Shown here in pieces: positions 1-64,000 of a DNA stretch of 64,000 bases. A program made the translations under genes and the position numbers. The DNA lies in contig AP018318.1 of the NCBI GenBank assembly GCA_003990705.1, positions 2,173,501-2,237,500 of the forward strand, read 5' to 3'. This DNA comes from Nostoc sp. HK-01 (GTDB lineage: Bacteria > Cyanobacteriota > Cyanobacteriia > Cyanobacteriales > Nostocaceae). Within the stretch, counting starts at the first letter, position 1. Every line of letters starts with the position of its first letter. The notes under the pieces were generated by a model. It was not told the origin of the DNA. It saw only the letters and a program-made list of their open reading frames with translations, and searched no databases.

Positions 1-158
1 TCTGTCGGGTAGAAGCTGAGGCGTTTCAAGATATGTATGGGATTGAGCCAGAAGAACTTAATGATTTTGCTATAGATTGCTGTCGCCAACAAATTGAAGG
101 GGTATATGGCGATCGCTCTTTAGAAATGTTGCGCTTCGATAAAGCCGTGGGGATTTAA
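1..158 (+). CDS. 3' end of an unidentified protein gene
   Basis: The reading frame is open from the window edge (first full codon at base 3) to a TAA at 156-158 and gives about 51 residues ending in LRFDKAVGI. The fragment is rich in acidic residues and has a Cys-Cys pair. I do not recognise the family and the start lies outside the window. The steady codon use and a GCGATCGC-like site inside the frame fit a real cyanobacterial gene. Confidence 0.55.
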   Translation, partial: CRVEAEAFQDMYGIEPEELNDFAIDCCRQQIEGVYGDRSLEMLRFDKAVGI

Positions 159-374
159 ACTTATATGAAGTTAATTCTCATCTGAAACATCATTTTAAAG
201 CTGCTTCCCACCAACTTCGTAGAGGATGATTGATTTGTTTATCGTACATACTGGTATCACTTATTGTAACTATTTTACTGTTGCCATATATTCACGCCAA
301 ATAGTTGCAATTTATGACAACAATCTGAGAAAATGAGAAGAATATGAAAATAACCTAGCAACAAAACTACGCCT

Positions 375-767
375 GTGAAACTCGACTCTGCACCCGTAGC
401 TATTTCTGCGAAAGACCTGCCAGAATTAAAGGAAGATACTACATCTCAACTCACTACTGTAATTACTGCTAGTCACAAAAAGCGGGACTCAGCATTTGTA
501 GTGTTTGGCACAACATTCATTACCATCTTTCTTGCAGAAATTGGTGATAAAACTCAGCTATCGACTTTATTAATGAGTGCAGAATCTCATGCACCTTGGG
601 TAGTTTTTCTAGGATCGGGGGCTGCACTAATCACAACAAGTTTGCTAGGTGTACTCTTGGGTAGTTGGATATCTAGCCGCCTCAGTCCCAAAACTGTAGA
701 AAAATCCGCCGGAGTCATGTTGCTGTTAATTTCAGTGATGCTGTTTTGGGATGTATTGCAAGGTTAG
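375..767 (+). CDS. GDT1/TMEM165 (UPF0016) family half-size cation exchanger, first of a pair
   Basis: This 130-residue membrane protein carries the family signature E-I-G-D-K-T-Q near residues 56-62, followed by two more hydrophobic segments. Full-size GDT1/TMEM165/PAM71 proteins, which move Mn2+ or Ca2+, contain two such motifs; this protein has one, so it should work as a homo- or hetero-oligomer. The start is GTG. About 45 polar residues precede the first membrane segment, an unusual extension. The next gene encodes the second half-size protein 38 bp downstream. Half-size manganese exchangers (Hmx1/Hmx2) are known in Synechocystis, and I infer the same role here. Family assignment is firm; the metal is inferred. 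Confidence 0.85.
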   Translation: MKLDSAPVAISAKDLPELKEDTTSQLTTVITASHKKRDSAFVVFGTTFITIFLAEIGDKTQLSTLLMSAESHAPWVVFLGSGAALITTSLLGVLLGSWISSRLSPKTVEKSAGVMLLLISVMLFWDVLQG

Positions 768-805
768 TTTACATTGCCTATTTATTCCTTACTCGCTCTA
801 AATTT

Positions 806-1108
806 ATGGATTGGCATCTTTTAGGACTAAGCTTTATTACAGTTTTTTTATCAGAATTAGGCGACAAAAGTCAGTTAGCGGCGATCGCACTTTCGAGTCG
901 TGGTCAATCTCAAAAAGCGATATTTTTCGGTACAGCAGGCGCATTATTATTAACTAGCCTTTTAGGCGCATTGGCTGGTGGTGCGGTAGCAGAGTTATTA
1001 CCTACACGGATATTAAAAGCGATCGCGGCTATGGGTTTTGCCATCCTAGCTGCAAGGTTGTTGTTTTTTAACAATGAAGAATCGCCAGATTCGGAACCAA
1101 CACCCTAA
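806..1108 (+). CDS. GDT1/TMEM165 (UPF0016) family half-size cation exchanger, second of a pair
   Basis: The protein has about 100 residues when started at the ATG at 806, which gives MDWHLLGL and puts the first membrane segment at the N-terminus. The frame is open further upstream, but that would overlap the previous gene and add residues without family character. The signature E-L-G-D-K-S-Q lies near residues 17-23, followed by two membrane segments (roughly 35-55 and 65-85). With its upstream neighbour it probably forms a heteromeric Mn2+/Ca2+:H+ exchanger in the plasma or thylakoid membrane. A strong terminator follows 20 bp after the stop. Confidence 0.85.
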   Translation: MDWHLLGLSFITVFLSELGDKSQLAAIALSSRGQSQKAIFFGTAGALLLTSLLGALAGGAVAELLPTRILKAIAAMGFAILAARLLFFNNEESPDSEPTP

Positions 1109-1128
1109 ATTATTACTGAAAAATGAGA

Positions 1129-1160
1129 ACCCCAGTTTTACTAAAAAACTGGGGTTTTTT
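1129..1160 (+). terminator. Rho-independent terminator after the UPF0016 pair
   Basis: AACCCCAGTTTT and AAAACTGGGGTT form a stem with a very short loop, followed directly by a run of T. It lies 20 bp after the second exchanger gene and probably ends that operon. Confidence 0.85.
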
Positions 1161-1238
1161 CACATTCAATTTTTGTCACGAGTCTTCAATAAATAACGGT
1201 GGAGAAGTTTTATCCTTCCTACTCCCCATTTTCTTTAT

Positions 1239-1730
1239 TTATTCAACTTGTACCCGCCAGCATTGGCTTAACAATATTCCTCCAGTCACTAGCTTAACTG
1301 CGTCTAATATCCAGTAACCGCCGTGTAGTAAATCCATTGATGCTGGAACTGTAGCTGTTTCAAACAAATTGAGATGAATTCCAGCAGCGCACATATTTGG
1401 AGTTAAAAAGTAAGTTTCTAGCAGAGAGACTGTGAGCAAAATAATAGCAAAAACAATGGTGTTAGGATGCCAGTTATGCTTGGTTTTACTCAAAGCCAAC
1501 ACACCAGTTAAAATTACCGCAGCAGATAACAATTCAATCCGATTAAAATTCCAAAAAATTGCATAGCCAGCTGTAGTAAAACCAGCTTCGGTCATCATAC
1601 CAGAAAGATAAAGACTAGGCATTATTACCCAATCTAAAATTACGCTGGCACTTAGCCAAAAACCCAAGGTCAACATAATGGCGGGTTGCCAAATTGACCG
1701 CTTGAATGCAACTGTAGCAAGTGTATTCAT
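1239..1730 (-). CDS. Conserved four-helix membrane protein of unknown function
   Basis: The 163-residue protein has four hydrophobic segments at about 17-37, 65-81, 91-110 and 139-155. Polar residues sit between them, including an Asn-Phe-Asn-Arg stretch before the second helix and a conserved-looking HLNLFETATVP stretch around 119-129. It looks like a small integral membrane protein of the DUF4149 kind, but I cannot place it in a family with confidence. It is monocistronic: the neighbouring genes run in the opposite direction. Confidence 0.65.
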   Translation of the reverse strand: MNTLATVAFKRSIWQPAIMLTLGFWLSASVILDWVIMPSLYLSGMMTEAGFTTAGYAIFWNFNRIELLSAAVILTGVLALSKTKHNWHPNTIVFAIILLTVSLLETYFLTPNMCAAGIHLNLFETATVPASMDLLHGGYWILDAVKLVTGGILLSQCWRVQVE

Positions 1731-2005
1731 AATACGAAATAATTACTGCTCTTTTACTCTTAGTTTCTAACTTAAAGAGTGACTTTGACAACAAATATCA
1801 ATTAACTTTTACGAATTAGTATTAACTAGGAGAATAAAAATGTAACGAAAGGTAAAAAATAAAATTTATCTCTAAAGGTAAATAGTCAAATACCTGTCAT
1901 AAAAACATCTATTGTTGTGCTTGTTTATAACTGAATATGACTGAAATATCCATGCACAGCGCACTCAACATACAATATTAATAAGTAATCATCCAAAAAA
2001 AAGTT

Positions 2006-2596
2006 ATGCGTCCTAGAGTGTTGTTAGGTGCAGCGATCGCCAGCATAACCTTAATCAACGGATACCTTCTACCGCCAAGTTCTGCCATTCAATTGCAAGA
2101 TGGCACAGTGTATTTTGCACAACCACCGCGTCTAGTGAATACAATCACTACCTACAATGAGGTTTACGCATGGGGTGCGACATATTATTTTACAATCAGC
2201 TTGCCAGAAAATGCTGGAGAACCGCTACAAAGTCTAGCGATTAATCAGCGTGAAGGAGTAGACAATATTCGCTTTGATTTGAACGATAGTGTGGCTTTTG
2301 AAGGTAAGCCTTCTGGTAAAGGACAAAAGGTAGAATTACAAAATGTCGTAGGCGATGGCAAAACAAGGACTGTTACCCTAAGATTTGATCCGCCAGTGTC
2401 TCCTGGTAAAACTATTACAATTGGTCTAAAACCTTGGCAAAATCCGCGAAGTACTGGTGTTTATCTCTTTGGAGTCACGGCTTTTCCCCAAGGGGAAAAA
2501 TCTCACGGTCAATTTTTAGGTTATGGCAGATTGCAGTTTTATAACCACAGTGATTCATGGTTTCGTCCTAGAGGATTTTATGGCATTTGGCCGTAG
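2006..2596 (+). CDS. DUF2808 domain-containing exported protein
   Basis: The protein has 196 residues. A signal peptide runs to about residue 27 (cut after PSSA), and the mature part is the beta-rich DUF2808 domain, seen in the aromatic/Pro pattern YFAQPPRLV, the YYFTISLPENAGEPLQ stretch and the C-terminal GYGRLQFY. The family is common in cyanobacteria, exported or periplasmic, with no known biochemical role. The start is ATG at 2006 after an A-rich leader. The gene stands alone and converges on cyaB1. Confidence 0.85.
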   Translation: MRPRVLLGAAIASITLINGYLLPPSSAIQLQDGTVYFAQPPRLVNTITTYNEVYAWGATYYFTISLPENAGEPLQSLAINQREGVDNIRFDLNDSVAFEGKPSGKGQKVELQNVVGDGKTRTVTLRFDPPVSPGKTITIGLKPWQNPRSTGVYLFGVTAFPQGEKSHGQFLGYGRLQFYNHSDSWFRPRGFYGIWP

Positions 2597-2626
2597 TCAG
2601 CTATTTTTGTTGATCACAAAGTCTGT

Positions 2627-5218
2627 TTACTTCTCATTAAATGTCCAAACACCGTCATCCCAATCGAATTCAGTTGGTGGTGATTGTAGCCAATGCTGAC
2701 AACGCAAAAGATGTAACATCGCGGCTTTATCTTGGTTGTCATAAGCTAAAACCTTGGCAAATTCAGCCCTAGCATAAGTAAACTCACGCTTGAGGTAATA
2801 TTCACGCCCTTTGTGATAGTGTTCAATAACTTGCAATTTGTCACTAGGAATTGGGTCAGTACGTAAACCCACTAATTCATATATAGATACTGGCTCGTTT
2901 CTACCTTTAACGCGAATGTAATCTAGTTCTCTTGCCCAAATATATTCTTGGCATGGTTTAAAAGTGTTATCACTCAGAATAATGTCACAACCGTATTGTT
3001 TGCTGACACTTTCTAAGCGGGAACCGAGGTTAACACCATCACCAATGGCGGTAAATTCCATCCGCTTACTTGAGCCAATGTTGCCACTAATGACTGTATC
3101 AGAATTGATCCCAATGCCAATATTAATTCTGGGTTTATTCGCAGCGTAGCGACGTTGGTTAAATTCGTGCAGGCGATGGCGCATTTCTACGGATGTTTGT
3201 ACTGCCATCCAAGCGTGTTCTTCTAAGGGGAGCGGAGAACCAAACACAGCCATTATGGCATCACCGATATATTTATCAAGAGTGCCTTTGTGTTTAAAAA
3301 CGGCTTCTACCATTGACTCAAAATATTCATTTAGCATACTCACCACTTCTTCCGCTTCCAAATTTTCTGTCAAAGTGGTGTAACCGCGAATATCAGAGAA
3401 TAAAATGGAAACTTCTTTGCGATCGCCTCCTAGTTTGGCATCATCTAATTTGAGTAATTCTTCCGCTAATTCTTGCGTCATATAGCGGTACATAGTACTC
3501 TTGAGGCGTTTCTCATCACTAATGTCTTCCATCACCACCAACGCGCCGCGTACTTGTTGTTGGTCGCTAACATCAGCAATGGAATTAATTGATAAATTAA
3601 TACTGTGTTGTTCTGTTTCGCTACCAGTACTTATGAGTGTGCGGTCAGGATAATATTGCTGGCGGCGTTTGATATCATCTCCATGTAAGGCATCTTGAAA
3701 CCATTTGCTAAAGTCGCCTTCTTTAATGGCGATCGCTTCATTAATTAATTTACCTTCTAAACGTTCTTCTGTTTCTATACCTAGCAAGCGTTTTGCACTT
3801 TCATTAGCAGCAATAATACAACCTGATTTATCTGTAGAAATTACACCGTTAGACAGACTACGCAAAATATCCCGCTGCATTTGTTCTTGTTGCTTAACTG
3901 TGGCAAACAGTTGAGCATTTTGCAGCGCCACACCCGCTTGAATATTAAAAGCTTCCATGAAATCTTCGTCGTTGCGGTCAAAACTAGCTTGGAAGCATTC
4001 AGGTGCTTTCGGCCAAGTTACCGGGTTATAAGGCGGAAAATCCCCAGATTTCTTTTTATTTACCAGTTGTGTCACACCAATCAATTCTTGATCGGCGTTA
4101 AACACTGGCATACACAATAAACTACAGGTACGATAACCATTTTGTTGGTCAATGTGTTTGGCTGTTTCCGAGTCTTGATGATCGTACAAATCAAAAGGAA
4201 TATTCAGTGTTTTGCCAGAGACAGCGACCATACCCGCAAAACCTTTACCGATATGTACGCGTAATTCCCTGGTTGAACCGTCATCTTGAGTAATTTTCGT
4301 CCACAATTCATGGCGATCGCGATCTATTAACCACAAGGTACTGCGATCGGCGTTCATCAGTTCTTTGGCTTCGTCCATTACCCGCTTCAGGGTATCTTCT
4401 AAGTCCAGACTGCTTTGACTCAAAGACTTAATCGCTTTCATCAACGCCGCCGCTGCTCTTTGTTTTTGCGTCGCCATATAAAAAGAGCGCGATGATTCTA
4501 AAATCAAGCGAATCGAAGGCGCAAATTCCTGAAATAACTGTTCGTCGCTGTGTGTAAAACCTTTGGTATCAATTCGCTCGCCTAGTGGTGCATGGATATC
4601 ATGTATTGACTTTAATTTATTGAGTAACTGTACTACTGCCACTAACTGCCCTTGTTCATTTAACAGTGGCAAAGCCAGCATTGTATAGGTACGGTAGCCA
4701 GTAACTTTTTCTTGTGCTTGGGCAAATATCGAACGGGGATCGTTATAAAAATCAAAGGGAATATTAACTACTTGTTTTAATGTAGCGACTTCACCCGCAA
4801 TCCCTTTATCGGCGGGGATGCGAATTTCTAATGAGCGATCGCCTTCTCCCGCAGCCACAATCGACCACAGTTCTTGTTTTTCTTCATCTAATAAAAATAT
4901 AGTTGTCCGGTCTGCTCCTAATAATTCCCCAGTTTTTAAGGTAATTGACTGCAACATTTCTTGCAGAATTGTTTCAAACCCGTGAGAATCCAACATTGAC
5001 AGGGTTTGATGGACAATCTGTAACTTATGCTCGACTTCAGTCACAACTTGTTTAAAAGTATCCTGAGTCAGGGGAGCAAGAAAAGTAGAAATAGTGCCTT
5101 TTCTTCTGGCAAGAGCACCCACAGGAGCAGAATTGGGTTGTAATTGTTGATTTTCTTGGTTGTGAACACCAATAATTAAATCAGCGGTCTCCCCAACACC
5201 ACGTTGATGCACTGTCAT
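2627..5218 (-). CDS. cyaB1: Adenylate cyclase, GAF-GAF-PAS-class III catalytic domain (CyaB1 type)
   Basis: This enzyme makes cAMP from ATP. The 863 residues form GAF-A (about 80-240), GAF-B (265-440), PAS (455-570), a class III catalytic domain (about 600-800) and a C-terminal TPR-like tail. Both GAF domains carry an NIPFD motif; in Anabaena CyaB1, GAF-B binds cAMP and activates the enzyme. Catalytic residues are all present: metal-binding Asp609 (FSDIRGYT) and Asp653 (YIGDAIMA), adenine-selecting Lys649 and Thr723, transition-state Asn730 and Arg734 (GDGVNLGSR). The Lys/Thr pair predicts ATP, not GTP. Length and order match Anabaena CyaB1 (about 860 residues). Confidence 0.93.
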   Translation of the reverse strand: MTVHQRGVGETADLIIGVHNQENQQLQPNSAPVGALARRKGTISTFLAPLTQDTFKQVVTEVEHKLQIVHQTLSMLDSHGFETILQEMLQSITLKTGELLGADRTTIFLLDEEKQELWSIVAAGEGDRSLEIRIPADKGIAGEVATLKQVVNIPFDFYNDPRSIFAQAQEKVTGYRTYTMLALPLLNEQGQLVAVVQLLNKLKSIHDIHAPLGERIDTKGFTHSDEQLFQEFAPSIRLILESSRSFYMATQKQRAAAALMKAIKSLSQSSLDLEDTLKRVMDEAKELMNADRSTLWLIDRDRHELWTKITQDDGSTRELRVHIGKGFAGMVAVSGKTLNIPFDLYDHQDSETAKHIDQQNGYRTCSLLCMPVFNADQELIGVTQLVNKKKSGDFPPYNPVTWPKAPECFQASFDRNDEDFMEAFNIQAGVALQNAQLFATVKQQEQMQRDILRSLSNGVISTDKSGCIIAANESAKRLLGIETEERLEGKLINEAIAIKEGDFSKWFQDALHGDDIKRRQQYYPDRTLISTGSETEQHSINLSINSIADVSDQQQVRGALVVMEDISDEKRLKSTMYRYMTQELAEELLKLDDAKLGGDRKEVSILFSDIRGYTTLTENLEAEEVVSMLNEYFESMVEAVFKHKGTLDKYIGDAIMAVFGSPLPLEEHAWMAVQTSVEMRHRLHEFNQRRYAANKPRINIGIGINSDTVISGNIGSSKRMEFTAIGDGVNLGSRLESVSKQYGCDIILSDNTFKPCQEYIWARELDYIRVKGRNEPVSIYELVGLRTDPIPSDKLQVIEHYHKGREYYLKREFTYARAEFAKVLAYDNQDKAAMLHLLRCQHWLQSPPTEFDWDDGVWTFNEK

Positions 5219-6256
5219 AAGTAGTTTTTTATAGCAGAATTAGACTTTAGGAATAATTAACAATGTCATTAGTTTTATTTATGCTTTTCTTTTAACCATA
5301 AATGTATTGACATTACCCACAGTTTAATCCCTCATTGAGCCAGCGTCATCCTGCTTTCCCCCTGTCTTTACCCATCCTGGGTTGAATGTAATTTTGGCAA
5401 TGACAAATAAATATAGTTCATTTTTTTGCCATATTCTTTGCGGAAGATGCTTGAGCGAAAACTAAGCTGTGAGCTGGCATATTGTGGATTAGACCAGCGC
5501 AGTCAGCCATGATGGATCTAACTGACAATCTCTATGAGAGTACTATTGATATAATTCCCAAAACATTGGCTAAACTAACAGCCGAAGTTTCTGAATAGAT
5601 GGCAGTTGCAGATAATACTCTCCAATCCAGTCTCAACAAACAATCTTTGTGCGTAAATCTTAACTTACTCAAAGCCTTTCAAACCTATTTGCTATTCCCT
5701 GCCTTAACGATTAATTTTCACAACTTATTGAGGATTTTTATAAAGTATTATCTTGTATTATCCAGTGTATTTATGGCATCCAGAAAGTTTTTTTAATTTA
5801 TAGATTTATATAAATATATTTTCTATTTCTCAGCAATTATCAGCATCCCAAAACATTTTATAAATGTATTTACATAGATCTATCTTGAGGTCAATGAAAT
5901 TTGACTAAGAAGTTTGTATTGAGTTTAAAACATTTTTCAATTGATAGTTAAAGAAATATAACATTATCGGCAGCGATAATCTAGTTATAGACTACATCTC
6001 TGGCTAGATTTGGACTCTTCATAAAAATCTCTAGTTTGCCACCGTTGTTTCAAAGCTTAGTCTCTAAATCATTTGCCAATAAACATCACTATTTCATGGG
6101 CAATTGTTGACTAATTCCGGTAAATTTATCGGGATTGATGTCTTAAAAAAATGACATAAATAACTCTATTGACCACTGAAAAATATCAGATTAATGTTGT
6201 AGGTAAGTCCCACAAAGGACACTCTTAAAGCATCAAAAAATCAGGAGATTTTTCTT
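5219..6256. other. 1-kb stretch without a convincing gene
   Basis: This AT-rich spacer separates divergent cyaB1 and the copper-binding protein gene, so it holds both promoters. I see no RNA gene or IS. Two short plus-strand frames abut exactly (29 codons at 5509-5598, then 65 codons at 5599-5796), but neither has a recognisable motif or ribosome-binding site. Confidence 0.4.
6243..6248 (+). promoter_or_regulatory. Ribosome-binding site of the copper-binding protein gene
   Basis: AGGAGA lies 8 bases before the first of five consecutive ATG codons, which supports initiation at the first or one of the next ATGs. Confidence 0.6.
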
Positions 6257-6619
6257 ATGATGATGATGATGACTGAATCCATGACTTCGGAAATGCAAAC
6301 CTGCATGAACGCTTGTATGGAATGTCACAAAATGTGTATGGAAACCATGACTTACTGTATGAGTAAAGGCAGTATGCACATGGACATGAGCATGATGGGC
6401 ATGATGCGCGATTGCTCAGAGATGTGCATGATGTGTATGACTATGATGATGGGTGGTTCGGAATTCATGGGACGCACTTGTATGCTTTGTGCTGATATGT
6501 GCGATCGCTGTGCAATGGCTTGTGAAAAAATGAGCGACGATTCCAAGATGATGGAATGTGCCGCAGCTTGCCGCAAGTGTGCTGAAGCCTGCCGTTCTAT
6601 GCAAATGATGCCTGCTTAA
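6257..6619 (+). CDS. Four-helix bundle copper-binding protein (Csp/DUF326-like), Met- and Cys-rich
   Basis: The 120-residue protein has 17 Cys and about 37 Met. Cysteines repeat at 3-4 residue spacing along predicted helices (CMNACMECHKMCMETMTYC; CMLCADMCDRCAMAC; CAAACRKCAEAC), the pattern of Csp copper-storage proteins, where Cys line the core of a four-helix bundle and bind many Cu(I). There is no signal peptide, so it is probably cytosolic storage. It starts with five Met codons; the exact start among them is uncertain. The central insertion GSMHMDMSMMGMMRD adds His/Met ligands. Copper binding is inferred from family and composition. It is followed by a strong terminator. Confidence 0.85.
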   Translation: MMMMMTESMTSEMQTCMNACMECHKMCMETMTYCMSKGSMHMDMSMMGMMRDCSEMCMMCMTMMMGGSEFMGRTCMLCADMCDRCAMACEKMSDDSKMMECAAACRKCAEACRSMQMMPA

Positions 6620-6656
6620 TTTCACTACTTCGCAGAAGTTTCTCTGCAACCTATTA

Positions 6657-6694
6657 TTCAAGCGCTCAGACTTTAGCAGTCTGGGCGCTTGAAG
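6657..6694 (+). terminator. Terminator after the copper-binding protein gene
   Basis: TTCAAGCGCTCAGACT and AGTCTGGGCGCTTGAA form a 16-bp stem with one G-T mismatch and a TTAGC loop, followed by GTTTTGT. Confidence 0.75.
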
Positions 6695-6824
6695 TTTTGT
6701 CAATAAATATAGTAATTAACAATATCCCTGACTGATTTAAGACGTTTTTCCCTTCTCAACTGTGGAAATTGTTGTGGAAAACTTGGATCTATTATTTCCC
6801 GATCATCTCAACAATAAAATTTTC

Positions 6825-6831
6825 AGGAGGG
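6825..6831 (+). promoter_or_regulatory. Shine-Dalgarno that selects the second ATG
   Basis: AGGAGGG ends one base before the first ATG (6833) and four bases before the second (6836). The second ATG is better spaced, so translation probably starts at 6836. Confidence 0.6.
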
Positions 6832-6835
6832 AATG

Positions 6836-7498
6836 ATGCAAGTTGACTACAAGCAAATTCAGCAATTGATTTTGCCACCAATTTTGATGAGTTTAATAGC
6901 AGTCGGAACACTCGCTTGTCAATCAAAAATTAGTTCTTCTCCAAGTAGCCAAACGATCGCCACATCAGTTGTCTCTTTAGAAAAGTCTACTCCCAAAGCT
7001 GTAGCGCAAGTGCCAGGAATTTACCGCAGCGATCGCTTTCGGTTTCGGTTTAGTTACTCCACCAAAGATTTTGTCATAGATAACAAGATATCAACTCCTC
7101 GAAATAATGTTGCATCTCCCCTAGCGTCTGTTGATATCTGGACTAAACAACACGCCCAAAAAATTCGTGCTGGAGCATACAACGGCGGTACAGAATATCC
7201 AGCTAATGTTCAAGTAGCTGTATATAATAACCCACGCAAGTTCTCTTTGCAGCAGTGGGTGAAGCAGAGTAACGAATTTACAGGTAGCCGTGACTTTAAA
7301 TCTGCGAAAATTGCCGGACAAACGGGTGTAAAATTTCAATCTAGTGGTTTGTACGAAAACGAAAATGTGGCTTTTATCAGCCCTAAAGACTCCCGAATTA
7401 TTGTTGTGTCATTATCTAAAACTGGTTACGGCAATAATGATGCAATTTATCGCCAAGCATACCAACAGGTGGTGAATTCTTTCACATTTCTGAAATAG
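6836..7498 (+). CDS. Lipoprotein-like exported protein of unknown function
   Basis: The protein has 220 residues from the ATG at 6836. A hydrophobic segment (LILPPILMSLIAVGTLAC) ends in a Cys that could be the lipidated residue, although the lipobox T-L-A-C is not canonical. A Ser/Thr-rich linker follows, then a globular domain starting around residue 62 (RFRFRFSYSTKDFVID) that resembles the PsbP/Mog1-like fold seen in many cyanobacterial exported proteins. It ends in a helix typical of that fold (YRQAYQQVVNSFTF). The fold is a guess from pattern only. The gene is preceded by a strong Shine-Dalgarno and followed by a bidirectional terminator. Confidence 0.7.
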   Translation: MQVDYKQIQQLILPPILMSLIAVGTLACQSKISSSPSSQTIATSVVSLEKSTPKAVAQVPGIYRSDRFRFRFSYSTKDFVIDNKISTPRNNVASPLASVDIWTKQHAQKIRAGAYNGGTEYPANVQVAVYNNPRKFSLQQWVKQSNEFTGSRDFKSAKIAGQTGVKFQSSGLYENENVAFISPKDSRIIVVSLSKTGYGNNDAIYRQAYQQVVNSFTFLK

Positions 7499-7526
7499 AC
7501 AGAAATGGGTATCAATCAAAATAAAC

Positions 7527-7565
7527 AGCAGAGGAAAATGCGTTCACATCTCCTCTGCTGCTTTA
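7527..7565. terminator. Bidirectional terminator between convergent genes
   Basis: AGCAGAGGA and TCCTCTGCT form a 9-bp stem with a loop of about 15 bases; TTTAAAA follows on the plus strand. It lies between the convergent lipoprotein-like gene and the LCP gene. Confidence 0.6.
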
Positions 7566-7577
7566 AAAGTCTTTGAT

Positions 7578-9023
7578 TTAATAAGAAGACTGACTAGAAT
7601 CATTCAAAGGCATTTGGTGTTGCAACCAATCTTTGCCCACTTGGATGCTGACATCAGAATCCAGAGTACCAGTGCTTTCAACGCGCACTTCACCTATTCC
7701 CAAAACATCTCGAATTGATTCAGCACTATTGCCGTCTCCCTGTTGAGCCACAATGTGAGTTACTTCTAAAGGTTCACTCCAAGGTTTAGACACGTAAATA
7801 TTACGATATCCAGACCTTTCCAAAGCGCGAATTAAAGGTCGCAGGGTGGCGCGATCGCTACCTGTACTATCTTGAATTGCTATCCTCACAGAACCAGGAT
7901 CATTCACTTGCTGAGTTTCGGTATTTTCAGCGTTTGATTGTAAGCCAAATTGTTTAGCCATGAGTTTGGCAATCCCATTTTTGCTGGGCAACCAATAGCT
8001 GGCATCATACTCGCCTTTCTCGCTAAAACGACCTGGCAGCATTAACATCTGCATATTAGAGCGATTAGTCCGCACACTAAAACCGAATAAAGCCACTAAT
8101 TCTTCAACTGTCAAATTAGTATCAATGTGTTCTTTGACAACATTCAGAATTTTGGGTAATTGAGTCAGGGTAGCAGGGTTAAGACTTTGGTCAGTTAAAG
8201 CGCGGATTACCATTTGCTGGCGTTGAATCCGGCCGATATCTCCTAATTCATCATGACGAAAACGGAGTAATTGCAGCGTTTGCTCTCCGTTAAGATGCTG
8301 TTTGCCTGCTTTTAAATTAATATATAGATGCTGAGAATCATCTTGGTATTTCATATCTTTGGGGACATAGACTGTAACGCCACCCAAAGCATCAATGAGT
8401 TTAGCAACTCCCAGAACGTTAATCCGAATATAACGGTCAATACCAACGCCGCCCAAAAGATTGCTGACAGTTTTGGCTGTTAATGCTGGGCCGCCTTCGA
8501 CATTGGCAGCATTAATTTTTCTTGTCCCATGCCCTTCAATTTCTGTGCGGGTATCTCTAGGAACAGAGAGCATAACTATTTTTTTCGTCTCTGGGTCAAA
8601 TTTGACCAACAACATCACATCAGAGAGACCATCAAAAGAATTGACCTGCGGCAAGTAGCGAAGATTTTTCGTATCAGCGGGAGGATTTTGGACATCTGGT
8701 GGTAGTACACTCATCCCCATCACCAAAAGATTCACAGGGCGAGTTAATTCCGAAAAGCGCAATCCACCACCGGCGATCGCATCGCTATCAAAGACAGCTT
8801 CTTCTTGAGGACTGAGGTCGGCTTGTTGCAATGGCGTACTGGTTAAAGAAACTGCCAACAAAGCTCCTGCCATTGCTGACACCATTGCAATACCACTCAT
8901 ACCCACCCAGAACCACAACCAACGTCCCGATTTAGGGTTTATTGACTTTCTGCCCTTTAAGTTGGGTGTTTTTGAGTGGTTTTCTTCCGCCGAAGTTCTT
9001 TGACTGGTCACAGACTGCCTCAC
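7578..9023 (-). CDS. LytR-CpsA-Psr (LCP) family protein with LytR_C domain
   Basis: LCP proteins transfer polyprenyl-linked glycopolymers onto the cell wall. The 481 residues have a basic cytosolic N-terminus, one membrane segment at about 36-60, an extracytoplasmic LCP domain (about 95-310) and a C-terminal LytR_C-like domain (about 375-460, from SVRIAIQDSTGSD). Conserved LCP residues are visible: the Asp of LSDVMLLV, the Arg of SVPRDTR and the arginines of LLRFRHDELGDIGRIQRQQ. The start used is GTG. In a cyanobacterium the likely task is attaching wall polysaccharide to peptidoglycan. It is transcribed alone. Confidence 0.9.
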   Translation of the reverse strand: MRQSVTSQRTSAEENHSKTPNLKGRKSINPKSGRWLWFWVGMSGIAMVSAMAGALLAVSLTSTPLQQADLSPQEEAVFDSDAIAGGGLRFSELTRPVNLLVMGMSVLPPDVQNPPADTKNLRYLPQVNSFDGLSDVMLLVKFDPETKKIVMLSVPRDTRTEIEGHGTRKINAANVEGGPALTAKTVSNLLGGVGIDRYIRINVLGVAKLIDALGGVTVYVPKDMKYQDDSQHLYINLKAGKQHLNGEQTLQLLRFRHDELGDIGRIQRQQMVIRALTDQSLNPATLTQLPKILNVVKEHIDTNLTVEELVALFGFSVRTNRSNMQMLMLPGRFSEKGEYDASYWLPSKNGIAKLMAKQFGLQSNAENTETQQVNDPGSVRIAIQDSTGSDRATLRPLIRALERSGYRNIYVSKPWSEPLEVTHIVAQQGDGNSAESIRDVLGIGEVRVESTGTLDSDVSIQVGKDWLQHQMPLNDSSQSSY

Positions 9024-9292
9024 ACTTGCTGATTAAATTCGGTTAATTTGCAGATTATTAAGTATGCAAATACATCAACTCATAGTAGTTAACTCTTAAT
9101 TAACCATGTTGACTTTTCGCTATTATGTCAACCAAAACACTTATAGCAGGATTTTTCTTTTTTGGGGTAAATCCTGATATGTTTTATAGAAGTATGACAA
9201 CAATAAGTCAGTTTGACCAGAGCCTCTAGGAGATAATCTGTAAATAGCTAAAAATTCAGTAAAAATACTGTCTAGAGGTTTACTGATCAGCA

Positions 9293-9724
9293 TCATGATA
9301 AATGCTTACCTAACACTCGCTCGGCTAAATTGCTTAACCCTGGTAAACGACTAGATTGTCCCCGAATAATGCGAAAAATTAGCCAAATACTCACTAAAAA
9401 ATAACCAGATGTGATCAAGCTATTGAGTATTAATAAACGCAAGGCCAAAAATTCAGAAGATGCTGCTCCAGTTGCTAACAAAAGATAAGTTAACAGCCAA
9501 GTAAATGTCATAGTAACAGACTGACGGCTAACCCTCAGTTGTTCCCGACTGCCCTGATGACGATAGAGAGTCCAGAGAGATGGCAGAACCCCAATAACTG
9601 GGATGACATAAATCAGTAACTGTCTTTGATTGGTATAGGAGTCTTGACTAAAAACCTGAGGTGAGACAGGCTGATTTTCTGCCTCTACCCCGAAAGAATC
9701 ATTAATTGGTTCAAGATTTTCCAT
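9293..9724 (-). CDS. Small membrane protein of unknown function
   Basis: The 143-residue protein has a polar N-terminus of about 36 residues and three hydrophobic stretches (about 37-55, 70-88 and 92-120, the last possibly two helices). A basic loop (RHQGSREQLRVSR) sits between the first and second. No family is recognised. It is divergent from the AI-2E-type permease gene 108 bp away, so the two may share a promoter region. Confidence 0.6.
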   Translation of the reverse strand: MENLEPINDSFGVEAENQPVSPQVFSQDSYTNQRQLLIYVIPVIGVLPSLWTLYRHQGSREQLRVSRQSVTMTFTWLLTYLLLATGAASSEFLALRLLILNSLITSGYFLVSIWLIFRIIRGQSSRLPGLSNLAERVLGKHLS

Positions 9725-9832
9725 TTGGCTGAGTCTAATCCTAAACTAGAGAGATGAAAGACTGTGATGTAGTCAGAGATAATAGGCTTTAGAGAAAGAT
9801 TTTATTTAGTTTTATCTCGCAAGCAGCTAAAG

Positions 9833-11008
9833 ATGCAGACACGCAAGCTAATCGACTGGTGGCAGACACTAACACCAATAGCGCGAATCGGAGCGATCGC
9901 TCTATTCGCACCACTGCTAGTCCTCAATGGTTGGGCGATTTCAGCAATTTTTGAATATTTCCACTCCCTCATAGTTATTTTAGTCGGAGCCTCGGTATTG
10001 GCATTTCTGCTCAACTACCCCGTTAGCTGGATGGAGCAACACGGTGCGAAGCGAGAGCAAGTTGCTGTCCTGGTGTTTTTATTAGCGTTATCGATTTTAT
10101 TAGCATTGGGTGTAACTCTGTTTCCGTTAGCGTTAACGCAAGCGCAACAGCTGGTGGCTCGCATCCCAGAGTTAATTGATTCTGGGCGATCGCAGTTAAT
10201 GATGTTAAACGAGAAAGCAGAAGTTCTCGGCTTACCGATTAACCTTGATGCTCTTGTAGTGCAAATTAATGATCGCGTCAAGGGACAACTGCAAGCGATC
10301 GCCGGACAAGTTCTCAACCTGGCTGTTGTCACATTCACTAGCTTGCTAGATTTTCTGCTGACAATGGTTTTGACTTTCTATCTTTTGCAGCATGGCGACG
10401 AACTCTGGCAAAGTTTAGTTGATTGGCTACCCAGCAGATTTCGTGAACCCTTCTCGCAAACAGTCCGCCTCAGTTTTCAAAACTTTTTTATTACTCAGCT
10501 AATTTTATCTACCTGTATGGCCTCAGCCTTGATTCCTGCCTTTTTGTGGCTGAAGGTGCCATTCGGTCTGTTATTTGGTCTTACCATCGGTATTATGGCT
10601 CTCGTACCCTTTGGTGGTTCCGTGGGTATTATCTTGACTACCTCATTAGTAGCGTTACAAGACTTCTGGATGGGAGCAAGAGTTTTACTTGCAGCCGTGA
10701 TTGTGCAACAAATTTTAGAGAATTTAATTGCTCCGCGAATCTTAGGCAGTTTTACTGGCTTAAATCCAGTCTGGATACTAATTTCTGTCTTAACTGGCGC
10801 GAGAGTTGGCGGATTATTAGGTGTCATAGTAGCTGTACCTACTGCTGTCATAGTTAAAACTGCGTTAGGCGCTCTTCGTCCTAATAAATTAAGTAGCGAA
10901 GATGACAGCACCTCTAAATCCGAGAAAACTGCACCCAGTGTAGCGGAAGAATCTCCCAAAGCCGAAGTCAAAAATCCCCTCAGCTTTTCTGAACCAACAT
11001 TGCCTTAA
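9833..11008 (+). CDS. AI-2E family (PerM/UPF0118) transporter
   Basis: The 391-residue polytopic membrane protein has about eight hydrophobic segments. The family pattern is clear: an N-terminal helix pair (AIALFAPLLVLNGWAISAIF; LIVILVGASVLAFLLNYPV), a long periplasmic helical region around 100-150, and the C-terminal stretches GIMALVPFGGSVG and ILENLIAPRILG typical of AI-2E/PerM permeases. A charged Ser/Glu/Lys-rich tail of about 40 residues follows. Members export signals, ions or small metabolites; substrate is unknown here. It converges on the serpin gene. Confidence 0.88.
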   Translation: MQTRKLIDWWQTLTPIARIGAIALFAPLLVLNGWAISAIFEYFHSLIVILVGASVLAFLLNYPVSWMEQHGAKREQVAVLVFLLALSILLALGVTLFPLALTQAQQLVARIPELIDSGRSQLMMLNEKAEVLGLPINLDALVVQINDRVKGQLQAIAGQVLNLAVVTFTSLLDFLLTMVLTFYLLQHGDELWQSLVDWLPSRFREPFSQTVRLSFQNFFITQLILSTCMASALIPAFLWLKVPFGLLFGLTIGIMALVPFGGSVGIILTTSLVALQDFWMGARVLLAAVIVQQILENLIAPRILGSFTGLNPVWILISVLTGARVGGLLGVIVAVPTAVIVKTALGALRPNKLSSEDDSTSKSEKTAPSVAEESPKAEVKNPLSFSEPTLP

Positions 11009-11075
11009 CTTTTAAAGCACAAGGAGTTAAACCGCCAAAATTTTATTCTTTTGCTTTTTACCTTTTAACCTGTGA

Positions 11076-12401
11076 TTATGGTTCCAAAATTGAACCCATA
11101 AACAAAATACTACCTGTTTGATTATCTCGAATGGCACAGAAGAAGGGACGGTCAACAATCATCCGGAATGGTTGTGGCTTTTCTCTCAAAGATGTTGTTA
11201 CTATCCCTACTGATGTAGCCGCAGCCGCTTCTGTGCCTTCTTCATTAACTTCTACAAAAGTTTTATGCTTGACTTGGCTGATGGCTAAATTTTTTCCAAT
11301 CCCGGAAAAATTGGCTTGCTTACTGAAAGCTTCTTGCATACCCAAAGCTTTCAGCGCATCATTGAGCGTCACCTCGTAGTCAGTTTTAAACCGAGGTAGG
11401 CGAATTAAACCTTCTTGACTATTAAACTGTTTTAGCCATTTTTCCCAGTTCTCAGAATTTAAGTTTTGGTAAAAGGTTTTGAGATTCGAGTTTTGTTTCG
11501 GTAGAAAGATGTAAAAGCTAACTTTGCCATCTTTACCGTAAGGTAAACTTATTGCTTGGAATTGCCCGTTTTCATAATATTGATACTCACCTTCTTGTGA
11601 CATCATCGGGTGTTGTTTTTGCCGACCAGATGCGCTGTAAAAGGGATATTCAGCGGTTTGATTTTTATCAAACTTCTCACTCCATTGCCCTTTGAAGTAA
11701 ATGGCATTAATTAAAAACAGCGCTTGATTGGGTTCGATTTTGTCAACTATTTTGTTGATTTTGCCGCGTGTATTATCGTTAACCCAGCTATTGATTGTAC
11801 TTAAAGCAGATGCATCTTGAAAATCTAAATTAGCTACTTTTGCTTTATAAAATTCTTGGTTTCTTTGCAAGAAATCTGGGCGTAAGCTGACATCTTTATT
11901 AACCCAAAGTGAGTTAGCAATATTTAATTGCACGTTAGCATCAGGATTTTCTAACAGGCCTTTTAAGGCTGCATAATTAGAGTTAATTGCGCTCAAACTC
12001 ATGCCTTGTAGTTCTAAAGTTTTAGCCATTGCCTGTTGAGTAGAACCACTAGCACCGTTGTAGGTCATGGCTAAGGCGATCGCTAAACTAGAAGGTGAAA
12101 TAAAAATGTTTTTCTCGTTACTTTCTGCTGTCAAAATTTCTGAAAATAGCTTGAAGCCAAATTTATTATTGGCTTTTACTAGTTTTGTATCAGCTTTTAC
12201 TGTTTTTTTTTGCAATGGTAACTCTGGTTGAGGCATTTTAGAGTCGGCAAGGGCATCACTATTACTATTAACTTGAGAACAACCCAGTACACCAAACAAA
12301 ACGACACTAGCTGCGGCTAGGACATAACGCCTTCCCAGGCTGACAGCGTAACGTCTTTGCAGAAAATTTTCTTTCATACCGCGCAACTTTTGCCGATTCA
12401 T
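11076..12401 (-). CDS. Serpin family protease inhibitor, predicted lipoprotein
   Basis: Serpins trap proteases by cleavage of a reactive-centre loop. This 441-residue protein has a lipoprotein signal (lipobox VLGC, Cys41) and then a full serpin domain: NIFISPSSLAIALAMTYNGASG, LFLINAIYFKGQW and the C-terminal VDRPFFCAIRDNQTGSILFMGS. The hinge E387-E-G-T-E-A-A-A-A-T396 (P17-P8) has the small residues required for loop insertion, so it should be inhibitory. By alpha-1-antitrypsin spacing P1 is Thr403, but the following loop is longer, so Leu405 or Arg406 are possible. An internal Met at codon 9 is another possible start. It lies directly downstream of a subtilase gene, a plausible target. Confidence 0.93.
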   Translation of the reverse strand: MNRQKLRGMKENFLQRRYAVSLGRRYVLAAASVVLFGVLGCSQVNSNSDALADSKMPQPELPLQKKTVKADTKLVKANNKFGFKLFSEILTAESNEKNIFISPSSLAIALAMTYNGASGSTQQAMAKTLELQGMSLSAINSNYAALKGLLENPDANVQLNIANSLWVNKDVSLRPDFLQRNQEFYKAKVANLDFQDASALSTINSWVNDNTRGKINKIVDKIEPNQALFLINAIYFKGQWSEKFDKNQTAEYPFYSASGRQKQHPMMSQEGEYQYYENGQFQAISLPYGKDGKVSFYIFLPKQNSNLKTFYQNLNSENWEKWLKQFNSQEGLIRLPRFKTDYEVTLNDALKALGMQEAFSKQANFSGIGKNLAISQVKHKTFVEVNEEGTEAAAATSVGIVTTSLREKPQPFRMIVDRPFFCAIRDNQTGSILFMGSILEP

Positions 12402-12589
12402 GATTCCACCTCACTTACCAAAGATGTTTAGCAACTATCACGATTGATGCTAAATGCGTTAATGATTAACTATTGCATTAGTAGGGGCATCAACCTTTGA
12501 TGGTTACAGTTTTGGTAACAGTAATTCAGTGAGTAGCAGTGATTTGGAATTAAGTTGTTAGTTACTATACTTACTCCAAATAGTAATCC

Positions 12590-12652
12590 AAAGTCAAAAG
12601 TCAATAGTCCAAAATAACTTTTGACTACTGACTTCATACTTTTGACTTTAAT
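12590..12652. repeat. Imperfect inverted repeat of AGTCAAA-type heptamers
   Basis: AAAGTCAAAAGT...TAGTC on the left pairs with GACTA...ACTTTTGACTTT on the right around a short AAAATAA centre. It lies between the subtilase stop and the serpin start and may act as an attenuator or terminator. Heptamer-based spacers like this are common in Nostocales. Confidence 0.55.
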
Positions 12653-14237
12653 TCATAGTCCACCAAGCCAAAGCATAAGGTTGAGTTGGAGCGTTTACCT
12701 GTTGGCGAAATTGCACACGGATTTTGTAATTCCCATTAGCAGGAACGGGACAAAAAATATGTTCTACACTATCAATTTGACTAATAGAAGAACAAACAGC
12801 GCCAGCCTCAGAATTTTTAGCATCAGCTTTGACTAAGTAGAGGTCGAGATTATTCAAACCCTTATCGCTAAAAGTTTCGCCCACATCAAACTGTTCGTTT
12901 TGATTGCGATCGCTCAACTCGACCAATCTATCCCAACTAAGGGTAATAGCAACAAAACTCCCCTGCTTTAACGGTTTTGTTAACTGATAATCAACACTAT
13001 TCCCCGCCGCAACTTGGCGATAATCCCAACCAATTGCAGGGATAGTCTTTGCAGGTTGCCATTGTCCAGCGCTAAATTGTTGATAAGCGCGAAACGCATT
13101 TAAATGTCCTGCACCCATTTGAGCATCTAAGGGAATTTGTGGGTTTTTATAAGCATCAGAATCTAACCAATTTTGATTCTGTTTATCGATCAGCGTCCGT
13201 GACATCCCCAAGCGCAAGCCATTACCACTGTCTTGGATTTTATCGGCGGAGTTGAGCAAAACTGCTTTCATCACTTGATGACGGCGGCTATCAACACTCC
13301 AATTAGGTTTTTTTGTGCGGAGTTGACGATCGCCAAATTCCTGTAACAAAGCAACTGTAGCCGTAACATGAGGTGCAGCAAAACTTGTACCTGTCGCTTT
13401 ATTAATTTTGCCGTCAGGATTTAGCAACGGAATATTATTACCAGGCGCAACTATACTGATGGCGCGACGACCATCCAGATTATATTCTTTTCCCGCTAAC
13501 CTTCCACTAGCTCCCTGATTCACCCCTGCAAGGTTAGAAACATCTACTTTATTAAAAATTCCACCGCGGCGGGATGAAAAAGCCACGTTAACTCCATTAA
13601 AATTATCTGTAGGAATCGGAATACCGCCTTTACCCTGATTGCCTGCGATCGCATACAAAACATCGTGAACCCGACTCGACCAGTCAACACACAACGTTAA
13701 CAAAGCATTCCCATCTAGAACAGCATCCACGCGTGGATCACGATTGAGGGGTTCACCAAAGCTAAAGTTAATTGCGCGGATATCACCACCATTTTGTAAT
13801 GCAATGTGTTGTGCTGATAAACACTCTTCTGGCTGACCCATGTTTTTCGTAGAACCGACAGCAGAAGAATACAGTCTGGCTCCTGGTGCTACCCCAGGTA
13901 AACCCTTATCTCTACTCACCATCATCCCAGCAACATTGTAAGCGTGGGGGTCAACACCAGTATTTGATTTTGCGGGGCCATTGCGTAAGAAAACTGCTGC
14001 TAGAGATATAGCGCGATTTTTTGAGACGGCTTTATCCCAACCAAACATTCCCGGACGACCGATTTCTACTTGACCAATGGCTATCTTGCGACCAGTTAAA
14101 TTGTAAGGAGGTTGATGTAGTTTTAAAGCATCAATCCCATTTGTTCCTAAAGAAGTTTCTAATCCTGAAGCCAATACAGGTACACTCAAACAAGAAGCAC
14201 TCAAACCCCAAATTAGCCAACTTAGTTTTTTGTTCAT
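12648..14237 (-). CDS. S8 family (subtilisin-like) serine protease with Glu in place of the triad Asp
   Basis: The 529-residue exported protease has a signal peptide cut near VLA-SG (residue 23). His98 (DPHAYNVAG), oxyanion Asn200 (YAIAGNQG) and nucleophile Ser285 (GTSFAAPHV) are present. At the place of the triad Asp the protein reads IAIGQVEIGRPG, so Glu58 stands where subtilisins have Asp. The second His of HGTHVAG is Asn. After about residue 390 a beta-rich domain (QVAAGNSVDYQLTKPLKQGSF...) follows, like the pre-peptidase/P-domain C-terminal regions that bind Ca2+ or substrate. Activity is likely but not certain. The serpin gene follows 246 bp downstream on the same strand. Confidence 0.9.
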   Translation of the reverse strand: MNKKLSWLIWGLSASCLSVPVLASGLETSLGTNGIDALKLHQPPYNLTGRKIAIGQVEIGRPGMFGWDKAVSKNRAISLAAVFLRNGPAKSNTGVDPHAYNVAGMMVSRDKGLPGVAPGARLYSSAVGSTKNMGQPEECLSAQHIALQNGGDIRAINFSFGEPLNRDPRVDAVLDGNALLTLCVDWSSRVHDVLYAIAGNQGKGGIPIPTDNFNGVNVAFSSRRGGIFNKVDVSNLAGVNQGASGRLAGKEYNLDGRRAISIVAPGNNIPLLNPDGKINKATGTSFAAPHVTATVALLQEFGDRQLRTKKPNWSVDSRRHQVMKAVLLNSADKIQDSGNGLRLGMSRTLIDKQNQNWLDSDAYKNPQIPLDAQMGAGHLNAFRAYQQFSAGQWQPAKTIPAIGWDYRQVAAGNSVDYQLTKPLKQGSFVAITLSWDRLVELSDRNQNEQFDVGETFSDKGLNNLDLYLVKADAKNSEAGAVCSSISQIDSVEHIFCPVPANGNYKIRVQFRQQVNAPTQPYALAWWTMN

Positions 14238-14429
14238 AATTAATAGTCAATGGTCAATATTCATCGGTCATTTGTAATTTTCTCTGTCTTCTCTGCTGGC
14301 TTCAATAGATAAGCTGCTTATGGCCTTTACCTGACAAAGCAAGATTAAATTCCAGAGAATTACTCAATATTTTGTTACAGTATTTTGTTACAATGCTTAC
14401 AGACGAGGACGCTTAAAAACCCACTAGCC

Positions 14430-15137
14430 ATGACCCAAAACCGATCTGAACAGCCCATTGTAATTGCTCCATCTATACTATCAGCCGATTTTAGTCGTCT
14501 GGGTGATGAAATTCGCGCAGTAGACGCAGCTGGAGCCGATTGGATTCATGTTGATGTAATGGACGGTCGTTTTGTACCTAATATTACGATAGGCCCTCTG
14601 GTTGTGGAGGCGATTCGTCCAGTTACTAAAAAACCTCTGGATGTCCACTTGATGATTGTGGAACCAGAAAAGTATGTAGAAGGCTTTGCTAAAGCAGGTG
14701 CAGATATTATCTCTGTTCACGCTGAACATAATGCTTCACCACACTTACACCGCACTCTCGGTCAAATTAAAGAACTTGGTAAACAAGCAGGAGTAGTACT
14801 CAATCCTTCCACACCACTAGAATTTATTGAGTACGTACTAGAACTTTGTGATTTAGTTCTAATTATGAGTGTTAACCCTGGTTTTGGTGGTCAAAGCTTC
14901 ATTCCTGGTGTCATACCTAAAATCAGAAAGCTGCGTCAGATGTGCGATGAGCGCGGACTCAACCCCTGGATTGAAGTTGATGGCGGACTGAAAGCTAACA
15001 ATACTTGGCAGGTTTTAGAAGCAGGCGCTAATGCCATTGTTGCTGGTTCCGCTGTATTCAACGCCAAAGATTATGCTGAAGCAATTACCAATATTCGCAA
15101 CAGCAAGCGTCCTACACCAGAACTCGCAAAAGTTTAA
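14430..15137 (+). CDS. rpe: Ribulose-phosphate 3-epimerase
   Basis: This Calvin-cycle and pentose-phosphate enzyme interconverts ribulose 5-phosphate and xylulose 5-phosphate. The 235 residues form a TIM barrel with the family signatures: [28 protein letters not shown] (metal His/Asp), [24 protein letters not shown] and EVDGG...[13 protein letters not shown]. The frame opens earlier at 14385, but ATG 14430 gives the usual length of the family and starts the conserved part after about ten residues. A strong terminator follows. Nothing unusual. Confidence 0.97.
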
Positions 15138-15161
15138 TTTAGTCAAGTCTTGTATTCATTA

Positions 15162-15201
15162 AACTAGGGTAGGCAATTTAAAGTGCCTACCCTAGTTTTT
15201 T
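15162..15201. terminator. Strong terminator after rpe
   Basis: AACTAGGGTAGGCA and TGCCTACCCTAGTT form a perfect 14-bp stem with an 8-base loop, followed by TTTT. It can also serve the opposite strand. Confidence 0.9.
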
Positions 15202-15288
15202 GCTTTACTGAATTTCAATTACAGTTTCAGACATCCACAGATGATAAAAACTAGCCCATACAAGGCTTATAAATTTTTCACCTGCTAT

Positions 15289-16008
15289 TCACTTACTTCT
15301 TGCCCAATTAGTTGTTTTCCAAAAGATGAAAAATAAAGCAGATGTCACTAAAGCTCCCAGATTCCATTTCACAGAATTTTTTAGTAAATTTAACCGCTGA
15401 GTCGATTGATTAGCTTGAGCTTGTAGTTTAATTTTCTCTTTAGCTTGAGAAACCTCTGATAAAACTTTTTCTTTTAATTCTTGAGGATTACTTGCATCTA
15501 CTGAACGGCCTTGGCTTTTGAGAAAAGTTTCGATTTGTTCTGGTTTAGCTTGGCTAAGTCGCTGTTCAACTTGTTCAGCTTGCGATATTTGTTGCTGAGA
15601 TAAATTGTTAATTTGATTATAACTTTGCTTACTAAGTCTGACTGTATTACTAATACCAACAGGAATAAGCAATATAAAAATTATCGCTAACAATAAACTG
15701 ATCCAAGATAGTAATCTTAAAGTTAAAAATTCCCACTTAGATCGGGCATGTAGCTCACCATAAAACACTAATGCCAAACCAATCAAACTCACAGGTACTC
15801 TTTCGACTAATGCACCAAAAGTTTGAAATTCCCAAACGGGATTCATAAAGCTAGGCGGAAAAATGGTTTCAACTATATCGAATAATGCCAGCAACAATAG
15901 CCCATAACCAAGAACTCGTAAAATAGTCATTGAGCCTACTTGGTTGTAAGCAAATTCCTGCAACTCCTGAATTACGGGAATAAGTTTATCAGTGTTTGAT
16001 TTAGTCAT
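15289..16008 (-). CDS. HpsJ-like membrane protein associated with the cyanoexosortase
   Basis: The protein has 239 residues from the ATG at 16008; an upstream TTG at 16035 is less likely. Four hydrophobic segments (near 30-50, 65-85, 95-120 and the last 25 residues) flank a long polar, Gln/Glu/Lys-rich coiled-coil region (about 120-210, SQQQISQAEQVEQRLSQAKP). This matches the HpsJ family of hormogonium polysaccharide proteins and the HpsJ-like proteins encoded beside cyanoexosortases. It is the last gene of the exosortase operon, so a role in processing, surface display or polysaccharide export is inferred. Confidence 0.75.
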   Translation of the reverse strand: MTKSNTDKLIPVIQELQEFAYNQVGSMTILRVLGYGLLLLALFDIVETIFPPSFMNPVWEFQTFGALVERVPVSLIGLALVFYGELHARSKWEFLTLRLLSWISLLLAIIFILLIPVGISNTVRLSKQSYNQINNLSQQQISQAEQVEQRLSQAKPEQIETFLKSQGRSVDASNPQELKEKVLSEVSQAKEKIKLQAQANQSTQRLNLLKNSVKWNLGALVTSALFFIFWKTTNWARSK

Positions 16009-16069
16009 ATTTCTAGCAAATGTTCCACAGTTCAATTCAAGCTAAGATAATGGTCTAATTGTAAATTCT

Positions 16070-16225
16070 CTATGTCTGAGATTCACCAAGAAAAACTTGA
16101 CTTCTATATTCTTCTAATTTGGGCTTTTTTGATGATTCTTTTTGGATAACATTTACCAAAACTAAAATGATACAGCCTAGATTTACAGCTAACAATAAAA
16201 TACGCAGCTTACTCCAAATCTTCAT
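16070..16225 (-). CDS. 51-codon ORF overlapping the exosortase gene; likely truncated exosortase-associated protein
   Basis: The ATG at 16225 lies inside the last codons of the exosortase gene (17-base overlap, so translation is probably coupled), and the frame ends at TAG 16070-16072. The product starts with a basic head (MKIWSKLR), one membrane helix (ILLLAVNLGCIILVLVNVI) and a Lys/Glu-rich tail. In related operons a protein of about 200 residues with just this N-terminal design sits between exosortase and the HpsJ-like gene. Here only the anchor remains and 61 bases separate its stop from the next ATG. It may be a decayed remnant or a genuine small protein. Confidence 0.55.
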   Translation of the reverse strand: MKIWSKLRILLLAVNLGCIILVLVNVIQKESSKKPKLEEYRSQVFLGESQT

Positions 16226-17102
16226 TAGCTTTTAGACCTTGTAGTTCTCTTTTTTTAGACTCTGGTGGATTGAGTAAAAACCAGTAAAATAAACCAAAAA
16301 GTATCACTGTAATCATCCCAAATATTAATGAACCATCTCCCACATGCCAAAACTTAAAAGCTTGCTGATGTTGATTAGCTGCAATGACAGCTAAAATGGC
16401 AACTCTGACAGCATTAACCATAAAAGCGATAATTACAGCTACTATAGGCACTAAGATTCTTTTTTTACGTTCTGGGGGAAACATTAATAAACCAATTACA
16501 GATAGCCCTAAAAGATGGCATATCCACTCTATACCTGCACAGTTTTCTGCAACTTTAATTCCACCAGTTGGTAAATTTATATAGACATCTTGCAAATAGA
16601 CTTCAAACCCAGCATACCAAAGTATTAATGTAGACAATTTGGCAGTTAAAACCGATAATGGTTTCACATTTAATAAAGCAAAAATTAAGACTTTAGGTAC
16701 ACTAGCAAAAAAAAGAATCACTAGTTCTTGCCAATATTGCTTTAATCCCTTCAATCCAGAAGCAAGCAAACTTATTGCAAGTGCCGCAACGAAAGGTGCG
16801 ACATGAGTATATACTGCAAATAATTTTCCTGGCGGGAAGTGAATACTATACCAAAGTACAATGGCTATTAGGACTGTACCAATAACACTAGAAATAATAT
16901 CGCTTTCTAATTTAAGTTTATGTTTTTTATCTCCGAGTAAGGAGACTACAGCAAATAAAGATAAAACTATCATTCCTAGGTGAGAATCATCACCTGCTTT
17001 CCAAATTATGGTTAAAAGTATTGCAACTAAGCCTCCGCCTATTCCTAATAACCACAATTGGGGATTTGTTAGTGGTTGATTTAAAATGCGAGTTGCTTTC
17101 AT
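16209..17102 (-). CDS. Exosortase family protease/transpeptidase (cyanoexosortase A type)
   Basis: Exosortases process PEP-CTERM-tagged exported proteins. The 297-residue protein has about eight membrane segments and the three conserved catalytic residues: Cys188 in VAENCAGIEW, Arg233 in NAVRVAIL and His253 in FWHVGDG. Length and motifs fit the cyanobacterial subgroup. Downstream on the same strand are an overlapping short ORF and an HpsJ-like gene. I see no protein with a PEP-CTERM tail in this window, so the substrates must be encoded elsewhere. The assignment to subgroup A is from gene context. Confidence 0.88.
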   Translation of the reverse strand: MKATRILNQPLTNPQLWLLGIGGGLVAILLTIIWKAGDDSHLGMIVLSLFAVVSLLGDKKHKLKLESDIISSVIGTVLIAIVLWYSIHFPPGKLFAVYTHVAPFVAALAISLLASGLKGLKQYWQELVILFFASVPKVLIFALLNVKPLSVLTAKLSTLILWYAGFEVYLQDVYINLPTGGIKVAENCAGIEWICHLLGLSVIGLLMFPPERKKRILVPIVAVIIAFMVNAVRVAILAVIAANQHQQAFKFWHVGDGSLIFGMITVILFGLFYWFLLNPPESKKRELQGLKANEDLE

Positions 17103-17819
17103 GTACTTTAAATATGAAACAGCTAAGATTCAGTGATGACTATTAAGTTGCTACACACAAAATTTAAGTAATTTTTCTCAATGTATTTAGTAATTAAGAT
17201 TACTATTTAAGTAGATATAATCAACCTTTTTTATGAACTTTTATTAAATCTTTAATTTTATTAACTTATCCATATTACTTGATATTCAGTCATAAATGCT
17301 GAAATATCCAGATTAATCCATAATAACTAGTTTATTCATTCTATGAATTTTATGTAAATTTATTTTCCATTACTAGGAAAGTCAGCTATATTTTATACAT
17401 TAATTAAATTAACCAACTATAAGTCTTTGAAGTTTTTAGATGTATTTCATACTTATGGCTAAAATACATTTATATGAATCTGCTTTGATTCCTGAAATTA
17501 TTTACGTAGGAAGGGAACAGGAAACAGGGAACAGGTAAGAAAGAATAAAAGTCTACTGAGTTTTTTTCTCCAAATCAAATATGAGTCCTATAACCTGCAA
17601 AAGATTTGTAGGATTTATTAAAAGTCTCCCTAATTTTGCAAAAAGCATAATTACGACAATATTGCAACTATAATTACGCAGATTTTAATATTTTCTAGTT
17701 TTTGTTTTTGTGTGAGATATTTACAAAGTATTAATTACAGTTTCAATGAAATTTCTATCATCAATTTTTGATTAGAATTTAAGTGATCAATTTTAAAATT
17801 ATGATCATTATTAAAAAAT
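17103..17819. other. 717-bp AT-rich spacer
   Basis: The spacer lies between the divergent exosortase operon and a small membrane protein gene. It contains a short purine-rich repeat (GGGAACAGG...GGGAACAGG near 17513-17536) of the kind scattered in Nostocales. No gene or RNA was recognised; promoters for both flanks must lie here. Confidence 0.4.
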
Positions 17820-18248
17820 ATGAACGTGGAATTTTCGACTAGGATTCCTATGATGCCGCTTGTACTATTGTGGCTGGCTTATGCCTTGCTGGGATGGTAT
17901 CTGGCTGTGCATCACATCGTTTGGTTAGTCGGGGCTTTTGTTGCGGTTGTGGCTATAGCTGTTGTCCGCAGAAGTAATGCTTGGCTGGAGGAGTTAACGG
18001 CTTTTGGCTCTAAAATTTTAATTGTTATTTTATCTTTAGGTGCATCAGTGGCTTTAGTTGCCACTTGGTCGCTATTGTTTAGTTTGTTTCTGATACCAAT
18101 AGCAACTACATTGTTGGCAGATTTAGAAATGCGGTTTGCTGGTTTCGACAAAAAAGCTTCATTTCGGATATTAACACTCTTGGCAGGAGCAGGTTTATTT
18201 ATTGGTGAAGCTGTAGACTTGCTATTCTTCCCCAGTAGTAGATTCTAG
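17820..18248 (+). CDS. Small hydrophobic membrane protein of unknown function
   Basis: The 142-residue protein is almost entirely hydrophobic with four or five membrane segments and short charged links (RRSNAWLEE near 42-50, RFAGFDKKASFR near 102-113). The ATG at 17820 is preceded by a very AT-rich leader without a good Shine-Dalgarno. I do not recognise the family; related proteins appear widespread in cyanobacteria by general look only. It ends 2 bp before the kptA stop (convergent). Confidence 0.6.
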   Translation: MNVEFSTRIPMMPLVLLWLAYALLGWYLAVHHIVWLVGAFVAVVAIAVVRRSNAWLEELTAFGSKILIVILSLGASVALVATWSLLFSLFLIPIATTLLADLEMRFAGFDKKASFRILTLLAGAGLFIGEAVDLLFFPSSRF

Positions 18249-18250
18249 TT

Positions 18251-18796
18251 TTATAGTTGGTGCAGATATTCAAGCGGTACAGCATCTACTAACCACACAC
18301 CATTCTCAGAACAGTAGAATATGTAACCCATTTGATACATAGTCGCTGCATCTACGGCAAAAACAACAGGTTTACCATGTCGTGCGCCGACAGTTTTGGC
18401 TGTATTAATATCCTGCGATAAATGGACATGATGTCGAGACATTTTACTCAGTCCGGTTTGCAGGATAGACTCGACGGCTTTGTGTCCTGTCCCGTGATAC
18501 AGTAAGTCAGGGGGAACAGATGGGAGTAATTGTAAATCAATTTCTACGCTGTGGCCTTGGTTAGCGCGAATCAAATTACCTGTAGAGTCGAAACTAAAGC
18601 GTTGTTTATCGTTAGTGGCGACTACGGCTGCTAATTCCTGGGGTGTAATAGGAAACTTATGTTCTGCACAAGCCGCTAAAAGTTCATCAACTGCAACCCA
18701 ACCTCCCGGCGCAAGTGTAATTCCTAAAGATTCTGGTTGATGGCGGAGATATTTACTCAAGAATTTACTAATTTTGACTAGGCGTGGAGTGTTCAT
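18251..18796 (-). CDS. kptA: RNA 2'-phosphotransferase (KptA/Tpt1)
   Basis: KptA removes a 2'-phosphate from RNA with NAD+, giving ADP-ribose 1'',2''-cyclic phosphate; in eukaryotes it finishes tRNA splicing. The 181-residue protein has the family order: an N-terminal winged-helix part with Arg18-His19 (KYLRHQP), Arg77 (LIRANQGHS), and the ADP-ribosyltransferase-like part LYHGTGHKAVESILQTGL with Arg121 (SRHHVHLS). The essential Arg-His-Arg-Arg set is complete. The gene overlaps the upstream permease gene by 4 bases (ATGA), so the two are translated together. Its substrate in bacteria is unknown. Confidence 0.93.
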   Translation of the reverse strand: MNTPRLVKISKFLSKYLRHQPESLGITLAPGGWVAVDELLAACAEHKFPITPQELAAVVATNDKQRFSFDSTGNLIRANQGHSVEIDLQLLPSVPPDLLYHGTGHKAVESILQTGLSKMSRHHVHLSQDINTAKTVGARHGKPVVFAVDAATMYQMGYIFYCSENGVWLVDAVPLEYLHQL

Positions 18797-20082
18797 ACAG
18801 CAAAAATTTCTTTTAAGATTATGCCTAATGCAATGCCAATCATTAATATTAATGTCAGCTTACCGCCAGGGACAAAGTGATTTGAGTGTTGGAGTTGTTG
18901 ACGTTGTTTCCATGTGGCTAATGCAGGAATGATGCCACCTAAAATGGAAATGCTAAAAGTACCAGTAAAGTCTAAAGCTGTGAAGAAAATGCTGGGGTTG
19001 ACTGCGCCTAAACCTATAGGTGGTAGTAAAACTAGTGAGTATAAGGGTAAGCGACTGGCAGGTTTATTTTGTGTAGTTGCGAAAATATCTTGGAAGAAAT
19101 CTAGCAAGCCATAAACAAATCCGATAAAAGATGTGGCGATCGCAAATTCTGAAAAAATAGAAACTAATACTCCTAATAATTCTCCACCGCCGCCCGCCCG
19201 CAGCACTTGTATGGGATCGAAAATAGTTTTACCATGAATCATCTCTGAACTGACACTGCCTAAAATCACGGCATTCCAAGCTAAAAACATCAGCAGAGGA
19301 ATTGCTGAACCAATGATAATTGACTGGCGAACCTTGCGACTATCTCCTTCTAGCTGTGTGACCACAACTGGCACAATGTTATGGTAAAACAATGCCACAA
19401 GCATAACTGGGATGGCAGTACTTAACGCACTCCAATTTTGAAACAATAAATGTACACCTTTGACTTGGGTGAATCCTAGCAACAATAGTCCCAGAAAAGA
19501 CGCAAGTACAATTCCCACCAAGAAGTTATTCAATTTTTCAATAAATTTTCCCCGTCCTAAATACATAATGCTGCCAAACAGCAGTGTAAAGGCTGTAGTT
19601 CCTATCCAGCTAGGTAATGAATTCTGCACACCCCAAACATGGGAAACCGCAGACATCAAAATCTCTCCACCCTGGGTAATATATGCTACTAACAAAGCGT
19701 AGTGCAGAAGCAGATAGGCAGCACCAGCCATCCGCGCTCCGTTAAGCCCCAAGGCAGTTTCAATCATGGCTAGTAAACTTACGCTGGGGCGACCTGCTAG
19801 ACGCATGGTATTAATGCTAACTTCGGCAATTAACAACCCGGCAACTAAAGTATATAGCCAGACAGCAATCAATAAGACTGTAGATGGGATGATACCAGAG
19901 GGTAATGTCACCGCAGGTAAGGCCAAAATTCCCGCACCAACAGTTGTGCCTGCAACTAAGGCGGTACTTCCCAGTACACTGCCAGGTTGATGAGTCAGCT
20001 TGTTTCCCTCAACTTGCAGATGGGAAAACAATCGCGTGACTTCTTCTTGATGTGCCTGGAAAGCCGTCTTAATTGTGGTCAT
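18793..20082 (-). CDS. Aromatic/hydroxy amino acid permease family (HAAAP/Mtr-TyrP-like)
   Basis: This 429-residue protein has about eleven membrane segments. The first (GSTALVAGTTVGAGILALP) is the family hallmark that forms the unwound substrate site. A polar N-terminal tail of about 38 residues precedes it. The family carries aromatic or hydroxy amino acids with protons; the substrate here is not determined. Its stop overlaps the kptA start by 4 bases, so the permease is the first gene of a two-gene operon. Confidence 0.85.
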   Translation of the reverse strand: MTTIKTAFQAHQEEVTRLFSHLQVEGNKLTHQPGSVLGSTALVAGTTVGAGILALPAVTLPSGIIPSTVLLIAVWLYTLVAGLLIAEVSINTMRLAGRPSVSLLAMIETALGLNGARMAGAAYLLLHYALLVAYITQGGEILMSAVSHVWGVQNSLPSWIGTTAFTLLFGSIMYLGRGKFIEKLNNFLVGIVLASFLGLLLLGFTQVKGVHLLFQNWSALSTAIPVMLVALFYHNIVPVVVTQLEGDSRKVRQSIIIGSAIPLLMFLAWNAVILGSVSSEMIHGKTIFDPIQVLRAGGGGELLGVLVSIFSEFAIATSFIGFVYGLLDFFQDIFATTQNKPASRLPLYSLVLLPPIGLGAVNPSIFFTALDFTGTFSISILGGIIPALATWKQRQQLQHSNHFVPGGKLTLILMIGIALGIILKEIFAV

Positions 20083-20219
20083 AACTGGAGAAAATGTTAA
20101 CTTATGTAACTAATCATCTTAGCAAACACTTTTGGGAAATCAGTATTTGGTTAAAAAATGTGATAAATAATACTTGTTATATTTGGTAGACAATGCTTTG
20201 ATTTGAATACTATCACCTG

Positions 20220-21446
20220 CTATAACAGAGCGATTTTTTGTTTCGGCACATAACTGGGGAAAACTTTACTTAGTTGCGTGTCATTCACAGATAAATGTTG
20301 TGCTAACACATCAGAAATTACATCTCGAAAATCGGTAGTTACAGCCAAGTCTCTTTTTTCGTAAAGTGCAGCAGTGTCCAAACCAGGCCATTCGCCATAA
20401 ACTTTACCACCACGGACTTTGCCACCTAAAACCCACATCACATTTCCGTGGCCATGATCAGTACCACCATTGCCATTTTCCCGTAATGTCCGACCAAATT
20501 CAGACATAACTAAAATGACTGTGTTTTGGTAAGCTGGGCCTAGATTTTGGACTAAAGCGGCTAACCCTTTACCCAAACTTCCTAAGCTTTTGGCTAAATA
20601 ACCGCGATCGCTACCTTGATTAATATGGGTATCCCAACCACCCAAGGACATAAACCCTAATTCAATTTTGGGGTCTTTAGCCATCAGTTTACCTAAGCGT
20701 TGAGCATCACCAACAAAAACATCGGGTGATGGTGCGCCATTATTTGCCATTTTCATTTCTTGGGCGAAGTCATTCATCAAAGCGGCACGGGCAACGCGTC
20801 CTTGATGATAGGTTTGACTAAGAACGTCATTACCACTGTATAACCGATCAAATGCTGCGCCTACTTTTGGTCGATCTAAAGAAATTGGTTTGTCAGCATT
20901 TCTCCCGGAGCCTATGTTAGCAACTGGCATTAAACCATTCAAAATGCGGGGTTTGGTGCTACCCAAACTGACTGCTTGGATGGGTGTTTTGTTAGAGATA
21001 GCACCCAATAAGCGATTCATCCAACCTTCGCTAATTCTTTGGTTTCCAGGAATGCCAATTTCCATATAAAACTGCGCGTCAAAATGGGAACGAGAGGGAT
21101 CGGGGGAACCCGCAGCATGAACAAAGGCTAAATTACCTTGTTGCCACAGAGGCATGATTGGTGCTAAAGCTGGATGTAAGCCGAAGTGTCCATCTAAATC
21201 GAAAACGCCTTTTTCTTGTCCGGGTTTGGCAAGGGCGATTTTGGGACGGGCTTGATAGTAAGCTGGCTCTGTGTAAGGAACTACGATATTTAAACCATCT
21301 GCACCACCACGCATTAAAATCACAATCAAACGCTGGCGATCGCTTTTATTAGTAGCAGAATGAACTACCCAAGTATCACAACTAACAGAGGCGATCGCAG
21401 TTGTAGAAAACAGTCCTGCTTGGATGAGAAAATCACGTCTTTTCAT
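20220..21446 (-). CDS. DUF1501 domain-containing exported protein
   Basis: The 408-residue protein starts with MKRRDFLIQAGLFSTTAIASVSCD, a Tat-like signal with twin arginine and a Cys that could be lipidated. The body is an alkaline-phosphatase-superfamily-like fold with the DUF1501 landmarks LIVILMRGGADGLNIVVPY, SRSHFDAQFYME, GGWDTHINQG, VILVMSEFGRTLREN and GGTDHGHGNVMWVLGG. Proteins of this family are encoded next to DUF1800 proteins, as here (gene 111 bp upstream). Function is unknown; a sulfatase- or phosphatase-like exported hydrolase is the usual guess. Confidence 0.92.
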   Translation of the reverse strand: MKRRDFLIQAGLFSTTAIASVSCDTWVVHSATNKSDRQRLIVILMRGGADGLNIVVPYTEPAYYQARPKIALAKPGQEKGVFDLDGHFGLHPALAPIMPLWQQGNLAFVHAAGSPDPSRSHFDAQFYMEIGIPGNQRISEGWMNRLLGAISNKTPIQAVSLGSTKPRILNGLMPVANIGSGRNADKPISLDRPKVGAAFDRLYSGNDVLSQTYHQGRVARAALMNDFAQEMKMANNGAPSPDVFVGDAQRLGKLMAKDPKIELGFMSLGGWDTHINQGSDRGYLAKSLGSLGKGLAALVQNLGPAYQNTVILVMSEFGRTLRENGNGGTDHGHGNVMWVLGGKVRGGKVYGEWPGLDTAALYEKRDLAVTTDFRDVISDVLAQHLSVNDTQLSKVFPSYVPKQKIALL

Positions 21447-21460
21447 ATTGGTAATTTAAA

Positions 21461-21535
21461 GTGCTGAGTGCTGAGTTACCGAAGTTTGCTCAACGGGGGA
21501 ACCCCCGCACGCAACTTCTCGCTGAGTGCTGAGTA
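21461..21535. repeat. GTGCTGA heptamer repeats around a G/C-rich hairpin
   Basis: Tandem GTGCTGA units occur at both ends, with GAAGTTTGC...CGGGGGAACCCCCG...GCAACTTC forming a hairpin between them. It fills the spacer between the DUF1800 and DUF1501 genes. This is a dispersed short repeat of the Nostocales type. Confidence 0.65.
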
Positions 21536-21557
21536 TGAACCTAGTAGCTGTCCATAA

Positions 21558-23048
21558 CTAACGGCGCATAAATTCTGGGCTACCCAGGACTAATGCGGCT
21601 TTGAGTTCTGGGGGACTAGTGGCGATCGCACTTTGGGTTTTGGGCGAAAGAGAGTTACCCAAGGTGTTAATTAACTGAGTCGCATCCAGGGGTTGAATGC
21701 GGTTGATGCTTTTATTTTTGGGTGGATTATTGACTTTTCCTAGCAGTGGTACGCGACCACCACCTAATGCAGTTGCAAAGCTGAGGCGACGGTTCATCGC
21801 TTCAGGATTCAACCAGACATCTTCTGTATTTTTGAATCCATCAGGAGTTCGACAACCATATAAAGGCATTTCTAATTGTTCCAGGTTGCGGGAAAGGGGT
21901 AGGGTATTGTTCACCTCCAGCCCTGTAGCCCGGACGGCTGAGACAGTGTATTGCAACGGTGTTTTAAATTTGGCGTTGAAATATTTTTTATCCCAGAATT
22001 CTGGGCTTTGGAACAAAGTTTCTAAAACAGCGCGAATATTGCCATCGGTTTTGAGAAAGCGTTGTGTGAGACGATTAACTAAAGATGTAGGTGGGCGATC
22101 GCTGACAAAATACTGAGCCAACTGGTAACTAATATGATGAGCCGTCGCCGGACTCCGTGCCAAAATATCTAAAGCTGCTTCGCCTTCAGCTTGACCACTG
22201 CTTTTAATGGTGTGTCCTAAAAAAACTTTATCACTCGGATCATGAAACTTGGGTTCAAAATAAAATAGCGATTTGCCATTTGTCTGTTGATTAGGACGAG
22301 CTATTCCCCAACCAGTAAAAATTCTCGCTAAAGCAATCACATCTTGTTGGGTATAGCCACCATCTGCACCTAGAGTATGCAGTTCCATCAATTCCCGCGC
22401 GTAGTTTTCGTTTACCTTGGGAGTGACACCACGATGACCACTACCTTTATTTAGCCAATTGTCTAAATAAAATAGCATTGCTGGATGATGGGCTGTTGCA
22501 CCTAATAAATCACGAAATCGCCCGAAAACATAAGGTCTGATGGCTTCTTGTTCGTATGCACTCGTCCAAAGGCGAGCATTTCCTTTACCTCCATAGACAT
22601 TGAAGTGGTTATACCAAAAGTCCACCATCACTTCTTGCAGTTGGCGGTTACTGTTAGTAGCTCGTAATAACCTGGCTTTGACTGCTTCTTGGATAATTTT
22701 GTCTTTTCTCTGTGGCTGGTATCTGTTTTCGGGTGTATTTGGTTGTGGCGAATTCTTGAGATATTCTCTAACTTCGACTGTATTTAACCGGAGTGTTTCT
22801 AGCTGTGAAAGCTGGCGGGTGAGGCTGGGCGGTTCGGATATGGAATTGGGTGAAAGTTGTTGTTTAATATAGCCCTCTACACCTAAAGACTGGACTTTTT
22901 GAATGTCTCCCGGTTTAGCCCCAAAACTCAGACGATTAATTAAGTGTAATATTTTTGGGTCAACAGGCTTAGTAGCTGCATAGATGGGGTTACTTCCTAC
23001 CAACAAGATGAACAGCAACAATACCAAATATCTGGGTTTTACTGTCAT
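21558..23048 (-). CDS. DUF1800 domain-containing exported protein
   Basis: The 496-residue protein begins at the ATG at 23048, which places a signal peptide (YLVLLLFILLVGSNPIYA) at the N-terminus; eleven more codons are open upstream but spoil it. DUF1800 features follow: HLINRLSFGAKPGDIQKVQSLG, MVDFWYNHFNVY, NENYARELMELHTLG and GGYTQQDVIALARIFTGWG. The gene precedes a DUF1501 gene on the same strand; the pairing is conserved in many bacteria and suggests a joint exported complex of unknown function. Confidence 0.9.
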   Translation of the reverse strand: MTVKPRYLVLLLFILLVGSNPIYAATKPVDPKILHLINRLSFGAKPGDIQKVQSLGVEGYIKQQLSPNSISEPPSLTRQLSQLETLRLNTVEVREYLKNSPQPNTPENRYQPQRKDKIIQEAVKARLLRATNSNRQLQEVMVDFWYNHFNVYGGKGNARLWTSAYEQEAIRPYVFGRFRDLLGATAHHPAMLFYLDNWLNKGSGHRGVTPKVNENYARELMELHTLGADGGYTQQDVIALARIFTGWGIARPNQQTNGKSLFYFEPKFHDPSDKVFLGHTIKSSGQAEGEAALDILARSPATAHHISYQLAQYFVSDRPPTSLVNRLTQRFLKTDGNIRAVLETLFQSPEFWDKKYFNAKFKTPLQYTVSAVRATGLEVNNTLPLSRNLEQLEMPLYGCRTPDGFKNTEDVWLNPEAMNRRLSFATALGGGRVPLLGKVNNPPKNKSINRIQPLDATQLINTLGNSLSPKTQSAIATSPPELKAALVLGSPEFMRR

Positions 23049-23125
23049 AACTTGAGTTATCCTTTCTCGGTTGGCGAACACATCGTTATTTGACTGGCGA
23101 ACGAGAAAAAAAGTTCAAAATCTCC

Positions 23126-24100
23126 TCAGTAATTTCCTGAATATAATTTAGCAACCTTTGCTAAATCTACATTACCACCACTGATAATTACACCAACCTT
23201 TGCATTTGGTACTGACACTACACCGCTAAGTAATGCTGCTACGGCTAATGCACCAGTGGGTTCAACGACAATTTTTAGCCGTTCCCACAGGAAAAACATA
23301 CTGTTAATAATGGCGGTTTCCGAGACTGTCACCATATCATCGACGTAATTTAGCACTAGAGGAAAGGTTAATTTACCCAAGCTGGGAGTTCGCACACCAT
23401 CAGCAATTGTTGGCGGGTTAGTGACGGTTTGCAGAGTTTTGCTGTGAAAGGAACGAGTTGCATCATCCGCCAGTTCTGGTTCGACACCAATAACTTTACA
23501 CCTAGGTAACAATGCTTTAGTGGCGATCGCACATCCTGATATTAATCCGCCACCGCCACAACAAATTAATAAATAGTTTAGTTGACCAACTTCTTGAATC
23601 AGTTCTAAGGCTGTGGTTCCTTGTCCAGCGATGACGTGGGGATGATCGTAAGGCGGAATCAAGGTAAGCTGGCGATCGCTGGCTAGGGTTTTGGCTAATT
23701 CTTCTCGGTCAGTTTCTTGGCGATTGTATAAAATCACTTCTGCGCCATAACTGCGGGTGGCTTGTTGCTTTACTTCTGGGGCATCGTCAGGCATCACAAT
23801 AGTTGTAGGAATATGCAGTAACTTTCCCGCGAGGGCGATCGCTTGGGCATGATTCCCAGAGGAAAATGTAATTACGCCTTGTTGCTTCTGAATTTGGGAT
23901 AACTGTACTAAGGCATTGTATGCACCCCGAAATTTAAATGCGCCTGTGCGTTGAAAGTTTTCGCATTTAAAAAATACTTCGCTATGGGTGCGATCGTTGA
24001 CAATTCTGGAAGTTAGTACTGGTGTAAGATGAGCAATTCCTGCAAGCCGCGCTTGTGCTGCTTTTACATCGTCTACAGTAACGGAATTATGCTGTGACAT
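23126..24100 (-). CDS. Threonine/serine dehydratase-like PLP enzyme
   Basis: This fold-type II PLP enzyme has 324 residues from the ATG at 24100. The PLP lysine lies in TGAFKFRGAYNA, the phosphate-binding loop in CCGGGGLISG, and the FSSGNHAQAIALAG motif contacts PLP. There is no C-terminal ACT regulatory domain, so it is a short catabolic-type enzyme: threonine dehydratase, serine racemase or hydroxyaspartate ammonia-lyase. The sequence alone does not decide. It is transcribed alone. Confidence 0.88.
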   Translation of the reverse strand: MSQHNSVTVDDVKAAQARLAGIAHLTPVLTSRIVNDRTHSEVFFKCENFQRTGAFKFRGAYNALVQLSQIQKQQGVITFSSGNHAQAIALAGKLLHIPTTIVMPDDAPEVKQQATRSYGAEVILYNRQETDREELAKTLASDRQLTLIPPYDHPHVIAGQGTTALELIQEVGQLNYLLICCGGGGLISGCAIATKALLPRCKVIGVEPELADDATRSFHSKTLQTVTNPPTIADGVRTPSLGKLTFPLVLNYVDDMVTVSETAIINSMFFLWERLKIVVEPTGALAVAALLSGVVSVPNAKVGVIISGGNVDLAKVAKLYSGNY

Positions 24101-24305
24101 GAGCAAAATAAAATTGAGTAGTCTGCCTAGTGGGTAATAGAACACCACAGGATTTAACGTAGCATCACTTCATCTACCGTGAAGCAGACAGATAAATACT
24201 TCTTAAGGAACAAGGAAATCTGGCAGTTTAGCTGAATAAATGTAAATAAGCGTAAAGCGGTTGGTACTCAAATATTAACGATTTTTTAATAAAATCGTAA
24301 TTATT

Positions 24306-24644
24306 ATGCACACATCATTTACTGACAATCAATACAGCAAACTTACCAAAAAAAATCGGATAACTGTCATGATTGCCGTTTTTGAAGCTATGGAAGAGTG
24401 CCGACTTGCAGCTATAGCAGCTGAATTCCCTGGTGAATGTGGGTTAGAAATGCTCAAGGGTTGTTTAGAAGACGAAGCCCAAGCTTGGTCAGACCAACAA
24501 TTTCAAACTTGGTTTGAGGGTCTGGAAGTCAAATATGGGCAACGTAGCCCCCTAGGAATTTCTATGATTAGCTTGTATAGGAGTGTGATGAGAATCATCC
24601 ACAATTGCGATCGCCAATTGAAAATCGAGCAAACTTATCAATAG
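24306..24644 (+). CDS. Hypothetical protein, mostly helical
   Basis: The 112-residue protein is predicted helical, with an acidic middle (GCLEDEAQAWSDQQFQTWFEGLEVKYGQRSP). It has no signal peptide or membrane segment and I recognise no family. It ends 2 bp before the stop of the convergent AAA ATPase gene. Codon use and a GCGATCGC-like site inside the frame support it as real. Confidence 0.6.
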   Translation: MHTSFTDNQYSKLTKKNRITVMIAVFEAMEECRLAAIAAEFPGECGLEMLKGCLEDEAQAWSDQQFQTWFEGLEVKYGQRSPLGISMISLYRSVMRIIHNCDRQLKIEQTYQ

Positions 24645-24646
24645 AT

Positions 24647-25849
24647 TTACACAAATCGCTGTGTAAATTCAGCGATTAAATCTACCCGTCCTTTACGTAA
24701 CATTGCTGGGTCTAATCTTTCGGTGGTGTTGCAAGTCATCAACACAACTAACCTCTGTTTCATCTGAATCCCAGATTCATCAATGACGCTTTGGTATAAA
24801 GTGCCATCCAACAAACTCAAAATATGTTCGGTTTTATTATTAGATTGGGCTATTTCTGAAGCACGATTCTGCGCTAAATTATCAGCTTCGTTAATAATAA
24901 TACAAATGCGTTCTAAGTAAGTTGGCGGGACAAAATTAGTGATCGCATCATGATCCAAAATAAAGATCACAAACCCTAAAGGCATAAGAATCTCTTTAGC
25001 TACCGCTTGTGTCCAGGCGGTTTTACCTGTTCCTGGTTCGCCATGTACTACAACTGCTAACTGATTTTGATTGAGAATCGCTTGCTGTAATGTGTCGGTA
25101 AAACTTTGAATCTCTGCGGGAAATGTGCGAATGGGAAATTGGCTGTGAACCTTACCCACACGACTTTGATAGCCACTTAACATCACCGCTAAATCGTAGG
25201 TAGCTTTGTTAACTAATGGCGCTAAATCTTTAGCCATTAAAGTATATTGTCGCCTACCGCGATCGTAAGGTTCAATTTGCAGCCAAATGTCATACATTGA
25301 CCAATACGCATTCACAGTATTGACAACATCTAAACGTTCCCAATTGATAAATTTTTCCACAGGAAAATAAAAATCTCTCTCGGAGTAATACTGGGTAATT
25401 ACATTAGGTCTACCTAAAATTTGTAAAACCCGTAAAACAGTAATTTCTTGTAGACGGTTCAAAACATAATCAATGGGTATGCTGTTGCGACTGACAAATT
25501 GTAATATCGGTGTTTCTGTACTCAAAACTTCTTTATAACGATGGTCTGGTGATTGCGGGTCTGGTGTAATATAATTCCAAAACCTCTCTAATTCATAGCG
25601 GGTATTTTCAGAGGCTACGCCTAATAAGTTTGCCCACCAAGTAAAATTATTTCTCCCTAAAACTTCACTAAATGTACTGGCTAAATTAAAGCTTTTTTGG
25701 GCAAATTCCTTGGTATCATTTTGTGCAAGTTGCCATAAAAATTCCCAATCTAAATCTCGTTGTAATGGCCGCCACCCACTAGTCAATAAATTTTGCTGTT
25801 TATTATTATTGGATGTGCTTTCGTTGCCACTAAAATAATCAAATCCCAT
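24647..25849 (-). CDS. AAA family ATPase of unknown role
   Basis: The 400-residue protein has an N-terminal helical region of about 230 residues without recognised family, then a AAA module: Walker A GEPGTGKTAW, Walker B RICIIINEADN (Asn replaces the usual Asp, Glu is kept), sensor 1 VVLMTCNTT and the box GRVD that ends the AAA core. The protein stops soon after, so the helical lid is short. Such orphan AAA proteins act as remodelling or moxR-like chaperones; none of its neighbours names a client. The altered Walker B could weaken Mg2+ binding. Confidence 0.8.
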   Translation of the reverse strand: MGFDYFSGNESTSNNNKQQNLLTSGWRPLQRDLDWEFLWQLAQNDTKEFAQKSFNLASTFSEVLGRNNFTWWANLLGVASENTRYELERFWNYITPDPQSPDHRYKEVLSTETPILQFVSRNSIPIDYVLNRLQEITVLRVLQILGRPNVITQYYSERDFYFPVEKFINWERLDVVNTVNAYWSMYDIWLQIEPYDRGRRQYTLMAKDLAPLVNKATYDLAVMLSGYQSRVGKVHSQFPIRTFPAEIQSFTDTLQQAILNQNQLAVVVHGEPGTGKTAWTQAVAKEILMPLGFVIFILDHDAITNFVPPTYLERICIIINEADNLAQNRASEIAQSNNKTEHILSLLDGTLYQSVIDESGIQMKQRLVVLMTCNTTERLDPAMLRKGRVDLIAEFTQRFV

Positions 25850-26304
25850 ATTTTTACTTACTTGCGTAAAAATGTTTGCTCAACTATAGCAATCTTCTTT
25901 GATTTCTCAACTACTTATGGAGAGATACATATAAAATCGAGGTGTTGACGATTCATTGAGGACTGCTATATCTATCAAGGTTAATAAAGGTTACTTTACT
26001 TAATTTTTTTCATCAAAGTGTTACAAAATTTGATTTGGGGCGAAATTTCCAGAGATTTTAACTACATGCTACAAGTATAGTCTTGTTTTTCTAACAAGCT
26101 GGTAATTAATCAATACTTTTATGTTACATTGTAATACAAGCAAAAGTCAAGCTATGTTCAGTTTCTCGTTTCAGGTTGGAGTGTTAACTATATTATGGAC
26201 AGAGTAAACCAAAGCCACCGACAGGCTAAATTTTGCTTGTGTTTAGAGGTTAGGATCAGAATATATTGAAGTTAACAATTCTTTATATAAAAGAGGTATG
26301 GAAA
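25850..26304. other. 455-bp spacer with both divergent promoters
   Basis: The spacer separates the divergent AAA ATPase and DUF411 genes. It is AT-rich, with an AGGTTAATAAAGGTTACTTTACTTAA-like stretch near 25978-26002. No gene, RNA or clear operator was recognised. Confidence 0.35.
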
Positions 26305-26835
26305 ATGAACAAATTTTTAGCTTCGGGAATGAGTAAATTCTGGCGTGTCGTACTAGGCATAATGATTATTACTGTAGTGAGTATAACTAGTAATTCTGCA
26401 TCGGCGATCGCTGCGAGTAGTTGGGACAATGAAACTGAATCTTATTCCGGTAAACAGGAAATGATTGTTTATCGTAGCCCTAGCTGTAGCTGCTGTGGAG
26501 ATTGGTTAGACCATGTCAAAAAACATGGTTTTAAAATTAAACAAGATGTCAAAACTGACGAGATGGAAGCAATTAAGCAAAAATATAATTTACCTTCAGA
26601 GTTAGCATCTTGTCACACCGCAATTATTGACGGTTATGTGATGGAAGGTCATGTTCCTGCTGATGACATCAAACGGTTACTAAAGCAAAAGTCCCAACTT
26701 GCAGGTTTAGCGGTTCCCGCAATGCCTGTAGGCACACCAGGAATGGAAATAGGAAATACAAAACAGCCTTTTTCTGTGATTGCATTTAATAAAAAAGGCG
26801 AATTGCAAGTATTTAACAGCTATGAGTCTTATTAA
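26305..26835 (+). CDS. DUF411 metal-binding exported protein
   Basis: The protein has 176 residues from the ATG at 26305 (a weak AGAGG lies upstream; thirteen more codons are open before it). A signal peptide ends near ASAIAAS. The DUF411 domain begins with IVYRSPSCSCCGDWLDHVKKHGF, a thioredoxin-like arrangement with SCSCC as metal or redox site, and continues with SCHTAIIDGYVMEGHVPADDI. DUF411 proteins are linked to copper or other metal handling. It is exported to the periplasm. A terminator follows. Confidence 0.88.
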   Translation: MNKFLASGMSKFWRVVLGIMIITVVSITSNSASAIAASSWDNETESYSGKQEMIVYRSPSCSCCGDWLDHVKKHGFKIKQDVKTDEMEAIKQKYNLPSELASCHTAIIDGYVMEGHVPADDIKRLLKQKSQLAGLAVPAMPVGTPGMEIGNTKQPFSVIAFNKKGELQVFNSYESY

Positions 26836-26870
26836 GCTTATTTAAAGTTCATTATTCATATAGCTGGTTT

Positions 26871-26905
26871 GTAGAGATGTAAAAATTTGCATCTCTACAG
26901 GTTTT
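26871..26905 (+). terminator. Terminator after the DUF411 gene
   Basis: GTAGAGATG and CATCTCTAC form a 9-bp stem with a 10-base loop, followed by AGGTTTTTC. Confidence 0.7.
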
Positions 26906-27090
26906 TCAAATTCACTAAATATCGGACAAAGTTCATTCACCGAGCGATCGCATTTTCTGAGAATAAATAGTTATACCATTTTCCGAAAATCTTGATGCAA
27001 ATTCATTGGTTTTTAATTCTTTCCCCCTGCTCCCCTGCGGCCTATTTGTATCAAACTTAAAGTGAAATAGTATTAGGTGGTACTGTAGTC

Positions 27091-27822
27091 ATGAACCTTC
27101 AAGAAGTCAAGAATCAATTTCCCGAAGCAGTAGGTGAGATTGAAATACTTGAAAGCCTTGGGTTTACTTCCCGCAGTGGTAATTGGATTGATACTCTTGA
27201 TATTGAGCAAGCCCAGACAGCTTGTTGGTTATTGGGAAGAGTGGGTGATGATCGAGACGCTGATGTCCTGATCAATATTTTATCTGGTCAACGTTGTGAA
27301 TTATGGATGCAGGCTGCAACATCCCTAAGTCTCATTGCGACTGAAAAGCACCTCAAATCTTTATTGTCGATTCTGGTCGCTAGTTCTGATCATCTACAGC
27401 GAAATAGTGTAGTGTATGCGCTGGCTTTTCTATCCAATTGCGAAGTTAATCAGGAAGTGATTAGGATGCTGACAGAAGTAGCCGCTAACACATCTGAAGC
27501 GCCTTTGATTAGAGCGCAAGCATTAGAAGGAATTGGTAATAAACTCTCTCAAGAGTTACCAGCAAATCTTTATCAGCAAGCAGTGAATGTCATTATTCAA
27601 GGGTTGGATGATGTTAACGCTGAAGTGAGATTTTGGTCATGTTTTGCTGCGGGTGCGCTCAACATCAAAGAGACGTTACCCAAACTCCAAGTATTGGCGC
27701 AGACTGATCAAACAATCGTACCAGGGTGGTGGTCTGTGGGCGAGGAAGCTGAAGATTCAATTACTCTGATGAGTGGAGGCGAACCACCACTGCGTGAACC
27801 GGACAATTCACCTAGTAATTGA
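27091..27822 (+). CDS. HEAT-repeat protein
   Basis: The 243-residue protein has successive pairs of helices with HEAT-like spacing: AQTACWLLGRVGDDRDADVLINIL, CELWMQAATSLSLIA...HLKSLLSIL, and QAVNVIIQGLDDVNAEVRFWSCFAAGALN. The C-terminal 30 residues are acidic and polar. Such proteins usually act as scaffolds or, in cyanobacteria, as lyases for phycobilin chromophores; the lyase-type sequence signature is not evident. It is convergent with the ABC ATPase gene, 5 bp apart. Confidence 0.75.
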   Translation: MNLQEVKNQFPEAVGEIEILESLGFTSRSGNWIDTLDIEQAQTACWLLGRVGDDRDADVLINILSGQRCELWMQAATSLSLIATEKHLKSLLSILVASSDHLQRNSVVYALAFLSNCEVNQEVIRMLTEVAANTSEAPLIRAQALEGIGNKLSQELPANLYQQAVNVIIQGLDDVNAEVRFWSCFAAGALNIKETLPKLQVLAQTDQTIVPGWWSVGEEAEDSITLMSGGEPPLREPDNSPSN

Positions 27823-27827
27823 CAAAA

Positions 27828-29714
27828 TTATATAGTCCGCAAATGCCGATCGCGTATCCGTTCTGGGCTACCTGTAGGAATGGAAGCAATTAACTTTTGT
27901 GTATATGCTTGTTTTGGTTCACGATAGATGCTTTCAGCTGTACCTTGTTCGACAATTTGACCGCGATTCATGACTAAAATGCGATCGCTCATAAATTTCA
28001 CTACACTCAAATCATGGGAAATAAAGATATAAGTTAGTTGAAATTCATCTTGTAATTCTTTCAGCAAATTCAATACTTGCGCTTGTACCGACACATCTAG
28101 CGCCGAAACTGATTCATCACAAATAATAAATCTCGGATTTAAAGCCAAAGAACGGGCAATACAAATCCGTTGACGCTGACCACCGGAAAACTGATGGGGA
28201 TAACGATTCATTGCATCTGGACTCAAACCCACCCGTTCTAAAAGTTCCGCAACTCTATCTCGTCGTTGTTTAACTGTCTTACCTACAGAGTGAATTAACA
28301 ACGGTTCCATAATTGCGTCGCCAACTTTGATGCGGGGGTCAAGGGCGCTAAAGGGGTTTTGAAAGACAATTTGCATTTCCCGCCGGAGTTTCTGCAAAGC
28401 TTCACCCTTCAACTTGGTGATATTCTGCCCATCAAAAATAATCTCACCACTTATCGGTTCAATTAATCGCAATAAAGTCCGACCGAGAGTAGTTTTACCG
28501 CAACCAGACTCACCCACTAAACCCAAAGTTTCCCCTGGCTTAACATCAAAGGAAACATCATTCACTGCCATATTGTAGCGTTTTGTTCCACCAAACACGC
28601 CCCGCACCGGGAAACCTACTTTCAGATTACGAATTTGCAATAAAGCTGGCTTTTCTTCCAGATTCGCCAATCGCGTGCTAATTTCTTCTGGAGAAATTTC
28701 TGATGGTTGTGGCGGTTCTTTCGCCTGAATTAACAACTCTCCGTTAACTGTTTCCTCCACACTCATATAATCTGCCACCGTTAGTAGTTTATGGGGACGA
28801 TGGTTGAGTGTGGGGCGACAAGCGACTAAGCCCTTAGTATATGGATGTTGCGGATGACTAAAAATATCTGCTGCGGCACCATATTCAACAATTTTACCCT
28901 TATACATCACCCCAACTTTATCGGCAATTTCCGAGATTAATCCCAAGTCGTGGGTGATAAAAATCAACGCCATCTCGCGGGTTTGTTGCAATTCTCGCAA
29001 CAAATCAATAATTGTGGCTTGCACCGTCACATCTAAGGCTGTGGTTGGTTCATCTGCAATTAACAGCAAGGGGTTACAAGAAATTGCCATTGCAATCATC
29101 ACCCGTTGCAACTGTCCGCCGGAAAGTTGATGAGGATAACGGTCTAAGATGGCTTCTTTGTGCTGTTTTACCAACTGTGCCAGTTTGTAATCATCTGGTG
29201 TGGGTGAATGGGGGTTAGTTTGCGGCCAAGTTTCGAGATATTGTTGTTTGATGAGTTCATCGCTAGGCAAAAGTTTGACTTCTTGCAAACCAGCGATCGC
29301 AATTTGCCTAGCTTCAGTGATCGAAACATTTTGATGGCGCATAATCGCTTCCGTTAGCTGAAAGCCAATCGTATAAACTGGATTCAGCGAACTCATCGGT
29401 TCTTGGAAAATCATCGCCAAGTCACCGCCACGGTGTAGCTGCATTTGTTCTGGCGGTAACTCAACTAAATTAATCGGCTTGGCTTCTGGCTGCTGACGAA
29501 ACCAAATTTCTCCGCCACTCACTCTACCGGGAGTTTGTAACAACCCCATGATTGCAAGTGAGGTTACAGATTTCCCGCTTCCCGATTCTCCTACAATTCC
29601 TAGAGTTTCTCCCCGATGTAGTTCAAACGAAATTCCATCTACAGCTTTGAGACTGTTGTCATCACCGGAAAATTCAACTTGGAGATTGCGAACCTCTAGG
29701 ACTGTTTCTCTCAT
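27828..29714 (-). CDS. Dipeptide/oligopeptide ABC transporter ATPase, two fused ATP-binding domains
   Basis: The 628-residue protein joins two complete ATPase modules in the order DppD-like then DppF-like. Walker A motifs are GESGSGKS (about residue 44) and GESGCGKT (about 405); signatures are LSGGQLQR and FSGGQRQR; Walker B motifs are LLIADEPTTALD and FIICDESVSALD. Each module ends with the C-terminal oligopeptide-binding extension (HPQHPYTKGLVAC; EPKQAYTQKLIAS). It powers import of peptides or nickel or glutathione-type substrates. Permeases and binding protein are not adjacent, so they are encoded elsewhere. Confidence 0.93.
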   Translation of the reverse strand: MRETVLEVRNLQVEFSGDDNSLKAVDGISFELHRGETLGIVGESGSGKSVTSLAIMGLLQTPGRVSGGEIWFRQQPEAKPINLVELPPEQMQLHRGGDLAMIFQEPMSSLNPVYTIGFQLTEAIMRHQNVSITEARQIAIAGLQEVKLLPSDELIKQQYLETWPQTNPHSPTPDDYKLAQLVKQHKEAILDRYPHQLSGGQLQRVMIAMAISCNPLLLIADEPTTALDVTVQATIIDLLRELQQTREMALIFITHDLGLISEIADKVGVMYKGKIVEYGAAADIFSHPQHPYTKGLVACRPTLNHRPHKLLTVADYMSVEETVNGELLIQAKEPPQPSEISPEEISTRLANLEEKPALLQIRNLKVGFPVRGVFGGTKRYNMAVNDVSFDVKPGETLGLVGESGCGKTTLGRTLLRLIEPISGEIIFDGQNITKLKGEALQKLRREMQIVFQNPFSALDPRIKVGDAIMEPLLIHSVGKTVKQRRDRVAELLERVGLSPDAMNRYPHQFSGGQRQRICIARSLALNPRFIICDESVSALDVSVQAQVLNLLKELQDEFQLTYIFISHDLSVVKFMSDRILVMNRGQIVEQGTAESIYREPKQAYTQKLIASIPTGSPERIRDRHLRTI

Positions 29715-29898
29715 AGGAGTTGCGTATGGATTTCACAGAAAATTATTTGGATTTTAGCAGTTGTTTAGATACTATGCTGGCAATCTGAAGTTTTTGCTAA
29801 TTTTAGCTTGATGTCACAAATAACTTTTCAGACTTAATATAAATACGCGTTCCCCGTATTCATAGATTTGTGACTTACGCCGCAGTACAAAAAATTAA

Positions 29899-29927
29899 GG
29901 GTGTAAGTGAGTAAAACCCTTACACCC
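29899..29927 (-). terminator. Hairpin after the ssb gene
   Basis: GGGTGTAAG and CTTACACCC form a 9-bp stem with an 11-base loop, 34 bp after the ssb stop on the minus strand, followed by TTAATTTTTTG in that direction. It probably ends ssb transcription. Confidence 0.65.
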
Positions 29928-29960
29928 ATTCTCAAAGACGATATTTTTACTAAGTCCCGT

Positions 29961-30518
29961 TTAAAACGGAATATCATCAGGATCAGGTTCTTCTGTCGCT
30001 GGCGTATAGGTGCGCTCAAAATTGCTGGGTTGATATGCTGGTTCAGGGTTTTTAACAGGCGGCGCAACGCCAACATTACTCGTAGCTGGTGCGGCGGTTG
30101 GGCGTGATGGTTCATAACTAGAAACATCAGCTTGGGGATAAGCTGGGGGAGCCGTTGTCGCTGAAGGTGCTGGTTGCGAGTAAGTATCTGGGACTGATGA
30201 AGTGTAAAAACCTGTACCTACAGGATGAATGCGTTGAATTGTGAGTTCGGCACGTTTTTCTTTAAAACCTTCGTTCCGGCGCTCGAATGTTACCATACCT
30301 AAACGCCCTTCAATAATTACGCGATCGCCTTGATGATAATTTTGCTGCACATCTGTAGCTAAATTTCCCCAACTCACCACTTTCAAGGTTGCTGGCGGTT
30401 CTTCTGGTCTTTGGGAATTGGCAAACTGTACTAGCATTTCTGTAACTGCTAGATTATCTGCTGTGTAGCGTAATTGTGGCTCTTGAATAATATCTGCCAT
30501 TAAAACGCAGCTGTTCAT
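29961..30518 (-). CDS. ssb: Single-stranded DNA-binding protein
   Basis: The 185-residue protein has an N-terminal OB fold (about 1-95, with VTEMLVQFANSQ, LKVVSWGNLA and GDRVIIEGRLGM), then a flexible Pro/Ala/Ser/Tyr-rich linker of about 75 residues and the acidic tip DPDDIPF that recruits partner proteins. The OB fold is somewhat shorter than in E. coli SSB. It is transcribed alone and followed by a hairpin. It probably serves replication and repair; filamentous cyanobacteria often carry several SSB paralogs. Confidence 0.9.
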   Translation of the reverse strand: MNSCVLMADIIQEPQLRYTADNLAVTEMLVQFANSQRPEEPPATLKVVSWGNLATDVQQNYHQGDRVIIEGRLGMVTFERRNEGFKEKRAELTIQRIHPVGTGFYTSSVPDTYSQPAPSATTAPPAYPQADVSSYEPSRPTAAPATSNVGVAPPVKNPEPAYQPSNFERTYTPATEEPDPDDIPF

Positions 30519-30862
30519 TGCATCCTCCTAATCTAATAATTCGTAATTCGTAATTATGAATTCATGTATAGACTGTTTATTGTGCGTTATTTCTAGCATA
30601 AAAGCCAAGCGATGGAGTTGCCCAGTAATCGTAAAACTACTAGCTACCTTCGCCTGACTGGAACGAGCATTTAATTCTGCATGAGTAGTATAATTGTACC
30701 ATCAAACCTAGAAAAAATACTATCGCCAAGTGCCTGATATCGTGTGCGGTGAAAAAATGAACACCAAGGCTGTAAATTAAGTGTTTAATCTGTATTTCCC
30801 AGTTAAGTAGTTTTCCGTAAGAAAATTACTTTATGCTAAAGCAGAAAAGACAAAAAACATTT
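30519..30862. other. 344-bp spacer with AATTCGT heptamers
   Basis: The spacer lies between divergent ssb and the exported methyltransferase gene. It starts with tandem AATTCGT-type heptamers (30537-30563), a Nostocales repeat. No gene or RNA was recognised. Confidence 0.45.
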
Positions 30863-31774
30863 ATGAAAAATCTTGTGCGCTGTCTTGGGTTGCTCAAAGC
30901 CCTAGCTTTAGCTTTGTTGGTATTAGCAACTGTGATAACTCCGAGTGTTCTGGCTAACCAGAGCAAAACATCCACAACTTTGGATAGCACAACAACACTC
31001 CAAAGCATAATTGCTAACGATCATCGTTCCCTAGCCAATCGGGAACGAGACAAGTATCGTCACCCAGCAGAAACTCTGGAATTTTTTGGTTTACGTCCCA
31101 ACATGACCGTAGTTGAATTATGGCCGGGGAATGGTTGGTATACCGAGATATTAGCCCCATTTCTGGCAGACAAAGGACAACTCATAGTTACTAACTTCGC
31201 GCCGAACGACAGTAAACAACCCTCGGTGATTTTCCAACAGAAGTTAGCTTTGGCTTTTCAACAAAAGCTAGAAGCTAATCCAGAAGTTTTTGATAAGGTG
31301 AAAGTTGCCCAGATTCATCCCCCAAAAGAACTAACTTTAGCCCCAGATAACTCTGTAGATATGGTTGTGACTTTCCGCAATATTCATAACTGGGTGAGTG
31401 CTGGCTATGCTGATCAGGTTTATGCAGTAGCTTACAAAGCACTCAAGCCAGGGGGAATTTTGGGAGTGGAAGAACACCGCGCCAAGCCGGGTACTTCTTT
31501 AGAAGAAAGTATTAAAACAGGTTATATGTCTGAAGATGGCGTAATTGCTGCTGTGGAGAAAGCTGGCTTCAAATTGGTAAGCAAATCAGAAATTAATGCC
31601 AATCCTAAAGATACCAAAGACTATCCTTCTGGCGTTTGGACGTTACCTCCAACCTTGAGACAAGGCCAAAACGATAGGGAACGTTTCTTGGCTATTGGCG
31701 AGAGCGATCGCATGACCTTGAAGTTTATTAAGCCCAAAATTGCCGTAAAGAGTAGAACTTCTGACTCCAACTAG
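30863..31774 (+). CDS. Exported class I SAM-dependent methyltransferase-like protein
   Basis: The protein has 303 residues from the ATG at 30863, which places a signal peptide (KALALALLVLATVITPSVLA) first; ten codons are open before it. The body is a Rossmann methyltransferase, but motif I is VVELWPGNGWYTE instead of the usual E-x-G-x-G-x-G. Further landmarks are NSVDMVVTFRNIHNW and ALKPGGILGVEEHRA. Such extracytoplasmic relatives occur in many bacteria; substrate and even SAM use are unproven. It is transcribed alone. Confidence 0.82.
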   Translation: MKNLVRCLGLLKALALALLVLATVITPSVLANQSKTSTTLDSTTTLQSIIANDHRSLANRERDKYRHPAETLEFFGLRPNMTVVELWPGNGWYTEILAPFLADKGQLIVTNFAPNDSKQPSVIFQQKLALAFQQKLEANPEVFDKVKVAQIHPPKELTLAPDNSVDMVVTFRNIHNWVSAGYADQVYAVAYKALKPGGILGVEEHRAKPGTSLEESIKTGYMSEDGVIAAVEKAGFKLVSKSEINANPKDTKDYPSGVWTLPPTLRQGQNDRERFLAIGESDRMTLKFIKPKIAVKSRTSDSN

Positions 31775-31914
31775 TACAACAAAGTTAATCCTGAATCATG
31801 CGTGAGAAAATACAGAATTAATAGACGTAGTTTTAAATACGCATAATAATTTAATTTTGAAACTAATAATTATATACGTTGCATAATATAGCAATCCTAT
31901 TTGATTGCCATAAT

Positions 31915-31948
31915 CAATTAATGGTGAATCTGATTCCACCATTAATTG
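31915..31948. terminator. Hairpin between convergent genes
   Basis: CAATTAATGGTG and CACCATTAATTG form a perfect 12-bp stem with a 10-base loop. It lies 10 bp from the stop of the ABA4-like gene and can end transcription from both sides. Confidence 0.7.
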
Positions 31949-31958
31949 TAATTACGAA

Positions 31959-32432
31959 TTATCTTGACATAGCTTGTTCTGGTGATGTAGCTGCTTCACT
32001 AGCTGGAAAGTTGGGAGAAATTGCTTTGGTAATCCAGTAAGTTAGGATGTGAGAAAGCACTCCCATTGGCCCAGCAAACAAACAAAGAATTAGAGAATGA
32101 ATTGTCCAAACTCCGGTTTTCTGGCCTTCCCAATAGATAAATCTGCCAACAAATAAATCCATTACTAAAAAATGAATCCAACCTGTTGCAGCAGCTGTTT
32201 CATCGGCAAAAAATCTCGCAATATCCGCTAGTTGGGGATTGGATAAAGCTTGGGCATTTTCTGGGGTAATGCTGGTAATGAATAAATACAAATATGCTCC
32301 AGCTAAGGGCAAAAATGGAATGTATGATTCCATAATTCGCCGTGTGACTTTCCAGTTGGGGAGGAGAATAATCAACGCCCAAAAGGGTAAAACGAATAGA
32401 TTGGCAATATCAAATAATTGCGAGATTGTCAT
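31959..32432 (-). CDS. ABA4-like (DUF4281) membrane protein
   Basis: The 157-residue membrane protein has four hydrophobic segments. The pattern NLFVLPFWALIILLPNW, GWIHFLVMDLFVGRFIYWEG and HSLILCLFAGPMGVLSHILTYW is that of the ABA4 family, which in plants is needed for neoxanthin formation. In cyanobacteria, which lack neoxanthin, the role is unclear but probably in carotenoid metabolism. The Ser/Glu-rich tail is not conserved. A heptamer repeat lies just upstream. Confidence 0.88.
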   Translation of the reverse strand: MTISQLFDIANLFVLPFWALIILLPNWKVTRRIMESYIPFLPLAGAYLYLFITSITPENAQALSNPQLADIARFFADETAAATGWIHFLVMDLFVGRFIYWEGQKTGVWTIHSLILCLFAGPMGVLSHILTYWITKAISPNFPASEAATSPEQAMSR

Positions 32433-32448
32433 AAAAGGTATAGCAGTT

Positions 32449-32483
32449 TATAGGTTATAGGTTACAGGTTACAGGTTATAGGT
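32449..32483. repeat. Five tandem heptamers TA(T/C)AGGT
   Basis: Units are TATAGGT, TATAGGT, TACAGGT, TACAGGT and TATAGGT in direct order. This is a short tandemly repeated repetitive sequence typical of heterocyst-forming cyanobacteria. It lies 17 bp upstream of the ABA4-like start. Confidence 0.8.
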
Positions 32484-32544
32484 TTGATAATTTACCGATG
32501 TCCTAAAAACCTTGATTTACTATCAATAGCAAAAGTAGAATAAC

Positions 32545-33585
32545 CTACAAAGCTACAAGTTGGGATTCTATTTCTGTGGAGTTCAAATCACGACCGATAA
32601 ACACTAAGCGGGTTTGTCTGGCTTCTGTTGTTTGCCAAGGACGGTCATAAAATTTATCAAAGCGGTTTCCTACGCCTTGCATAACTAGGCGCATGGGTTT
32701 ATTAGGAACGGCGACAAAACCTTTAATGCGGTAGATTTCTTGTTGGTTGACTAAATTTTGCAACTGTTGTTGGAGTTTTTCTGGGTCAAAGGCGCGGTCT
32801 AAAATGACGTGTGTTGAGGTGATTTCGTCGTCGTGGTCGTGGTCTTCTTCGCTGTCGTGATGGCTGGGACGACTATCTAAGTTATCTTCGACGGCGGCTT
32901 GCAATCCTAATAATACAGATGGATCGATTTGACCGCGATCGCTCTCTACCATTTTTACCACTCTGGGCAATTCTTGTTTAACTAATTCTTCAACTTGGGT
33001 TTTAGTAGCTGCATCTACCAAATCGGTTTTACTTAAAACTACCAAGTCTGCACAGGCGAGTTGGTCTTCAAATAATTCCTGCAAGGGTGTCTCATGTTCT
33101 AAGCTATCATCTGCTTGGCGTTGGGCAGCGATCGCTTCTAAATCGCTGGCAAATGTGCCTGCGGCGACAGCTGCACAATCTACCACTGTAATTACTGCAT
33201 CTACGGTTGCTGCGTTGCGAATTTCTTGCCAACGAAAGGCTTTAACTAGGGGTTTAGGCAAAGCTAACCCAGATGTTTCAATCACAATACAGTCGATGCT
33301 GTCGCGCCGTTTAATTAACTCTTGCATTGTGGGATAAAATTCTTCCTGCACAGTGCAGCACAAACAGCCGTTGGTTAACTCAAAAATATTATTTTCGTTC
33401 TCTTCATCTTCAGGGCAAATTTGACAAGACTTCAATAATTCGCCATCAATACCCAATTCGCCAAATTCGTTGACTAAAACGGCAATACGACGACCTTGGT
33501 TATTTTGTAACAGATGACGAATTAGGCTGGTTTTACCACTACCTAAAAAGCCTGTAATGACAGTGACTGGAATTTTTGTAGCCAT
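32545..33585 (-). CDS. CobW/COG0523 family GTP-binding metallochaperone
   Basis: The 346-residue protein has the G3E GTPase core: Walker A GFLGSGKTSL, the metal-binding GCLCC (CxCC) motif, Walker B-like IVIETSGLALP, and SKTDLVD. A His/Asp-rich linker (SHHDSEEDHDHDDE, about 240-254) precedes the CobW C-terminal domain. The CxCC plus His-rich linker suggests zinc binding, as in ZagA/ZNG1, rather than cobalt for B12. Substrate is inferred. It is transcribed alone; the upstream spacer has GAAGT-type heptamers. Confidence 0.9.
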   Translation of the reverse strand: MATKIPVTVITGFLGSGKTSLIRHLLQNNQGRRIAVLVNEFGELGIDGELLKSCQICPEDEENENNIFELTNGCLCCTVQEEFYPTMQELIKRRDSIDCIVIETSGLALPKPLVKAFRWQEIRNAATVDAVITVVDCAAVAAGTFASDLEAIAAQRQADDSLEHETPLQELFEDQLACADLVVLSKTDLVDAATKTQVEELVKQELPRVVKMVESDRGQIDPSVLLGLQAAVEDNLDSRPSHHDSEEDHDHDDEITSTHVILDRAFDPEKLQQQLQNLVNQQEIYRIKGFVAVPNKPMRLVMQGVGNRFDKFYDRPWQTTEARQTRLVFIGRDLNSTEIESQLVAL

Positions 33586-33822
33586 TTTAAGAAGTATGAA
33601 GTGTGAAGTCTGAAGTATATAGTGTTTTTTGTTCCAGTGGTCTTGTTGAGGTGAGAGGTTAGGGGCTAGAGGTTAGAGTTTCCCCAAACTGTTTACTGCC
33701 ATAATTTTATACTTCACCCTTGATACTTAAGTGGGGCAACTTCCTTGCGATCGCCTTACTCTTAAGTAAGATGACCCCAGGGAAATTGCCCCTAGAAGTA
33801 ACTAAATTTAGTTTACAAAAAT

Positions 33823-34539
33823 TTACTCGGCTGTAGCTAGTTCGGTGCTGCCGCGTGTCCGACGACGGGTGAGGCTGTTGTATAACATCATACCGATCGC
33901 TTTGATTAAGTTGCCTTCTAATTCTTGGAACATTTTCATGTTCATCCCGAAGGCTGCATTGGCTTCATCAACGATGCGATCGCCTGTAGCATCATCAATG
34001 GGTAGTTCGTCTACTGTTTGACGATAATTGGCTTTAAATGCCTTTTCATCAGGAATGTCGGCAAATTCATAGAAGGCTGTTCCTTGACCTTCACTCAAAT
34101 TCATCGCTGTTACAGCAATGTTCTTGAGAATTTGTCCCCCGGATAAATCACCTAAATAACGGGTGTAAGAATGAGCAATTAATAATTCTGGTTCTGTCGC
34201 AGAAATTTCGCGGATGCGTTGCACATAAGCTTCACCCGCTGGCGATAGTTGGATTTGCTCACGCCAGTTAGTACCATAATAAAAGCTGAGGTCTTGCTCT
34301 AGGGTACGCTTGCGGTGCAGTTGGGGAAAATTAATTTGGGAAACAATTGGGTGCTGGCGGTGCTTTTCCATCTCCTCTTCCATTGCCGAGTAGACGAAGT
34401 AAAAGTTAGCCACTAGCTTACGGTAGGAAGTCTTCTCTACAACTCCTTTTAAAAAGCACTTGACAAAACCTACATTTTCTGCCATCGTGTGGGCTTTTTT
34501 TGTGCCGACACGCAATTTGCTGGCTAAATTGCTGCTCAT
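33823..34539 (-). CDS. ho1: Heme oxygenase 1
   Basis: Heme oxygenase opens heme to biliverdin IX-alpha, Fe2+ and CO, the first step to phycobilins. The 238 residues from the ATG at 34539 match the cyanobacterial HO1 length; five codons lie upstream. The axial heme ligand is His17 (GTKKAHTMAE), and the distal helix reads YTRYLGDLSGGQ with the conserved glycines. A basic Arg-rich C-terminal tail is present. It is transcribed alone with a 440-bp leader region. Confidence 0.96.
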   Translation of the reverse strand: MSSNLASKLRVGTKKAHTMAENVGFVKCFLKGVVEKTSYRKLVANFYFVYSAMEEEMEKHRQHPIVSQINFPQLHRKRTLEQDLSFYYGTNWREQIQLSPAGEAYVQRIREISATEPELLIAHSYTRYLGDLSGGQILKNIAVTAMNLSEGQGTAFYEFADIPDEKAFKANYRQTVDELPIDDATGDRIVDEANAAFGMNMKMFQELEGNLIKAIGMMLYNSLTRRRTRGSTELATAE

Positions 34540-34979
34540 ACTAAAATTTCTCACCTTTAAAAGGATATACCGAGGTTCCGATTTACGAACGGCTAAGAAA
34601 GGTCATTAAAAAGTTACATTAGAACTATTTGATGAGAATTTATATTAAAATTTTTTAAGCAGTCAGAGTGTTTACTTTTGTAAACCTGTATCGGACTCCG
34701 AGAAACTAACTAATTCACTCATCGCCAAGGGTAAAATTTATGGCGAAGGTGATGATTAGTAGAGTTTCTGTATAAAAAATTTACAAACCTCAGAAAAATT
34801 TTAGAGAGATTCACTTAATTCAGTCTATTGGTAATAGATTCTTTAAAAGAAAAACGAGTATATATTACAGATAAAAGTGCTGAGTCAAAAGACTTGCAGT
34901 TTATCAAAGCTACTTGAATTGTTTGAATTAAAGAGTAAAGTAATATTTTCTGGCGTTACGGTGTGGGGTGTTTAATATT
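34540..34979. other. 440-bp intergenic region with divergent promoters
   Basis: It lies between divergent ho1 and glmM. The sequence is AT-rich and I see no gene, RNA or clear repeat. Regulatory sites are expected but none can be named. Confidence 0.35.
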
Positions 34980-36449
34980 ATGGTTTCATCAATAACTAGA
35001 ACTCAAGGCAATATTCGAGGTCTTTCTGTCACAGAATCTCATAGTTGTGAAACAGGACTGGAAGAGAATTTGGCATTTAGTTTGATATCACTACCAGCAA
35101 CTCCTTTATTTGGGACAGATGGGATTCGCGGTAAAGTAGGAGAATTGCTGAATGCGCCTTTAGCTTTACAAATAGGTTTTTGGACAGGTGTAGTTTTACG
35201 GAACCATGCAGGTGAAACACGTCCAGTAATTCTGGGGCAAGATTCGCGTAATTCTAGCGATATGTTAGCAATGGCGTTGAGTGCTGGGTTAACAGCAGCC
35301 GGGATTGAAGTATGGTATTTAGGCTTATGTCCTACTCCTTGCGTTGCTTATCTTACCAGTATGAGTGATGCGATCGGCGGCGTGATGATTTCTGCCAGTC
35401 ACAACCCACCAGAAGACAACGGGATTAAAGTTTTTGGTGCCGATGGCGCGAAGTTACCACAAGCATTACAGGCAGAAATTGAAGCTGGATTACGCGGTAA
35501 GTTAGCAGTTGCAGGTGGGATGAGTTGCGGTAGGCATTATTCTCGTCCGCAGTTAGTGAGTGAATATAGCCAAGCATTGAAACAACCCTTGCAGAATTAT
35601 GGAAATTTGCAAGGGATGAAAATAGTTTTAGATTTAGCATGGGGTGCAGCCGTTGGGTTAGCACCCCAAGTATTGATGGAAATGGGTGCAGAAGTTATCT
35701 GCTTACATAATGCCGCAGATGGCGATCGCATCAACGTTGAGTGTGGTTCTACCCACCTGGATATTCTGCAAGCCGCAGTTAAAGAACATCATGCTGATAT
35801 AGGCTTTGCTTTTGATGGCGATGCCGATCGCGTTTTAGCAGTCGATAATACTGGTAGACAAATAAATGGCGACTATATCCTTTACCTGTGGGGTCGTTAT
35901 CTGCAACAACAGCAACAACTACCAGATAACTTGATAGTTTCCACCGTCATGGCCAACTTAGGGTTTGAACGCGCTTGGCAAGAACAAGGTGGTAAGTTGA
36001 TTCGTACCGCTGTTGGTGATCAATATGTGCAAGCAGAAATGCTGCGAACAGGGGGAATGCTAGGCGGCGAACAATCTGGTCATATTTTGTGTAGACATTA
36101 TGGCTTTACAGGTGATGGCTTATTAACAGCGTTGCATATTGCCAACTTAGTCAAACAATCTGGTGTTTCTTTAAGCGAATTAGTAGACCAAAGTTTCCAG
36201 ACTTATCCTCAATTATTAAAGAATGTCAGAGTTGTAGATCGCGATCGCCGTTTAGGGTGGAAAGATTGTCAACCTGTTCAAGATGCGATCGCCCTAGCCG
36301 AAGCCGCAATGGGTGATAGTGGTAGAATCTTAGTCCGCGCCTCCGGTACAGAACCAGTCATTAGAGTCATGGTTGAAGCCGCTGATGCCGAACTTACCCA
36401 ACATTGGACAAATGAATTAGTCGCCAAAGTGCAGCAACATTTAGCGTAA
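34980..36449 (+). CDS. glmM: Phosphoglucosamine mutase
   Basis: GlmM converts glucosamine 6-phosphate to glucosamine 1-phosphate for peptidoglycan. From the ATG at 34980 the protein has 489 residues, with a cyanobacterial N-terminal extension of about 42 residues before [12 protein letters not shown]. Active-site phosphoserine is Ser140 ([13 protein letters not shown]), the Mg2+ loop is FDGDADRVL, the sugar-binding loop GGEQSGH, and the phosphate-binding loop [16 protein letters not shown] four codons earlier is an alternative start. The extension is longer than in E. coli (445 residues in total). Confidence 0.94.
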
Positions 36450-36489
36450 GCAGTCCTGAGTTAAGAAAACAGGACTTATGCACAGAGAT

Positions 36490-36620
36490 TGAGTGTAGGG
36501 GTGAAAGGGTTTAGGGTGTAAGGGTTTTAGATAAGCTAATCGTCGTTTAAATTGCACCATATTCATGGTGAAAAAAGCTGGAAACCCTCTCCCTTACACC
36601 CTTCCCAAAACCCTTGGTTT
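36490..36620. repeat. Imperfect inverted repeat downstream of glmM
   Basis: GGGTTTAGGGTGTAAGGG (36508-36525) pairs imperfectly with CCCTTACACCCTTCCCAAAACCC (36591-36613). It probably is a dispersed palindromic repeat and may end glmM transcription. Confidence 0.6.
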
Positions 36621-36689
36621 TACATTATTCCGCCTTCGCGGACTTTGTTTTTATAGCCAAACCAGTGTGTTGGGCGGCTCTGCCGACTT

Positions 36690-36725
36690 GTAGACGCGCT
36701 CTGCGAGAAGCCGCGCAGAGTAGCA
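36690..36725. repeat. Dispersed hairpin repeat
   Basis: CTCTGCG and CGCAGAG form a stem (36699-36720) within the stretch GTAGACGCGCTCTGCGAGAAG, a G/C-rich island in AT-rich sequence. It resembles interspersed repeats of Nostocales. It is within 40 bp of the next gene's stop. Confidence 0.5.
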
Positions 36726-36757
36726 ACTGGCGTGCAAATTTCATTCGTCGGGGCTAT

Positions 36758-36973
36758 TTATTCCCCTGCGTCCTCTGTGGTTTGTTTTTTACCTTGCAAA
36801 CTGCGAAGTTTAACCAACACCGGGATATACTGTTGAATCATCCACATTAACGCTTCAACAGATAAGTTGCCTTGGTCAATGCGGACTTTAGCTTGTAAGC
36901 CAATTAAAAATAGTTGCATTGCCAACAACAAAGCAATAATTTTACCAATAATATCTTGACCCTTGCGTTGCAT
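36758..36973 (-). CDS. 71-residue membrane protein divergent from the NLR-like gene
   Basis: The protein starts at ATG 36973 (an upstream TTG at 36988 is less likely). It has a basic head (MQRKGQDIIGK), one membrane segment (IIALLLAMQLFLIGLQ), an amphipathic stretch with VDQ/SVEALMWMIQQYIPVLVKL and a polar Lys/Glu tail. No family is recognised. It is transcribed away from the NB-ARC gene across a 168-bp spacer full of ACCCCAAA boxes, which suggests shared control. It may be a membrane partner of that system; this is inference. Confidence 0.55.
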   Translation of the reverse strand: MQRKGQDIIGKIIALLLAMQLFLIGLQAKVRIDQGNLSVEALMWMIQQYIPVLVKLRSLQGKKQTTEDAGE

Positions 36974-36981
36974 GAGTTTGT

Positions 36982-37116
36982 ACCCCAAAGAGTTGATAGA
37001 TACAGGTTCTCTTTGGGGTCGTGACCCTAAGCAAACACCCCAAACTCGCCAAAAATGCTATAAAATCAGGATTCAATCAATTTGGGGTAGTAATTTTTAT
37101 GTGGGGTAGCCCCAAA
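36982..37116. promoter_or_regulatory. Cluster of TTTGGGGT/ACCCCAAA boxes between divergent genes
   Basis: Boxes: ACCCCAAAGAG (36982-36992), CTCTTTGGGGT (37009-37019), ACCCCAAA (37037-37044), TTTGGGGT (37081-37088) and the palindrome TGGGGTAGCCCCA (37102-37114). The first two form a perfect 11-bp inverted repeat with a 16-base gap. The cluster spans the spacer between the 71-residue membrane protein and the NB-ARC gene, and the last box ends 28 bp before the latter's ATG. It looks like an operator for a common regulator or an RNA structure; no such regulator is encoded next to it. Confidence 0.6.
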
Positions 37117-37141
37117 CTTTCTGGTTAACTTTACGCTTGCA

Positions 37142-40100
37142 ATGCCAAGAAAAACTTACGGCCCAGAAATTCAAAAGCGAGTCAAGCGTCTGTTAGCGGC
37201 GTTGCTTTGTTTCGCGGCTAGGGAAGTTGAGGAAGATAAATTTAAGATTGAGTATGACTGGAAAGAAGAAGACAGTGTTCACCCCAAACTGACGATAAAA
37301 ACAACTCTGGTAACTTTGGAGTTGCTGACGCAAGAAGACGAACATCCCGGTAAGTTAACTAAAACGCAAATTCGAGAAGCACTGAACTTACTCAAAGATT
37401 TTGTCAAAATTCTGGAAGATAACCGTATTCAAACCAAAGGTTCTGATAATTGGCACTTTACTTTAAAGCTATGGTCAAGGGATAGAGAAAAGAACCTGAA
37501 ACGGTTTGATGAGGTATGGGAAAGTAACAGACCAAATAAATCAAAACTAGTCAACCCCTTAATTTTTCCTCCTTCCCTACAAGGGAAGGGGGCTAGGGGG
37601 TTAGGTCAAATACAGATATTCCAAGCGCCACCATTACCCATACACTTTGTAGAACGCCCAGAATACAGCAATGATTTAAAAACTCGCCTCCTCACAAGTA
37701 ATCAAACTTTAGTCATTACTGCAATTCACGGTTTGGGTTCAGTGGGCAAATCTACTTTAGCCGCAGCTTTAGCTTATGATGCAGAAATTCAAACGCGGTT
37801 TTGTGATGGCATATTATGGGCAACATTAGGTCAACAACCTGATGTTTTATCTTTGCTGAGTGGTTGGGTGCAAGCGTTAGGAGACTATAGTTTTAAACCT
37901 ACCAGTGTAGAAGCAACTGTCTCGCAATTGCGGACTTTGCTTTATGACAAAGCCGTGCTGTTAGTGGTGGATGATGCTTGGAATACACAAGATGCTCAAG
38001 CGTTTAATGTTGGTGGTGCGCGTTGTCAAGTTTTAGTAACCACCCGTGACGAGGCAATTGCTGATGCTTTAGCTGCCAGAATCTACAACCTGGATATCAT
38101 GACAGATACACAGGCGATGGAACTGTTAACAAAAAAATTAGGGCGGGAAATTACAGGTAAAGAGCGTCAGTCAGCTGCAAATTTAGCTGAAGATGTTGGT
38201 TATTTACCCCTAGCATTGGAACTCGCAGCCGCCGAAGTTGCCAGTGGTACAACTTGGGATGAATTATTGGCAGATATTCGGCAAGAGATAGCAAGATTAA
38301 GAAGTTTTGACCGACCAGAAGCAGAAGAAATCACCGATGAGGCGAGTTTAAAACGCCTGAGTTTAACAGCGTCATTAAACTTAAGTGTCAAGCGAATGCC
38401 ACCAATCAAGCAGCAGCATTTTGCTTGGTTGGGAGTGTTACCCGAAGATGTAACCATTAATAAGATGATGGCAGCGACACTGTGGGAAATGGATGAGCGT
38501 GATGCTGCCAAGATGTTGCAATATTTACAGAGGAAAGCATTGCTGTTAACAGGAGTACCTCTTGCTGATAGTACGCCTACCTATCGGTTACATGACTTAT
38601 TCCATGATTTAGCCTGTAATTTTTTAACTGCACCGTTATTAGAAAACCCCTCTCCAAACCTCTCCCCTGCAAGAAGAGAGGCTTTAAATATTCCCCCCTT
38701 CCCTACTAGGGAAGGGGGGCTAGGGGGGTTAGGTTTCAACCTTGCTGATGCTCACGCTGCTTTCTTGGAGAAATATCGGCAAAAAACCCAAGATAATTTA
38801 TGGCATACCTTACCGAATGATGGTTACATTCATCAGCATTTAGTTTGGCATTTAGAAAAAGCAGGACAAATAGAACAGATTCACCAGTTATTGCGGGAAG
38901 AGTCGGCGACTGGCAATAATGGCTGGTATGAAGTACGAGAAAGATTAGCACAAACTGGCGGTTACATCACAGATATTTCTCGTGCTTGGGAATTAGCCGA
39001 AGCGAATTGGACTGAATCAACTTTGCCTCAAATTGTAAGTTTGCAGTGTCGTTATGGTTTGATTACAGCTTCTTTGAATAGCTTGGCTGCTAATTTACCA
39101 GTAGACTTGCTAGTGGCGTTAGTCAAAAACAAACTGTGGACTGCTGAACAAGGACTAGCTTATGCACTACAAAAACCAGAACCAGAGGAAAAAGTCAAAG
39201 CCCTGGCAGAGTTAGTCAACTATTTACCGCCAAATTTAGAAAAACTAGTACTTTTAAAAGCACTCGTTGCCGCTAGGGAGATTCAAGATGAGTATTATCG
39301 TGCTGATGCCCTAAGTGCATTAGCCGAAAAACTGCCACCGGATTTGCTGCCAGAGGCACTCGCTGCCGCAAGGGCAATTCAAGATGAGTATTATCGTGCC
39401 GATGCCCTAAGTGCATTAGCAAGCAAACTGCCAGAAATTTTACCAGAAGCACTCGCTGCCGCTAGGGCTATGCAGTATGAGCAGTATCACGTCCAAACCC
39501 TAAGTGCCTTAACAGACATACTGCCAGAAATGTTGCCAGAAAAACTTGTCGCCGCAAAGGCTATACAGGATGAGTATTCTCGCGCCGATACCCTCTCTGC
39601 ATTAGTAGACAAACTGCCAGAAATTTTACCAGAAGCACTCACCGCAGCAAAGACTATTCGGGGTGAGGCTAATCGCGCAGTTGTACTGAGAAAATTAGCA
39701 GACAAACTGCCACCAGAGTTGATAGCAGAAGCACTCACTACCGCTAGGGCAATTGAGAATGAGCAGTATCGCGCCGATGCCTTAACTGCATTAGCAGACA
39801 AACTGCCACCAGAGTTGATAGCAGAAGCACTCACCACCGCTAGGGCAATTGAGAATGAGCAGTATCGCGCCGATGCCTTAACTGCATTAGCAGACAAACT
39901 GCCACCAGAGTTGATAGCAGAAGCACTCACTACCGCTAGGGCAAAGTATGAAATTTATCGCGCTTATACCCTGAGAAAATTAGCAGATAAACTGCCATCA
40001 GAGTTGTTACCAGAAGTACTGGCTGTCGCTAGGGAGATTCAGGATGAGTATTCTCGCGCTAATGCGCTAATTGCATTAGCAGACAAACTGCCAGAGGTAT

Positions 40101-40840
40101 TGCCAGAAGCACTTGCCGCCGCTAGGTCGGTTCAGAATAAGAGAGATTGCACTATTGCCCTAATTGCATTAACAGAGAAACTGCCAGAGATATTGCCAGA
40201 AGCACTTGCCGCCGCTAGGGCAATTCCAAATGAATATGTTCGCGCTTATTTCCTGAGTGAATTAACAGAGAAACTGCCAGAGGTATTGCCAGAAGCACTC
40301 ACTGCCGCTAGGGAGATTCAGGATGAAAGCGATCGCGTCTATGTCCTTACTGTATTAGCAGACAAACTACCAGAGGTGTTGCCAGAAGCACTTGCCGCTG
40401 CTAGGGCAATTCAAGATGAGTATTATCGCGCCAATGCCCTGAGTGCATTAGCAGACAAACTAACAGAGGTGTTGTCAGAAGCACTTACCACAGCTAGGGA
40501 GATTCAAGATGAGTATTATCGTGCCGATGCCCTGAGTGCATTAGCTGATAAACTGCCTCCTGAGTTGTTGGCAGAAGCACTCAGCACTGCTAAGGTAATT
40601 CAGTCTGAGTATTCTCGCGCCTCTGCTCTGAGTGCCTTAGCGTCTAGTCTGTCACAAATGCCATTTAGTGAACTTTTCCTTCTTTGGCAAGAGACAATTC
40701 ATTACTTATCTCTCCGCACTCGCTCTAATTTACTATCCGATATAAAGGCGTTGTTTCCAGTTATCTTTGCATTAGGTGGTGAAGCAGCAACGGCAGAAGT
40801 TGCCCGTGCAATTATAGATGTGACACGGTGGTGGCGGTGA
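37142..40840 (+). CDS. NB-ARC (STAND) NLR-like protein with C-terminal helical repeats
   Basis: This 1232-residue protein has the layout of an NLR-type sensor. An N-terminal domain (1-135, ending in NWHFTLKLWSRDREKNLKRFDEVW) of unnamed type is followed by NB-ARC: Walker A GLGSVGKST (about 197-205), Walker B AVLLVVDDAW (273-282), QVLVTTR (about 297-303), YLPLALELA (GLPL-like, about 353). A winged helix and YRLHDLFHDLA (about 481-491, MHD-like) come next. From about 700 there are some 15 helical repeats of 31-32 residues (LPEVLPEALAAAR-I-x-DEY-RADALSALADK), near-identical in places. Two palindromic repeats lie in frame inside it. STAND proteins oligomerise on ligand binding, often in antiviral defence or cell death. 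Confidence 0.9.
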   Translation: MPRKTYGPEIQKRVKRLLAALLCFAAREVEEDKFKIEYDWKEEDSVHPKLTIKTTLVTLELLTQEDEHPGKLTKTQIREALNLLKDFVKILEDNRIQTKGSDNWHFTLKLWSRDREKNLKRFDEVWESNRPNKSKLVNPLIFPPSLQGKGARGLGQIQIFQAPPLPIHFVERPEYSNDLKTRLLTSNQTLVITAIHGLGSVGKSTLAAALAYDAEIQTRFCDGILWATLGQQPDVLSLLSGWVQALGDYSFKPTSVEATVSQLRTLLYDKAVLLVVDDAWNTQDAQAFNVGGARCQVLVTTRDEAIADALAARIYNLDIMTDTQAMELLTKKLGREITGKERQSAANLAEDVGYLPLALELAAAEVASGTTWDELLADIRQEIARLRSFDRPEAEEITDEASLKRLSLTASLNLSVKRMPPIKQQHFAWLGVLPEDVTINKMMAATLWEMDERDAAKMLQYLQRKALLLTGVPLADSTPTYRLHDLFHDLACNFLTAPLLENPSPNLSPARREALNIPPFPTREGGLGGLGFNLADAHAAFLEKYRQKTQDNLWHTLPNDGYIHQHLVWHLEKAGQIEQIHQLLREESATGNNGWYEVRERLAQTGGYITDISRAWELAEANWTESTLPQIVSLQCRYGLITASLNSLAANLPVDLLVALVKNKLWTAEQGLAYALQKPEPEEKVKALAELVNYLPPNLEKLVLLKALVAAREIQDEYYRADALSALAEKLPPDLLPEALAAARAIQDEYYRADALSALASKLPEILPEALAAARAMQYEQYHVQTLSALTDILPEMLPEKLVAAKAIQDEYSRADTLSALVDKLPEILPEALTAAKTIRGEANRAVVLRKLADKLPPELIAEALTTARAIENEQYRADALTALADKLPPELIAEALTTARAIENEQYRADALTALADKLPPELIAEALTTARAKYEIYRAYTLRKLADKLPSELLPEVLAVAREIQDEYSRANALIALADKLPEVLPEALAAARSVQNKRDCTIALIALTEKLPEILPEALAAARAIPNEYVRAYFLSELTEKLPEVLPEALTAAREIQDESDRVYVLTVLADKLPEVLPEALAAARAIQDEYYRANALSALADKLTEVLSEALTTAREIQDEYYRADALSALADKLPPELLAEALSTAKVIQSEYSRASALSALASSLSQMPFSELFLLWQETIHYLSLRTRSNLLSDIKALFPVIFALGGEAATAEVARAIIDVTRWWR
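37553..37610. repeat. Palindromic repeat inserted in frame in the NB-ARC gene
   Basis: CCTTCCCT-ACA-AGGGAAGG forms the tip of a hairpin, with AACCCCTTA and CTAGGGGGTTAGG as outer arms. It encodes the Pro/Gly-rich NPLIFPPSLQGKGARGLGQ linker just before the NB-ARC domain, without breaking the frame. A related copy lies at 38644-38735. Confidence 0.8.
38644..38735. repeat. Second in-frame palindromic repeat in the NB-ARC gene
   Basis: CCCCCCTTCCCT-ACT-AGGGAAGGGGGG is a perfect 12-bp palindrome (38693-38719), flanked by ACCCCTCTCCAAACCTCTCCCC on the left and GCTAGGGGGGTTAGG on the right. It encodes a Pro/Gly/Arg-rich stretch (about residues 501-531) between the winged helix and the helical repeats. 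Confidence 0.8.
39707..39943 (+). repeat. 96-bp tandem repeats, nearly identical, in the NB-ARC gene
   Basis: Units start at 39707, 39803 and 39899. The first two are 96 bp and differ by a single visible base; the third matches for about 45 bases and then diverges. Each encodes one 32-residue helical repeat (LPPELIAEALTTARAIENEQ...). This identity points to recent duplication within the array. Confidence 0.9.
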
Positions 40841-40893
40841 AAAGACACAATGATGCAGTATTTATAGTTTAGGGCAAAGTAGGATTTAACAGT

Positions 40894-41262
40894 CTATTCA
40901 TCAATCCAAGTCGTTAAAAATTCTACTTGGTTCTGCATTTCTGCTGCTGACTTAGCTGTAATTAACCTCAAAATCCCGCGCATTAATTCGCCTACTGAGT
41001 AACGCTGCTGCTGTACTAAAATCATTCCTGCATGAGATTTTTCTTTGCTCAAAAAATCACTGTGCAAACGGTAGAAATCTCTAATATTAGAACTATATAA
41101 AACCAGACATTGCTCAGTTGCCCATGTTAACTGTTCTTCATCAGAATAGCCAAGTCTGTCTACACTTAAACTTGTAATTACCTCTACGCCACGATTTTGT
41201 AGAGCCAGAACTAAAGAGCGTGAGGTAGAATCTTCGTCCATGTACAATCGAATCTGGCTCAT
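40894..41262 (-). CDS. DUF5615 PIN-like toxin candidate
   Basis: The 122-residue protein starts IRLYMDEDSTSRSLVLALQNRGVEV, the DUF5615 pattern (PIN-like nuclease fold with the DED acidic site). Further acidic residues follow in SNIRDFYRLHSDF. It overlaps the upstream DUF433 gene by 4 bases (ATGA), the usual antitoxin-toxin arrangement of the VapBC45-like type. The module lies just downstream of the NLR-like gene on the opposite strand. Toxic ribonuclease activity is inferred from family only. Confidence 0.85.
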   Translation of the reverse strand: MSQIRLYMDEDSTSRSLVLALQNRGVEVITSLSVDRLGYSDEEQLTWATEQCLVLYSSNIRDFYRLHSDFLSKEKSHAGMILVQQQRYSVGELMRGILRLITAKSAAEMQNQVEFLTTWIDE

Positions 41263-41552
41263 GAAAGTTTTTGAGTTCGATGTAGTTTCTCTAATCTCTC
41301 AGCCTCGGCTGCTTGGGCTGCAATATCAGCATCAATTTCATCGCGGTTAGCATGATAATAAGCTAAAGCTGCATAAACCTGCGCTAAAGTTAGGTGGCTA
41401 ATCTCATCGGCAATTTTTTCTGCACTGTAACCTTGTTTATACCAAATAGCTATACGCCGGACTGTTACCCCTGTACCAGCAATAATTGGGCAACCTCCAT
41501 GTATTTCAGGATTATGATTAATTAGTGTACCGATATCGGTAATTGTTGCCAA
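41259..41552 (-). CDS. DUF433 antitoxin candidate
   Basis: The 97-residue protein has the DUF433 helix-turn-helix pattern: NPEIHGGCPIIAGTGVTVRRIAIWYKQGYSAEKIADEISHLTLAQVYAALAYYHANRDEID. DUF433 proteins are the DNA-binding antitoxin half of VapB45-type modules. It precedes and overlaps the DUF5615 gene, so they form an operon that it presumably represses. The C-terminus (EAERLEKLH) is a helix that would neutralise the toxin. Confidence 0.88.
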   Translation of the reverse strand: MATITDIGTLINHNPEIHGGCPIIAGTGVTVRRIAIWYKQGYSAEKIADEISHLTLAQVYAALAYYHANRDEIDADIAAQAAEAERLEKLHRTQKLS

Positions 41553-41675
41553 AGCTTACGCTCCTAAGTGTCTCATACTAACTATTATTGTCTATGGATT
41601 TTATATTGCCACAACAGGCTATTGACTAACCTTTTAAACTGCGATCGCCTATTGGGCTAGTGTTGTCGTAAAATT

Positions 41676-41707
41676 TCTGTTCAAGCTATATGGTAATTGC
41701 GATCGCC
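41676..41707 (+). repeat. Left copy of a 32-bp direct repeat flanking a toxin-antitoxin module
   Basis: The stretch TCTGTTCAAGCTATATGGTA plus ATTGCGATCGCC recurs at 42358-42389 with 29 of 32 identical bases. The two copies bracket the RelE-type module at 41769-42277. Confidence 0.8.
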
Positions 41708-41768
41708 TCAACTAGTTTTCATATTGCAATCGCTCAAAGCGATCACATTTTCATTAACAATATTTGAA

Positions 41769-42032
41769 CTAACTTTTTCTATAAACATCTTTCCGATGCT
41801 TGCACTGCAAAATCTGTACAAGTTGACTTTCATCATCAACCTCATAACGGACTCTATAATCACCGATGCGGATACGATACTCGCTATTAGAACCTTTTAA
41901 TTTGACAACTCCATCGGGACGCGGTTCCGCAGCAAGATTTTGGATTTTCTCAAGTACACGCTCGACAATATCAGTGGGTAAATTATCAATCTGCTTTTGT
42001 ACCGACTTGGAAATAACGACTATATAACTCAT
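41769..42032 (-). CDS. RelE/ParE family toxin
   Basis: The 87-residue protein has the RelE/ParE fold pattern: SYIVVISKSVQKQIDNLPTDIVERVLEKI...LAAEPRPDGVVKLKGSNSEYRIRIGDYRVRYEVDDESQLVQILQCKHRKDVY. The YRIRIGDYRVRYEV core and the C-terminal HRKDVY are the usual active-site region of the mRNA-cleaving RelE branch. It overlaps the antitoxin gene by one base. Confidence 0.9.
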   Translation of the reverse strand: MSYIVVISKSVQKQIDNLPTDIVERVLEKIQNLAAEPRPDGVVKLKGSNSEYRIRIGDYRVRYEVDDESQLVQILQCKHRKDVYRKS

Positions 42033-42277
42033 TACCTCTGATCTGATCGGTTAGCAAGATATTCATCTATAGTTACAGACTCACCATTTTTATACTCAGC
42101 ACGAATTGCTTCAATTTCTTTTTCTGTTTCCTCATCGTCTTCATACAATGCTTCTTCCGCTTCAAAAATTTGTTGCTCAATTAGCTCTTGCAGTTGGCGT
42201 TTCTCTTTTAAATCAAGAGAAGATATTGCTTCTGCTAAGGCTTCTAAGGAAAGTTGTACTTTAACAATGGCTGGCAT
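42032..42277 (-). CDS. Antitoxin of the RelE-type module
   Basis: The 81-residue protein is mostly helical and acidic (FEAEEALYEDDEETEKEIEAIRAEYKNGESVTIDEYLANR). It lacks a recognisable DNA-binding domain of the RHH or AbrB type but is of the kind that precedes RelE/StbE toxins in cyanobacteria. Its stop overlaps the toxin start by one base (TGATG-like junction). It is upstream, as is usual for type II antitoxins. Confidence 0.8.
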   Translation of the reverse strand: MPAIVKVQLSLEALAEAISSLDLKEKRQLQELIEQQIFEAEEALYEDDEETEKEIEAIRAEYKNGESVTIDEYLANRSDQR

Positions 42278-42357
42278 TTGTCTTTTATGATGTGTTTTTG
42301 CACTTTTACACCATTATGGTGATTTTAACAGCTATATTTTTACCAATCCAACAGTAT

Positions 42358-42389
42358 TCTGTTCAAACTATATAGTGATTGCGATCGCC
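42358..42389 (+). repeat. Right copy of the 32-bp direct repeat
   Basis: TCTGTTCAAACTATATAGTG plus ATTGCGATCGCC matches 41676-41707 at 29 of 32 positions. See the left copy. Confidence 0.8.
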
Positions 42390-42437
42390 CACGCACTTAT
42401 CAAAAATGCGATTACGCTTTGCGTTCATGAGCAACAA

Positions 42438-42668
42438 GGTCTCATCCATAGAGAAACTCAACGCGTTTGTGACCAACGACTTGAGCTTTGTTATCAACGG
42501 GGTCTCATCCATAGACAACCTCAACGCATTTGTGACCAACGACTTGAGCTTTGTTATCAACGGGGTCTCATCCATAGACAACCTCAACGCATTTGTGACC
42601 AACGATTTGAGCTTTGTTATTAACGAGACCTCATCCATAGACAACCTCAACGCATTTGTAACCAACGG
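42438..42668. repeat. 63-bp minisatellite, three full units and one partial
   Basis: Units start at 42438, 42501, 42564 and 42627 with only a few differences. The unit runs from GGTCTCATCCATAGA to TTTGTTATCAACGG. The length is a multiple of three and contains no stop in three of the six frames, so frames of 82-106 codons stay open on both strands across the array. None has a convincing start or Shine-Dalgarno. It is not a CRISPR array since there are no spacers. Confidence 0.9.
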
Positions 42669-42788
42669 GTTGATTTTCTTTGCTGAGATATTGCACTAAG
42701 CCACTAAAGCATCGATTCAGTAATCAAAAACCTAAGCCCCATTCCCTACAAGGTAAGGGTGAGCTAACGCCCCTCTCCTCGTAGAAGC

Positions 42789-42930
42789 TACCGTGTACAC
42801 ACAAGTTTTATCAAGTTGCCTAACAGCGTTTCGATCCCCCCTAACCCCCCTTCAAAAGGGGGGAAATTTCTCAAAGTCCCCCTTTTTAAGGGGGATTTAG
42901 GGGGATCAGACTACTTGTGTGTACACCGTA
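42789..42930. mobile_element. 142-bp MITE-like element with terminal inverted repeats and TA ends
   Basis: The ends TACCGTGTACACACAAGT and ACTTGTGTGTACACCGTA are inverted repeats (17 of 18 match) and both end in TA, as in IS630/Tc1-mariner derivatives. Inside lies a second inverted repeat (GATCCCCCCTAA...TTAGGGGGATC) with C/G-rich hairpins. There is no coding capacity. It is inserted in an outer repeat (GTAGAAG occurs on both sides, and CCCCTCTCC / GGGGAGAGG flank it), so it is nested. Confidence 0.8.
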
Positions 42931-43158
42931 GGCTTGTAGAAGAGGGGTTGGGGGAGAGGTTCTTTCAGGATTACTGAATTAGTGTTCTAACAGTTGCGTT
43001 TTCTGTGATGAGTTCCAACCAATTATCGCTTAAGCATTATTACATAATCTGTTAAATTTACTTGTCTTCAAAAAACACATCTTTTTGTAATTTACACTGA
43101 GCCGAATTACAGATTATTTGAGACAAGCTAATACTATAACTGTTATCGGAGTTAATTA

Positions 43159-43536
43159 ATGCCTGCAACAAAACGTTCATCTAGCGTACTTGCAAAAGCT
43201 CAACTCAGAGCTTCGGGGCTAAAAGCTATTGATTCAAATATTGATTTTGGTGATAATAACAGCTTGCAAAATATGATACAACAAATTGAGCAGTTAAGTG
43301 CCAAACTAGATACTCATAACACTGCTCTAGCTATGATTGATGCTTCCAGAACTGATATTGAACAGCTAGAAAAAAATTTAAGCACTCTCTGTGAAAAAAT
43401 GCTGCTAGCCGTTGCAGCCAAATACGGTAAAGACAGCAACGAATATGAAATGGCTGGTGGTGTTCGTAAAAGCGATCGCATCCGCAAAAGCACAGCTACT
43501 CGTTTAAAATCTGCCCTACCAGACACTCAGCAATAG
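43159..43536 (+). CDS. Hypothetical protein with helical core
   Basis: The 125-residue protein has a basic, Ser/Ala-rich N-terminus (MPATKRSSSVLAKAQLRASG), a central coiled-coil-like stretch (NMIQQIEQLSAKLDTHNTALAMIDASRTDIEQLEKNLSTLCEKML) and a basic C-terminus (VRKSDRIRKSTATRLKSALP). No family is recognised. Charge distribution would suit nucleic-acid binding. It is isolated between the repeat region and the stress cluster. Codon use and an internal GCGATCGC support it as a real gene. Confidence 0.65.
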   Translation: MPATKRSSSVLAKAQLRASGLKAIDSNIDFGDNNSLQNMIQQIEQLSAKLDTHNTALAMIDASRTDIEQLEKNLSTLCEKMLLAVAAKYGKDSNEYEMAGGVRKSDRIRKSTATRLKSALPDTQQ

Positions 43537-43620
43537 TAAACTTGAAATGAAAAGGAACAAAGAATAGGGAACAGGCGCAAAGTAACACGGAGTTTTTATG
43601 CTGTATTGGGAATTAAAAAA

Positions 43621-43647
43621 AGTGCGTTAGTAAAAACTAAACGCACT
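43621..43647. terminator. Hairpin between convergent genes
   Basis: AGTGCGTT and AACGCACT form an 8-bp stem with an 11-base loop. It lies 84 bp after the hypothetical gene and 41 bp from the cupin gene's stop; preceding A-run gives a T-run on the minus strand. Confidence 0.6.
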
Positions 43648-43688
43648 CTATAAACAATAGGCATTAAAGTTAGGTGAACTATGAAAAG

Positions 43689-44030
43689 TTAATTTTCATC
43701 TCGTCCGTGAACTTGTGCAGGTGGGCTAGTGGCTTCCACAGCCGTGAATGGTTCAAGGATTCTGTAGGTATGCTGTGAACCTTTGGGAACAACCCAAGAA
43801 CTACCAGGTTCTAGCAAAATCATTTGTCCTTCAATGTGCAATTCTGCGCGACCATTAATTACATAACCAATAGTTTCATAGTCGCGTGCTGTTGGTGGTT
43901 TATCTTCTCCTGGTTGTTCATTTTCCCAAAGGCGCATAGAAACAGATTTGCCAGAAGCAAGATATTTCTGACCGAGTTTACCTTTGGGTGAATGGCTGGA
44001 ATCGATTTTATTTACACTGGTGTCAGTCAT
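43689..44030 (-). CDS. Cupin domain protein
   Basis: The 113-residue single-domain cupin has YVINGRAELHIEGQMILLEPGSSWVVPKGSQHTYRI, with the two-strand cupin motif. Metal ligands are reduced: His52-like residues of motif 1 are not clearly conserved, and QHTYRI keeps one His. It sits 15 bp after the zinc alcohol dehydrogenase gene on the same strand and probably shares its transcript. A role in stress or sensing is inferred from context. Confidence 0.85.
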   Translation of the reverse strand: MTDTSVNKIDSSHSPKGKLGQKYLASGKSVSMRLWENEQPGEDKPPTARDYETIGYVINGRAELHIEGQMILLEPGSSWVVPKGSQHTYRILEPFTAVEATSPPAQVHGRDEN

Positions 44031-44045
44031 ATTTAATTACCCACT

Positions 44046-45215
44046 TTATGGTTTAAGAACAACTTTGATACAGTTATCTTTTTTGTTTTTAAAAATTTCG
44101 TAACCGTGGGGTGCTTGGTCTAAAGGTAGTTTGTGTGTGATTACAAATGAAGGGTCGAGATCACCGTTTTCAATGTGATTGAGTAAGGGTTTTAGGTATC
44201 TGTGAACGTGGGTTTGTCCCATTTTGAAGGTGAGACCTTTGTTCATTGCCGAACCCATCGGGATTTTATCGAGGAAGCCACCATAAACCCCAGCAAGTGA
44301 TACGTGACCACCTTTTCCAGCCGCCACGATTACTTGGCGTAAGGCTGTTGGTCTATCTGTTTCTAGACGAACTGCTTGTTTTATTTGGTCGTAGAAAGCC
44401 ATTGCATCTGTGCCGTGTGCTTCCATACCTACAGCATCAATACAAGCATCAGGGCCACGACCGCCTGTCATTTCTTTGAGTGCTTCACCGACATCTACCT
44501 CTTCATAGTTGAGGATTTCGGCTTTACCTTGTTCTTTGGCCATTTGCAAACGTTCGGGAATGCGGTCTATAGCGATAACGCGTTCCGCACCAAGGAGAAA
44601 AGCACTTTTAATGGCAAATTGTCCGACTGGGCCGCAACCCCAAACAGCAACAACATCGCCGGGTTTGATGTTGCAGTTTTCTGCTGCCATGTAACCTGTC
44701 GGGAAGATGTCAGTTAGAAATAAAACTTGATCGTCTGTGAGATGGTCGGGAATTTTAAATAAGCCAACGTCAGCAAAGGGTACTCGCACATATTCTGCTT
44801 GTCCACCAGCGTAACCACCAAATAGGTGTGAGTAACCAAATAAGCCTGCTGGTGAGTGACCCATTTGCAGTTCTACCATCCAAGCATTTGGGTTGGAGTT
44901 ATCACAAAGTGACCATAAATCGCGTTGGCAGAAAAAACAGTTACCGCAGGCAATTGTGAAAGGAACAACGACGCGATCGCCTATTTTGACATTCTTAACT
45001 TCACTGCCTAATTCTACAACTTCCCCCATGAATTCATGCCCCAGGATATCGCCTTTTTGCATGGTGGGAATGTAGCCATTATAAATATGCAAATCTGAGC
45101 CGCAAATGGCTGTGGAAGTAATTTTAATAATGGCATCACGCGGGTTAATAATTTTTGGATCTGGAACCGTTTCTACCCGCACATCGTTTGCTCCATTCCA
45201 GCAAACTGCTTTCAT
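44046..45215 (-). CDS. Zinc-dependent alcohol dehydrogenase, glutathione-independent formaldehyde dehydrogenase-like (copy 1)
   Basis: The 389-residue MDR enzyme has catalytic Zn ligands in ICGSDLH and GHEFMGE, a structural Zn site in [16 protein letters not shown] and the NAD(P)-binding motif [10 protein letters not shown]. The last part fits the formaldehyde dehydrogenase-like branch (long insertion near 245-280). A paralog of equal length lies 1.7 kb upstream (45811-46980). It is in a gene cluster typical for general stress response; the true substrate is unknown. The cupin gene follows 15 bp downstream. Confidence 0.92.
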
Positions 45216-45260
45216 AATTTTTAGTCCTTTGTCATTTGTCTTTAGTCATTTATATATAAT

Positions 45261-45328
45261 GGTGTGTTAGGCGCTTTGGTTATCTTTTACGTTACACATC
45301 ACAATCGAAAAGACGCGCCTAACACACC
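45261..45328. repeat. 14-bp inverted repeat in the dehydrogenase leader
   Basis: GGTGTGTTAGGCGC (45261-45274) and GCGCCTAACACACC (45315-45328) are perfect inverted copies with a 40-base gap. It is a dispersed cyanobacterial repeat and may end transcription of the gene at 45364-45753. Confidence 0.75.
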
Positions 45329-45363
45329 CTACATGACTATCTTTTTAGCCTTGCTTTTCTTCC

Positions 45364-45753
45364 TTAGACTTTATCTCTAAGTTGTTTTGTAGGCGGATTT
45401 TGGTAATAACCTTCTCTGCTACCTTGGGATTGATTACCAACTGCTTCGCCTGCTCTATTTTTCGCACCTTTGAGAAACTCTTTTGTAGCTCTGGGAGTAT
45501 CCTCATCCAAGTTTAATTTTTCGCGGATATTATCAGCAGCACCTTTAAGTTTGGACTGAGCATTTCTTACTTGGTTATCGTTTTGGATGCCGTTGTTTTG
45601 TCCTTCGGGTACGCCTTTATAATAAATACCTTCTGGAGTTTTAACATCAGCTTGTGCTACGTTAACAAAGCTGAAAGCTTGTCCTAGCAAGAACATAAAT
45701 CCTACTAAGAAAACAACCATAATTTGGCGTAAACGAGAAATCACTTGCTTCAT
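45364..45753 (-). CDS. Exported small hydrophilic protein of unknown function
   Basis: The protein has 129 residues from the ATG at 45753 (four codons are open upstream). A signal peptide (IMVVFLVGFMFLLGQAFSFVNVAQA) is followed by a hydrophilic region rich in Asn/Gln/Lys/Gly: GVPEGQNNGIQNDNQVRNAQSKLKGAADNIREKLNLDEDTPRATKEFLKG. That composition resembles stress-related, CsbD- or LEA-like proteins. It lies between the two dehydrogenase paralogs on the same strand. No family is assigned. Confidence 0.75.
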   Translation of the reverse strand: MKQVISRLRQIMVVFLVGFMFLLGQAFSFVNVAQADVKTPEGIYYKGVPEGQNNGIQNDNQVRNAQSKLKGAADNIREKLNLDEDTPRATKEFLKGAKNRAGEAVGNQSQGSREGYYQNPPTKQLRDKV

Positions 45754-45810
45754 AAATAACCTCATTTGCTTTATTTATTTGTGTTTACAACTGAACGGCT
45801 ATCAGCCAAT

Positions 45811-46980
45811 TCATGGTTTAAGGACGACTTTGACACAGTTGTCTTTTTTCTGTTGAAAAATGTGATAACCGTGAGCCGCTTCTTCTAGTGGTAATTGATG
45901 AGTTACCACAAAAGAAGGATCAAGTTTACCGTCCAAGATTTGCTGGAGTAACAAATGCATATATTTCTGACCATGCATTTGTCCCATTCTGAAGGTTAGA
46001 CCTTTGTTAAAAGCTGCACCCAAGGGTATTTTGTCTACAAAACCACCATAAACACCCATAATTGCTAGAGTGCCGCCTTTACGACAGGCCACCATCATTT
46101 CTCTTAATACGTGGGGACGGTCGGTTTCTAACCTGAGCTTTTGTTTTGTTTGGTCGTAGAAGTCTTCTAAACCAACTCCGTGCGCTTCTAAACCGACTGC
46201 ATCAATACAAGCATCAGGGCCGCGTCCGCCAGTCATTTCTTTTAATGCTTCACCGGTATTAACTTCTTCGTAGTTAATTACTTCGGCTTTGGCATATTTT
46301 TTCGCCATTTCTAAGCGTTCGGGGAAGCGGTCGATCGCAATTACTTTTTCTGCACCCATCATATAGGCGCTAATCATGGCGAACAGTCCCACTGCACCAG
46401 AACCCCAAACGGCTACTGTATCCCCAGGCTGAATATCACAGAGTTCTGCTCCCATATATCCGGTAGGGATAGCGTCGGAGATGAACAGTAGTTTCTCATC
46501 AGGTATCTCTGACGGAACTTTGACAACACCAACATCAGCAAAAGGTACGCGGATATATTCGGCTTGTGCGCCTGCATAGCCACCTAAAAGGTGAGAGTAG
46601 CCGTAAATTGCTGATGTGATATTGCCGAATAACTTTTCTTCCATCCAACTATTGGGGTTGGAATTATCGCACAGCGACCATTGGTCACGCTGGCAATAAT
46701 TACATCGACCACAGCCAATTGTAGAAGGAACAACAACGCGATCGCCTATTTTTAAATTATTGACTCCCTTGCCAACCTCGACGACTTCCCCCATAAATTC
46801 GTGACCAATAATGTCACCTTTTTGGACTGTCGGGATATAGCCGCCATATATATGTAAATCCGAACCACAGATAGCTGTAGAGGTAATTTTAATAATCGCA
46901 TCACGGGGATTAAGAATCGTCGGGTCTGGTACTGATTCCACCCGAACTTCATTAGCACCTTGCCAACAGACTGCTTTCAT
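45811..46980 (-). CDS. Zinc-dependent alcohol dehydrogenase, formaldehyde dehydrogenase-like (copy 2)
   Basis: This 389-residue paralog of the enzyme at 44046-45215 starts at ATG 46980; nine further codons upstream are probably untranslated. Zn ligands are in ICGSDLH, GHEFMGE and GCGRCNYCQRDQWSLC, and the nucleotide motif is WGSGAVGLFA. The two copies share most of their sequence, including the N- and C-terminal ends. They may handle different aldehydes or respond to different conditions. It is part of the stress-type cluster. Confidence 0.92.
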   Translation of the reverse strand: MKAVCWQGANEVRVESVPDPTILNPRDAIIKITSTAICGSDLHIYGGYIPTVQKGDIIGHEFMGEVVEVGKGVNNLKIGDRVVVPSTIGCGRCNYCQRDQWSLCDNSNPNSWMEEKLFGNITSAIYGYSHLLGGYAGAQAEYIRVPFADVGVVKVPSEIPDEKLLFISDAIPTGYMGAELCDIQPGDTVAVWGSGAVGLFAMISAYMMGAEKVIAIDRFPERLEMAKKYAKAEVINYEEVNTGEALKEMTGGRGPDACIDAVGLEAHGVGLEDFYDQTKQKLRLETDRPHVLREMMVACRKGGTLAIMGVYGGFVDKIPLGAAFNKGLTFRMGQMHGQKYMHLLLQQILDGKLDPSFVVTHQLPLEEAAHGYHIFQQKKDNCVKVVLKP

Positions 46981-47033
46981 AAATATTAGTCCATAGTCAT
47001 TAGTCAATAGTCATTGGTAGCTCCCTGCCTCTT

Positions 47034-47729
47034 CTACCTACTTCCTGTTGGTTGACCTTCGGTTGTGGCGATTTCTCCGGCTTCCATCAGCATTTTGAAG
47101 CGGCGTAAGTCATCACCAATTTGTTGTTCTGGTTCTTCGCCGAAAAGTTTGGCGAGAGCCGCACTTAATCCGCCGCCGGGGATGTTGTATTCTAAAACTA
47201 CTTTGACTTCTGTACCGCGATCGCCTGGGGCTTTTTTAAATCTGACAAAGCCAGAATTCTCTATCTCTGCGCCTTCTACCGAAGCCCAAGAAATAAACTC
47301 GTTTTCTCTATCTTCTAGAATCTCTGCATCCCATGCGACGTTGTTACCCAAGGGCGCACTCGCAATCCAATGAGAACGTTTTGCGTCATACACTTTCACA
47401 GATTGCAGATGCTTCATAAAGGTGGGTAACTGCTCAAAGTTGTGCCAAAAACGATAAAGTTCATCGGCTGGTTTATTAATAGTTACCGTCTTTTCAACTT
47501 TGATTGGTTTATTAATGCCAATAGCATCCTGTGCTTGCTGAATTGTGCTTTGCTTCGTTAAACCTTGGTAAACTAAACCACCGCCAGCCAGTGCAGTTAA
47601 CACACCTTTTAAAGAGCGTTGGCTTAAACCTGTGAGTACCATAGCCCCACCACCAATGAGAGAAGCCCAGCGTTCCATCTCATTAGCTTCTGGGGGATTT
47701 TTAGTTGTGCGATCGCCTGTAGAAGTCAT
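47034..47729 (-). CDS. SRPBCC family protein with N-terminal membrane region
   Basis: The 231-residue protein has an N-terminal part with two short hydrophobic segments (LIGGGAMVLTGLS; GVLTALAGGGLVYQGL), like DUF2892/YgaP membrane anchors, then a START/SRPBCC domain from about 78 (VEKTVTINKPADELYRFWHNFEQLPTFMKHLQSVKVYD). SRPBCC domains bind lipids or polyketide-like ligands. It is 53 bp downstream of the second dehydrogenase's start side, on the same strand, in the stress cluster. Ligand unknown. Confidence 0.88.
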   Translation of the reverse strand: MTSTGDRTTKNPPEANEMERWASLIGGGAMVLTGLSQRSLKGVLTALAGGGLVYQGLTKQSTIQQAQDAIGINKPIKVEKTVTINKPADELYRFWHNFEQLPTFMKHLQSVKVYDAKRSHWIASAPLGNNVAWDAEILEDRENEFISWASVEGAEIENSGFVRFKKAPGDRGTEVKVVLEYNIPGGGLSAALAKLFGEEPEQQIGDDLRRFKMLMEAGEIATTEGQPTGSR

Positions 47730-47811
47730 ACAATTTTATACTTTAGATTTTGCGAAAAGTTGTGTGGGCGGGTTTCCCGACTTGAGCAAACTTTTCAAGA
47801 CGGATTTTGGA

Positions 47812-47897
47812 TTCGTAATTCGTAATTAGATTCTCTACATTTATTAATTACGAATTACGTTAGCGAAGCGGTAGCGACGCAGGAGCGTCACTACGAA
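47812..47897. repeat. AATTCGTAATT-type repeats with GCGACGC hairpin
   Basis: ATTCGTAATTCGTAATTA and its inverted form TAATTACGAATTACG flank a short AT stretch, followed by GCGAAGCGGTAGCGACGCAGGAGCGTC and another ACGAATTAC. A compound dispersed repeat reaching the stop of the PfpI gene. Confidence 0.65.
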
Positions 47898-48995
47898 TTA
47901 CATAGAAGCAGCCGCACCTGTCGTGGGTTTAGGAGATTGCACTCCCGCACTTTGCAGCGTCCGATATAGCTCTACTAAGCGTTGTTCGTCTCTCAACAAA
48001 TTGTGGTAAATTTCTTTAAAAATAGCGGTTGCTACTGGGTCGGTAAACATTGCAGATAAATTACCAATGTCGCCAATACCTGTTTGCAAATCACCTAAAG
48101 CACAACGTATTTGATAGATGTCATCACTACCAGACATGGCAGTTTTGACCTTTGCATATTGATTAGCAATATTCGCTGCTAAAGAAGGTTTTTCACCTAA
48201 TCTGTTGAGGTAGGTTTCTAATAGTTCAATGTGGCGTTGTTTCTTGGCCATCATTTCTTGAAAAATAACTTTTGCTTGAGTATTAGACTCTTTTTCGTAA
48301 TACTTTTCTAAAGCTTCTAGAGAGTAACGTTCACCACTCAAAGCAGTATTCAACCCTTTAGCAATTTCACCTTTTGTGGAACCACCCCAAGCATCAGCAA
48401 TTTTCCACCATTCAGCATTAGTGTCTGTCTCTTCTGGAAGTGCTACATCTTTACCGCCATAACCCAAACGACTGAGAATAGCTGTGGTAAAAATAGCTAA
48501 GTCTCCAGGTTCGCGGGAAGTAATTAAATTACCATCAACTACAAGTGCTTCATCTTGATAATTTGCACCTGCATTGATCATGTCTCGGCGGATAGCGACA
48601 AAACCAGTGGCGCGCCTGTCCCTGAGCAAATCGCTTTCAATTAATAATTGTGGCCCATGACAAACTGCGGCTACGAGTTTTCCTTGCTGCATAGCTTCTT
48701 GCACAAAGCTCACTGTATTGGGGTTGCGCCGCATTTTATCAGGAGCCATACCACCCGGAATCACAACTGCATCAAATTCTGAAGCGATCGCTTCTGTGGT
48801 TGTACCATCAGGTTGAACGGAAACTCTACCGCGTTTACCTTTGTATTTTTCATTTATCCGTGAACCGAGGACAACTACATCCATCCCCGCTTGTTTCAAC
48901 CCATTACAAGGAATAGTAAATTCTGCATCTTCGACATCATTTTCAATCAGAATTGCAACTTTTTTCTTCCCAGAATGATTGTTTTGATATGACAT
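47898..48995 (-). CDS. PfpI/DJ-1 family domain fused to a C-terminal helical (ferritin-like) domain
   Basis: The first 185 residues are a PfpI/YhbO-type class I glutaminase-like domain: VAILIENDVEDAEFTIPCNGL, DAVVIPGGMAPDKMR and AAVCHGPQLL, where Cys112 is the nucleophile with His113 next to it. This family includes stress-linked deglycases and proteases. The remaining 180 residues are helical (GERYSLEALEKYYEKESNTQAKVIFQEMMAKKQRHIELLETYLNRLG) and look like a ferritin-like or DUF2383-type bundle. Standard PfpI proteins have about 170-190 residues, so this is a fusion. It is in the stress cluster. Confidence 0.88.
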   Translation of the reverse strand: MSYQNNHSGKKKVAILIENDVEDAEFTIPCNGLKQAGMDVVVLGSRINEKYKGKRGRVSVQPDGTTTEAIASEFDAVVIPGGMAPDKMRRNPNTVSFVQEAMQQGKLVAAVCHGPQLLIESDLLRDRRATGFVAIRRDMINAGANYQDEALVVDGNLITSREPGDLAIFTTAILSRLGYGGKDVALPEETDTNAEWWKIADAWGGSTKGEIAKGLNTALSGERYSLEALEKYYEKESNTQAKVIFQEMMAKKQRHIELLETYLNRLGEKPSLAANIANQYAKVKTAMSGSDDIYQIRCALGDLQTGIGDIGNLSAMFTDPVATAIFKEIYHNLLRDEQRLVELYRTLQSAGVQSPKPTTGAAASM

Positions 48996-49049
48996 GGATT
49001 TACCTATTGTGATTAATATGGTGGATTTTTTACAATTAATAGCGCTGAA

Positions 49050-49451
49050 TTAAGCAGTTACTTCGCTAGTTGGTGGTGCAGCAAAAAGTTCTTCGTAATC
49101 GTGAGTAAAATGGGCTTGAAACCTAGAAAAAGTTTCTGGTTTCATGGCATTTTGCAACACAGCAAAAACTGCTCGGACATGAATTGCTGTAGTGGTGGGA
49201 GCTATATTTTCTTTTTGACTAACACGGTGAATAAACTCTTGGAGATTAAAGGTTTGGCTACTAGCTGGTGTTTGGTCTTGTAAATAATGACTTAATTCTT
49301 GTGGAAGTTGTGCAGCTAAATCTTGAATGTCACTGTCTGCAATACGTTCTTTGATAGTTGCTAATGTCGCACGAGTTGCAACTTCCGCCTCCTCAAGAGA
49401 AGTGGATTGAGATAGGCTTTGGACATGGGTAATAAACTCTTGATATTCCAC
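49050..49451 (-). CDS. DUF2267 domain protein
   Basis: The 133-residue protein starts at GTG 49451, chosen because GGAGGT lies 5 bases upstream and because the family begins VEYQEFITHVQSL. The frame is open 29 codons further, but that part is a spurious hydrophobic extension. The domain consists of two similar helical halves (residues 1-60, 65-120): EEAEVATRATLATIKERIADSDIQDLAAQLPQELSHYL and TTTAIHVRAVFAVLQNAM. The family is common in stress-type clusters; function unknown. Confidence 0.88.
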   Translation of the reverse strand: MEYQEFITHVQSLSQSTSLEEAEVATRATLATIKERIADSDIQDLAAQLPQELSHYLQDQTPASSQTFNLQEFIHRVSQKENIAPTTTAIHVRAVFAVLQNAMKPETFSRFQAHFTHDYEELFAAPPTSEVTA

Positions 49452-49456
49452 TTTCC

Positions 49457-49462
49457 ACCTCC
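49457..49462 (-). promoter_or_regulatory. Shine-Dalgarno that selects the GTG start of the DUF2267 gene
   Basis: GGAGGT (minus strand) lies 5 bases before GTG 49451. It decides against the longer upstream reading. Confidence 0.75.
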
Positions 49463-49789
49463 GCTGAAGAAAACTCAATACTTGTATGGGTATGAGAAGT
49501 TTCAGTAATAAAAATATAAATAATGATTTCTTACCCAAAAAAAGTTATGAGTTAAAAAGTAAGAATTGGGGGATTTTGTTGTGTGAGTTGATAACTTCTA
49601 ACTCATAACTAACAGATTCAACTACAAGTGGCTTGACCTTGAATTTACACTTACAAGATTAGGCTGTAAAAACTACCTTAACTTCGTTCTAAGGGGATAG
49701 ATTTTTTTATTTCTAAAGTTGTACATCTGAAGTGAGACAAATTTTGCCAACAAAAACGTTATTGTAAAAATGCAGAAAAGGAAAATATT

Positions 49790-50176
49790 ATGGCAGAAAA
49801 AAATCATCATCCTGAAATTAATTCTGAAGATTTACCGCAAGAAATTACTGAATCTTACGGCACTGGAGTGAAAGACTTGCCAGGATACAATATTGGTGAG
49901 CGATCGCTAGATCCAAATAGCCCAGAGTATCCCGATAGTCCTGAAGTGACAACTAATGACAGTTATACCTATTGGCAAGATACCGTAGGTGACGAAGCTG
50001 TTGGTGGTACTGTCGCTGTCCCTGAACAAGATGTCACCGAAGAAATAGAAGCAGCAGTCGGCTTAGAAATGGACGATCGCGCTTTCCTTCGTACAAACGA
50101 CATTCTCGAACAACGCGATGATCGCCGCTGGGAACTAGATCCAAAATCCTCCGAAGACTACCAAGAACGGGAATAA
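49790..50176 (+). CDS. DUF6335 family protein
   Basis: The 128-residue protein is hydrophilic and acidic: ITESYGTGVKDLPGYNIGERSLDPNSPEYPDSPEVT, DEAVGGTVAVPEQDVTEEIEAAVGLEMDD, and DILEQRDDRRWELDPKSSEDYQERE. This fits DUF6335, found in cyanobacteria next to general stress genes. It has no membrane segments and may be partly disordered. It is divergent from the DUF2267 gene across 338 bp of AT-rich spacer in which I see nothing else. Confidence 0.8.
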   Translation: MAEKNHHPEINSEDLPQEITESYGTGVKDLPGYNIGERSLDPNSPEYPDSPEVTTNDSYTYWQDTVGDEAVGGTVAVPEQDVTEEIEAAVGLEMDDRAFLRTNDILEQRDDRRWELDPKSSEDYQERE

Positions 50177-50263
50177 CAACTCCGCGCCCCTCTGCGTTCA
50201 AAAACTCTTACCACAAATGTCCAGCATTTCGATAAACTCAGAAATGCTGCGATGTTGTTGATC

Positions 50264-51448
50264 ATGTCAGATTCCCAAAGCGTTAGTGCTGCTGTTGCCA
50301 AACTCTACAATACTTATCCCTTTCCTCCAGAACCCCTGCTAGATGAACCACCCCCAGGCTATAACTGGCGCTGGAATTGGTTAGCAGCTTATAACTTCTG
50401 CACAGGTCAAAGACCCCAAAAGCAAAATATTCGCATTTTAGATGCTGGCTGCGGTACTGGTGTAGGTACAGAATACTTGGTTCACCTCAACCCCCAAGCT
50501 TCTGTGGTTGGTATTGATTTGAGTGCGGGTGCTTTGGCTGTGGCGCAAGAACGTTGTCAGCGTTCTGGTGCAAACCACGTTGAGTTTCATCACCTCAGCA
50601 TCTACGATGTGGAACAGTTACCAGGTGAATTTGATTTTATTAATTGCGTTGGGGTATTGCATCACCTCCCCGACCCAATTCGGGGTATTCAAGCTTTAGC
50701 CAAAAAATTAGCCCCAGGTGGTTTCATGCACATATTTGTGTATGGTGAGTTGGGACGTTGGGAAATTCAACTCATGCAAAAAGCGATCGCCCTTCTCCAA
50801 GGTGAACAACGCGGTGACTACCGTGATGGTGTGCAAGTCGGACGCAAAATATTTTCGTCTTTACCAGAAAACAATAGAATTGTCAAATACGAAAAACAAC
50901 GCTGGGCAATGGAAAATCAGCGAGATGAATGCTTCGCGGATATGTACGTTCATCCCCAAGAAGTTGATTACAACGTTGAGACATTATTTGAATTAATTGA
51001 TGCGTCTGGTTTAGAATTTATTGGCTTCTCAAATCCTGGTTTTTGGCAGTTAGATAGACTTTTGGGTAAAGCACCAGAATTAATAGAACGAGCAGAAAAT
51101 CTCAATCAGCGTCAGTTATATCGTTTAATAGAATTACTCGACCCAGAAGTTACCCATTACGAATTTTTTCTTGGTCGTCCCCCTATCATCAAAACTGACT
51201 GGTCAAATGATGACACTCTTTTAGCCGCAATTCCCGAATTAAACCCTTGTATTGATGGCTTTCCGAGTCAATGTATTTTTAATTACGACTACCAAATAGT
51301 CAATTTGTCAACAGCAGAATTTGAATTTATGCAAGCTTGTGATGGACAGGTGACAGTAGGAGAAATTTTGGCAAACGTGCAGTTCAACTTGGATGGAGTG
51401 AAAAAGTTGATTCAGCAACAGTTAGTAATGTTGACACCTAATTTTTGA
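50264..51448 (+). CDS. Class I SAM-dependent methyltransferase
   Basis: The 394-residue protein (ATG at 50264; another ATG at 50252 is possible) begins with VAKLYNTYPFPPEPLLDEPPPGYNW, followed by motif I ILDAGCGTGVGTEYL, motif II VVGIDLSAGALAVAQERC, and FDFINCVGVLHHLPDP. The last 110 residues (from EYPFF-like region ...) form a small winged-helix-like end: LSTAEFEFMQACDGQVTVGEILANVQFNLDGVKKLIQQQLVML. This PFPP-type methyltransferase is common in cyanobacteria; substrate unknown. Confidence 0.88.
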   Translation: MSDSQSVSAAVAKLYNTYPFPPEPLLDEPPPGYNWRWNWLAAYNFCTGQRPQKQNIRILDAGCGTGVGTEYLVHLNPQASVVGIDLSAGALAVAQERCQRSGANHVEFHHLSIYDVEQLPGEFDFINCVGVLHHLPDPIRGIQALAKKLAPGGFMHIFVYGELGRWEIQLMQKAIALLQGEQRGDYRDGVQVGRKIFSSLPENNRIVKYEKQRWAMENQRDECFADMYVHPQEVDYNVETLFELIDASGLEFIGFSNPGFWQLDRLLGKAPELIERAENLNQRQLYRLIELLDPEVTHYEFFLGRPPIIKTDWSNDDTLLAAIPELNPCIDGFPSQCIFNYDYQIVNLSTAEFEFMQACDGQVTVGEILANVQFNLDGVKKLIQQQLVMLTPNF

Positions 51449-51551
51449 TCACCATTCTAGACATCGCCTTAAATTAAACGCAGAGTATCGCTGAGTATTC
51501 TTTGCGTACCTCTGCGTTATCCTCCATATTCCTTTGCGTTTAACCCCCGCC

Positions 51552-52493
51552 TCATTGATTATGTAATTGATGATTGGGATGTTCATCTTTAGTAACTATA
51601 GATGATTCTGCCGTCACCACATCTTTAGCTTGAGTTTGCATTGCCAGTAATTCGGGTATGGTGACAAACTTATACCCTTTGGATGTTAAATCTGCAATAA
51701 TTTGCGGTAATGCTTTAACAGTTCGAGAACGATTACCACCGCCATCGTGCATCAATACAATTCCACCAGGTTTGACACTTTTTTCGACATTTTTAATTAG
51801 GGTTGTAGCCACTCCCCGACGTTGGGAATCTCCTGATTCATCTGACCACATCATGATCGCATACTTTTGACTTTTGGCGTAATCAACTAAACCATTGTGT
51901 AAAAAGCCTCCGGGGGGACGAAATAGTGTAGTTTTTACCCCTGTAAGTTTATAGATGATATCTGCTGTACGATTAATTTCACTAGCAGCTGTCGCTACAT
52001 CCATCCGCCGATACCAATGATGCCATGTGTGGTTTCCCAATACATGACCTTCATCTGCAATTTGTTTGACAATTTGCGGATGAAAGCTAACCATTTCCCC
52101 CACTAGGAAAAACGTAGCTTTGATATGATTTTTCTTTAAAATTTCTAGTACTTGTGTTGTATTTTTTGGGCCGGGGCCGTCATCGAATGTCAGCGCAATA
52201 ACTTTATCTTTTATTGGTAGTTTTGCTTCATAAATAGTTTGTCCTTGAAATTCTTTTGGTATAGCTTCTTTCTTTGTATTTAAAGCAATATCTTGGGCTT
52301 TTACTGATGTTGACCCATTCAAGCCATTGGATGATTTCTTACCTATTAATTGTGAAAATAATAAAGGATTGTTAAGATAGTCCTTGTTCAGAAATCCTGC
52401 CAAACTTAAGCTACCAGCAGTAGCAACTAGTGTAATTGTTGCTGCTGTTAAAAATTGGAATGCTTTCTTGCTAAACACATTAATACTCCTCAA
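51552..52493 (-). CDS. Polysaccharide deacetylase (NodB family, CE4)
   Basis: The 313-residue exported enzyme has an N-terminal hydrophobic signal or anchor (FLTAATITLVATAGSLSLAGF), then the NodB domain: ALTFDDGPGPKNT (catalytic Asp and metal Asp), GNHTWHHWYRR (metal His-x3-His), FRPPGG (motif 3), and IVLMHDGGGNRSRTV (motif 5). It removes acetyl groups from chitin-like or peptidoglycan glycans outside the membrane. The C-terminal tail is short and polar. Confidence 0.92.
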   Translation of the reverse strand: MRSINVFSKKAFQFLTAATITLVATAGSLSLAGFLNKDYLNNPLLFSQLIGKKSSNGLNGSTSVKAQDIALNTKKEAIPKEFQGQTIYEAKLPIKDKVIALTFDDGPGPKNTTQVLEILKKNHIKATFFLVGEMVSFHPQIVKQIADEGHVLGNHTWHHWYRRMDVATAASEINRTADIIYKLTGVKTTLFRPPGGFLHNGLVDYAKSQKYAIMMWSDESGDSQRRGVATTLIKNVEKSVKPGGIVLMHDGGGNRSRTVKALPQIIADLTSKGYKFVTIPELLAMQTQAKDVVTAESSIVTKDEHPNHQLHNQ

Positions 52494-52602
52494 TTAATAT
52501 TGATTAAGTGCATTTCTATTTATAATGTTTTAGTTATATCTTACAAATTTTGCATGGTGATGACAGCAGTATAACTATAATGTGGAGAAATGCTGCTAAG
52601 TT

Positions 52603-53253
52603 TTACATTTCTACTGGATGTTGTCCATAATAAGGTACAGCCTCTGACCAATCGGGTCGTTTTCCTTGTCGCCATTCTAGAGAAGAAAGTTCCAAAATAC
52701 TGGTTACAGTTGCGGCTAACCCAGATTGTGCTTGAATTAGCTGATACTCAGTATGACAATTAGCTAAAGTTTCTTGCCAAGCTTCTGGTGTGAGCAATGT
52801 ATCAGGAAATAAAGCTGTGATTTCAGAAGTAGCTGCATTAACTTGATAAATAGCACCAAACACTTTACCTCTTTGTGCTGGCATTTCTGTAGCAATTAAT
52901 TTTTCGTAATCATTTTTGTGTGACCAAGCTACTGCCGCTAAAGTAGAAATAGCAAACACAGGGATATTTAATTGTTGTCCTAAAGTGCGGGCGAGGACTA
53001 CACCAATACGAGTTCCTGTAAAACCACCTGGCCCTTTTGCAACGGAAATAAATGCCAAATCTGACCAAGTTTGGGGTTGGAGAAAATCAATTAAATATTG
53101 ATGCACATAACTGGATAAATCACGCCCTAAATTCCAAACATTTGCGCGCGTTTCATCAGCAAAGTTAGTAATAGCCAAGCCTAATTCTGGCGTGGTGGTG
53201 TGCAGTGATAAAGCATATTTTTGGGCGGGTAGAGTTGTTAATTCCGTTGTCAA
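52603..53253 (-). CDS. tsaB: tRNA threonylcarbamoyladenosine biosynthesis protein TsaB
   Basis: TsaB is the dimerising partner of TsaD in the t6A37 tRNA modification. The 216-residue protein has the ASKHA-type pattern: ALSLHTTTPELGLAITN, FISVAKGPGGFTGTRIGVVLARTLGQQL, and AISTLAAVAW. It has the length of the family. The start is TTG at 53253; no ATG lies near. It is transcribed on the minus strand together with Ycf34 upstream, 122 bp apart. Confidence 0.9.
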   Translation of the reverse strand: MTTELTTLPAQKYALSLHTTTPELGLAITNFADETRANVWNLGRDLSSYVHQYLIDFLQPQTWSDLAFISVAKGPGGFTGTRIGVVLARTLGQQLNIPVFAISTLAAVAWSHKNDYEKLIATEMPAQRGKVFGAIYQVNAATSEITALFPDTLLTPEAWQETLANCHTEYQLIQAQSGLAATVTSILELSSLEWRQGKRPDWSEAVPYYGQHPVEM

Positions 53254-53375
53254 AGTGAGTAATTATATAAATTTTTCTAGAGTTGGCGTGATATTTATTC
53301 AAGCATAAAATCATAAAAATATACGACTACTGCAATAGATAGCAGTAGCCGCTGGAAATTTACCTATCATAGCCA

Positions 53376-53624
53376 TCACGTCGGTACTAGTTCACCTGGA
53401 CGCAATTTCGACCATTTTCCTGTTTCTTGCTTAAAGCTAAGACAACCAACAACGTCCCATTCCATTTCAATGAAATCTTCTTTGGTGCGGATGTTGACAT
53501 TGATAGAAGGTTCATTGGGGTCAAAAGTTGGGTTCTCTGTTAAATGAGGCTGTTGGTGTTGGGTTTCTACGGCATGATAGGTTACACAACGGTCTACGTA
53601 GTGGCAGTTTACGCAAATACACAT
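53376..53624 (-). CDS. ycf34: Ycf34 family iron-sulfur protein
   Basis: The 82-residue protein starts MCICVNCHYVDRCVTYH, with the three to four conserved cysteines that hold an iron-sulfur cluster in Synechocystis Ycf34. The start is ATG 53624: a GGAGGT lies 9 bases upstream, and twenty open codons before that are untranslated leader. Ycf34 is needed for full photosynthetic electron transport and is conserved in red-algal plastids. It is divergent from the tRNA nucleotidyltransferase gene, 86 bp apart. Confidence 0.95.
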   Translation of the reverse strand: MCICVNCHYVDRCVTYHAVETQHQQPHLTENPTFDPNEPSINVNIRTKEDFIEMEWDVVGCLSFKQETGKWSKLRPGELVPT

Positions 53625-53633
53625 AATATAACC

Positions 53634-53639
53634 ACCTCC
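53634..53639 (-). promoter_or_regulatory. Shine-Dalgarno of ycf34
   Basis: GGAGGT on the minus strand, 9 bases before ATG 53624, fixes the start of the short protein. Confidence 0.75.
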
Positions 53640-53710
53640 AGGAAGCTTTATTGCTAATCTAACGTAAGCGAAGGTTTTGTTCACTAGTTGCGGGGTTGAT
53701 TTTTATTACA

Positions 53711-54973
53711 ATGCACAGTTCTGTTTCTGCTATTCTCACGCCGTCAAATTGGCCTTTTAGCTTGGAATGGTTGCCACAACCAGCTTATATGGTGGGTGGT
53801 GCGGTGCGTGATGCTATCTTGGGCAGAACTCGTGAATATTGGGATCTTGACTTTGTGATACCATCGGATGCGGTGAAGGTAGCCAGAGCGATCGCTAAAC
53901 ATTATCAAGCTGGTTTTGTCTTACTGGACGCAGAACGCAAAATTGCCCGTGTGGTATTTCCTCAAGCTACGGCTGATTTTGCCCAACAAGAAGGCAATAG
54001 TATAGAGATTGACTTGCATAGACGGGATTTTACAATTAATGCGATCGCCTATAATCCCCATACTCAAGAAATCATCGACCCATTACAAGGTTGTGCTGAC
54101 TTACAGCAAGGTCTGTTGCGTATGATATCACCAGCCAACCTCAAAGATGACCCTTTGCGGTTAATGCGAGCCTATCGCCAAGCTGCCCAACTGAGTTTTA
54201 AGATTGAACCAACTACTCAAGCGACAATTTGCGCTTTAGCATCCAGCATTACCACAGTCGCCGCAGAACGAGTCCGGACAGAAATTGGCTATCTTCTAGC
54301 TAGTCCCCAAGGTACACCTTGGTTAGCCAACGCCGGAAAAGATGGTTTACTGACAGATTTATTTAAAAATGCGACAGGCGAAAGCTTTGAAAAACTCGCC
54401 GCCGTTGATACAGCCGCAGCCATCCTTGCACCGCAATTTGGTACAGAACTACAACAATATGTGCGCGATACTGTCAAAACAACTTGGTTAGGTATTGCTA
54501 AACTCGCTTGTCTTGTACATCCTCATCCTGAAGTTGCAGAAATAGAACTACAAGAACTCACCTATAGCCGTGCGGAAATTCGCGCCGTTATGACTGCGCT
54601 GAAATTATTTCCGCAGTTAAAATCTAGTAACAAATCCATCCGAGAACAATATCTTTTGTTCCAAGAAGCAGGTAATGTATTTCCTACTATTGTCTTATTA
54701 GCTGTAGCACAAGATACTTTGGTAGAGGCGATTTCCGGCGACAAATCTTTGTTGGTTTACTCACCTTTGGTCAGCCGCTACCTTAACCCTGATGATCTGG
54801 TCGCTCATCCCACTCAACTAGTAAGTGGTAAGGATCTCATGGTAGCATTAAAGATTCCAGCGTCGCCAGTTGTCGGTGAGCTACTAACAGAGATTGCGAT
54901 CGCTCAAGCTGAGGGTAAAGTTGCTACAGCCGAAGCTGCTATTGAGTTTGCACGGCAGATATTAGAAAATTAG
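53711..54973 (+). CDS. tRNA nucleotidyltransferase/poly(A) polymerase family (CCA-adding type)
   Basis: The 420-residue class II nucleotidyltransferase begins at ATG 53711 (five codons are open before it, from TTG). The head has YMVGGAVRDAILGR (Gly-rich motif), DLDFVIPSD (catalytic DxD) and RRDFTINAIAYNPHTQEIIDP, and the neck has DDPLRLMRAYRQAAQ. The C-terminal half is helical. It either adds CCA to tRNA or acts with a sister enzyme as A-adding part; this cannot be told from sequence by eye. Confidence 0.9.
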   Translation: MHSSVSAILTPSNWPFSLEWLPQPAYMVGGAVRDAILGRTREYWDLDFVIPSDAVKVARAIAKHYQAGFVLLDAERKIARVVFPQATADFAQQEGNSIEIDLHRRDFTINAIAYNPHTQEIIDPLQGCADLQQGLLRMISPANLKDDPLRLMRAYRQAAQLSFKIEPTTQATICALASSITTVAAERVRTEIGYLLASPQGTPWLANAGKDGLLTDLFKNATGESFEKLAAVDTAAAILAPQFGTELQQYVRDTVKTTWLGIAKLACLVHPHPEVAEIELQELTYSRAEIRAVMTALKLFPQLKSSNKSIREQYLLFQEAGNVFPTIVLLAVAQDTLVEAISGDKSLLVYSPLVSRYLNPDDLVAHPTQLVSGKDLMVALKIPASPVVGELLTEIAIAQAEGKVATAEAAIEFARQILEN

Positions 54974-55001
54974 ACCTTGCGGAATCAGATGTATCAAATT
55001 A

Positions 55002-55280
55002 TCAAGATGATGGTGGAATCAAACTGGTAATTTTGGTGACACTATCCCAAACTATCCAGGCGCAGGAACTATCCACATCACCTGCATTATTGGTAACTTT
55101 AAAATAGATTTTTTCTGCTCCTTTGGGTTCAATGGCAAAATCAGCATTTTGAGCATAAACAACTTTGAAACCTCGGTCACGCAAGCAATACATAGCCCAA
55201 GCTTTCAAAGATTGTTTGTATGGTTCGTGGGGAATGGGTGGTTTAGTAAGTGCGGCTTCGATAACTTCAAATATCTGCAT
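55002..55280 (-). CDS. Small conserved cyanobacterial protein
   Basis: The 92-residue protein has an N-terminal helical part (MQIFEVIEAALTKPPIPHEPYKQSLKAWAMYCLRDRG) followed by a beta pattern (FKVVYAQNADFAIEPKGAEKIYFKVTNN). It has no signal or membrane segment. I do not recognise a named family. Its start lies 2 bp after the stop of the VOC gene on the same strand, so it is in one operon with it. Confidence 0.7.
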   Translation of the reverse strand: MQIFEVIEAALTKPPIPHEPYKQSLKAWAMYCLRDRGFKVVYAQNADFAIEPKGAEKIYFKVTNNAGDVDSSCAWIVWDSVTKITSLIPPSS

Positions 55281-55282
55281 TG

Positions 55283-55786
55283 CTATAGAGAAAAGAAAGG
55301 GAAAGGAGAAATTAGGTTTAGAGAACTACTCAGCACTTTATTTTCAGGTTGAGGATCGCAACGGATTTCAATCATAAATCCATCGGGGTCATAAAAGTAC
55401 ACACCTTTACCTGTAGGACGAGTAACAGGGCCATGAGCGATCGCTACTTTATTCTCTGCCAAAACAGCCAGCGCTGTCTCAAAAAATCGCGGATCTATAT
55501 CAAAAGCTAGATGATAGGCTCTTGTAAAACTCTGTTCTGGGTCTGGATGGGGTGGATTGAGATCAGGTGTCCAAAATAAGTCTAAAATTACGCCGTCGGG
55601 AGTCACAAAGTTGGCAACTTTCCCCTCAGCGACAAGTTCCACTAAAGTTGCTGGTACTTGCTTACCTGTCAATTCATGCAGGCCTAAAACACTACCGTAA
55701 AAGTGACGCGAAGCCTGCATATCTTTAACGTTGAGAGCAATGTGATGCACTTTTCGCAAATGTCCAGGAGCAAGGATACTTTTCAT
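55283..55786 (-). CDS. VOC family (glyoxalase/dioxygenase-like) protein
   Basis: The 167-residue protein has the two beta-alpha-beta-beta-beta units of the VOC superfamily: VHHIALNVKDMQASRHFYGSVLGLHEL and RAYHLAFDIDPRFFETALAVLAENKVAIAHGPVTRPTGKGVYFYDPDGFMIEIRC. Likely metal ligands are the first His (HHIALNV), the His of YHLAF and the Glu of IEIRC. The substrate is unknown. It overlaps nothing and leads the small two-gene operon. Confidence 0.88.
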   Translation of the reverse strand: MKSILAPGHLRKVHHIALNVKDMQASRHFYGSVLGLHELTGKQVPATLVELVAEGKVANFVTPDGVILDLFWTPDLNPPHPDPEQSFTRAYHLAFDIDPRFFETALAVLAENKVAIAHGPVTRPTGKGVYFYDPDGFMIEIRCDPQPENKVLSSSLNLISPFPFFSL

Positions 55787-55869
55787 ACAGCAGTTAGATA
55801 AGAGGGCAGAATAAATTTCCTTACTAGGATAGAAGTTGAACTCTTAAACAGAGTTTACTGTAAATTATT

Positions 55870-56343
55870 ATGGCTTTTGATTATTCTTTAGACTTCCCAA
55901 ACATTGATTTTCGCCAGCACCCTGAATTATATCGCATTGGTAAAGGCGAACAAGGGGTACTTTTAGTAGAACCATATAAATCAGAGATTCTCCCTTATTG
56001 GCGTTTCAAAACACCTGAGATTGCTAGAGAGTCTAGTGAAAAAATCTATGCAATTTTTCTAGAGTATCTCGAACAAGAAGATTTTGTCGGAGCAGATATG
56101 GCGCGGAAGTTTATCCAAATGGGTTATACTCGTTCTCGCCGTTACGCCAATCATAAAAACGGCAGAAAATATAAAAAAACTTCCCAAGCAGGAAGTTCTG
56201 AAAAAGAAATATTACCATTCGATGTAGACCCTGTAAAAGCAGAATCAGCCGCTATTTTTAAAGCAAAATGGGTTGAAGCCAAGACAAATGCCAAATATCT
56301 CCAGCTTTTAGCCGAGCATAAACAAAAGTATGAAACTTGCTAG
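55870..56343 (+). CDS. DUF4385 domain protein
   Basis: The 157-residue protein has the family pattern FDYSLDFPNIDFRQHPELYRIGKGEQGVLLVEPYKSEILPYWRFK and DFVGADMARKFIQMGYTRSRRYANHKNGRKY. It is basic in the middle and ends in helical repeats. The family is common in bacteria and has no known role. It converges on the aldo/keto reductase gene, 14 bp apart. Confidence 0.9.
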   Translation: MAFDYSLDFPNIDFRQHPELYRIGKGEQGVLLVEPYKSEILPYWRFKTPEIARESSEKIYAIFLEYLEQEDFVGADMARKFIQMGYTRSRRYANHKNGRKYKKTSQAGSSEKEILPFDVDPVKAESAAIFKAKWVEAKTNAKYLQLLAEHKQKYETC

Positions 56344-56357
56344 ATAAAAATTATAAA

Positions 56358-57377
56358 TTATCTGCGGTATTCATCGCCACAGTCACCAATTATCTGATAT
56401 AAATTGCGGGATTTTTGAGATATTTGCTCAATGCGATCGCTATCTTCTTGAGCTAACCTAAAACTAAATACCTTGGCGTTATTTTCAATATGTTCCCATA
56501 CACCCAGCCTGGCACCAACAATCACACCTCCCACTGCTGGCTTATCTAAAATGTAACGCACTGCCACATTGGAAATAGTCACATTATATTTATCAGCAAT
56601 CTCTTTGAGTGTCAAAAGTAATTCCTGAAATAGTTGCCAACCACCCCAAGCATCAATCATATTTTTATATTTGCGTAAGCTGGCTGTGGCTAAATCAAAG
56701 TTTCGCGGTTCCGGCTGACCCAAATATTTTTCTGCTAAGAAACCACCGCAAAGTGTGCCGTAAGTAAATAGTTTAATATCATGCTGCTGGCAAAATTGCA
56801 CCATTGCCACTTCTGGACGACGGTCAACTAGCGAAAATTGCACTTGGTTAGAAACAATTTTAATCCCGGCATTAATAATAATTTGCAAGTGTTTTGTGTC
56901 AAAGTTAGTTAAAGCTAAATGCTTAATTTTGCCCTCAGTTTGCAATTCTCCCATAAACTTCAGGGCATCTAGATAATTTTTATCACTATATTCCCACCAA
57001 TGGAATTGCATTAAGTCTAAAGATGCAACATTCATTCGCCGCAAAGCAATATTAATGTTGTCCTCAACAACTTTTTTTGTCATTTTGCGAGGACGAGGAA
57101 CCCATTTTGTAAAAGCTTGTAAGTTAGCTAAAGCTTCTTGACCTCTAATAGCAAGTAGTTGACGACGAAATTCCCCAATAAAATCTTCAGCAGGGCCATA
57201 ATGGTCGGCTAAATCCCAGGTGGTAAAACCTGCATCTATATACGGGAACATCGCTTGAATTGCCGCTTTGGGATTAATCTGTCCATGTGCGCCAGACACT
57301 TGCCACATTCCATTTAATATCCGGCAAATGTTTAAATCAGGAGTAAGTTGAAGACGACTGTCTGCGGGTAGCACCAT
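56358..57377 (-). CDS. Aldo/keto reductase
   Basis: The 339-residue TIM-barrel enzyme has the Asp-Tyr-Lys-His elements: DAGFTTWDLADHYGPAEDFIGEF (Asp/Tyr), FTKWVPRPRK (Lys) and MQFHWWEYSD (His). The NADPH-binding end reads VRYILDKPAVGGVIVGARLGVWEHIENN. Substrate is unknown. The cytochrome c6-like gene precedes it on the same strand 24 bp away, so they are probably transcribed together. Confidence 0.9.
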   Translation of the reverse strand: MVLPADSRLQLTPDLNICRILNGMWQVSGAHGQINPKAAIQAMFPYIDAGFTTWDLADHYGPAEDFIGEFRRQLLAIRGQEALANLQAFTKWVPRPRKMTKKVVEDNINIALRRMNVASLDLMQFHWWEYSDKNYLDALKFMGELQTEGKIKHLALTNFDTKHLQIIINAGIKIVSNQVQFSLVDRRPEVAMVQFCQQHDIKLFTYGTLCGGFLAEKYLGQPEPRNFDLATASLRKYKNMIDAWGGWQLFQELLLTLKEIADKYNVTISNVAVRYILDKPAVGGVIVGARLGVWEHIENNAKVFSFRLAQEDSDRIEQISQKSRNLYQIIGDCGDEYRR

Positions 57378-57401
57378 ATAGTTGAATTGTGAATTATTGA
57401 T

Positions 57402-57749
57402 TTAACGCCAGTCTTTTGCAGCTTGTTCTAGAACGTAAGCCACAACATCTTGAATTTGTTGTTCTGTGAGGCGGTCTTTGTAGGCAGACATATTACTTTT
57501 ACCATTAGTGACAATGGCTGTAATTGCCTCGATAGAATCCATATTATATTTCTTCAGTGCTGGCTTTTTTAAGTTCTTGCCTCGTCGGATAATGTTACTA
57601 CCGTTGATATGACAGCCGGCGCAATGCACGCTAAATATTTCTGCACCATTAGCTGTGTCGCTTGCACTAGCAGGCAAGGTAAATGTAGGGGTAGATAGCA
57701 GGAGAATTAAACATACTAATGCCAGGATTTTTAGCAAGTTAATTCTCAT
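57402..57749 (-). CDS. petJ: Cytochrome c6-like c-type cytochrome
   Basis: The 115-residue precursor begins at ATG 57749 (ten codons are open upstream) with a signal peptide to PASA. The mature part ANGAEIFSVHCAGCHINGSNIIRRGKNLKKPALKKY has the CxxCH heme site, and NGKSNMSAYKDRL holds the Met ligand; IQDVVAYVLEQAAKDW is the c6 C-terminal helix. Unlike the classical c6, the Gly-rich and basic heme-edge region differs, so it may be a c6B/c6C-type paralog. It is in an apparent operon with an aldo/keto reductase. Confidence 0.88.
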   Translation of the reverse strand: MRINLLKILALVCLILLLSTPTFTLPASASDTANGAEIFSVHCAGCHINGSNIIRRGKNLKKPALKKYNMDSIEAITAIVTNGKSNMSAYKDRLTEQQIQDVVAYVLEQAAKDWR

Positions 57750-58012
57750 GAGCTTGATTTGTGCTTTGGCGTTAATCATTTTTTTATTTTAACTAGAAAT
57801 CAAAATTCATCTTCTCATAAGTATGTACATAGTGATACATGATATTTTCTCTGTAAATAAAACCGCCAATGTTCGCACACAAACGCCGATAATTTCACAT
57901 TTTCTATCTAAAGGAAGTGCCTATTCTCAATGGAATAGTTCAAAATTTAGATGTGACACCATACTTAAACTAAATTAATTTATCCAAATTAGCTAAATAC
58001 CCAGAGTTGAAA

Positions 58013-58795
58013 ATGGTTAGAAATATCAAAGAGCAAATTCAAACAGACCTGAAGCAAGTTAAAGAAACTGGTCAGTTACGGACAGAAAGAGTGCGGGAAA
58101 TTGTCAAATCAGCCGTTACTCAAGTGGCTTCTGAGTTTAAAGAAGGTTCAATTGAACTGCGGGGACTTGTAAGAGATGCGGTTTCTGCTGTTATTGAAAC
58201 CCTACAAGAAAGGGGTGGCGAAATTAAAGAAGAAGTCACAGCTTCCATTGAAGGTGCTTTAGAAGGAGTTAATCATAAAAGACATGCAAATATCATTCAA
58301 ACTCAGTCAGAACTCCAAAGGTTGCAAACTCAATTAGATAGTGAAGAAGAAAAACTTCAGCAAGATGTAGATGTGATATTAGCAGAGATTGAGGAAACAG
58401 GTAAGCAAAACACTGCTGATACTCAAACCATTATTGAATCGGCTGTTAGCGCTATTAAAGATAGTGATGAAGTGTCTTTGTTAAGAAAACGTTATGCACA
58501 ATTGCAAGCACAATTAGCAATTGTTCGAGCTAATTTAGCTGCGCGCTATGGCGGACGTTCGGAAGAAATTCAAAATTATCTCAACGATGCCAAAACTTGG
58601 TATAACCAAGCTCGTCCGCAAGCGGAAGTTTTAGCGACACAGGTATCACAAAAGCGATCGCAGTTAGAAGATAAACTAGGAGAAGCGGGTACAGCGATAG
58701 CTCGCAAAGAACTCCAACTCAAACAAACTTTACGCGAGTTACTCCTCGCAACCGCTGATTTGTTTAAAGACAAAGAACCCGCAGATAAAAACTAG
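58013..58795 (+). CDS. Long helical protein, coiled-coil or apolipoprotein-like
   Basis: The 260-residue protein (ATG 58013; TTG 58007 is possible) is almost wholly helical and charged: VREIVKSAVTQVASEFKEGSIELRGLVRDAVSAVIETLQERGGEIKEEVTASIEGALEGV, then a coiled coil (SELQRLQTQLDSEEEKLQQDVDVILAEIEETG) and VSQKRSQLEDKLGEAG. No family is recognised. Such amphipathic repeats often bind membranes or act as stress-protecting proteins. A hairpin repeat and an IS630 element follow directly. Confidence 0.7.
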   Translation: MVRNIKEQIQTDLKQVKETGQLRTERVREIVKSAVTQVASEFKEGSIELRGLVRDAVSAVIETLQERGGEIKEEVTASIEGALEGVNHKRHANIIQTQSELQRLQTQLDSEEEKLQQDVDVILAEIEETGKQNTADTQTIIESAVSAIKDSDEVSLLRKRYAQLQAQLAIVRANLAARYGGRSEEIQNYLNDAKTWYNQARPQAEVLATQVSQKRSQLEDKLGEAGTAIARKELQLKQTLRELLLATADLFKDKEPADKN

Positions 58796-58808
58796 ATACC
58801 AACATCAT

Positions 58809-58843
58809 AAGAACCCCGACTTCTTCAAGAAGTCGGGGTTCTT
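58809..58843. repeat. 17-bp perfect inverted repeat, probable terminator
   Basis: AAGAACCCCGACTTCTT and AAGAAGTCGGGGTTCTT are separated by one base. It lies 14 bp after the helical protein gene and 15 bp before the IS630 end. The motif AACCCCGACTTCTT is a common dispersed repeat in cyanobacteria and can act as terminator. Confidence 0.8.
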
Positions 58844-58932
58844 AGTAAGTGCGATTTATACCAAGTTGCAGTCAGATGTAGTAGTCTAAAAAAAGAGATG
58901 ACGAGAACAAAGGCAGAGTCTGACGGGTGCAT

Positions 58933-59433
58933 ATGGCTCAAGTAACGCAAGCAGTACCCCATCTAGATTTAGAGACGGTAAAACAAAGAGTAAAGTTGGC
59001 GCAATCGCATTGGGAAAGGCAAAAATGGCTAGTGATATACAATGCGAGCGCAGATCCAAGAACAGCAGCCGAGATAGCTGTACACGTAGGGGTATCAAAA
59101 GGGTTTGTCAGAAAAGTAATTCAACAATACAACCGCAAGGGAGAAGCTGGATTATCAGCGTCAGGGAAAGGCGGTAGACATAATTGCTATCTAAGCTGGG
59201 AGCAAGAAAAAGAACTGATAGATTCTTTTAAAGAAAAGGCACGCAGTGGTCAAGTGGCAACAGCAATGCAAATAAAACTTGCGTATGAAAAGAAATGTGG
59301 TTTTACTGTGCATAAAACTACAATTTATCGCCTATTAGAACGGCATCAGTGGCGCAAAATTATCCCAAGACCAACTCATCCCAAAAAAGACCCAAATTCT
59401 GTTGATGAATTTAAAAAAACTTTCCTCAACTAG
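58933..59433 (+). CDS. IS630 transposase, N-terminal part (orfA)
   Basis: The 166 residues from ATG 58933 (GTG 58927 is possible) contain helix-turn-helix stretches: ADPRTAAEIAVHVGVSKGFVRKVIQQYNRKGEAGL and YEKKCGFTVHKTTIYRLLERHQWRKIIPRP, the DNA-binding part of IS630 transposases. The frame stops at TAG 59431-59433, shortly after an A7 run (59413-59419). A shift of -1 at that run joins it to the catalytic part with a natural sequence (FPQLVEKINQTRDPSDTRPVVLMAGDEG). Confidence 0.85.
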   Translation: MAQVTQAVPHLDLETVKQRVKLAQSHWERQKWLVIYNASADPRTAAEIAVHVGVSKGFVRKVIQQYNRKGEAGLSASGKGGRHNCYLSWEQEKELIDSFKEKARSGQVATAMQIKLAYEKKCGFTVHKTTIYRLLERHQWRKIIPRPTHPKKDPNSVDEFKKTFLN

Positions 59434-59486
59434 TAGAAAAAATTAATCAAACAAGAGACCCATCTGATACTAGACCTGTAGTATTA

Positions 59487-60005
59487 ATGGCAGGAGATGA
59501 AGGCAGGTTTGGTCGGATTGGAGAAGTTAGGGCTTGTTGGTGTCCCCAAGGTATACGCCCAACTGTGCCAAAACAACAAGTCAGGCAGTATATTTATGCT
59601 TACGCCGCAGTTGCACCCGAATTAGGCAAAATGACTTGCTTAACTTTGCCTTATGCTAATACTAAAATGATGAATTTATTTTTATCACAAATTTCCCAAG
59701 AATTTGCTGATTATTTTGTAATTTTACAGTTAGATAAAGCATCTTGGCATCGTTCTAATGCTTTAAATGTTCCTGAAAATATTCGTTTAATTTTTCAACC
59801 TGCTCATAGCCCAGAATTAATGCCGGTTGAACACATCTGGGAAGACATTCGAGAAAAACACTTTTATAATCAAGTCTTTCCTACTTTAGACCACGTTGAG
59901 GACGTACTATGCCAGGGTTTAATCGACCTTTGTTCTGATAGCGATCGCCTGCGTTCTTTAACTTTTTTTCCTCATCTCAGAATACTACCTCTGAACGCAA
60001 CTTAG
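59487..60005 (+). CDS. IS630 transposase, catalytic DDE part (orfB)
   Basis: The 172 residues from ATG 59487 have the IS630 DDE core: LMAGDEGRFG (first Asp), FVILQLDKASWHRS (second Asp) and HSPELMPVEHIWEDI (Glu). The frame is open upstream to the A7 run at 59413-59419, where frameshifting or transcript slippage joins it to orfA. Whether it is made alone is unknown. Its stop lies within the right inverted repeat. The element looks intact and possibly active. Confidence 0.85.
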   Translation: MAGDEGRFGRIGEVRACWCPQGIRPTVPKQQVRQYIYAYAAVAPELGKMTCLTLPYANTKMMNLFLSQISQEFADYFVILQLDKASWHRSNALNVPENIRLIFQPAHSPELMPVEHIWEDIREKHFYNQVFPTLDHVEDVLCQGLIDLCSDSDRLRSLTFFPHLRILPLNAT

Positions 60006-60034
60006 TATTAGTTAACAACGTACTCATACAACAG

Positions 60035-60591
60035 CTATTTTCGGCTAGTCATTTTCATAACAGCGTCAACTGTAATTTCCGGGAGAATATCTAAACTTGG
60101 TAGCAAGTCTACTCCAGCAAAGACTATTGGTAGGTTATCTCCTTGCCAAACCCATATTTGCTGACGAGTAATATCGATTAACCAAGCTAGTTGCGTTCCA
60201 TTAATGAGACAATGAAGAATCTTGTTTTGTAAGTCTAAAGTGCTTTGGTCAGGTGAGCGAATTTCAATTAACCAATCTGGCGCTCCATTAAATGGCCCAT
60301 CCTCATCGCCAAGGCGATGGCCAGCAATGATAGCAATATCTGGCACTGGTGAGTAAGGTGGTACAATGCAACGTAGCTCCTGCACCGCTTCAAATTTATC
60401 AGTGCGATCGTTAATATATTAATATAATTGACTAGATTACGTTGCAGTCGGGAGTGAAACAGAGTTGGCATTGTTTTTTGAACAACTCGCCCATCAATTA
60501 ATTCCCACGCAGGCGAAGCCTCAATCTTAGGTTGAGCCAAAAACTCTGCCAGTGACATCCTCGCAACTGACTGGGGCATATCTTTTGACAA
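60035..60591 (-). pseudogene. Uma2 family endonuclease gene broken by a small duplication
   Basis: The N-terminal part (MSKDMPQSVARMSLAEFLAQPKIEASPAWELIDGRVV...LQRNLVNYIN, to about 60430) and the C-terminal part (...VQELRCIVPPYSPVPDIAIIAG, PDWLIEIRSPDQSTLDLQNKI, AWLIDITRQQIWVW) lie in different frames. Removing 8 bases of the ATTAATAT-like repeat around 60411-60428 restores NYIN-DRTDKFEAVQEL, a normal Uma2 sequence. So the gene was recently inactivated by an 8-bp duplication. It lies 27 bp from the IS630 element. Confidence 0.85.
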
Positions 60592-60780
60592 ACTTTATTA
60601 TGCACAGACTCTGATTATATTTTATATGCAATCAATATAATTAACTACGGTTATATAAACATTAATCAAATACGTAATAAAAAGGGCAGACCATGTTAAT
60701 CTACCCTTCCTTAATTGTCCTTATTGAGAGAGGTTTGTGCCAAATTATTGCCAAGTTTCTGGTGTAAGTAGCAACTTCTT

Positions 60781-60966
60781 TTAGTAAGTTCCGCTATTAA
60801 ATGCTTCTTCTCTCTTAGCGACTACCCAAAGTGCATGAATGCTACCAGGAAGCCAACCAAGCAGGGTGAGCAGAATATTAATTACCAAAGTAGGGCCAAC
60901 ACCAACTGTGAGAAAAACGCCTAAAGGAGGCACGACAAGGGCTAGAAGAAAACGAAATAATTTCAT
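60781..60966 (-). CDS. YqaE/Pmp3 family small membrane protein
   Basis: The 61-residue protein has two membrane helices with the Pmp3 signature: LALVVPPLGVFLTVGVGPTLVINILLTLLGWLPGSIHALWVV. In plants and yeast, Pmp3 relatives respond to salt and cold. The C-terminus is basic then polar. It has an independent promoter region of about 120 bp upstream, with no obvious motif. Confidence 0.92.
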   Translation of the reverse strand: MKLFRFLLALVVPPLGVFLTVGVGPTLVINILLTLLGWLPGSIHALWVVAKREEAFNSGTY

Positions 60967-61086
60967 AGTTTTGCTGTTACTTTTTCAACTTGTTTAATTC
61001 ACATTGTCCAGAATTAACTTAATTAACAACTCTGTCGCAGGCATTATGTTAATTCTGTATGACTTTTCCCAAAGATAATACTTGTA

Positions 61087-61494
61087 CTATTGCTGAGGAT
61101 TGCCTTGAGGTAATTCACCTGGAGTTGAAGTATTGCCAGTTAAAGCCACGTTTCTTTCAGCAAAATAGTTACCAATGAAGGTATTAGCTAAAGATAGAAC
61201 CACTGGGCCGAGAATAAAAGCGATAATGCCATGAGCGCTAAACCCAGGTACTAAAAATGCTGCTAATGCAAAACAGATACCGTTAACAACGAGAGAAAAT
61301 GCGCCGAAAGTTACAAGGTTTAAAGGTAAAGATAGGGTTGAGAGAACTGGCTTTACTGAACTATTAATTAAGCCAATTGCGACAGCAGCAATTAAAGCAG
61401 AGGGAAAATTAGCAATATTAACACCAGGCACAACTAAATCCACAATTAGTAAGCTTAGTGCTGTAGCTAGAGTTATTAGAAATGTTCCCAACAT
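61087..61494 (-). CDS. Phage holin family (Phage_holin_4_2) membrane protein
   Basis: The 135-residue protein has four hydrophobic segments: TFLITLATALSLLIVDLVVPGV, FPSALIAAVAIGLINSSVKPVLSTLSLPLNLVTFGAFSLVVNGICFALAAFLVPGF and HGIIAFILGPVVLSLANTFIGNYF. This is the phage_holin_4_2/YvlD pattern, chromosomally encoded in many bacteria without phages. The name reflects similarity only; no phage genes are nearby. Confidence 0.9.
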   Translation of the reverse strand: MLGTFLITLATALSLLIVDLVVPGVNIANFPSALIAAVAIGLINSSVKPVLSTLSLPLNLVTFGAFSLVVNGICFALAAFLVPGFSAHGIIAFILGPVVLSLANTFIGNYFAERNVALTGNTSTPGELPQGNPQQ

Positions 61495-61662
61495 TTTTTT
61501 TACCTAAAATTTCAGTGATAGTTTGTTTGAATGTCTTTCTACTATCATGAACAATGCGGGAAGATTTACCCTCTCTTGCAAGATAGATTCAGCTTCTACC
61601 AATTGGTTGATTTTGGGAGAAACTGCAACCTATTAGCAGGAAATTCGCGCTAATCTCTATTT

Positions 61663-62127
61663 TTACCACCAGTTACCGCCTCTGCCCTCACATTGTTGCT
61701 TTGTTACATAATGGCGGTAGCGAAACATTGCTTCTAGTTGAGTTTGTATCAGCCAACCACTGACAAATTCAAAGGCATCTCCTCCAGGCATGGAGAAAGA
61801 AATTGCATCGGTTAATCTAGTTTTGCCATCTTCTAGCTGAAATTCGTGCCGATGTATCCAGGTTTCAAAGGGGCCGGATATCTGTTCATCTACAAATAGG
61901 CGATATTGTTCACATTCTGTGTGACGCGCTAACCAAGTTAAAGGTACTAACCCTAGAAACAAACGAAACTCTGTGATAGCACCTACTTGCAGTCCTCCTT
62001 CGCGCCGAACTACTTTGACTGGTTGCCAAGGTGGAGTTAGCATTTGTAGGATATCTGGCCTTTCATGAAATTGCCAAACTACTTCTATTGGGGCATTAAT
62101 CACAGATGAATGGTTGAAGTGCAGCAT
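61663..62127 (-). CDS. SRPBCC family protein
   Basis: The 154-residue protein (ATG 62127) is a single START-like domain: FNHSSVINAPIEVVWQFHERPDILQMLTPPWQPVKVVRREGGLQVGAITEFRL and DEQISGPFETWIHRHEFQLEDGKTRLTDAISFSMPGG. It resembles the polyketide cyclase/CYP-type of cell-division inhibitor-like SRPBCC proteins (SulA-associated YfcH-like). Ligand unknown. It is transcribed on its own. Confidence 0.85.
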   Translation of the reverse strand: MLHFNHSSVINAPIEVVWQFHERPDILQMLTPPWQPVKVVRREGGLQVGAITEFRLFLGLVPLTWLARHTECEQYRLFVDEQISGPFETWIHRHEFQLEDGKTRLTDAISFSMPGGDAFEFVSGWLIQTQLEAMFRYRHYVTKQQCEGRGGNWW

Positions 62128-62229
62128 GAACAGCAAAACCTAAAACTCATACCAATTGAAAAAAATGATGGCGATAGATGGTATTGATACACCTAAGAGA
62201 CACAAAGCGATTCTAAATCTAAAACTGTA

Positions 62230-62421
62230 TCAGCCTTCGTCGTATTCGGTATCTATTTCAATATCTAGAGTATCTTCATCAATCCGCACATACAAAATAT
62301 TGGGGTTACAGCAAACTTGACAGTCTTCAACATAAGATTGTTGTCCCCCAGCACTCAAGTCTATAAAGGTTAAGTTTGGTTCGCCACAAAAGGCACAGTA
62401 ATACTCAGCAGTTGTTTGCAT
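62230..62421 (-). CDS. CPXCG-type cysteine-rich small protein
   Basis: The 63-residue protein has CAFCGEPN and CQVCCNPN, forming a four-Cys zinc knuckle, then an acidic C-terminus (VRIDEDTLDIEIDTEYDEG). It fits the CPXCG motif-containing family, of unknown function. It begins 11 bp after the stop... of nothing else; the radical SAM gene ends 11 bp from its start on the same strand, so they may share transcription. Confidence 0.9.
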   Translation of the reverse strand: MQTTAEYYCAFCGEPNLTFIDLSAGGQQSYVEDCQVCCNPNILYVRIDEDTLDIEIDTEYDEG

Positions 62422-62432
62422 TCAATTTTTGA

Positions 62433-64000
62433 CTATGAATTTAAGGGTTGCAATTCTTTGGGGGCTGAACGGAAATGACTGGTAGCCTCATCCAAGTGCT
62501 TTAGTAGTGTAGACTGCGGTAGCGGCCCTTGCAAGTGGCTCCAAGGCAAGACTTGAGTTGTTGACCAATTATTATGAACGTAGAAATCTAAATCGGGGAT
62601 TTGTCCTTTAAGTTGCTTGAAGGCGCGTTTGTAACTACCCAAGGAGTCGCCAAAGTCGCGGGTGAGTTCGAGAAGTTGAGATAAGCGGCGATCGCCTCTG
62701 GATAACAAAGCCTGTATGATAGACCAGTTATAACTTTCGGGACGAAAATCTATCCCCTGGGGTTTAAGTTGTTTTTGTAAAAGCTGCAACCGTTTTTCTG
62801 CTTGACGGTTTACGCCAAACCATTGAAATGGTGTATGGGATTTCGGTACAAAGGTGCTACAACCAAAGCTTAACCGCAATCCTGGCGCAGCTTTTTTAAT
62901 ACTCCGCATCATCGCTACAGTTGCGTCTAAATCTTCCGCCTCTTCCCCAGGAATACCAACCATCCCGTAGAGTTTCAAGCTGGAGAGTCCGCCAGCTTTG
63001 GCATTTATCGCCGCTTGGATAATTTCATCATTTTGCAGCTTTTTGTTGATGATTTGCCGCAGTTTATCTGAACCACTTTCTACAGCAATGGTAAGCGATC
63101 GCGTGTCTCGTTTTGCTAAAGTTTGAGCCAACTGCACCGTTACTGTATTAGTTCTCACGGAAGCAATACTCAGCCGCACATCATCAAATTTTGGCTGACT
63201 AATATAATTCAATAACTCCTCAAACTCTGGATGTTGTGTGACAGAAGCACCCAATAATCCCAAGCGGTTTGTTACTTGTAACCCGCGTTCAATCGCTGGC
63301 ATTAATGAATCTTCGAGGCTGGCTGTTCTAAATGGTAAAGTCAGATAACTTGCCAAACAAAAGCGGCACATTTCTGGACAACTCCGCACCACCTCCACCA
63401 TGTAAATATTTTCCCAAGCAGCTTTTTCTGTAACTACTGTTGAAGCTGAGAGAATATTTCCGCGATAAGTTTGCTTTTGTACAACTGCCGGAACATCTGG
63501 ATCAATCGGCTTAATTGACTTAACCTCACCATCAGGTATTTGATATTCCACCTCATACAAACTTGGAATATAAATTCCAGGTACTTGTGCCAATCTTTTT
63601 AACTGAATTTGTCTAGGAGCGTGTCTAACTTCTTTGTAAGCTTCAACAAAATTTCCCAGCAGATTTTCTCCATCTCCTAACAATATAATATCAAAAAAAT
63701 CAGCAAAAGGCTCAGGATTAGCCGTCAAAACTGGGCCACCACCAAAAATGATAGGGTGCGAATCATTACGCAAATTTGCCAGAATCGGAATATCTAAAGA
63801 TTCAAGTAAATTTAAAATATTCACATAATCTAATTCCCAAGAAATCGAAAATCCCACAATTTCTGGCTGTCTAGGAAGTTGTTCATGTATATCAGTAAAT
63901 AGACGACTCACCTGCACATCATCGCGCGTTGCTAAAGTTGCCCAAACTACCTGATAGCCGAGGCTAGTAATACCCACACTATATTCATTCGGAAAGGCAA
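62433..64000 (-). CDS. B12-binding domain radical SAM protein (5' end outside window)
   Basis: The frame is open beyond the window edge: upstream of codon GTG at 63977 it reads PFPNEYSVGITSLGYQ, so the true start lies past 64000. The N-terminal part is a B12-binding-like Rossmann domain (IVGFSISWELDY, IIFGGGPVLTANPEPFADFFDIILLGDGE), and the radical SAM cluster site is CPEMCRFC (Cx3Cx2C). The barrel continues with LTIAVESGSDKLRQIINKKL and GMVGIPGEEAEDLDATV. The C-terminal domain (VHNNWSTTQVLPWSHLQGPL) is typical of a widespread cyanobacterial family. Substrate is unknown. Confidence 0.9.
   Translation of the reverse strand, partial: AFPNEYSVGITSLGYQVVWATLATRDDVQVSRLFTDIHEQLPRQPEIVGFSISWELDYVNILNLLESLDIPILANLRNDSHPIIFGGGPVLTANPEPFADFFDIILLGDGENLLGNFVEAYKEVRHAPRQIQLKRLAQVPGIYIPSLYEVEYQIPDGEVKSIKPIDPDVPAVVQKQTYRGNILSASTVVTEKAAWENIYMVEVVRSCPEMCRFCLASYLTLPFRTASLEDSLMPAIERGLQVTNRLGLLGASVTQHPEFEELLNYISQPKFDDVRLSIASVRTNTVTVQLAQTLAKRDTRSLTIAVESGSDKLRQIINKKLQNDEIIQAAINAKAGGLSSLKLYGMVGIPGEEAEDLDATVAMMRSIKKAAPGLRLSFGCSTFVPKSHTPFQWFGVNRQAEKRLQLLQKQLKPQGIDFRPESYNWSIIQALLSRGDRRLSQLLELTRDFGDSLGSYKRAFKQLKGQIPDLDFYVHNNWSTTQVLPWSHLQGPLPQSTLLKHLDEATSHFRSAPKELQPLNS

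What the first reader, a model, noticed from the sequence alone, without database searches (positions are those of the whole stretch)
36973..40840. NLR-like STAND protein with recently duplicated sensor repeats
The protein has the layout of plant, fungal and bacterial NLRs: effector-like N-terminus, NB-ARC, winged helix and about 15 helical repeats. Two adjacent 96-bp units differ at one visible base, so the array is still expanding or being homogenised. High-identity repeats mark fast-evolving recognition domains in fungal NLRs and occur in multicellular cyanobacteria. The N-terminal domain (1-135) is of a type I cannot name, so its output is open: phage defence, self/non-self recognition or cell death.
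Basis: partly seen in the sequence, partly recalled or inferred. Interest (0 to 1): 0.75.

Follow-up and report, generated by a model that had tools for sequence, protein, structure and literature searches.

The report
Cyanobacterial immune-type receptor with hypervariable repeats
A filamentous cyanobacterium carries an immune-receptor-like switch protein whose sensor is a string of similar modules that differ most at a few fast-evolving positions, and its gene sits back to back with a small hydrophobic protein of no known family that may be its output.

Summary
ORF 37142-40840 (+), 1232 aa, reads EAD4 (PF19959, E=2.3e-38) - NB-ARC - APAF1_C-like region - 15 units of 31/32 aa - C-terminal cap. 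Units 6 and 7 differ at 1 of 96 bases.

In 31 homologous arrays unit number runs from 2 to 31; the 2 is from a metagenome bin and the 7 from a truncated gene. Diversity concentrates at unit positions 11, 13, 14 and 17: nonsynonymous change there exceeds the array's synonymous change in 18 of 22 testable arrays. The core is constrained. The window's own array had too few close pairs for that test.

New: the gene is half of a divergent pair. A 71-aa hydrophobic ORF (36761-36973, -) under purifying selection, in no Pfam or NCBIfam family, lies 168 bp away. Its profile hits beside 28 of 30 EAD4-repeat receptors and 0 of 6 EAD4-less homologues. TTTGGGG boxes cluster between the genes: two or more upstream of 50 of 93 EAD4 genes, 1 of 217 controls.

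Best reading: an NLR-type receptor with a modular, fast-evolving sensor, coupled through EAD4 to a small membrane protein. Function untested.

The parts
36761..36973 (-). divergent small ORF, 71 aa (stop codon at 36758-36760): one strongly hydrophobic segment, a second weaker one, charged C-terminus; proposed partner of the EAD4 receptor
   Evidence: dN/dS 0.21-0.56 against the window copy where computable; no family; hydropathy; linkage
36974..37141 (.). shared 168-bp intergenic region with clustered TTTGGGG/CCCCAAA boxes (36983, 37012, 37038, 37081, 37110) and the inverted repeat GGGGTAGCCCC
37142..40840 (+). STAND/NLR-like receptor gene, 1232 aa
37142..37546 (+). N-terminal EAD4 domain (residues 1-135; Pfam match 7-127)
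   Evidence: PF19959, E=2.3e-38, 131.9 bits against cut-off 27; alignments
37670..38263 (+). NB-ARC NTPase domain (residues 177-374), nucleotide-binding motifs intact
38636..38738 (+). interdomain linker made of an in-frame dispersed DNA repeat
   Evidence: 57 match rows in the own genome, itself and both-strand partial matches included; dN/dS 1.21 against L044
38741..38893 (+). APAF1_C-like helical stretch (residues 534-584)
   Evidence: PF17908, 25.4 bits against cut-off 22.8
39257..40669 (+). sensor array: 15 units of 31/32 aa (residues 706-1176); variable unit positions 11, 13, 14, 17
39728..39919 (+). two adjacent 96-bp units, 1 base different (matching block 39694-39944)
40670..40837 (+). 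conserved C-terminal cap after the array (residues 1177-1232)

Best explanation
An NLR-type STAND receptor and its divergently transcribed small hydrophobic partner. Shown by sequence: EAD4 - NB-ARC with intact nucleotide-binding motifs - helical region - array of 31/32-aa modules; module number and four module positions change fast while the EAD4 and NB-ARC parts are constrained; the 71-aa ORF is a conserved protein-coding gene that goes with EAD4 and not with the NB-ARC-repeat core. Inferred: the modules form an alpha-solenoid whose variable positions make a tunable binding surface for a foreign or cellular ligand; the array changes by unequal exchange and conversion between modules plus diversifying selection; ligand binding drives NB-ARC oligomerisation; the clustered EAD4 domains then act on the small hydrophobic protein, most likely a membrane-acting executioner or anchor, giving cell death or arrest (abortive infection). 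The TTTGGGG boxes are inferred to be regulatory sites shared by the two genes.
For: Domains. Array variability: (354 distinct four-residue codes in 657 units). Selection: in 22 arrays with at least 10 unit pairs of >=85% identity, positions chosen on the other arrays gave pN over the array's pS above 1 in 18, median 2.03, rest of unit median 0.48; bootstrap over arrays 2.28 (1.68-3.06). Core dN/dS 0.12-0.28 against four homologues. Partner; 59 of 116 partner places in 217 genomes lie divergent, 168-263 bp, from one of the 150 listed EAD4 places, none near but otherwise arranged; of 20 fetched from the remaining 57, 18 lie divergent from an ORF over 300 aa, and the 7 of these scanned are NACHT proteins. 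It also pairs with an EAD4 WD40-repeat protein on a Nostoc plasmid. N-terminus exchanged for a CHAT protease-like domain in a homologue with the same core and repeats, so EAD4 sits in the effector position. Boxes.
Against: No experiment. No PADLOC match. PDB sequence matches of the repeats are not significant. No EAD4-enzyme fusion in the own genome: its three EAD4 proteins are all STAND proteins. 14 of 29 other EAD4 genes and 2 of 30 EAD4-repeat genes lack the type-A partner; in L151 the profile hits but no intact small ORF was seen; plasmid copies of the receptor in Microchaete have no annotated one upstream. 4 of 22 arrays show no excess, and the window's array had only 5 qualifying pairs and was not among the 22.
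Confidence: 0.55

Rival explanations
1. EAD4 is a DNA-binding (winged-helix-like) domain. The receptor is a STAND transcription switch, in the manner of AfsR or MalT, which binds the TTTGGGG boxes and controls its own gene and the divergent small hydrophobic gene; the boxes, not a protein contact, tie partner to EAD4.
For: Two or more TTTGGGG boxes in 250 bp upstream of 50 of 93 EAD4 genes (18 of 47 after removing similar upstream regions) against 1 of 217 control genes. Boxes occur also before EAD4 genes without the type-A partner (L061, L110, L130) and in 0 of 6 EAD4-less homologues. GGGGTAGCCCCAAA occurs exactly twice in the 7.5-Mb genome, both upstream of EAD4 genes. Best PDB sequence match of the NB-ARC region is the regulator AfsR. 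Sequence pattern of EAD4 resembles a winged helix (my reading, no tool).
Against: No fold or profile evidence for a DNA-binding EAD4 (nothing significant). Kaur et al. class EAD4 as an alpha+beta protein-protein adaptor (passages). Common descent of domain and upstream DNA would give the same association. The palindrome is not general: arms of 6 or more in 14 of 47 against 13% of shuffles, and the test of box co-variation was weak (own 0.93, others 0.66). Many EAD4 genes have no TTTGGGG box (37 of 93).
Confidence: 0.3
2. Classical EAD reading (Kaur et al.): EAD4 recruits EAD4-bearing effectors in trans by homotypic contact; the small ORF is an unrelated neighbour or a regulator.
For: EAD4 over its cut-off; EAD4 on non-STAND proteins in other genomes: with a phycobilisome-like domain (L062), weak WYL/WCX (L118), AAA_35 (L121, L122), HerA (L123).
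Against: In the own genome no EAD4 protein other than three STAND proteins was found at E<=0.1; the partner ORF is under purifying selection and linked to EAD4.
Confidence: 0.2
3. Ordinary repeat protein: the array varies by neutral slippage and serves as scaffold, and the variable positions are relaxed surface residues.
For: Only one near-identical pair in the window's array; 4 of 22 arrays without excess; units of 85% identity are not independent.
Against: Relaxation gives pN/pS near 1, not a median of 2 at four held-out positions with 0.48 elsewhere; in L053, L054 and L102 the frame is 95-97% identical while the variable codons are 58-67% identical.
Confidence: 0.12

Closest known systems
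Fungal NLRs with high internal repeat conservation (HNWD family, ANK and TPR NLRs of Podospora; PMC4986451, passages seen)
   Same: NOD plus tandem repeats of high internal identity, repeat-length polymorphism, positive selection at a few positions of the unit, shuffled N-terminal domains
   Different: Bacterial; repeat unit is a 31/32-aa helical module with no Pfam family found for it, not WD, ANK or TPR; EAD4 N-terminus; variation compared between species, not within one
NWD2 / HET-S gene pair of fungi (PMC3321046, passages seen)
   Same: STAND gene next to, and in Podospora divergent from, the gene for a toxic partner that acts at the membrane
   Different: There the two proteins share an amyloid motif; none was tested or seen here, and the small ORF has no HeLo domain or other family
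EAD-containing conflict systems (Kaur et al. 2020, 2021; PMC7159879, PMC8195603, passages seen)
   Same: EAD4 at the N-terminus of a switch protein in multicellular cyanobacteria
   Different: No second EAD4 on an effector in this genome; a divergent small hydrophobic ORF and TTTGGGG boxes, which the passages seen do not mention
AfsR / Apaf-1 (PDB 8k60, 1z6t)
   Same: NB-ARC and following region match by sequence, E=8.3e-24 and 2.5e-18
   Different: AfsR carries a SARP DNA-binding N-terminus and Apaf-1 a CARD and WD40 (recalled)
DGR-diversified STAND sensors of multicellular bacteria (PMC10907252, passages seen)
   Same: STAND protein with adaptor domain and a hypervariable sensor
   Different: Variation here is spread over all units; no copy of the unit lies outside the gene in the own genome at the sensitivity (9 of 9 matches inside it); no reverse transcriptase was searched for
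alphaRep artificial binders from HEAT-like repeats (PMC3754942, search listing only)
   Same: helical modules of 31 residues with variable surface positions (31 is recalled); weak PDB hit to an alphaRep, E=0.083
   Different: Artificial library; homology not shown

Membership tests
STAND / NLR-like receptors | NB-ARC or NACHT NTPase with intact nucleotide-binding motifs | tested here: met
STAND / NLR-like receptors | N-terminal effector or adaptor and C-terminal superstructure-forming repeats | tested here: met
   EAD4; 15 repeat units. Helical fold inferred from sequence only
STAND / NLR-like receptors | ligand-induced oligomerisation | not testable with these tools
   needs biochemistry
EAD4 (PF19959) | match above the curated cut-off | tested here: met
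   131.9 bits against 27
EAD conflict systems (Kaur et al.) | second copy of the same EAD fused to an effector in the genome | tested here: not met
   three EAD4 proteins, all STAND; search at E<=0.1
Known anti-phage systems in PADLOC-DB (Avs and others) | model match | tested here: not met
   0 families at E<=1 (library of 2023)
High-internal-conservation NLR repeats | repeat-number variation between relatives | tested here: met
   2-31 units in 31 arrays kept of 45 rows
High-internal-conservation NLR repeats | positive selection at a few unit positions | tested here: met
   for the family (18 of 22 arrays); for the window's array inconclusive (5 pairs)
High-internal-conservation NLR repeats | high identity between units in this array | tested here: inconclusive
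   one pair at 99%; mean 73.5% outside the variable codons
Diversity-generating retroelement target | template repeat elsewhere in the genome | tested here: not met
   all 9 own-genome matches lie inside the gene; reverse transcriptase not searched
NWD2/HET-S-like pair | adjacent divergent gene for a membrane-acting partner | tested here: inconclusive
   divergent hydrophobic ORF present; membrane action not tested
NWD2/HET-S-like pair | amyloid motif shared by the two proteins | not tested
   -

The most novel reading that the evidence does not exclude
EAD4 is a sequence-specific DNA-binding domain that reads TTTGGGG boxes, and the whole EAD4 class, whatever its NTPase and sensor (NB-ARC, NACHT, WD40 type), is a family of immune-type receptors that work as transcription switches for a divergent small hydrophobic killer protein; in this branch the sensor is a natural programmable array in which unit positions 11, 13, 14 and 17 set the ligand. 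That would recast an adaptor thought to be protein-protein as a DNA switch and add an unnamed effector family.
Probability: 0.25. Interest if true: 0.88.

Novelty: new variant of a known kind. Interest (0 to 1): 0.7.

Why it matters
It gives a bacterial counterpart to the fastest-evolving fungal NLRs, in organisms that can be cultured and transformed, with a concrete mutable code (four positions per unit) whose ligand specificity can be tested. The divergent hydrophobic ORF and the TTTGGGG boxes offer a first testable answer to what EAD4 does, which has been a prediction since 2020. If the pair is a receptor and its membrane effector, it parallels the fungal NWD2/HET-S pair and would name the output of a receptor class found in more than half of the related genomes searched (EAD4 in 125 of 217).

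Tried and rejected
Metabolic or enzymatic N-terminus: rejected, EAD4 only. Pfam labels RhoGAP, Nterm_IS4, DUF2281 on the repeats: rejected, no stretch passed on its own. Known defence system: no PADLOC match. RNA element upstream: no Rfam match at E<=1 in 36500-41700. DGR: no copy of the unit outside the gene. EAD4 effector in trans in this genome: none found. Viral copies of EAD4: none confirmed in viral contigs by one scan. EAD4 in solved structures: nothing significant. General operator palindrome: only weakly supported. Structure: could not be predicted, so alpha-solenoid, winged helix and membrane topology rest on sequence reading. Literature: the ten paper searches listed no paper, as far as titles and abstracts show, on hypervariable repeats in cyanobacterial NLR-like proteins or on the small partner; most subscription journals are not held.

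Rows dropped: 45 repeat-bearing frames were examined; 14 lacking one array flank or holding unreadable residues were dropped, leaving 31. In one search, 9 of 31 arrays had fewer than 10 pairs. In one search, genes with identical first 400 residues counted once and one with short upstream sequence (positive) was set aside.
Full report
The observation. The frame at 37142-40840 (+) encodes 1232 residues without a break. Pfam finds EAD4 at 7-127 (E=2.3e-38), NB-ARC at 177-374 (E=5.3e-22) and APAF1_C at 534-584 (just above cut-off); the other listed repeat-region hits do not pass on any single stretch. From residue 706 to 1176 lie 15 units of 31 or 32 residues (TRF 14.7 copies). Units 6 and 7 are identical in protein and differ at one of 96 bases; every other pair is 54-83% identical.

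What the protein is. Nucleotide-binding motifs are intact. By sequence the NB-ARC-to-helical region matches AfsR (8.3e-24) and Apaf-1 (2.5e-18) among solved structures, with plant NLRs below. The N-terminal domain is EAD4, one of the effector-associated domains of Kaur et al., described there as alpha+beta and as an adaptor that recruits effectors (passages). The own genome holds three EAD4 proteins, all STAND: this one, one with NACHT and HEAT repeats (L060), one with NB-ARC and TPRs (L061), among 17 NB-ARC matches, 15 over cut-off. EAD4 occurs in 125 of 217 genomes of the family. Elsewhere the same NB-ARC-repeat core has other N-termini, among them a CHAT domain (L053, E=2.5e-11; core), and one such EAD4-less homologue (L058) shares part of the 3' flank of our gene.

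The array is the fast part. I kept 31 arrays of 45 repeat-bearing frames. Unit numbers were 2, 7, 9, 10, 15, 16, 17, 18, 20, 21 and so on to 31. The 2 comes from a metagenome bin (L141) and the 7 from a gene whose C-terminus is broken, so 9-31 is the safer range. Homologues with cores 94.4, 93.8 and 92.7% identical have 28 v 30, 28 v 22 and 24 v 20 units. The nearest neighbour of a unit, variable codons masked, lies in the same array in 60% of cases against 3.4% at random, but only 32% for the window's array. Some arrays (L046, L053, L054, L102) are 95-97% identical in their frame while the codons at positions 11, 13, 14 and 17 are 58-68% identical. 657 units hold 354 distinct residue codes at these positions.

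Selection. I took unit pairs of at least 85% identity within an array and chose the four fastest positions on all other arrays. In 22 arrays with at least 10 pairs, pN at these positions exceeded the array's pS in 18; the median ratio was 2.03, against 0.48 for the other positions; the bootstrap over arrays gave 2.28 (1.68-3.06). Four arrays (L055, L094, L098, L110) were below 1. Pairs are not independent, and arrays of close relatives are included, so this is strong but not a codon-model test. In the window's array, all pairs pooled, positions 13, 14 and 17 had pN 0.53, and positions outside the six most variable had pN/pS 0.54. Against four homologues the core has dN/dS 0.12-0.28. Positions 13, 14, 17, 20/21 and 24 would lie on one face of a helix (inference).

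An unexplained detail. At positions 11, 14 and 17 the first two codon bases vary freely but the third is T in 612 of 625, 577 of 589 and 380 of 385 T/C-ending codons, against 2274 of 3050 in the core; context-matched core codons give 70-86%. Recent homogenisation with selection on residues may explain it; a targeted mutator would too. No copy of the unit lies outside the gene in the own genome, which speaks against a template-based one.

The partner. Upstream, on the other strand, 36973-36761 encodes 71 residues with a hydrophobic segment (17-residue Kyte-Doolittle mean 2.47), a weaker second one (1.16) and a charged C-terminus. Homologues keep the frame, with dN/dS 0.21-0.56 against the window where computable. 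Pfam and NCBIfam have no family for it. A profile of it, stops read through, hits upstream of 28 of 30 EAD4-repeat receptors, 15 of 29 other EAD4 genes and none of six EAD4-less homologues, one of which had only 228 bp to look at. In L151 the profile hits but I saw no intact ORF. In 217 genomes it matched 116 places in 86 genomes; 59 lie divergent, 168-263 bp, from one of 150 listed EAD4 places (the EAD4 list was cut). Of 57 others I fetched 20: 18 are divergent from an ORF over 300 aa, 2 stand alone; the 7 partners scanned are NACHT proteins, three with EAD4 over cut-off, one with a weak EAD4 and three without an EAD4 match. One Nostoc plasmid has it 171 bp from an EAD4 protein annotated as WD40-repeat. 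A second, unrelated hydrophobic ORF of 47-53 aa takes its place before EAD4-NB-ARC-TPR genes (L061, L120, L131, L132). Microchaete plasmid copies of the receptor have no annotated one.

The module moves as a block. Between the window and L046, synonymous differences are 0.11 in the small ORF and 0.16 in EAD4 but 0.50 in NB-ARC and 0.34 in the helical part, as if small ORF, promoter and EAD4 had been exchanged together.

The boxes. The 168-bp space holds TTTGGGG or CCCCAAA at 36983, 37012, 37038, 37081 and 37110. Two or more such boxes lie within 250 bp of 50 of 93 EAD4 genes, 18 of 47 after thinning, and 1 of 217 other genes; 37 of 93 EAD4 genes have none. GGGGTAGCCCCAAA occurs exactly twice in the genome, before two EAD4 genes. 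Six EAD4-less homologues and three genes with another N-terminus have none. Palindromy is only weakly enriched (14 of 47 against 13% of shuffles) and the co-variation test was weak.

How it most likely works. Ligand bound by the array releases NB-ARC, which oligomerises and clusters EAD4; EAD4 engages the small hydrophobic protein, or its promoter, and the cell stops or dies. Only the parts and their linkage are shown; every step of action is inferred. The main rival is that EAD4 binds DNA.

Novelty. Receptor and EAD4 are known kinds. New, as far as ten paper searches and the family libraries go, are the unit with no Pfam family found for it and its four-position code, the divergent partner family, and the boxes. 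I rate it a new variant of a known kind.

Noticed in passing
window 38636-38738 and about 37547-37612: Interdomain linker 2 is an in-frame copy of a dispersed DNA repeat (57 match rows in the own genome, itself and partial both-strand matches included). Linker 1 looks like a similar repeat by eye but was not searched.
   Followed up: partly
unit positions 11, 13, 14, 17 (array 39257-40669 and 30 homologous arrays): Third codon base is T in about 98% of T/C-ending codons at positions 11, 14 and 17 although the first two bases vary; context-matched core codons give 70-86%. Unexplained.
   Followed up: partly
L044 6674-9622 and L045 7160-7657: In one same-genus genome the receptor lacks its C-terminal cap, and a C-terminal fragment with part of our gene's 3' flank lies about 104 kb away on the other strand: a rearrangement or a second, decayed copy.
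   Followed up: partly
L047 6234-9677: The same repeat array (about 30 profile hits) flanked by pentapeptide repeats, with no NTPase domain matched: the array also exists outside NLR-like proteins.
   Followed up: no
L062 6983-8206: EAD4 fused to a phycobilisome-like domain, with the small divergent partner upstream.
   Followed up: no
L202 and L201: Small hydrophobic ORF without a STAND neighbour over 300 aa within 600 bp; the genome of L202 (G071) also carries an EAD4-repeat receptor without the partner (L110).
   Followed up: no
L123, L124, L118, L116: EAD4 genes with other downstream domains (HerA in L123, weak WYL in L118, nSTAND1-like in L116) have other small ORFs divergent at 170-207 bp; each EAD4 subclass may have its own partner. 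L124 was not domain-scanned.
   Followed up: no
window 40894-42277: Downstream, two small-gene pairs on the - strand that look like toxin-antitoxin or DUF5615/DUF433 pairs (labels recalled).
   Followed up: no
window 42438-42667: Tandem array of a 63-bp unit, 3.7 copies, 94% match.
   Followed up: no
L051 and L101: Stretches of unreadable bases in two relatives' arrays; these rows were left out of counts.
   Followed up: no
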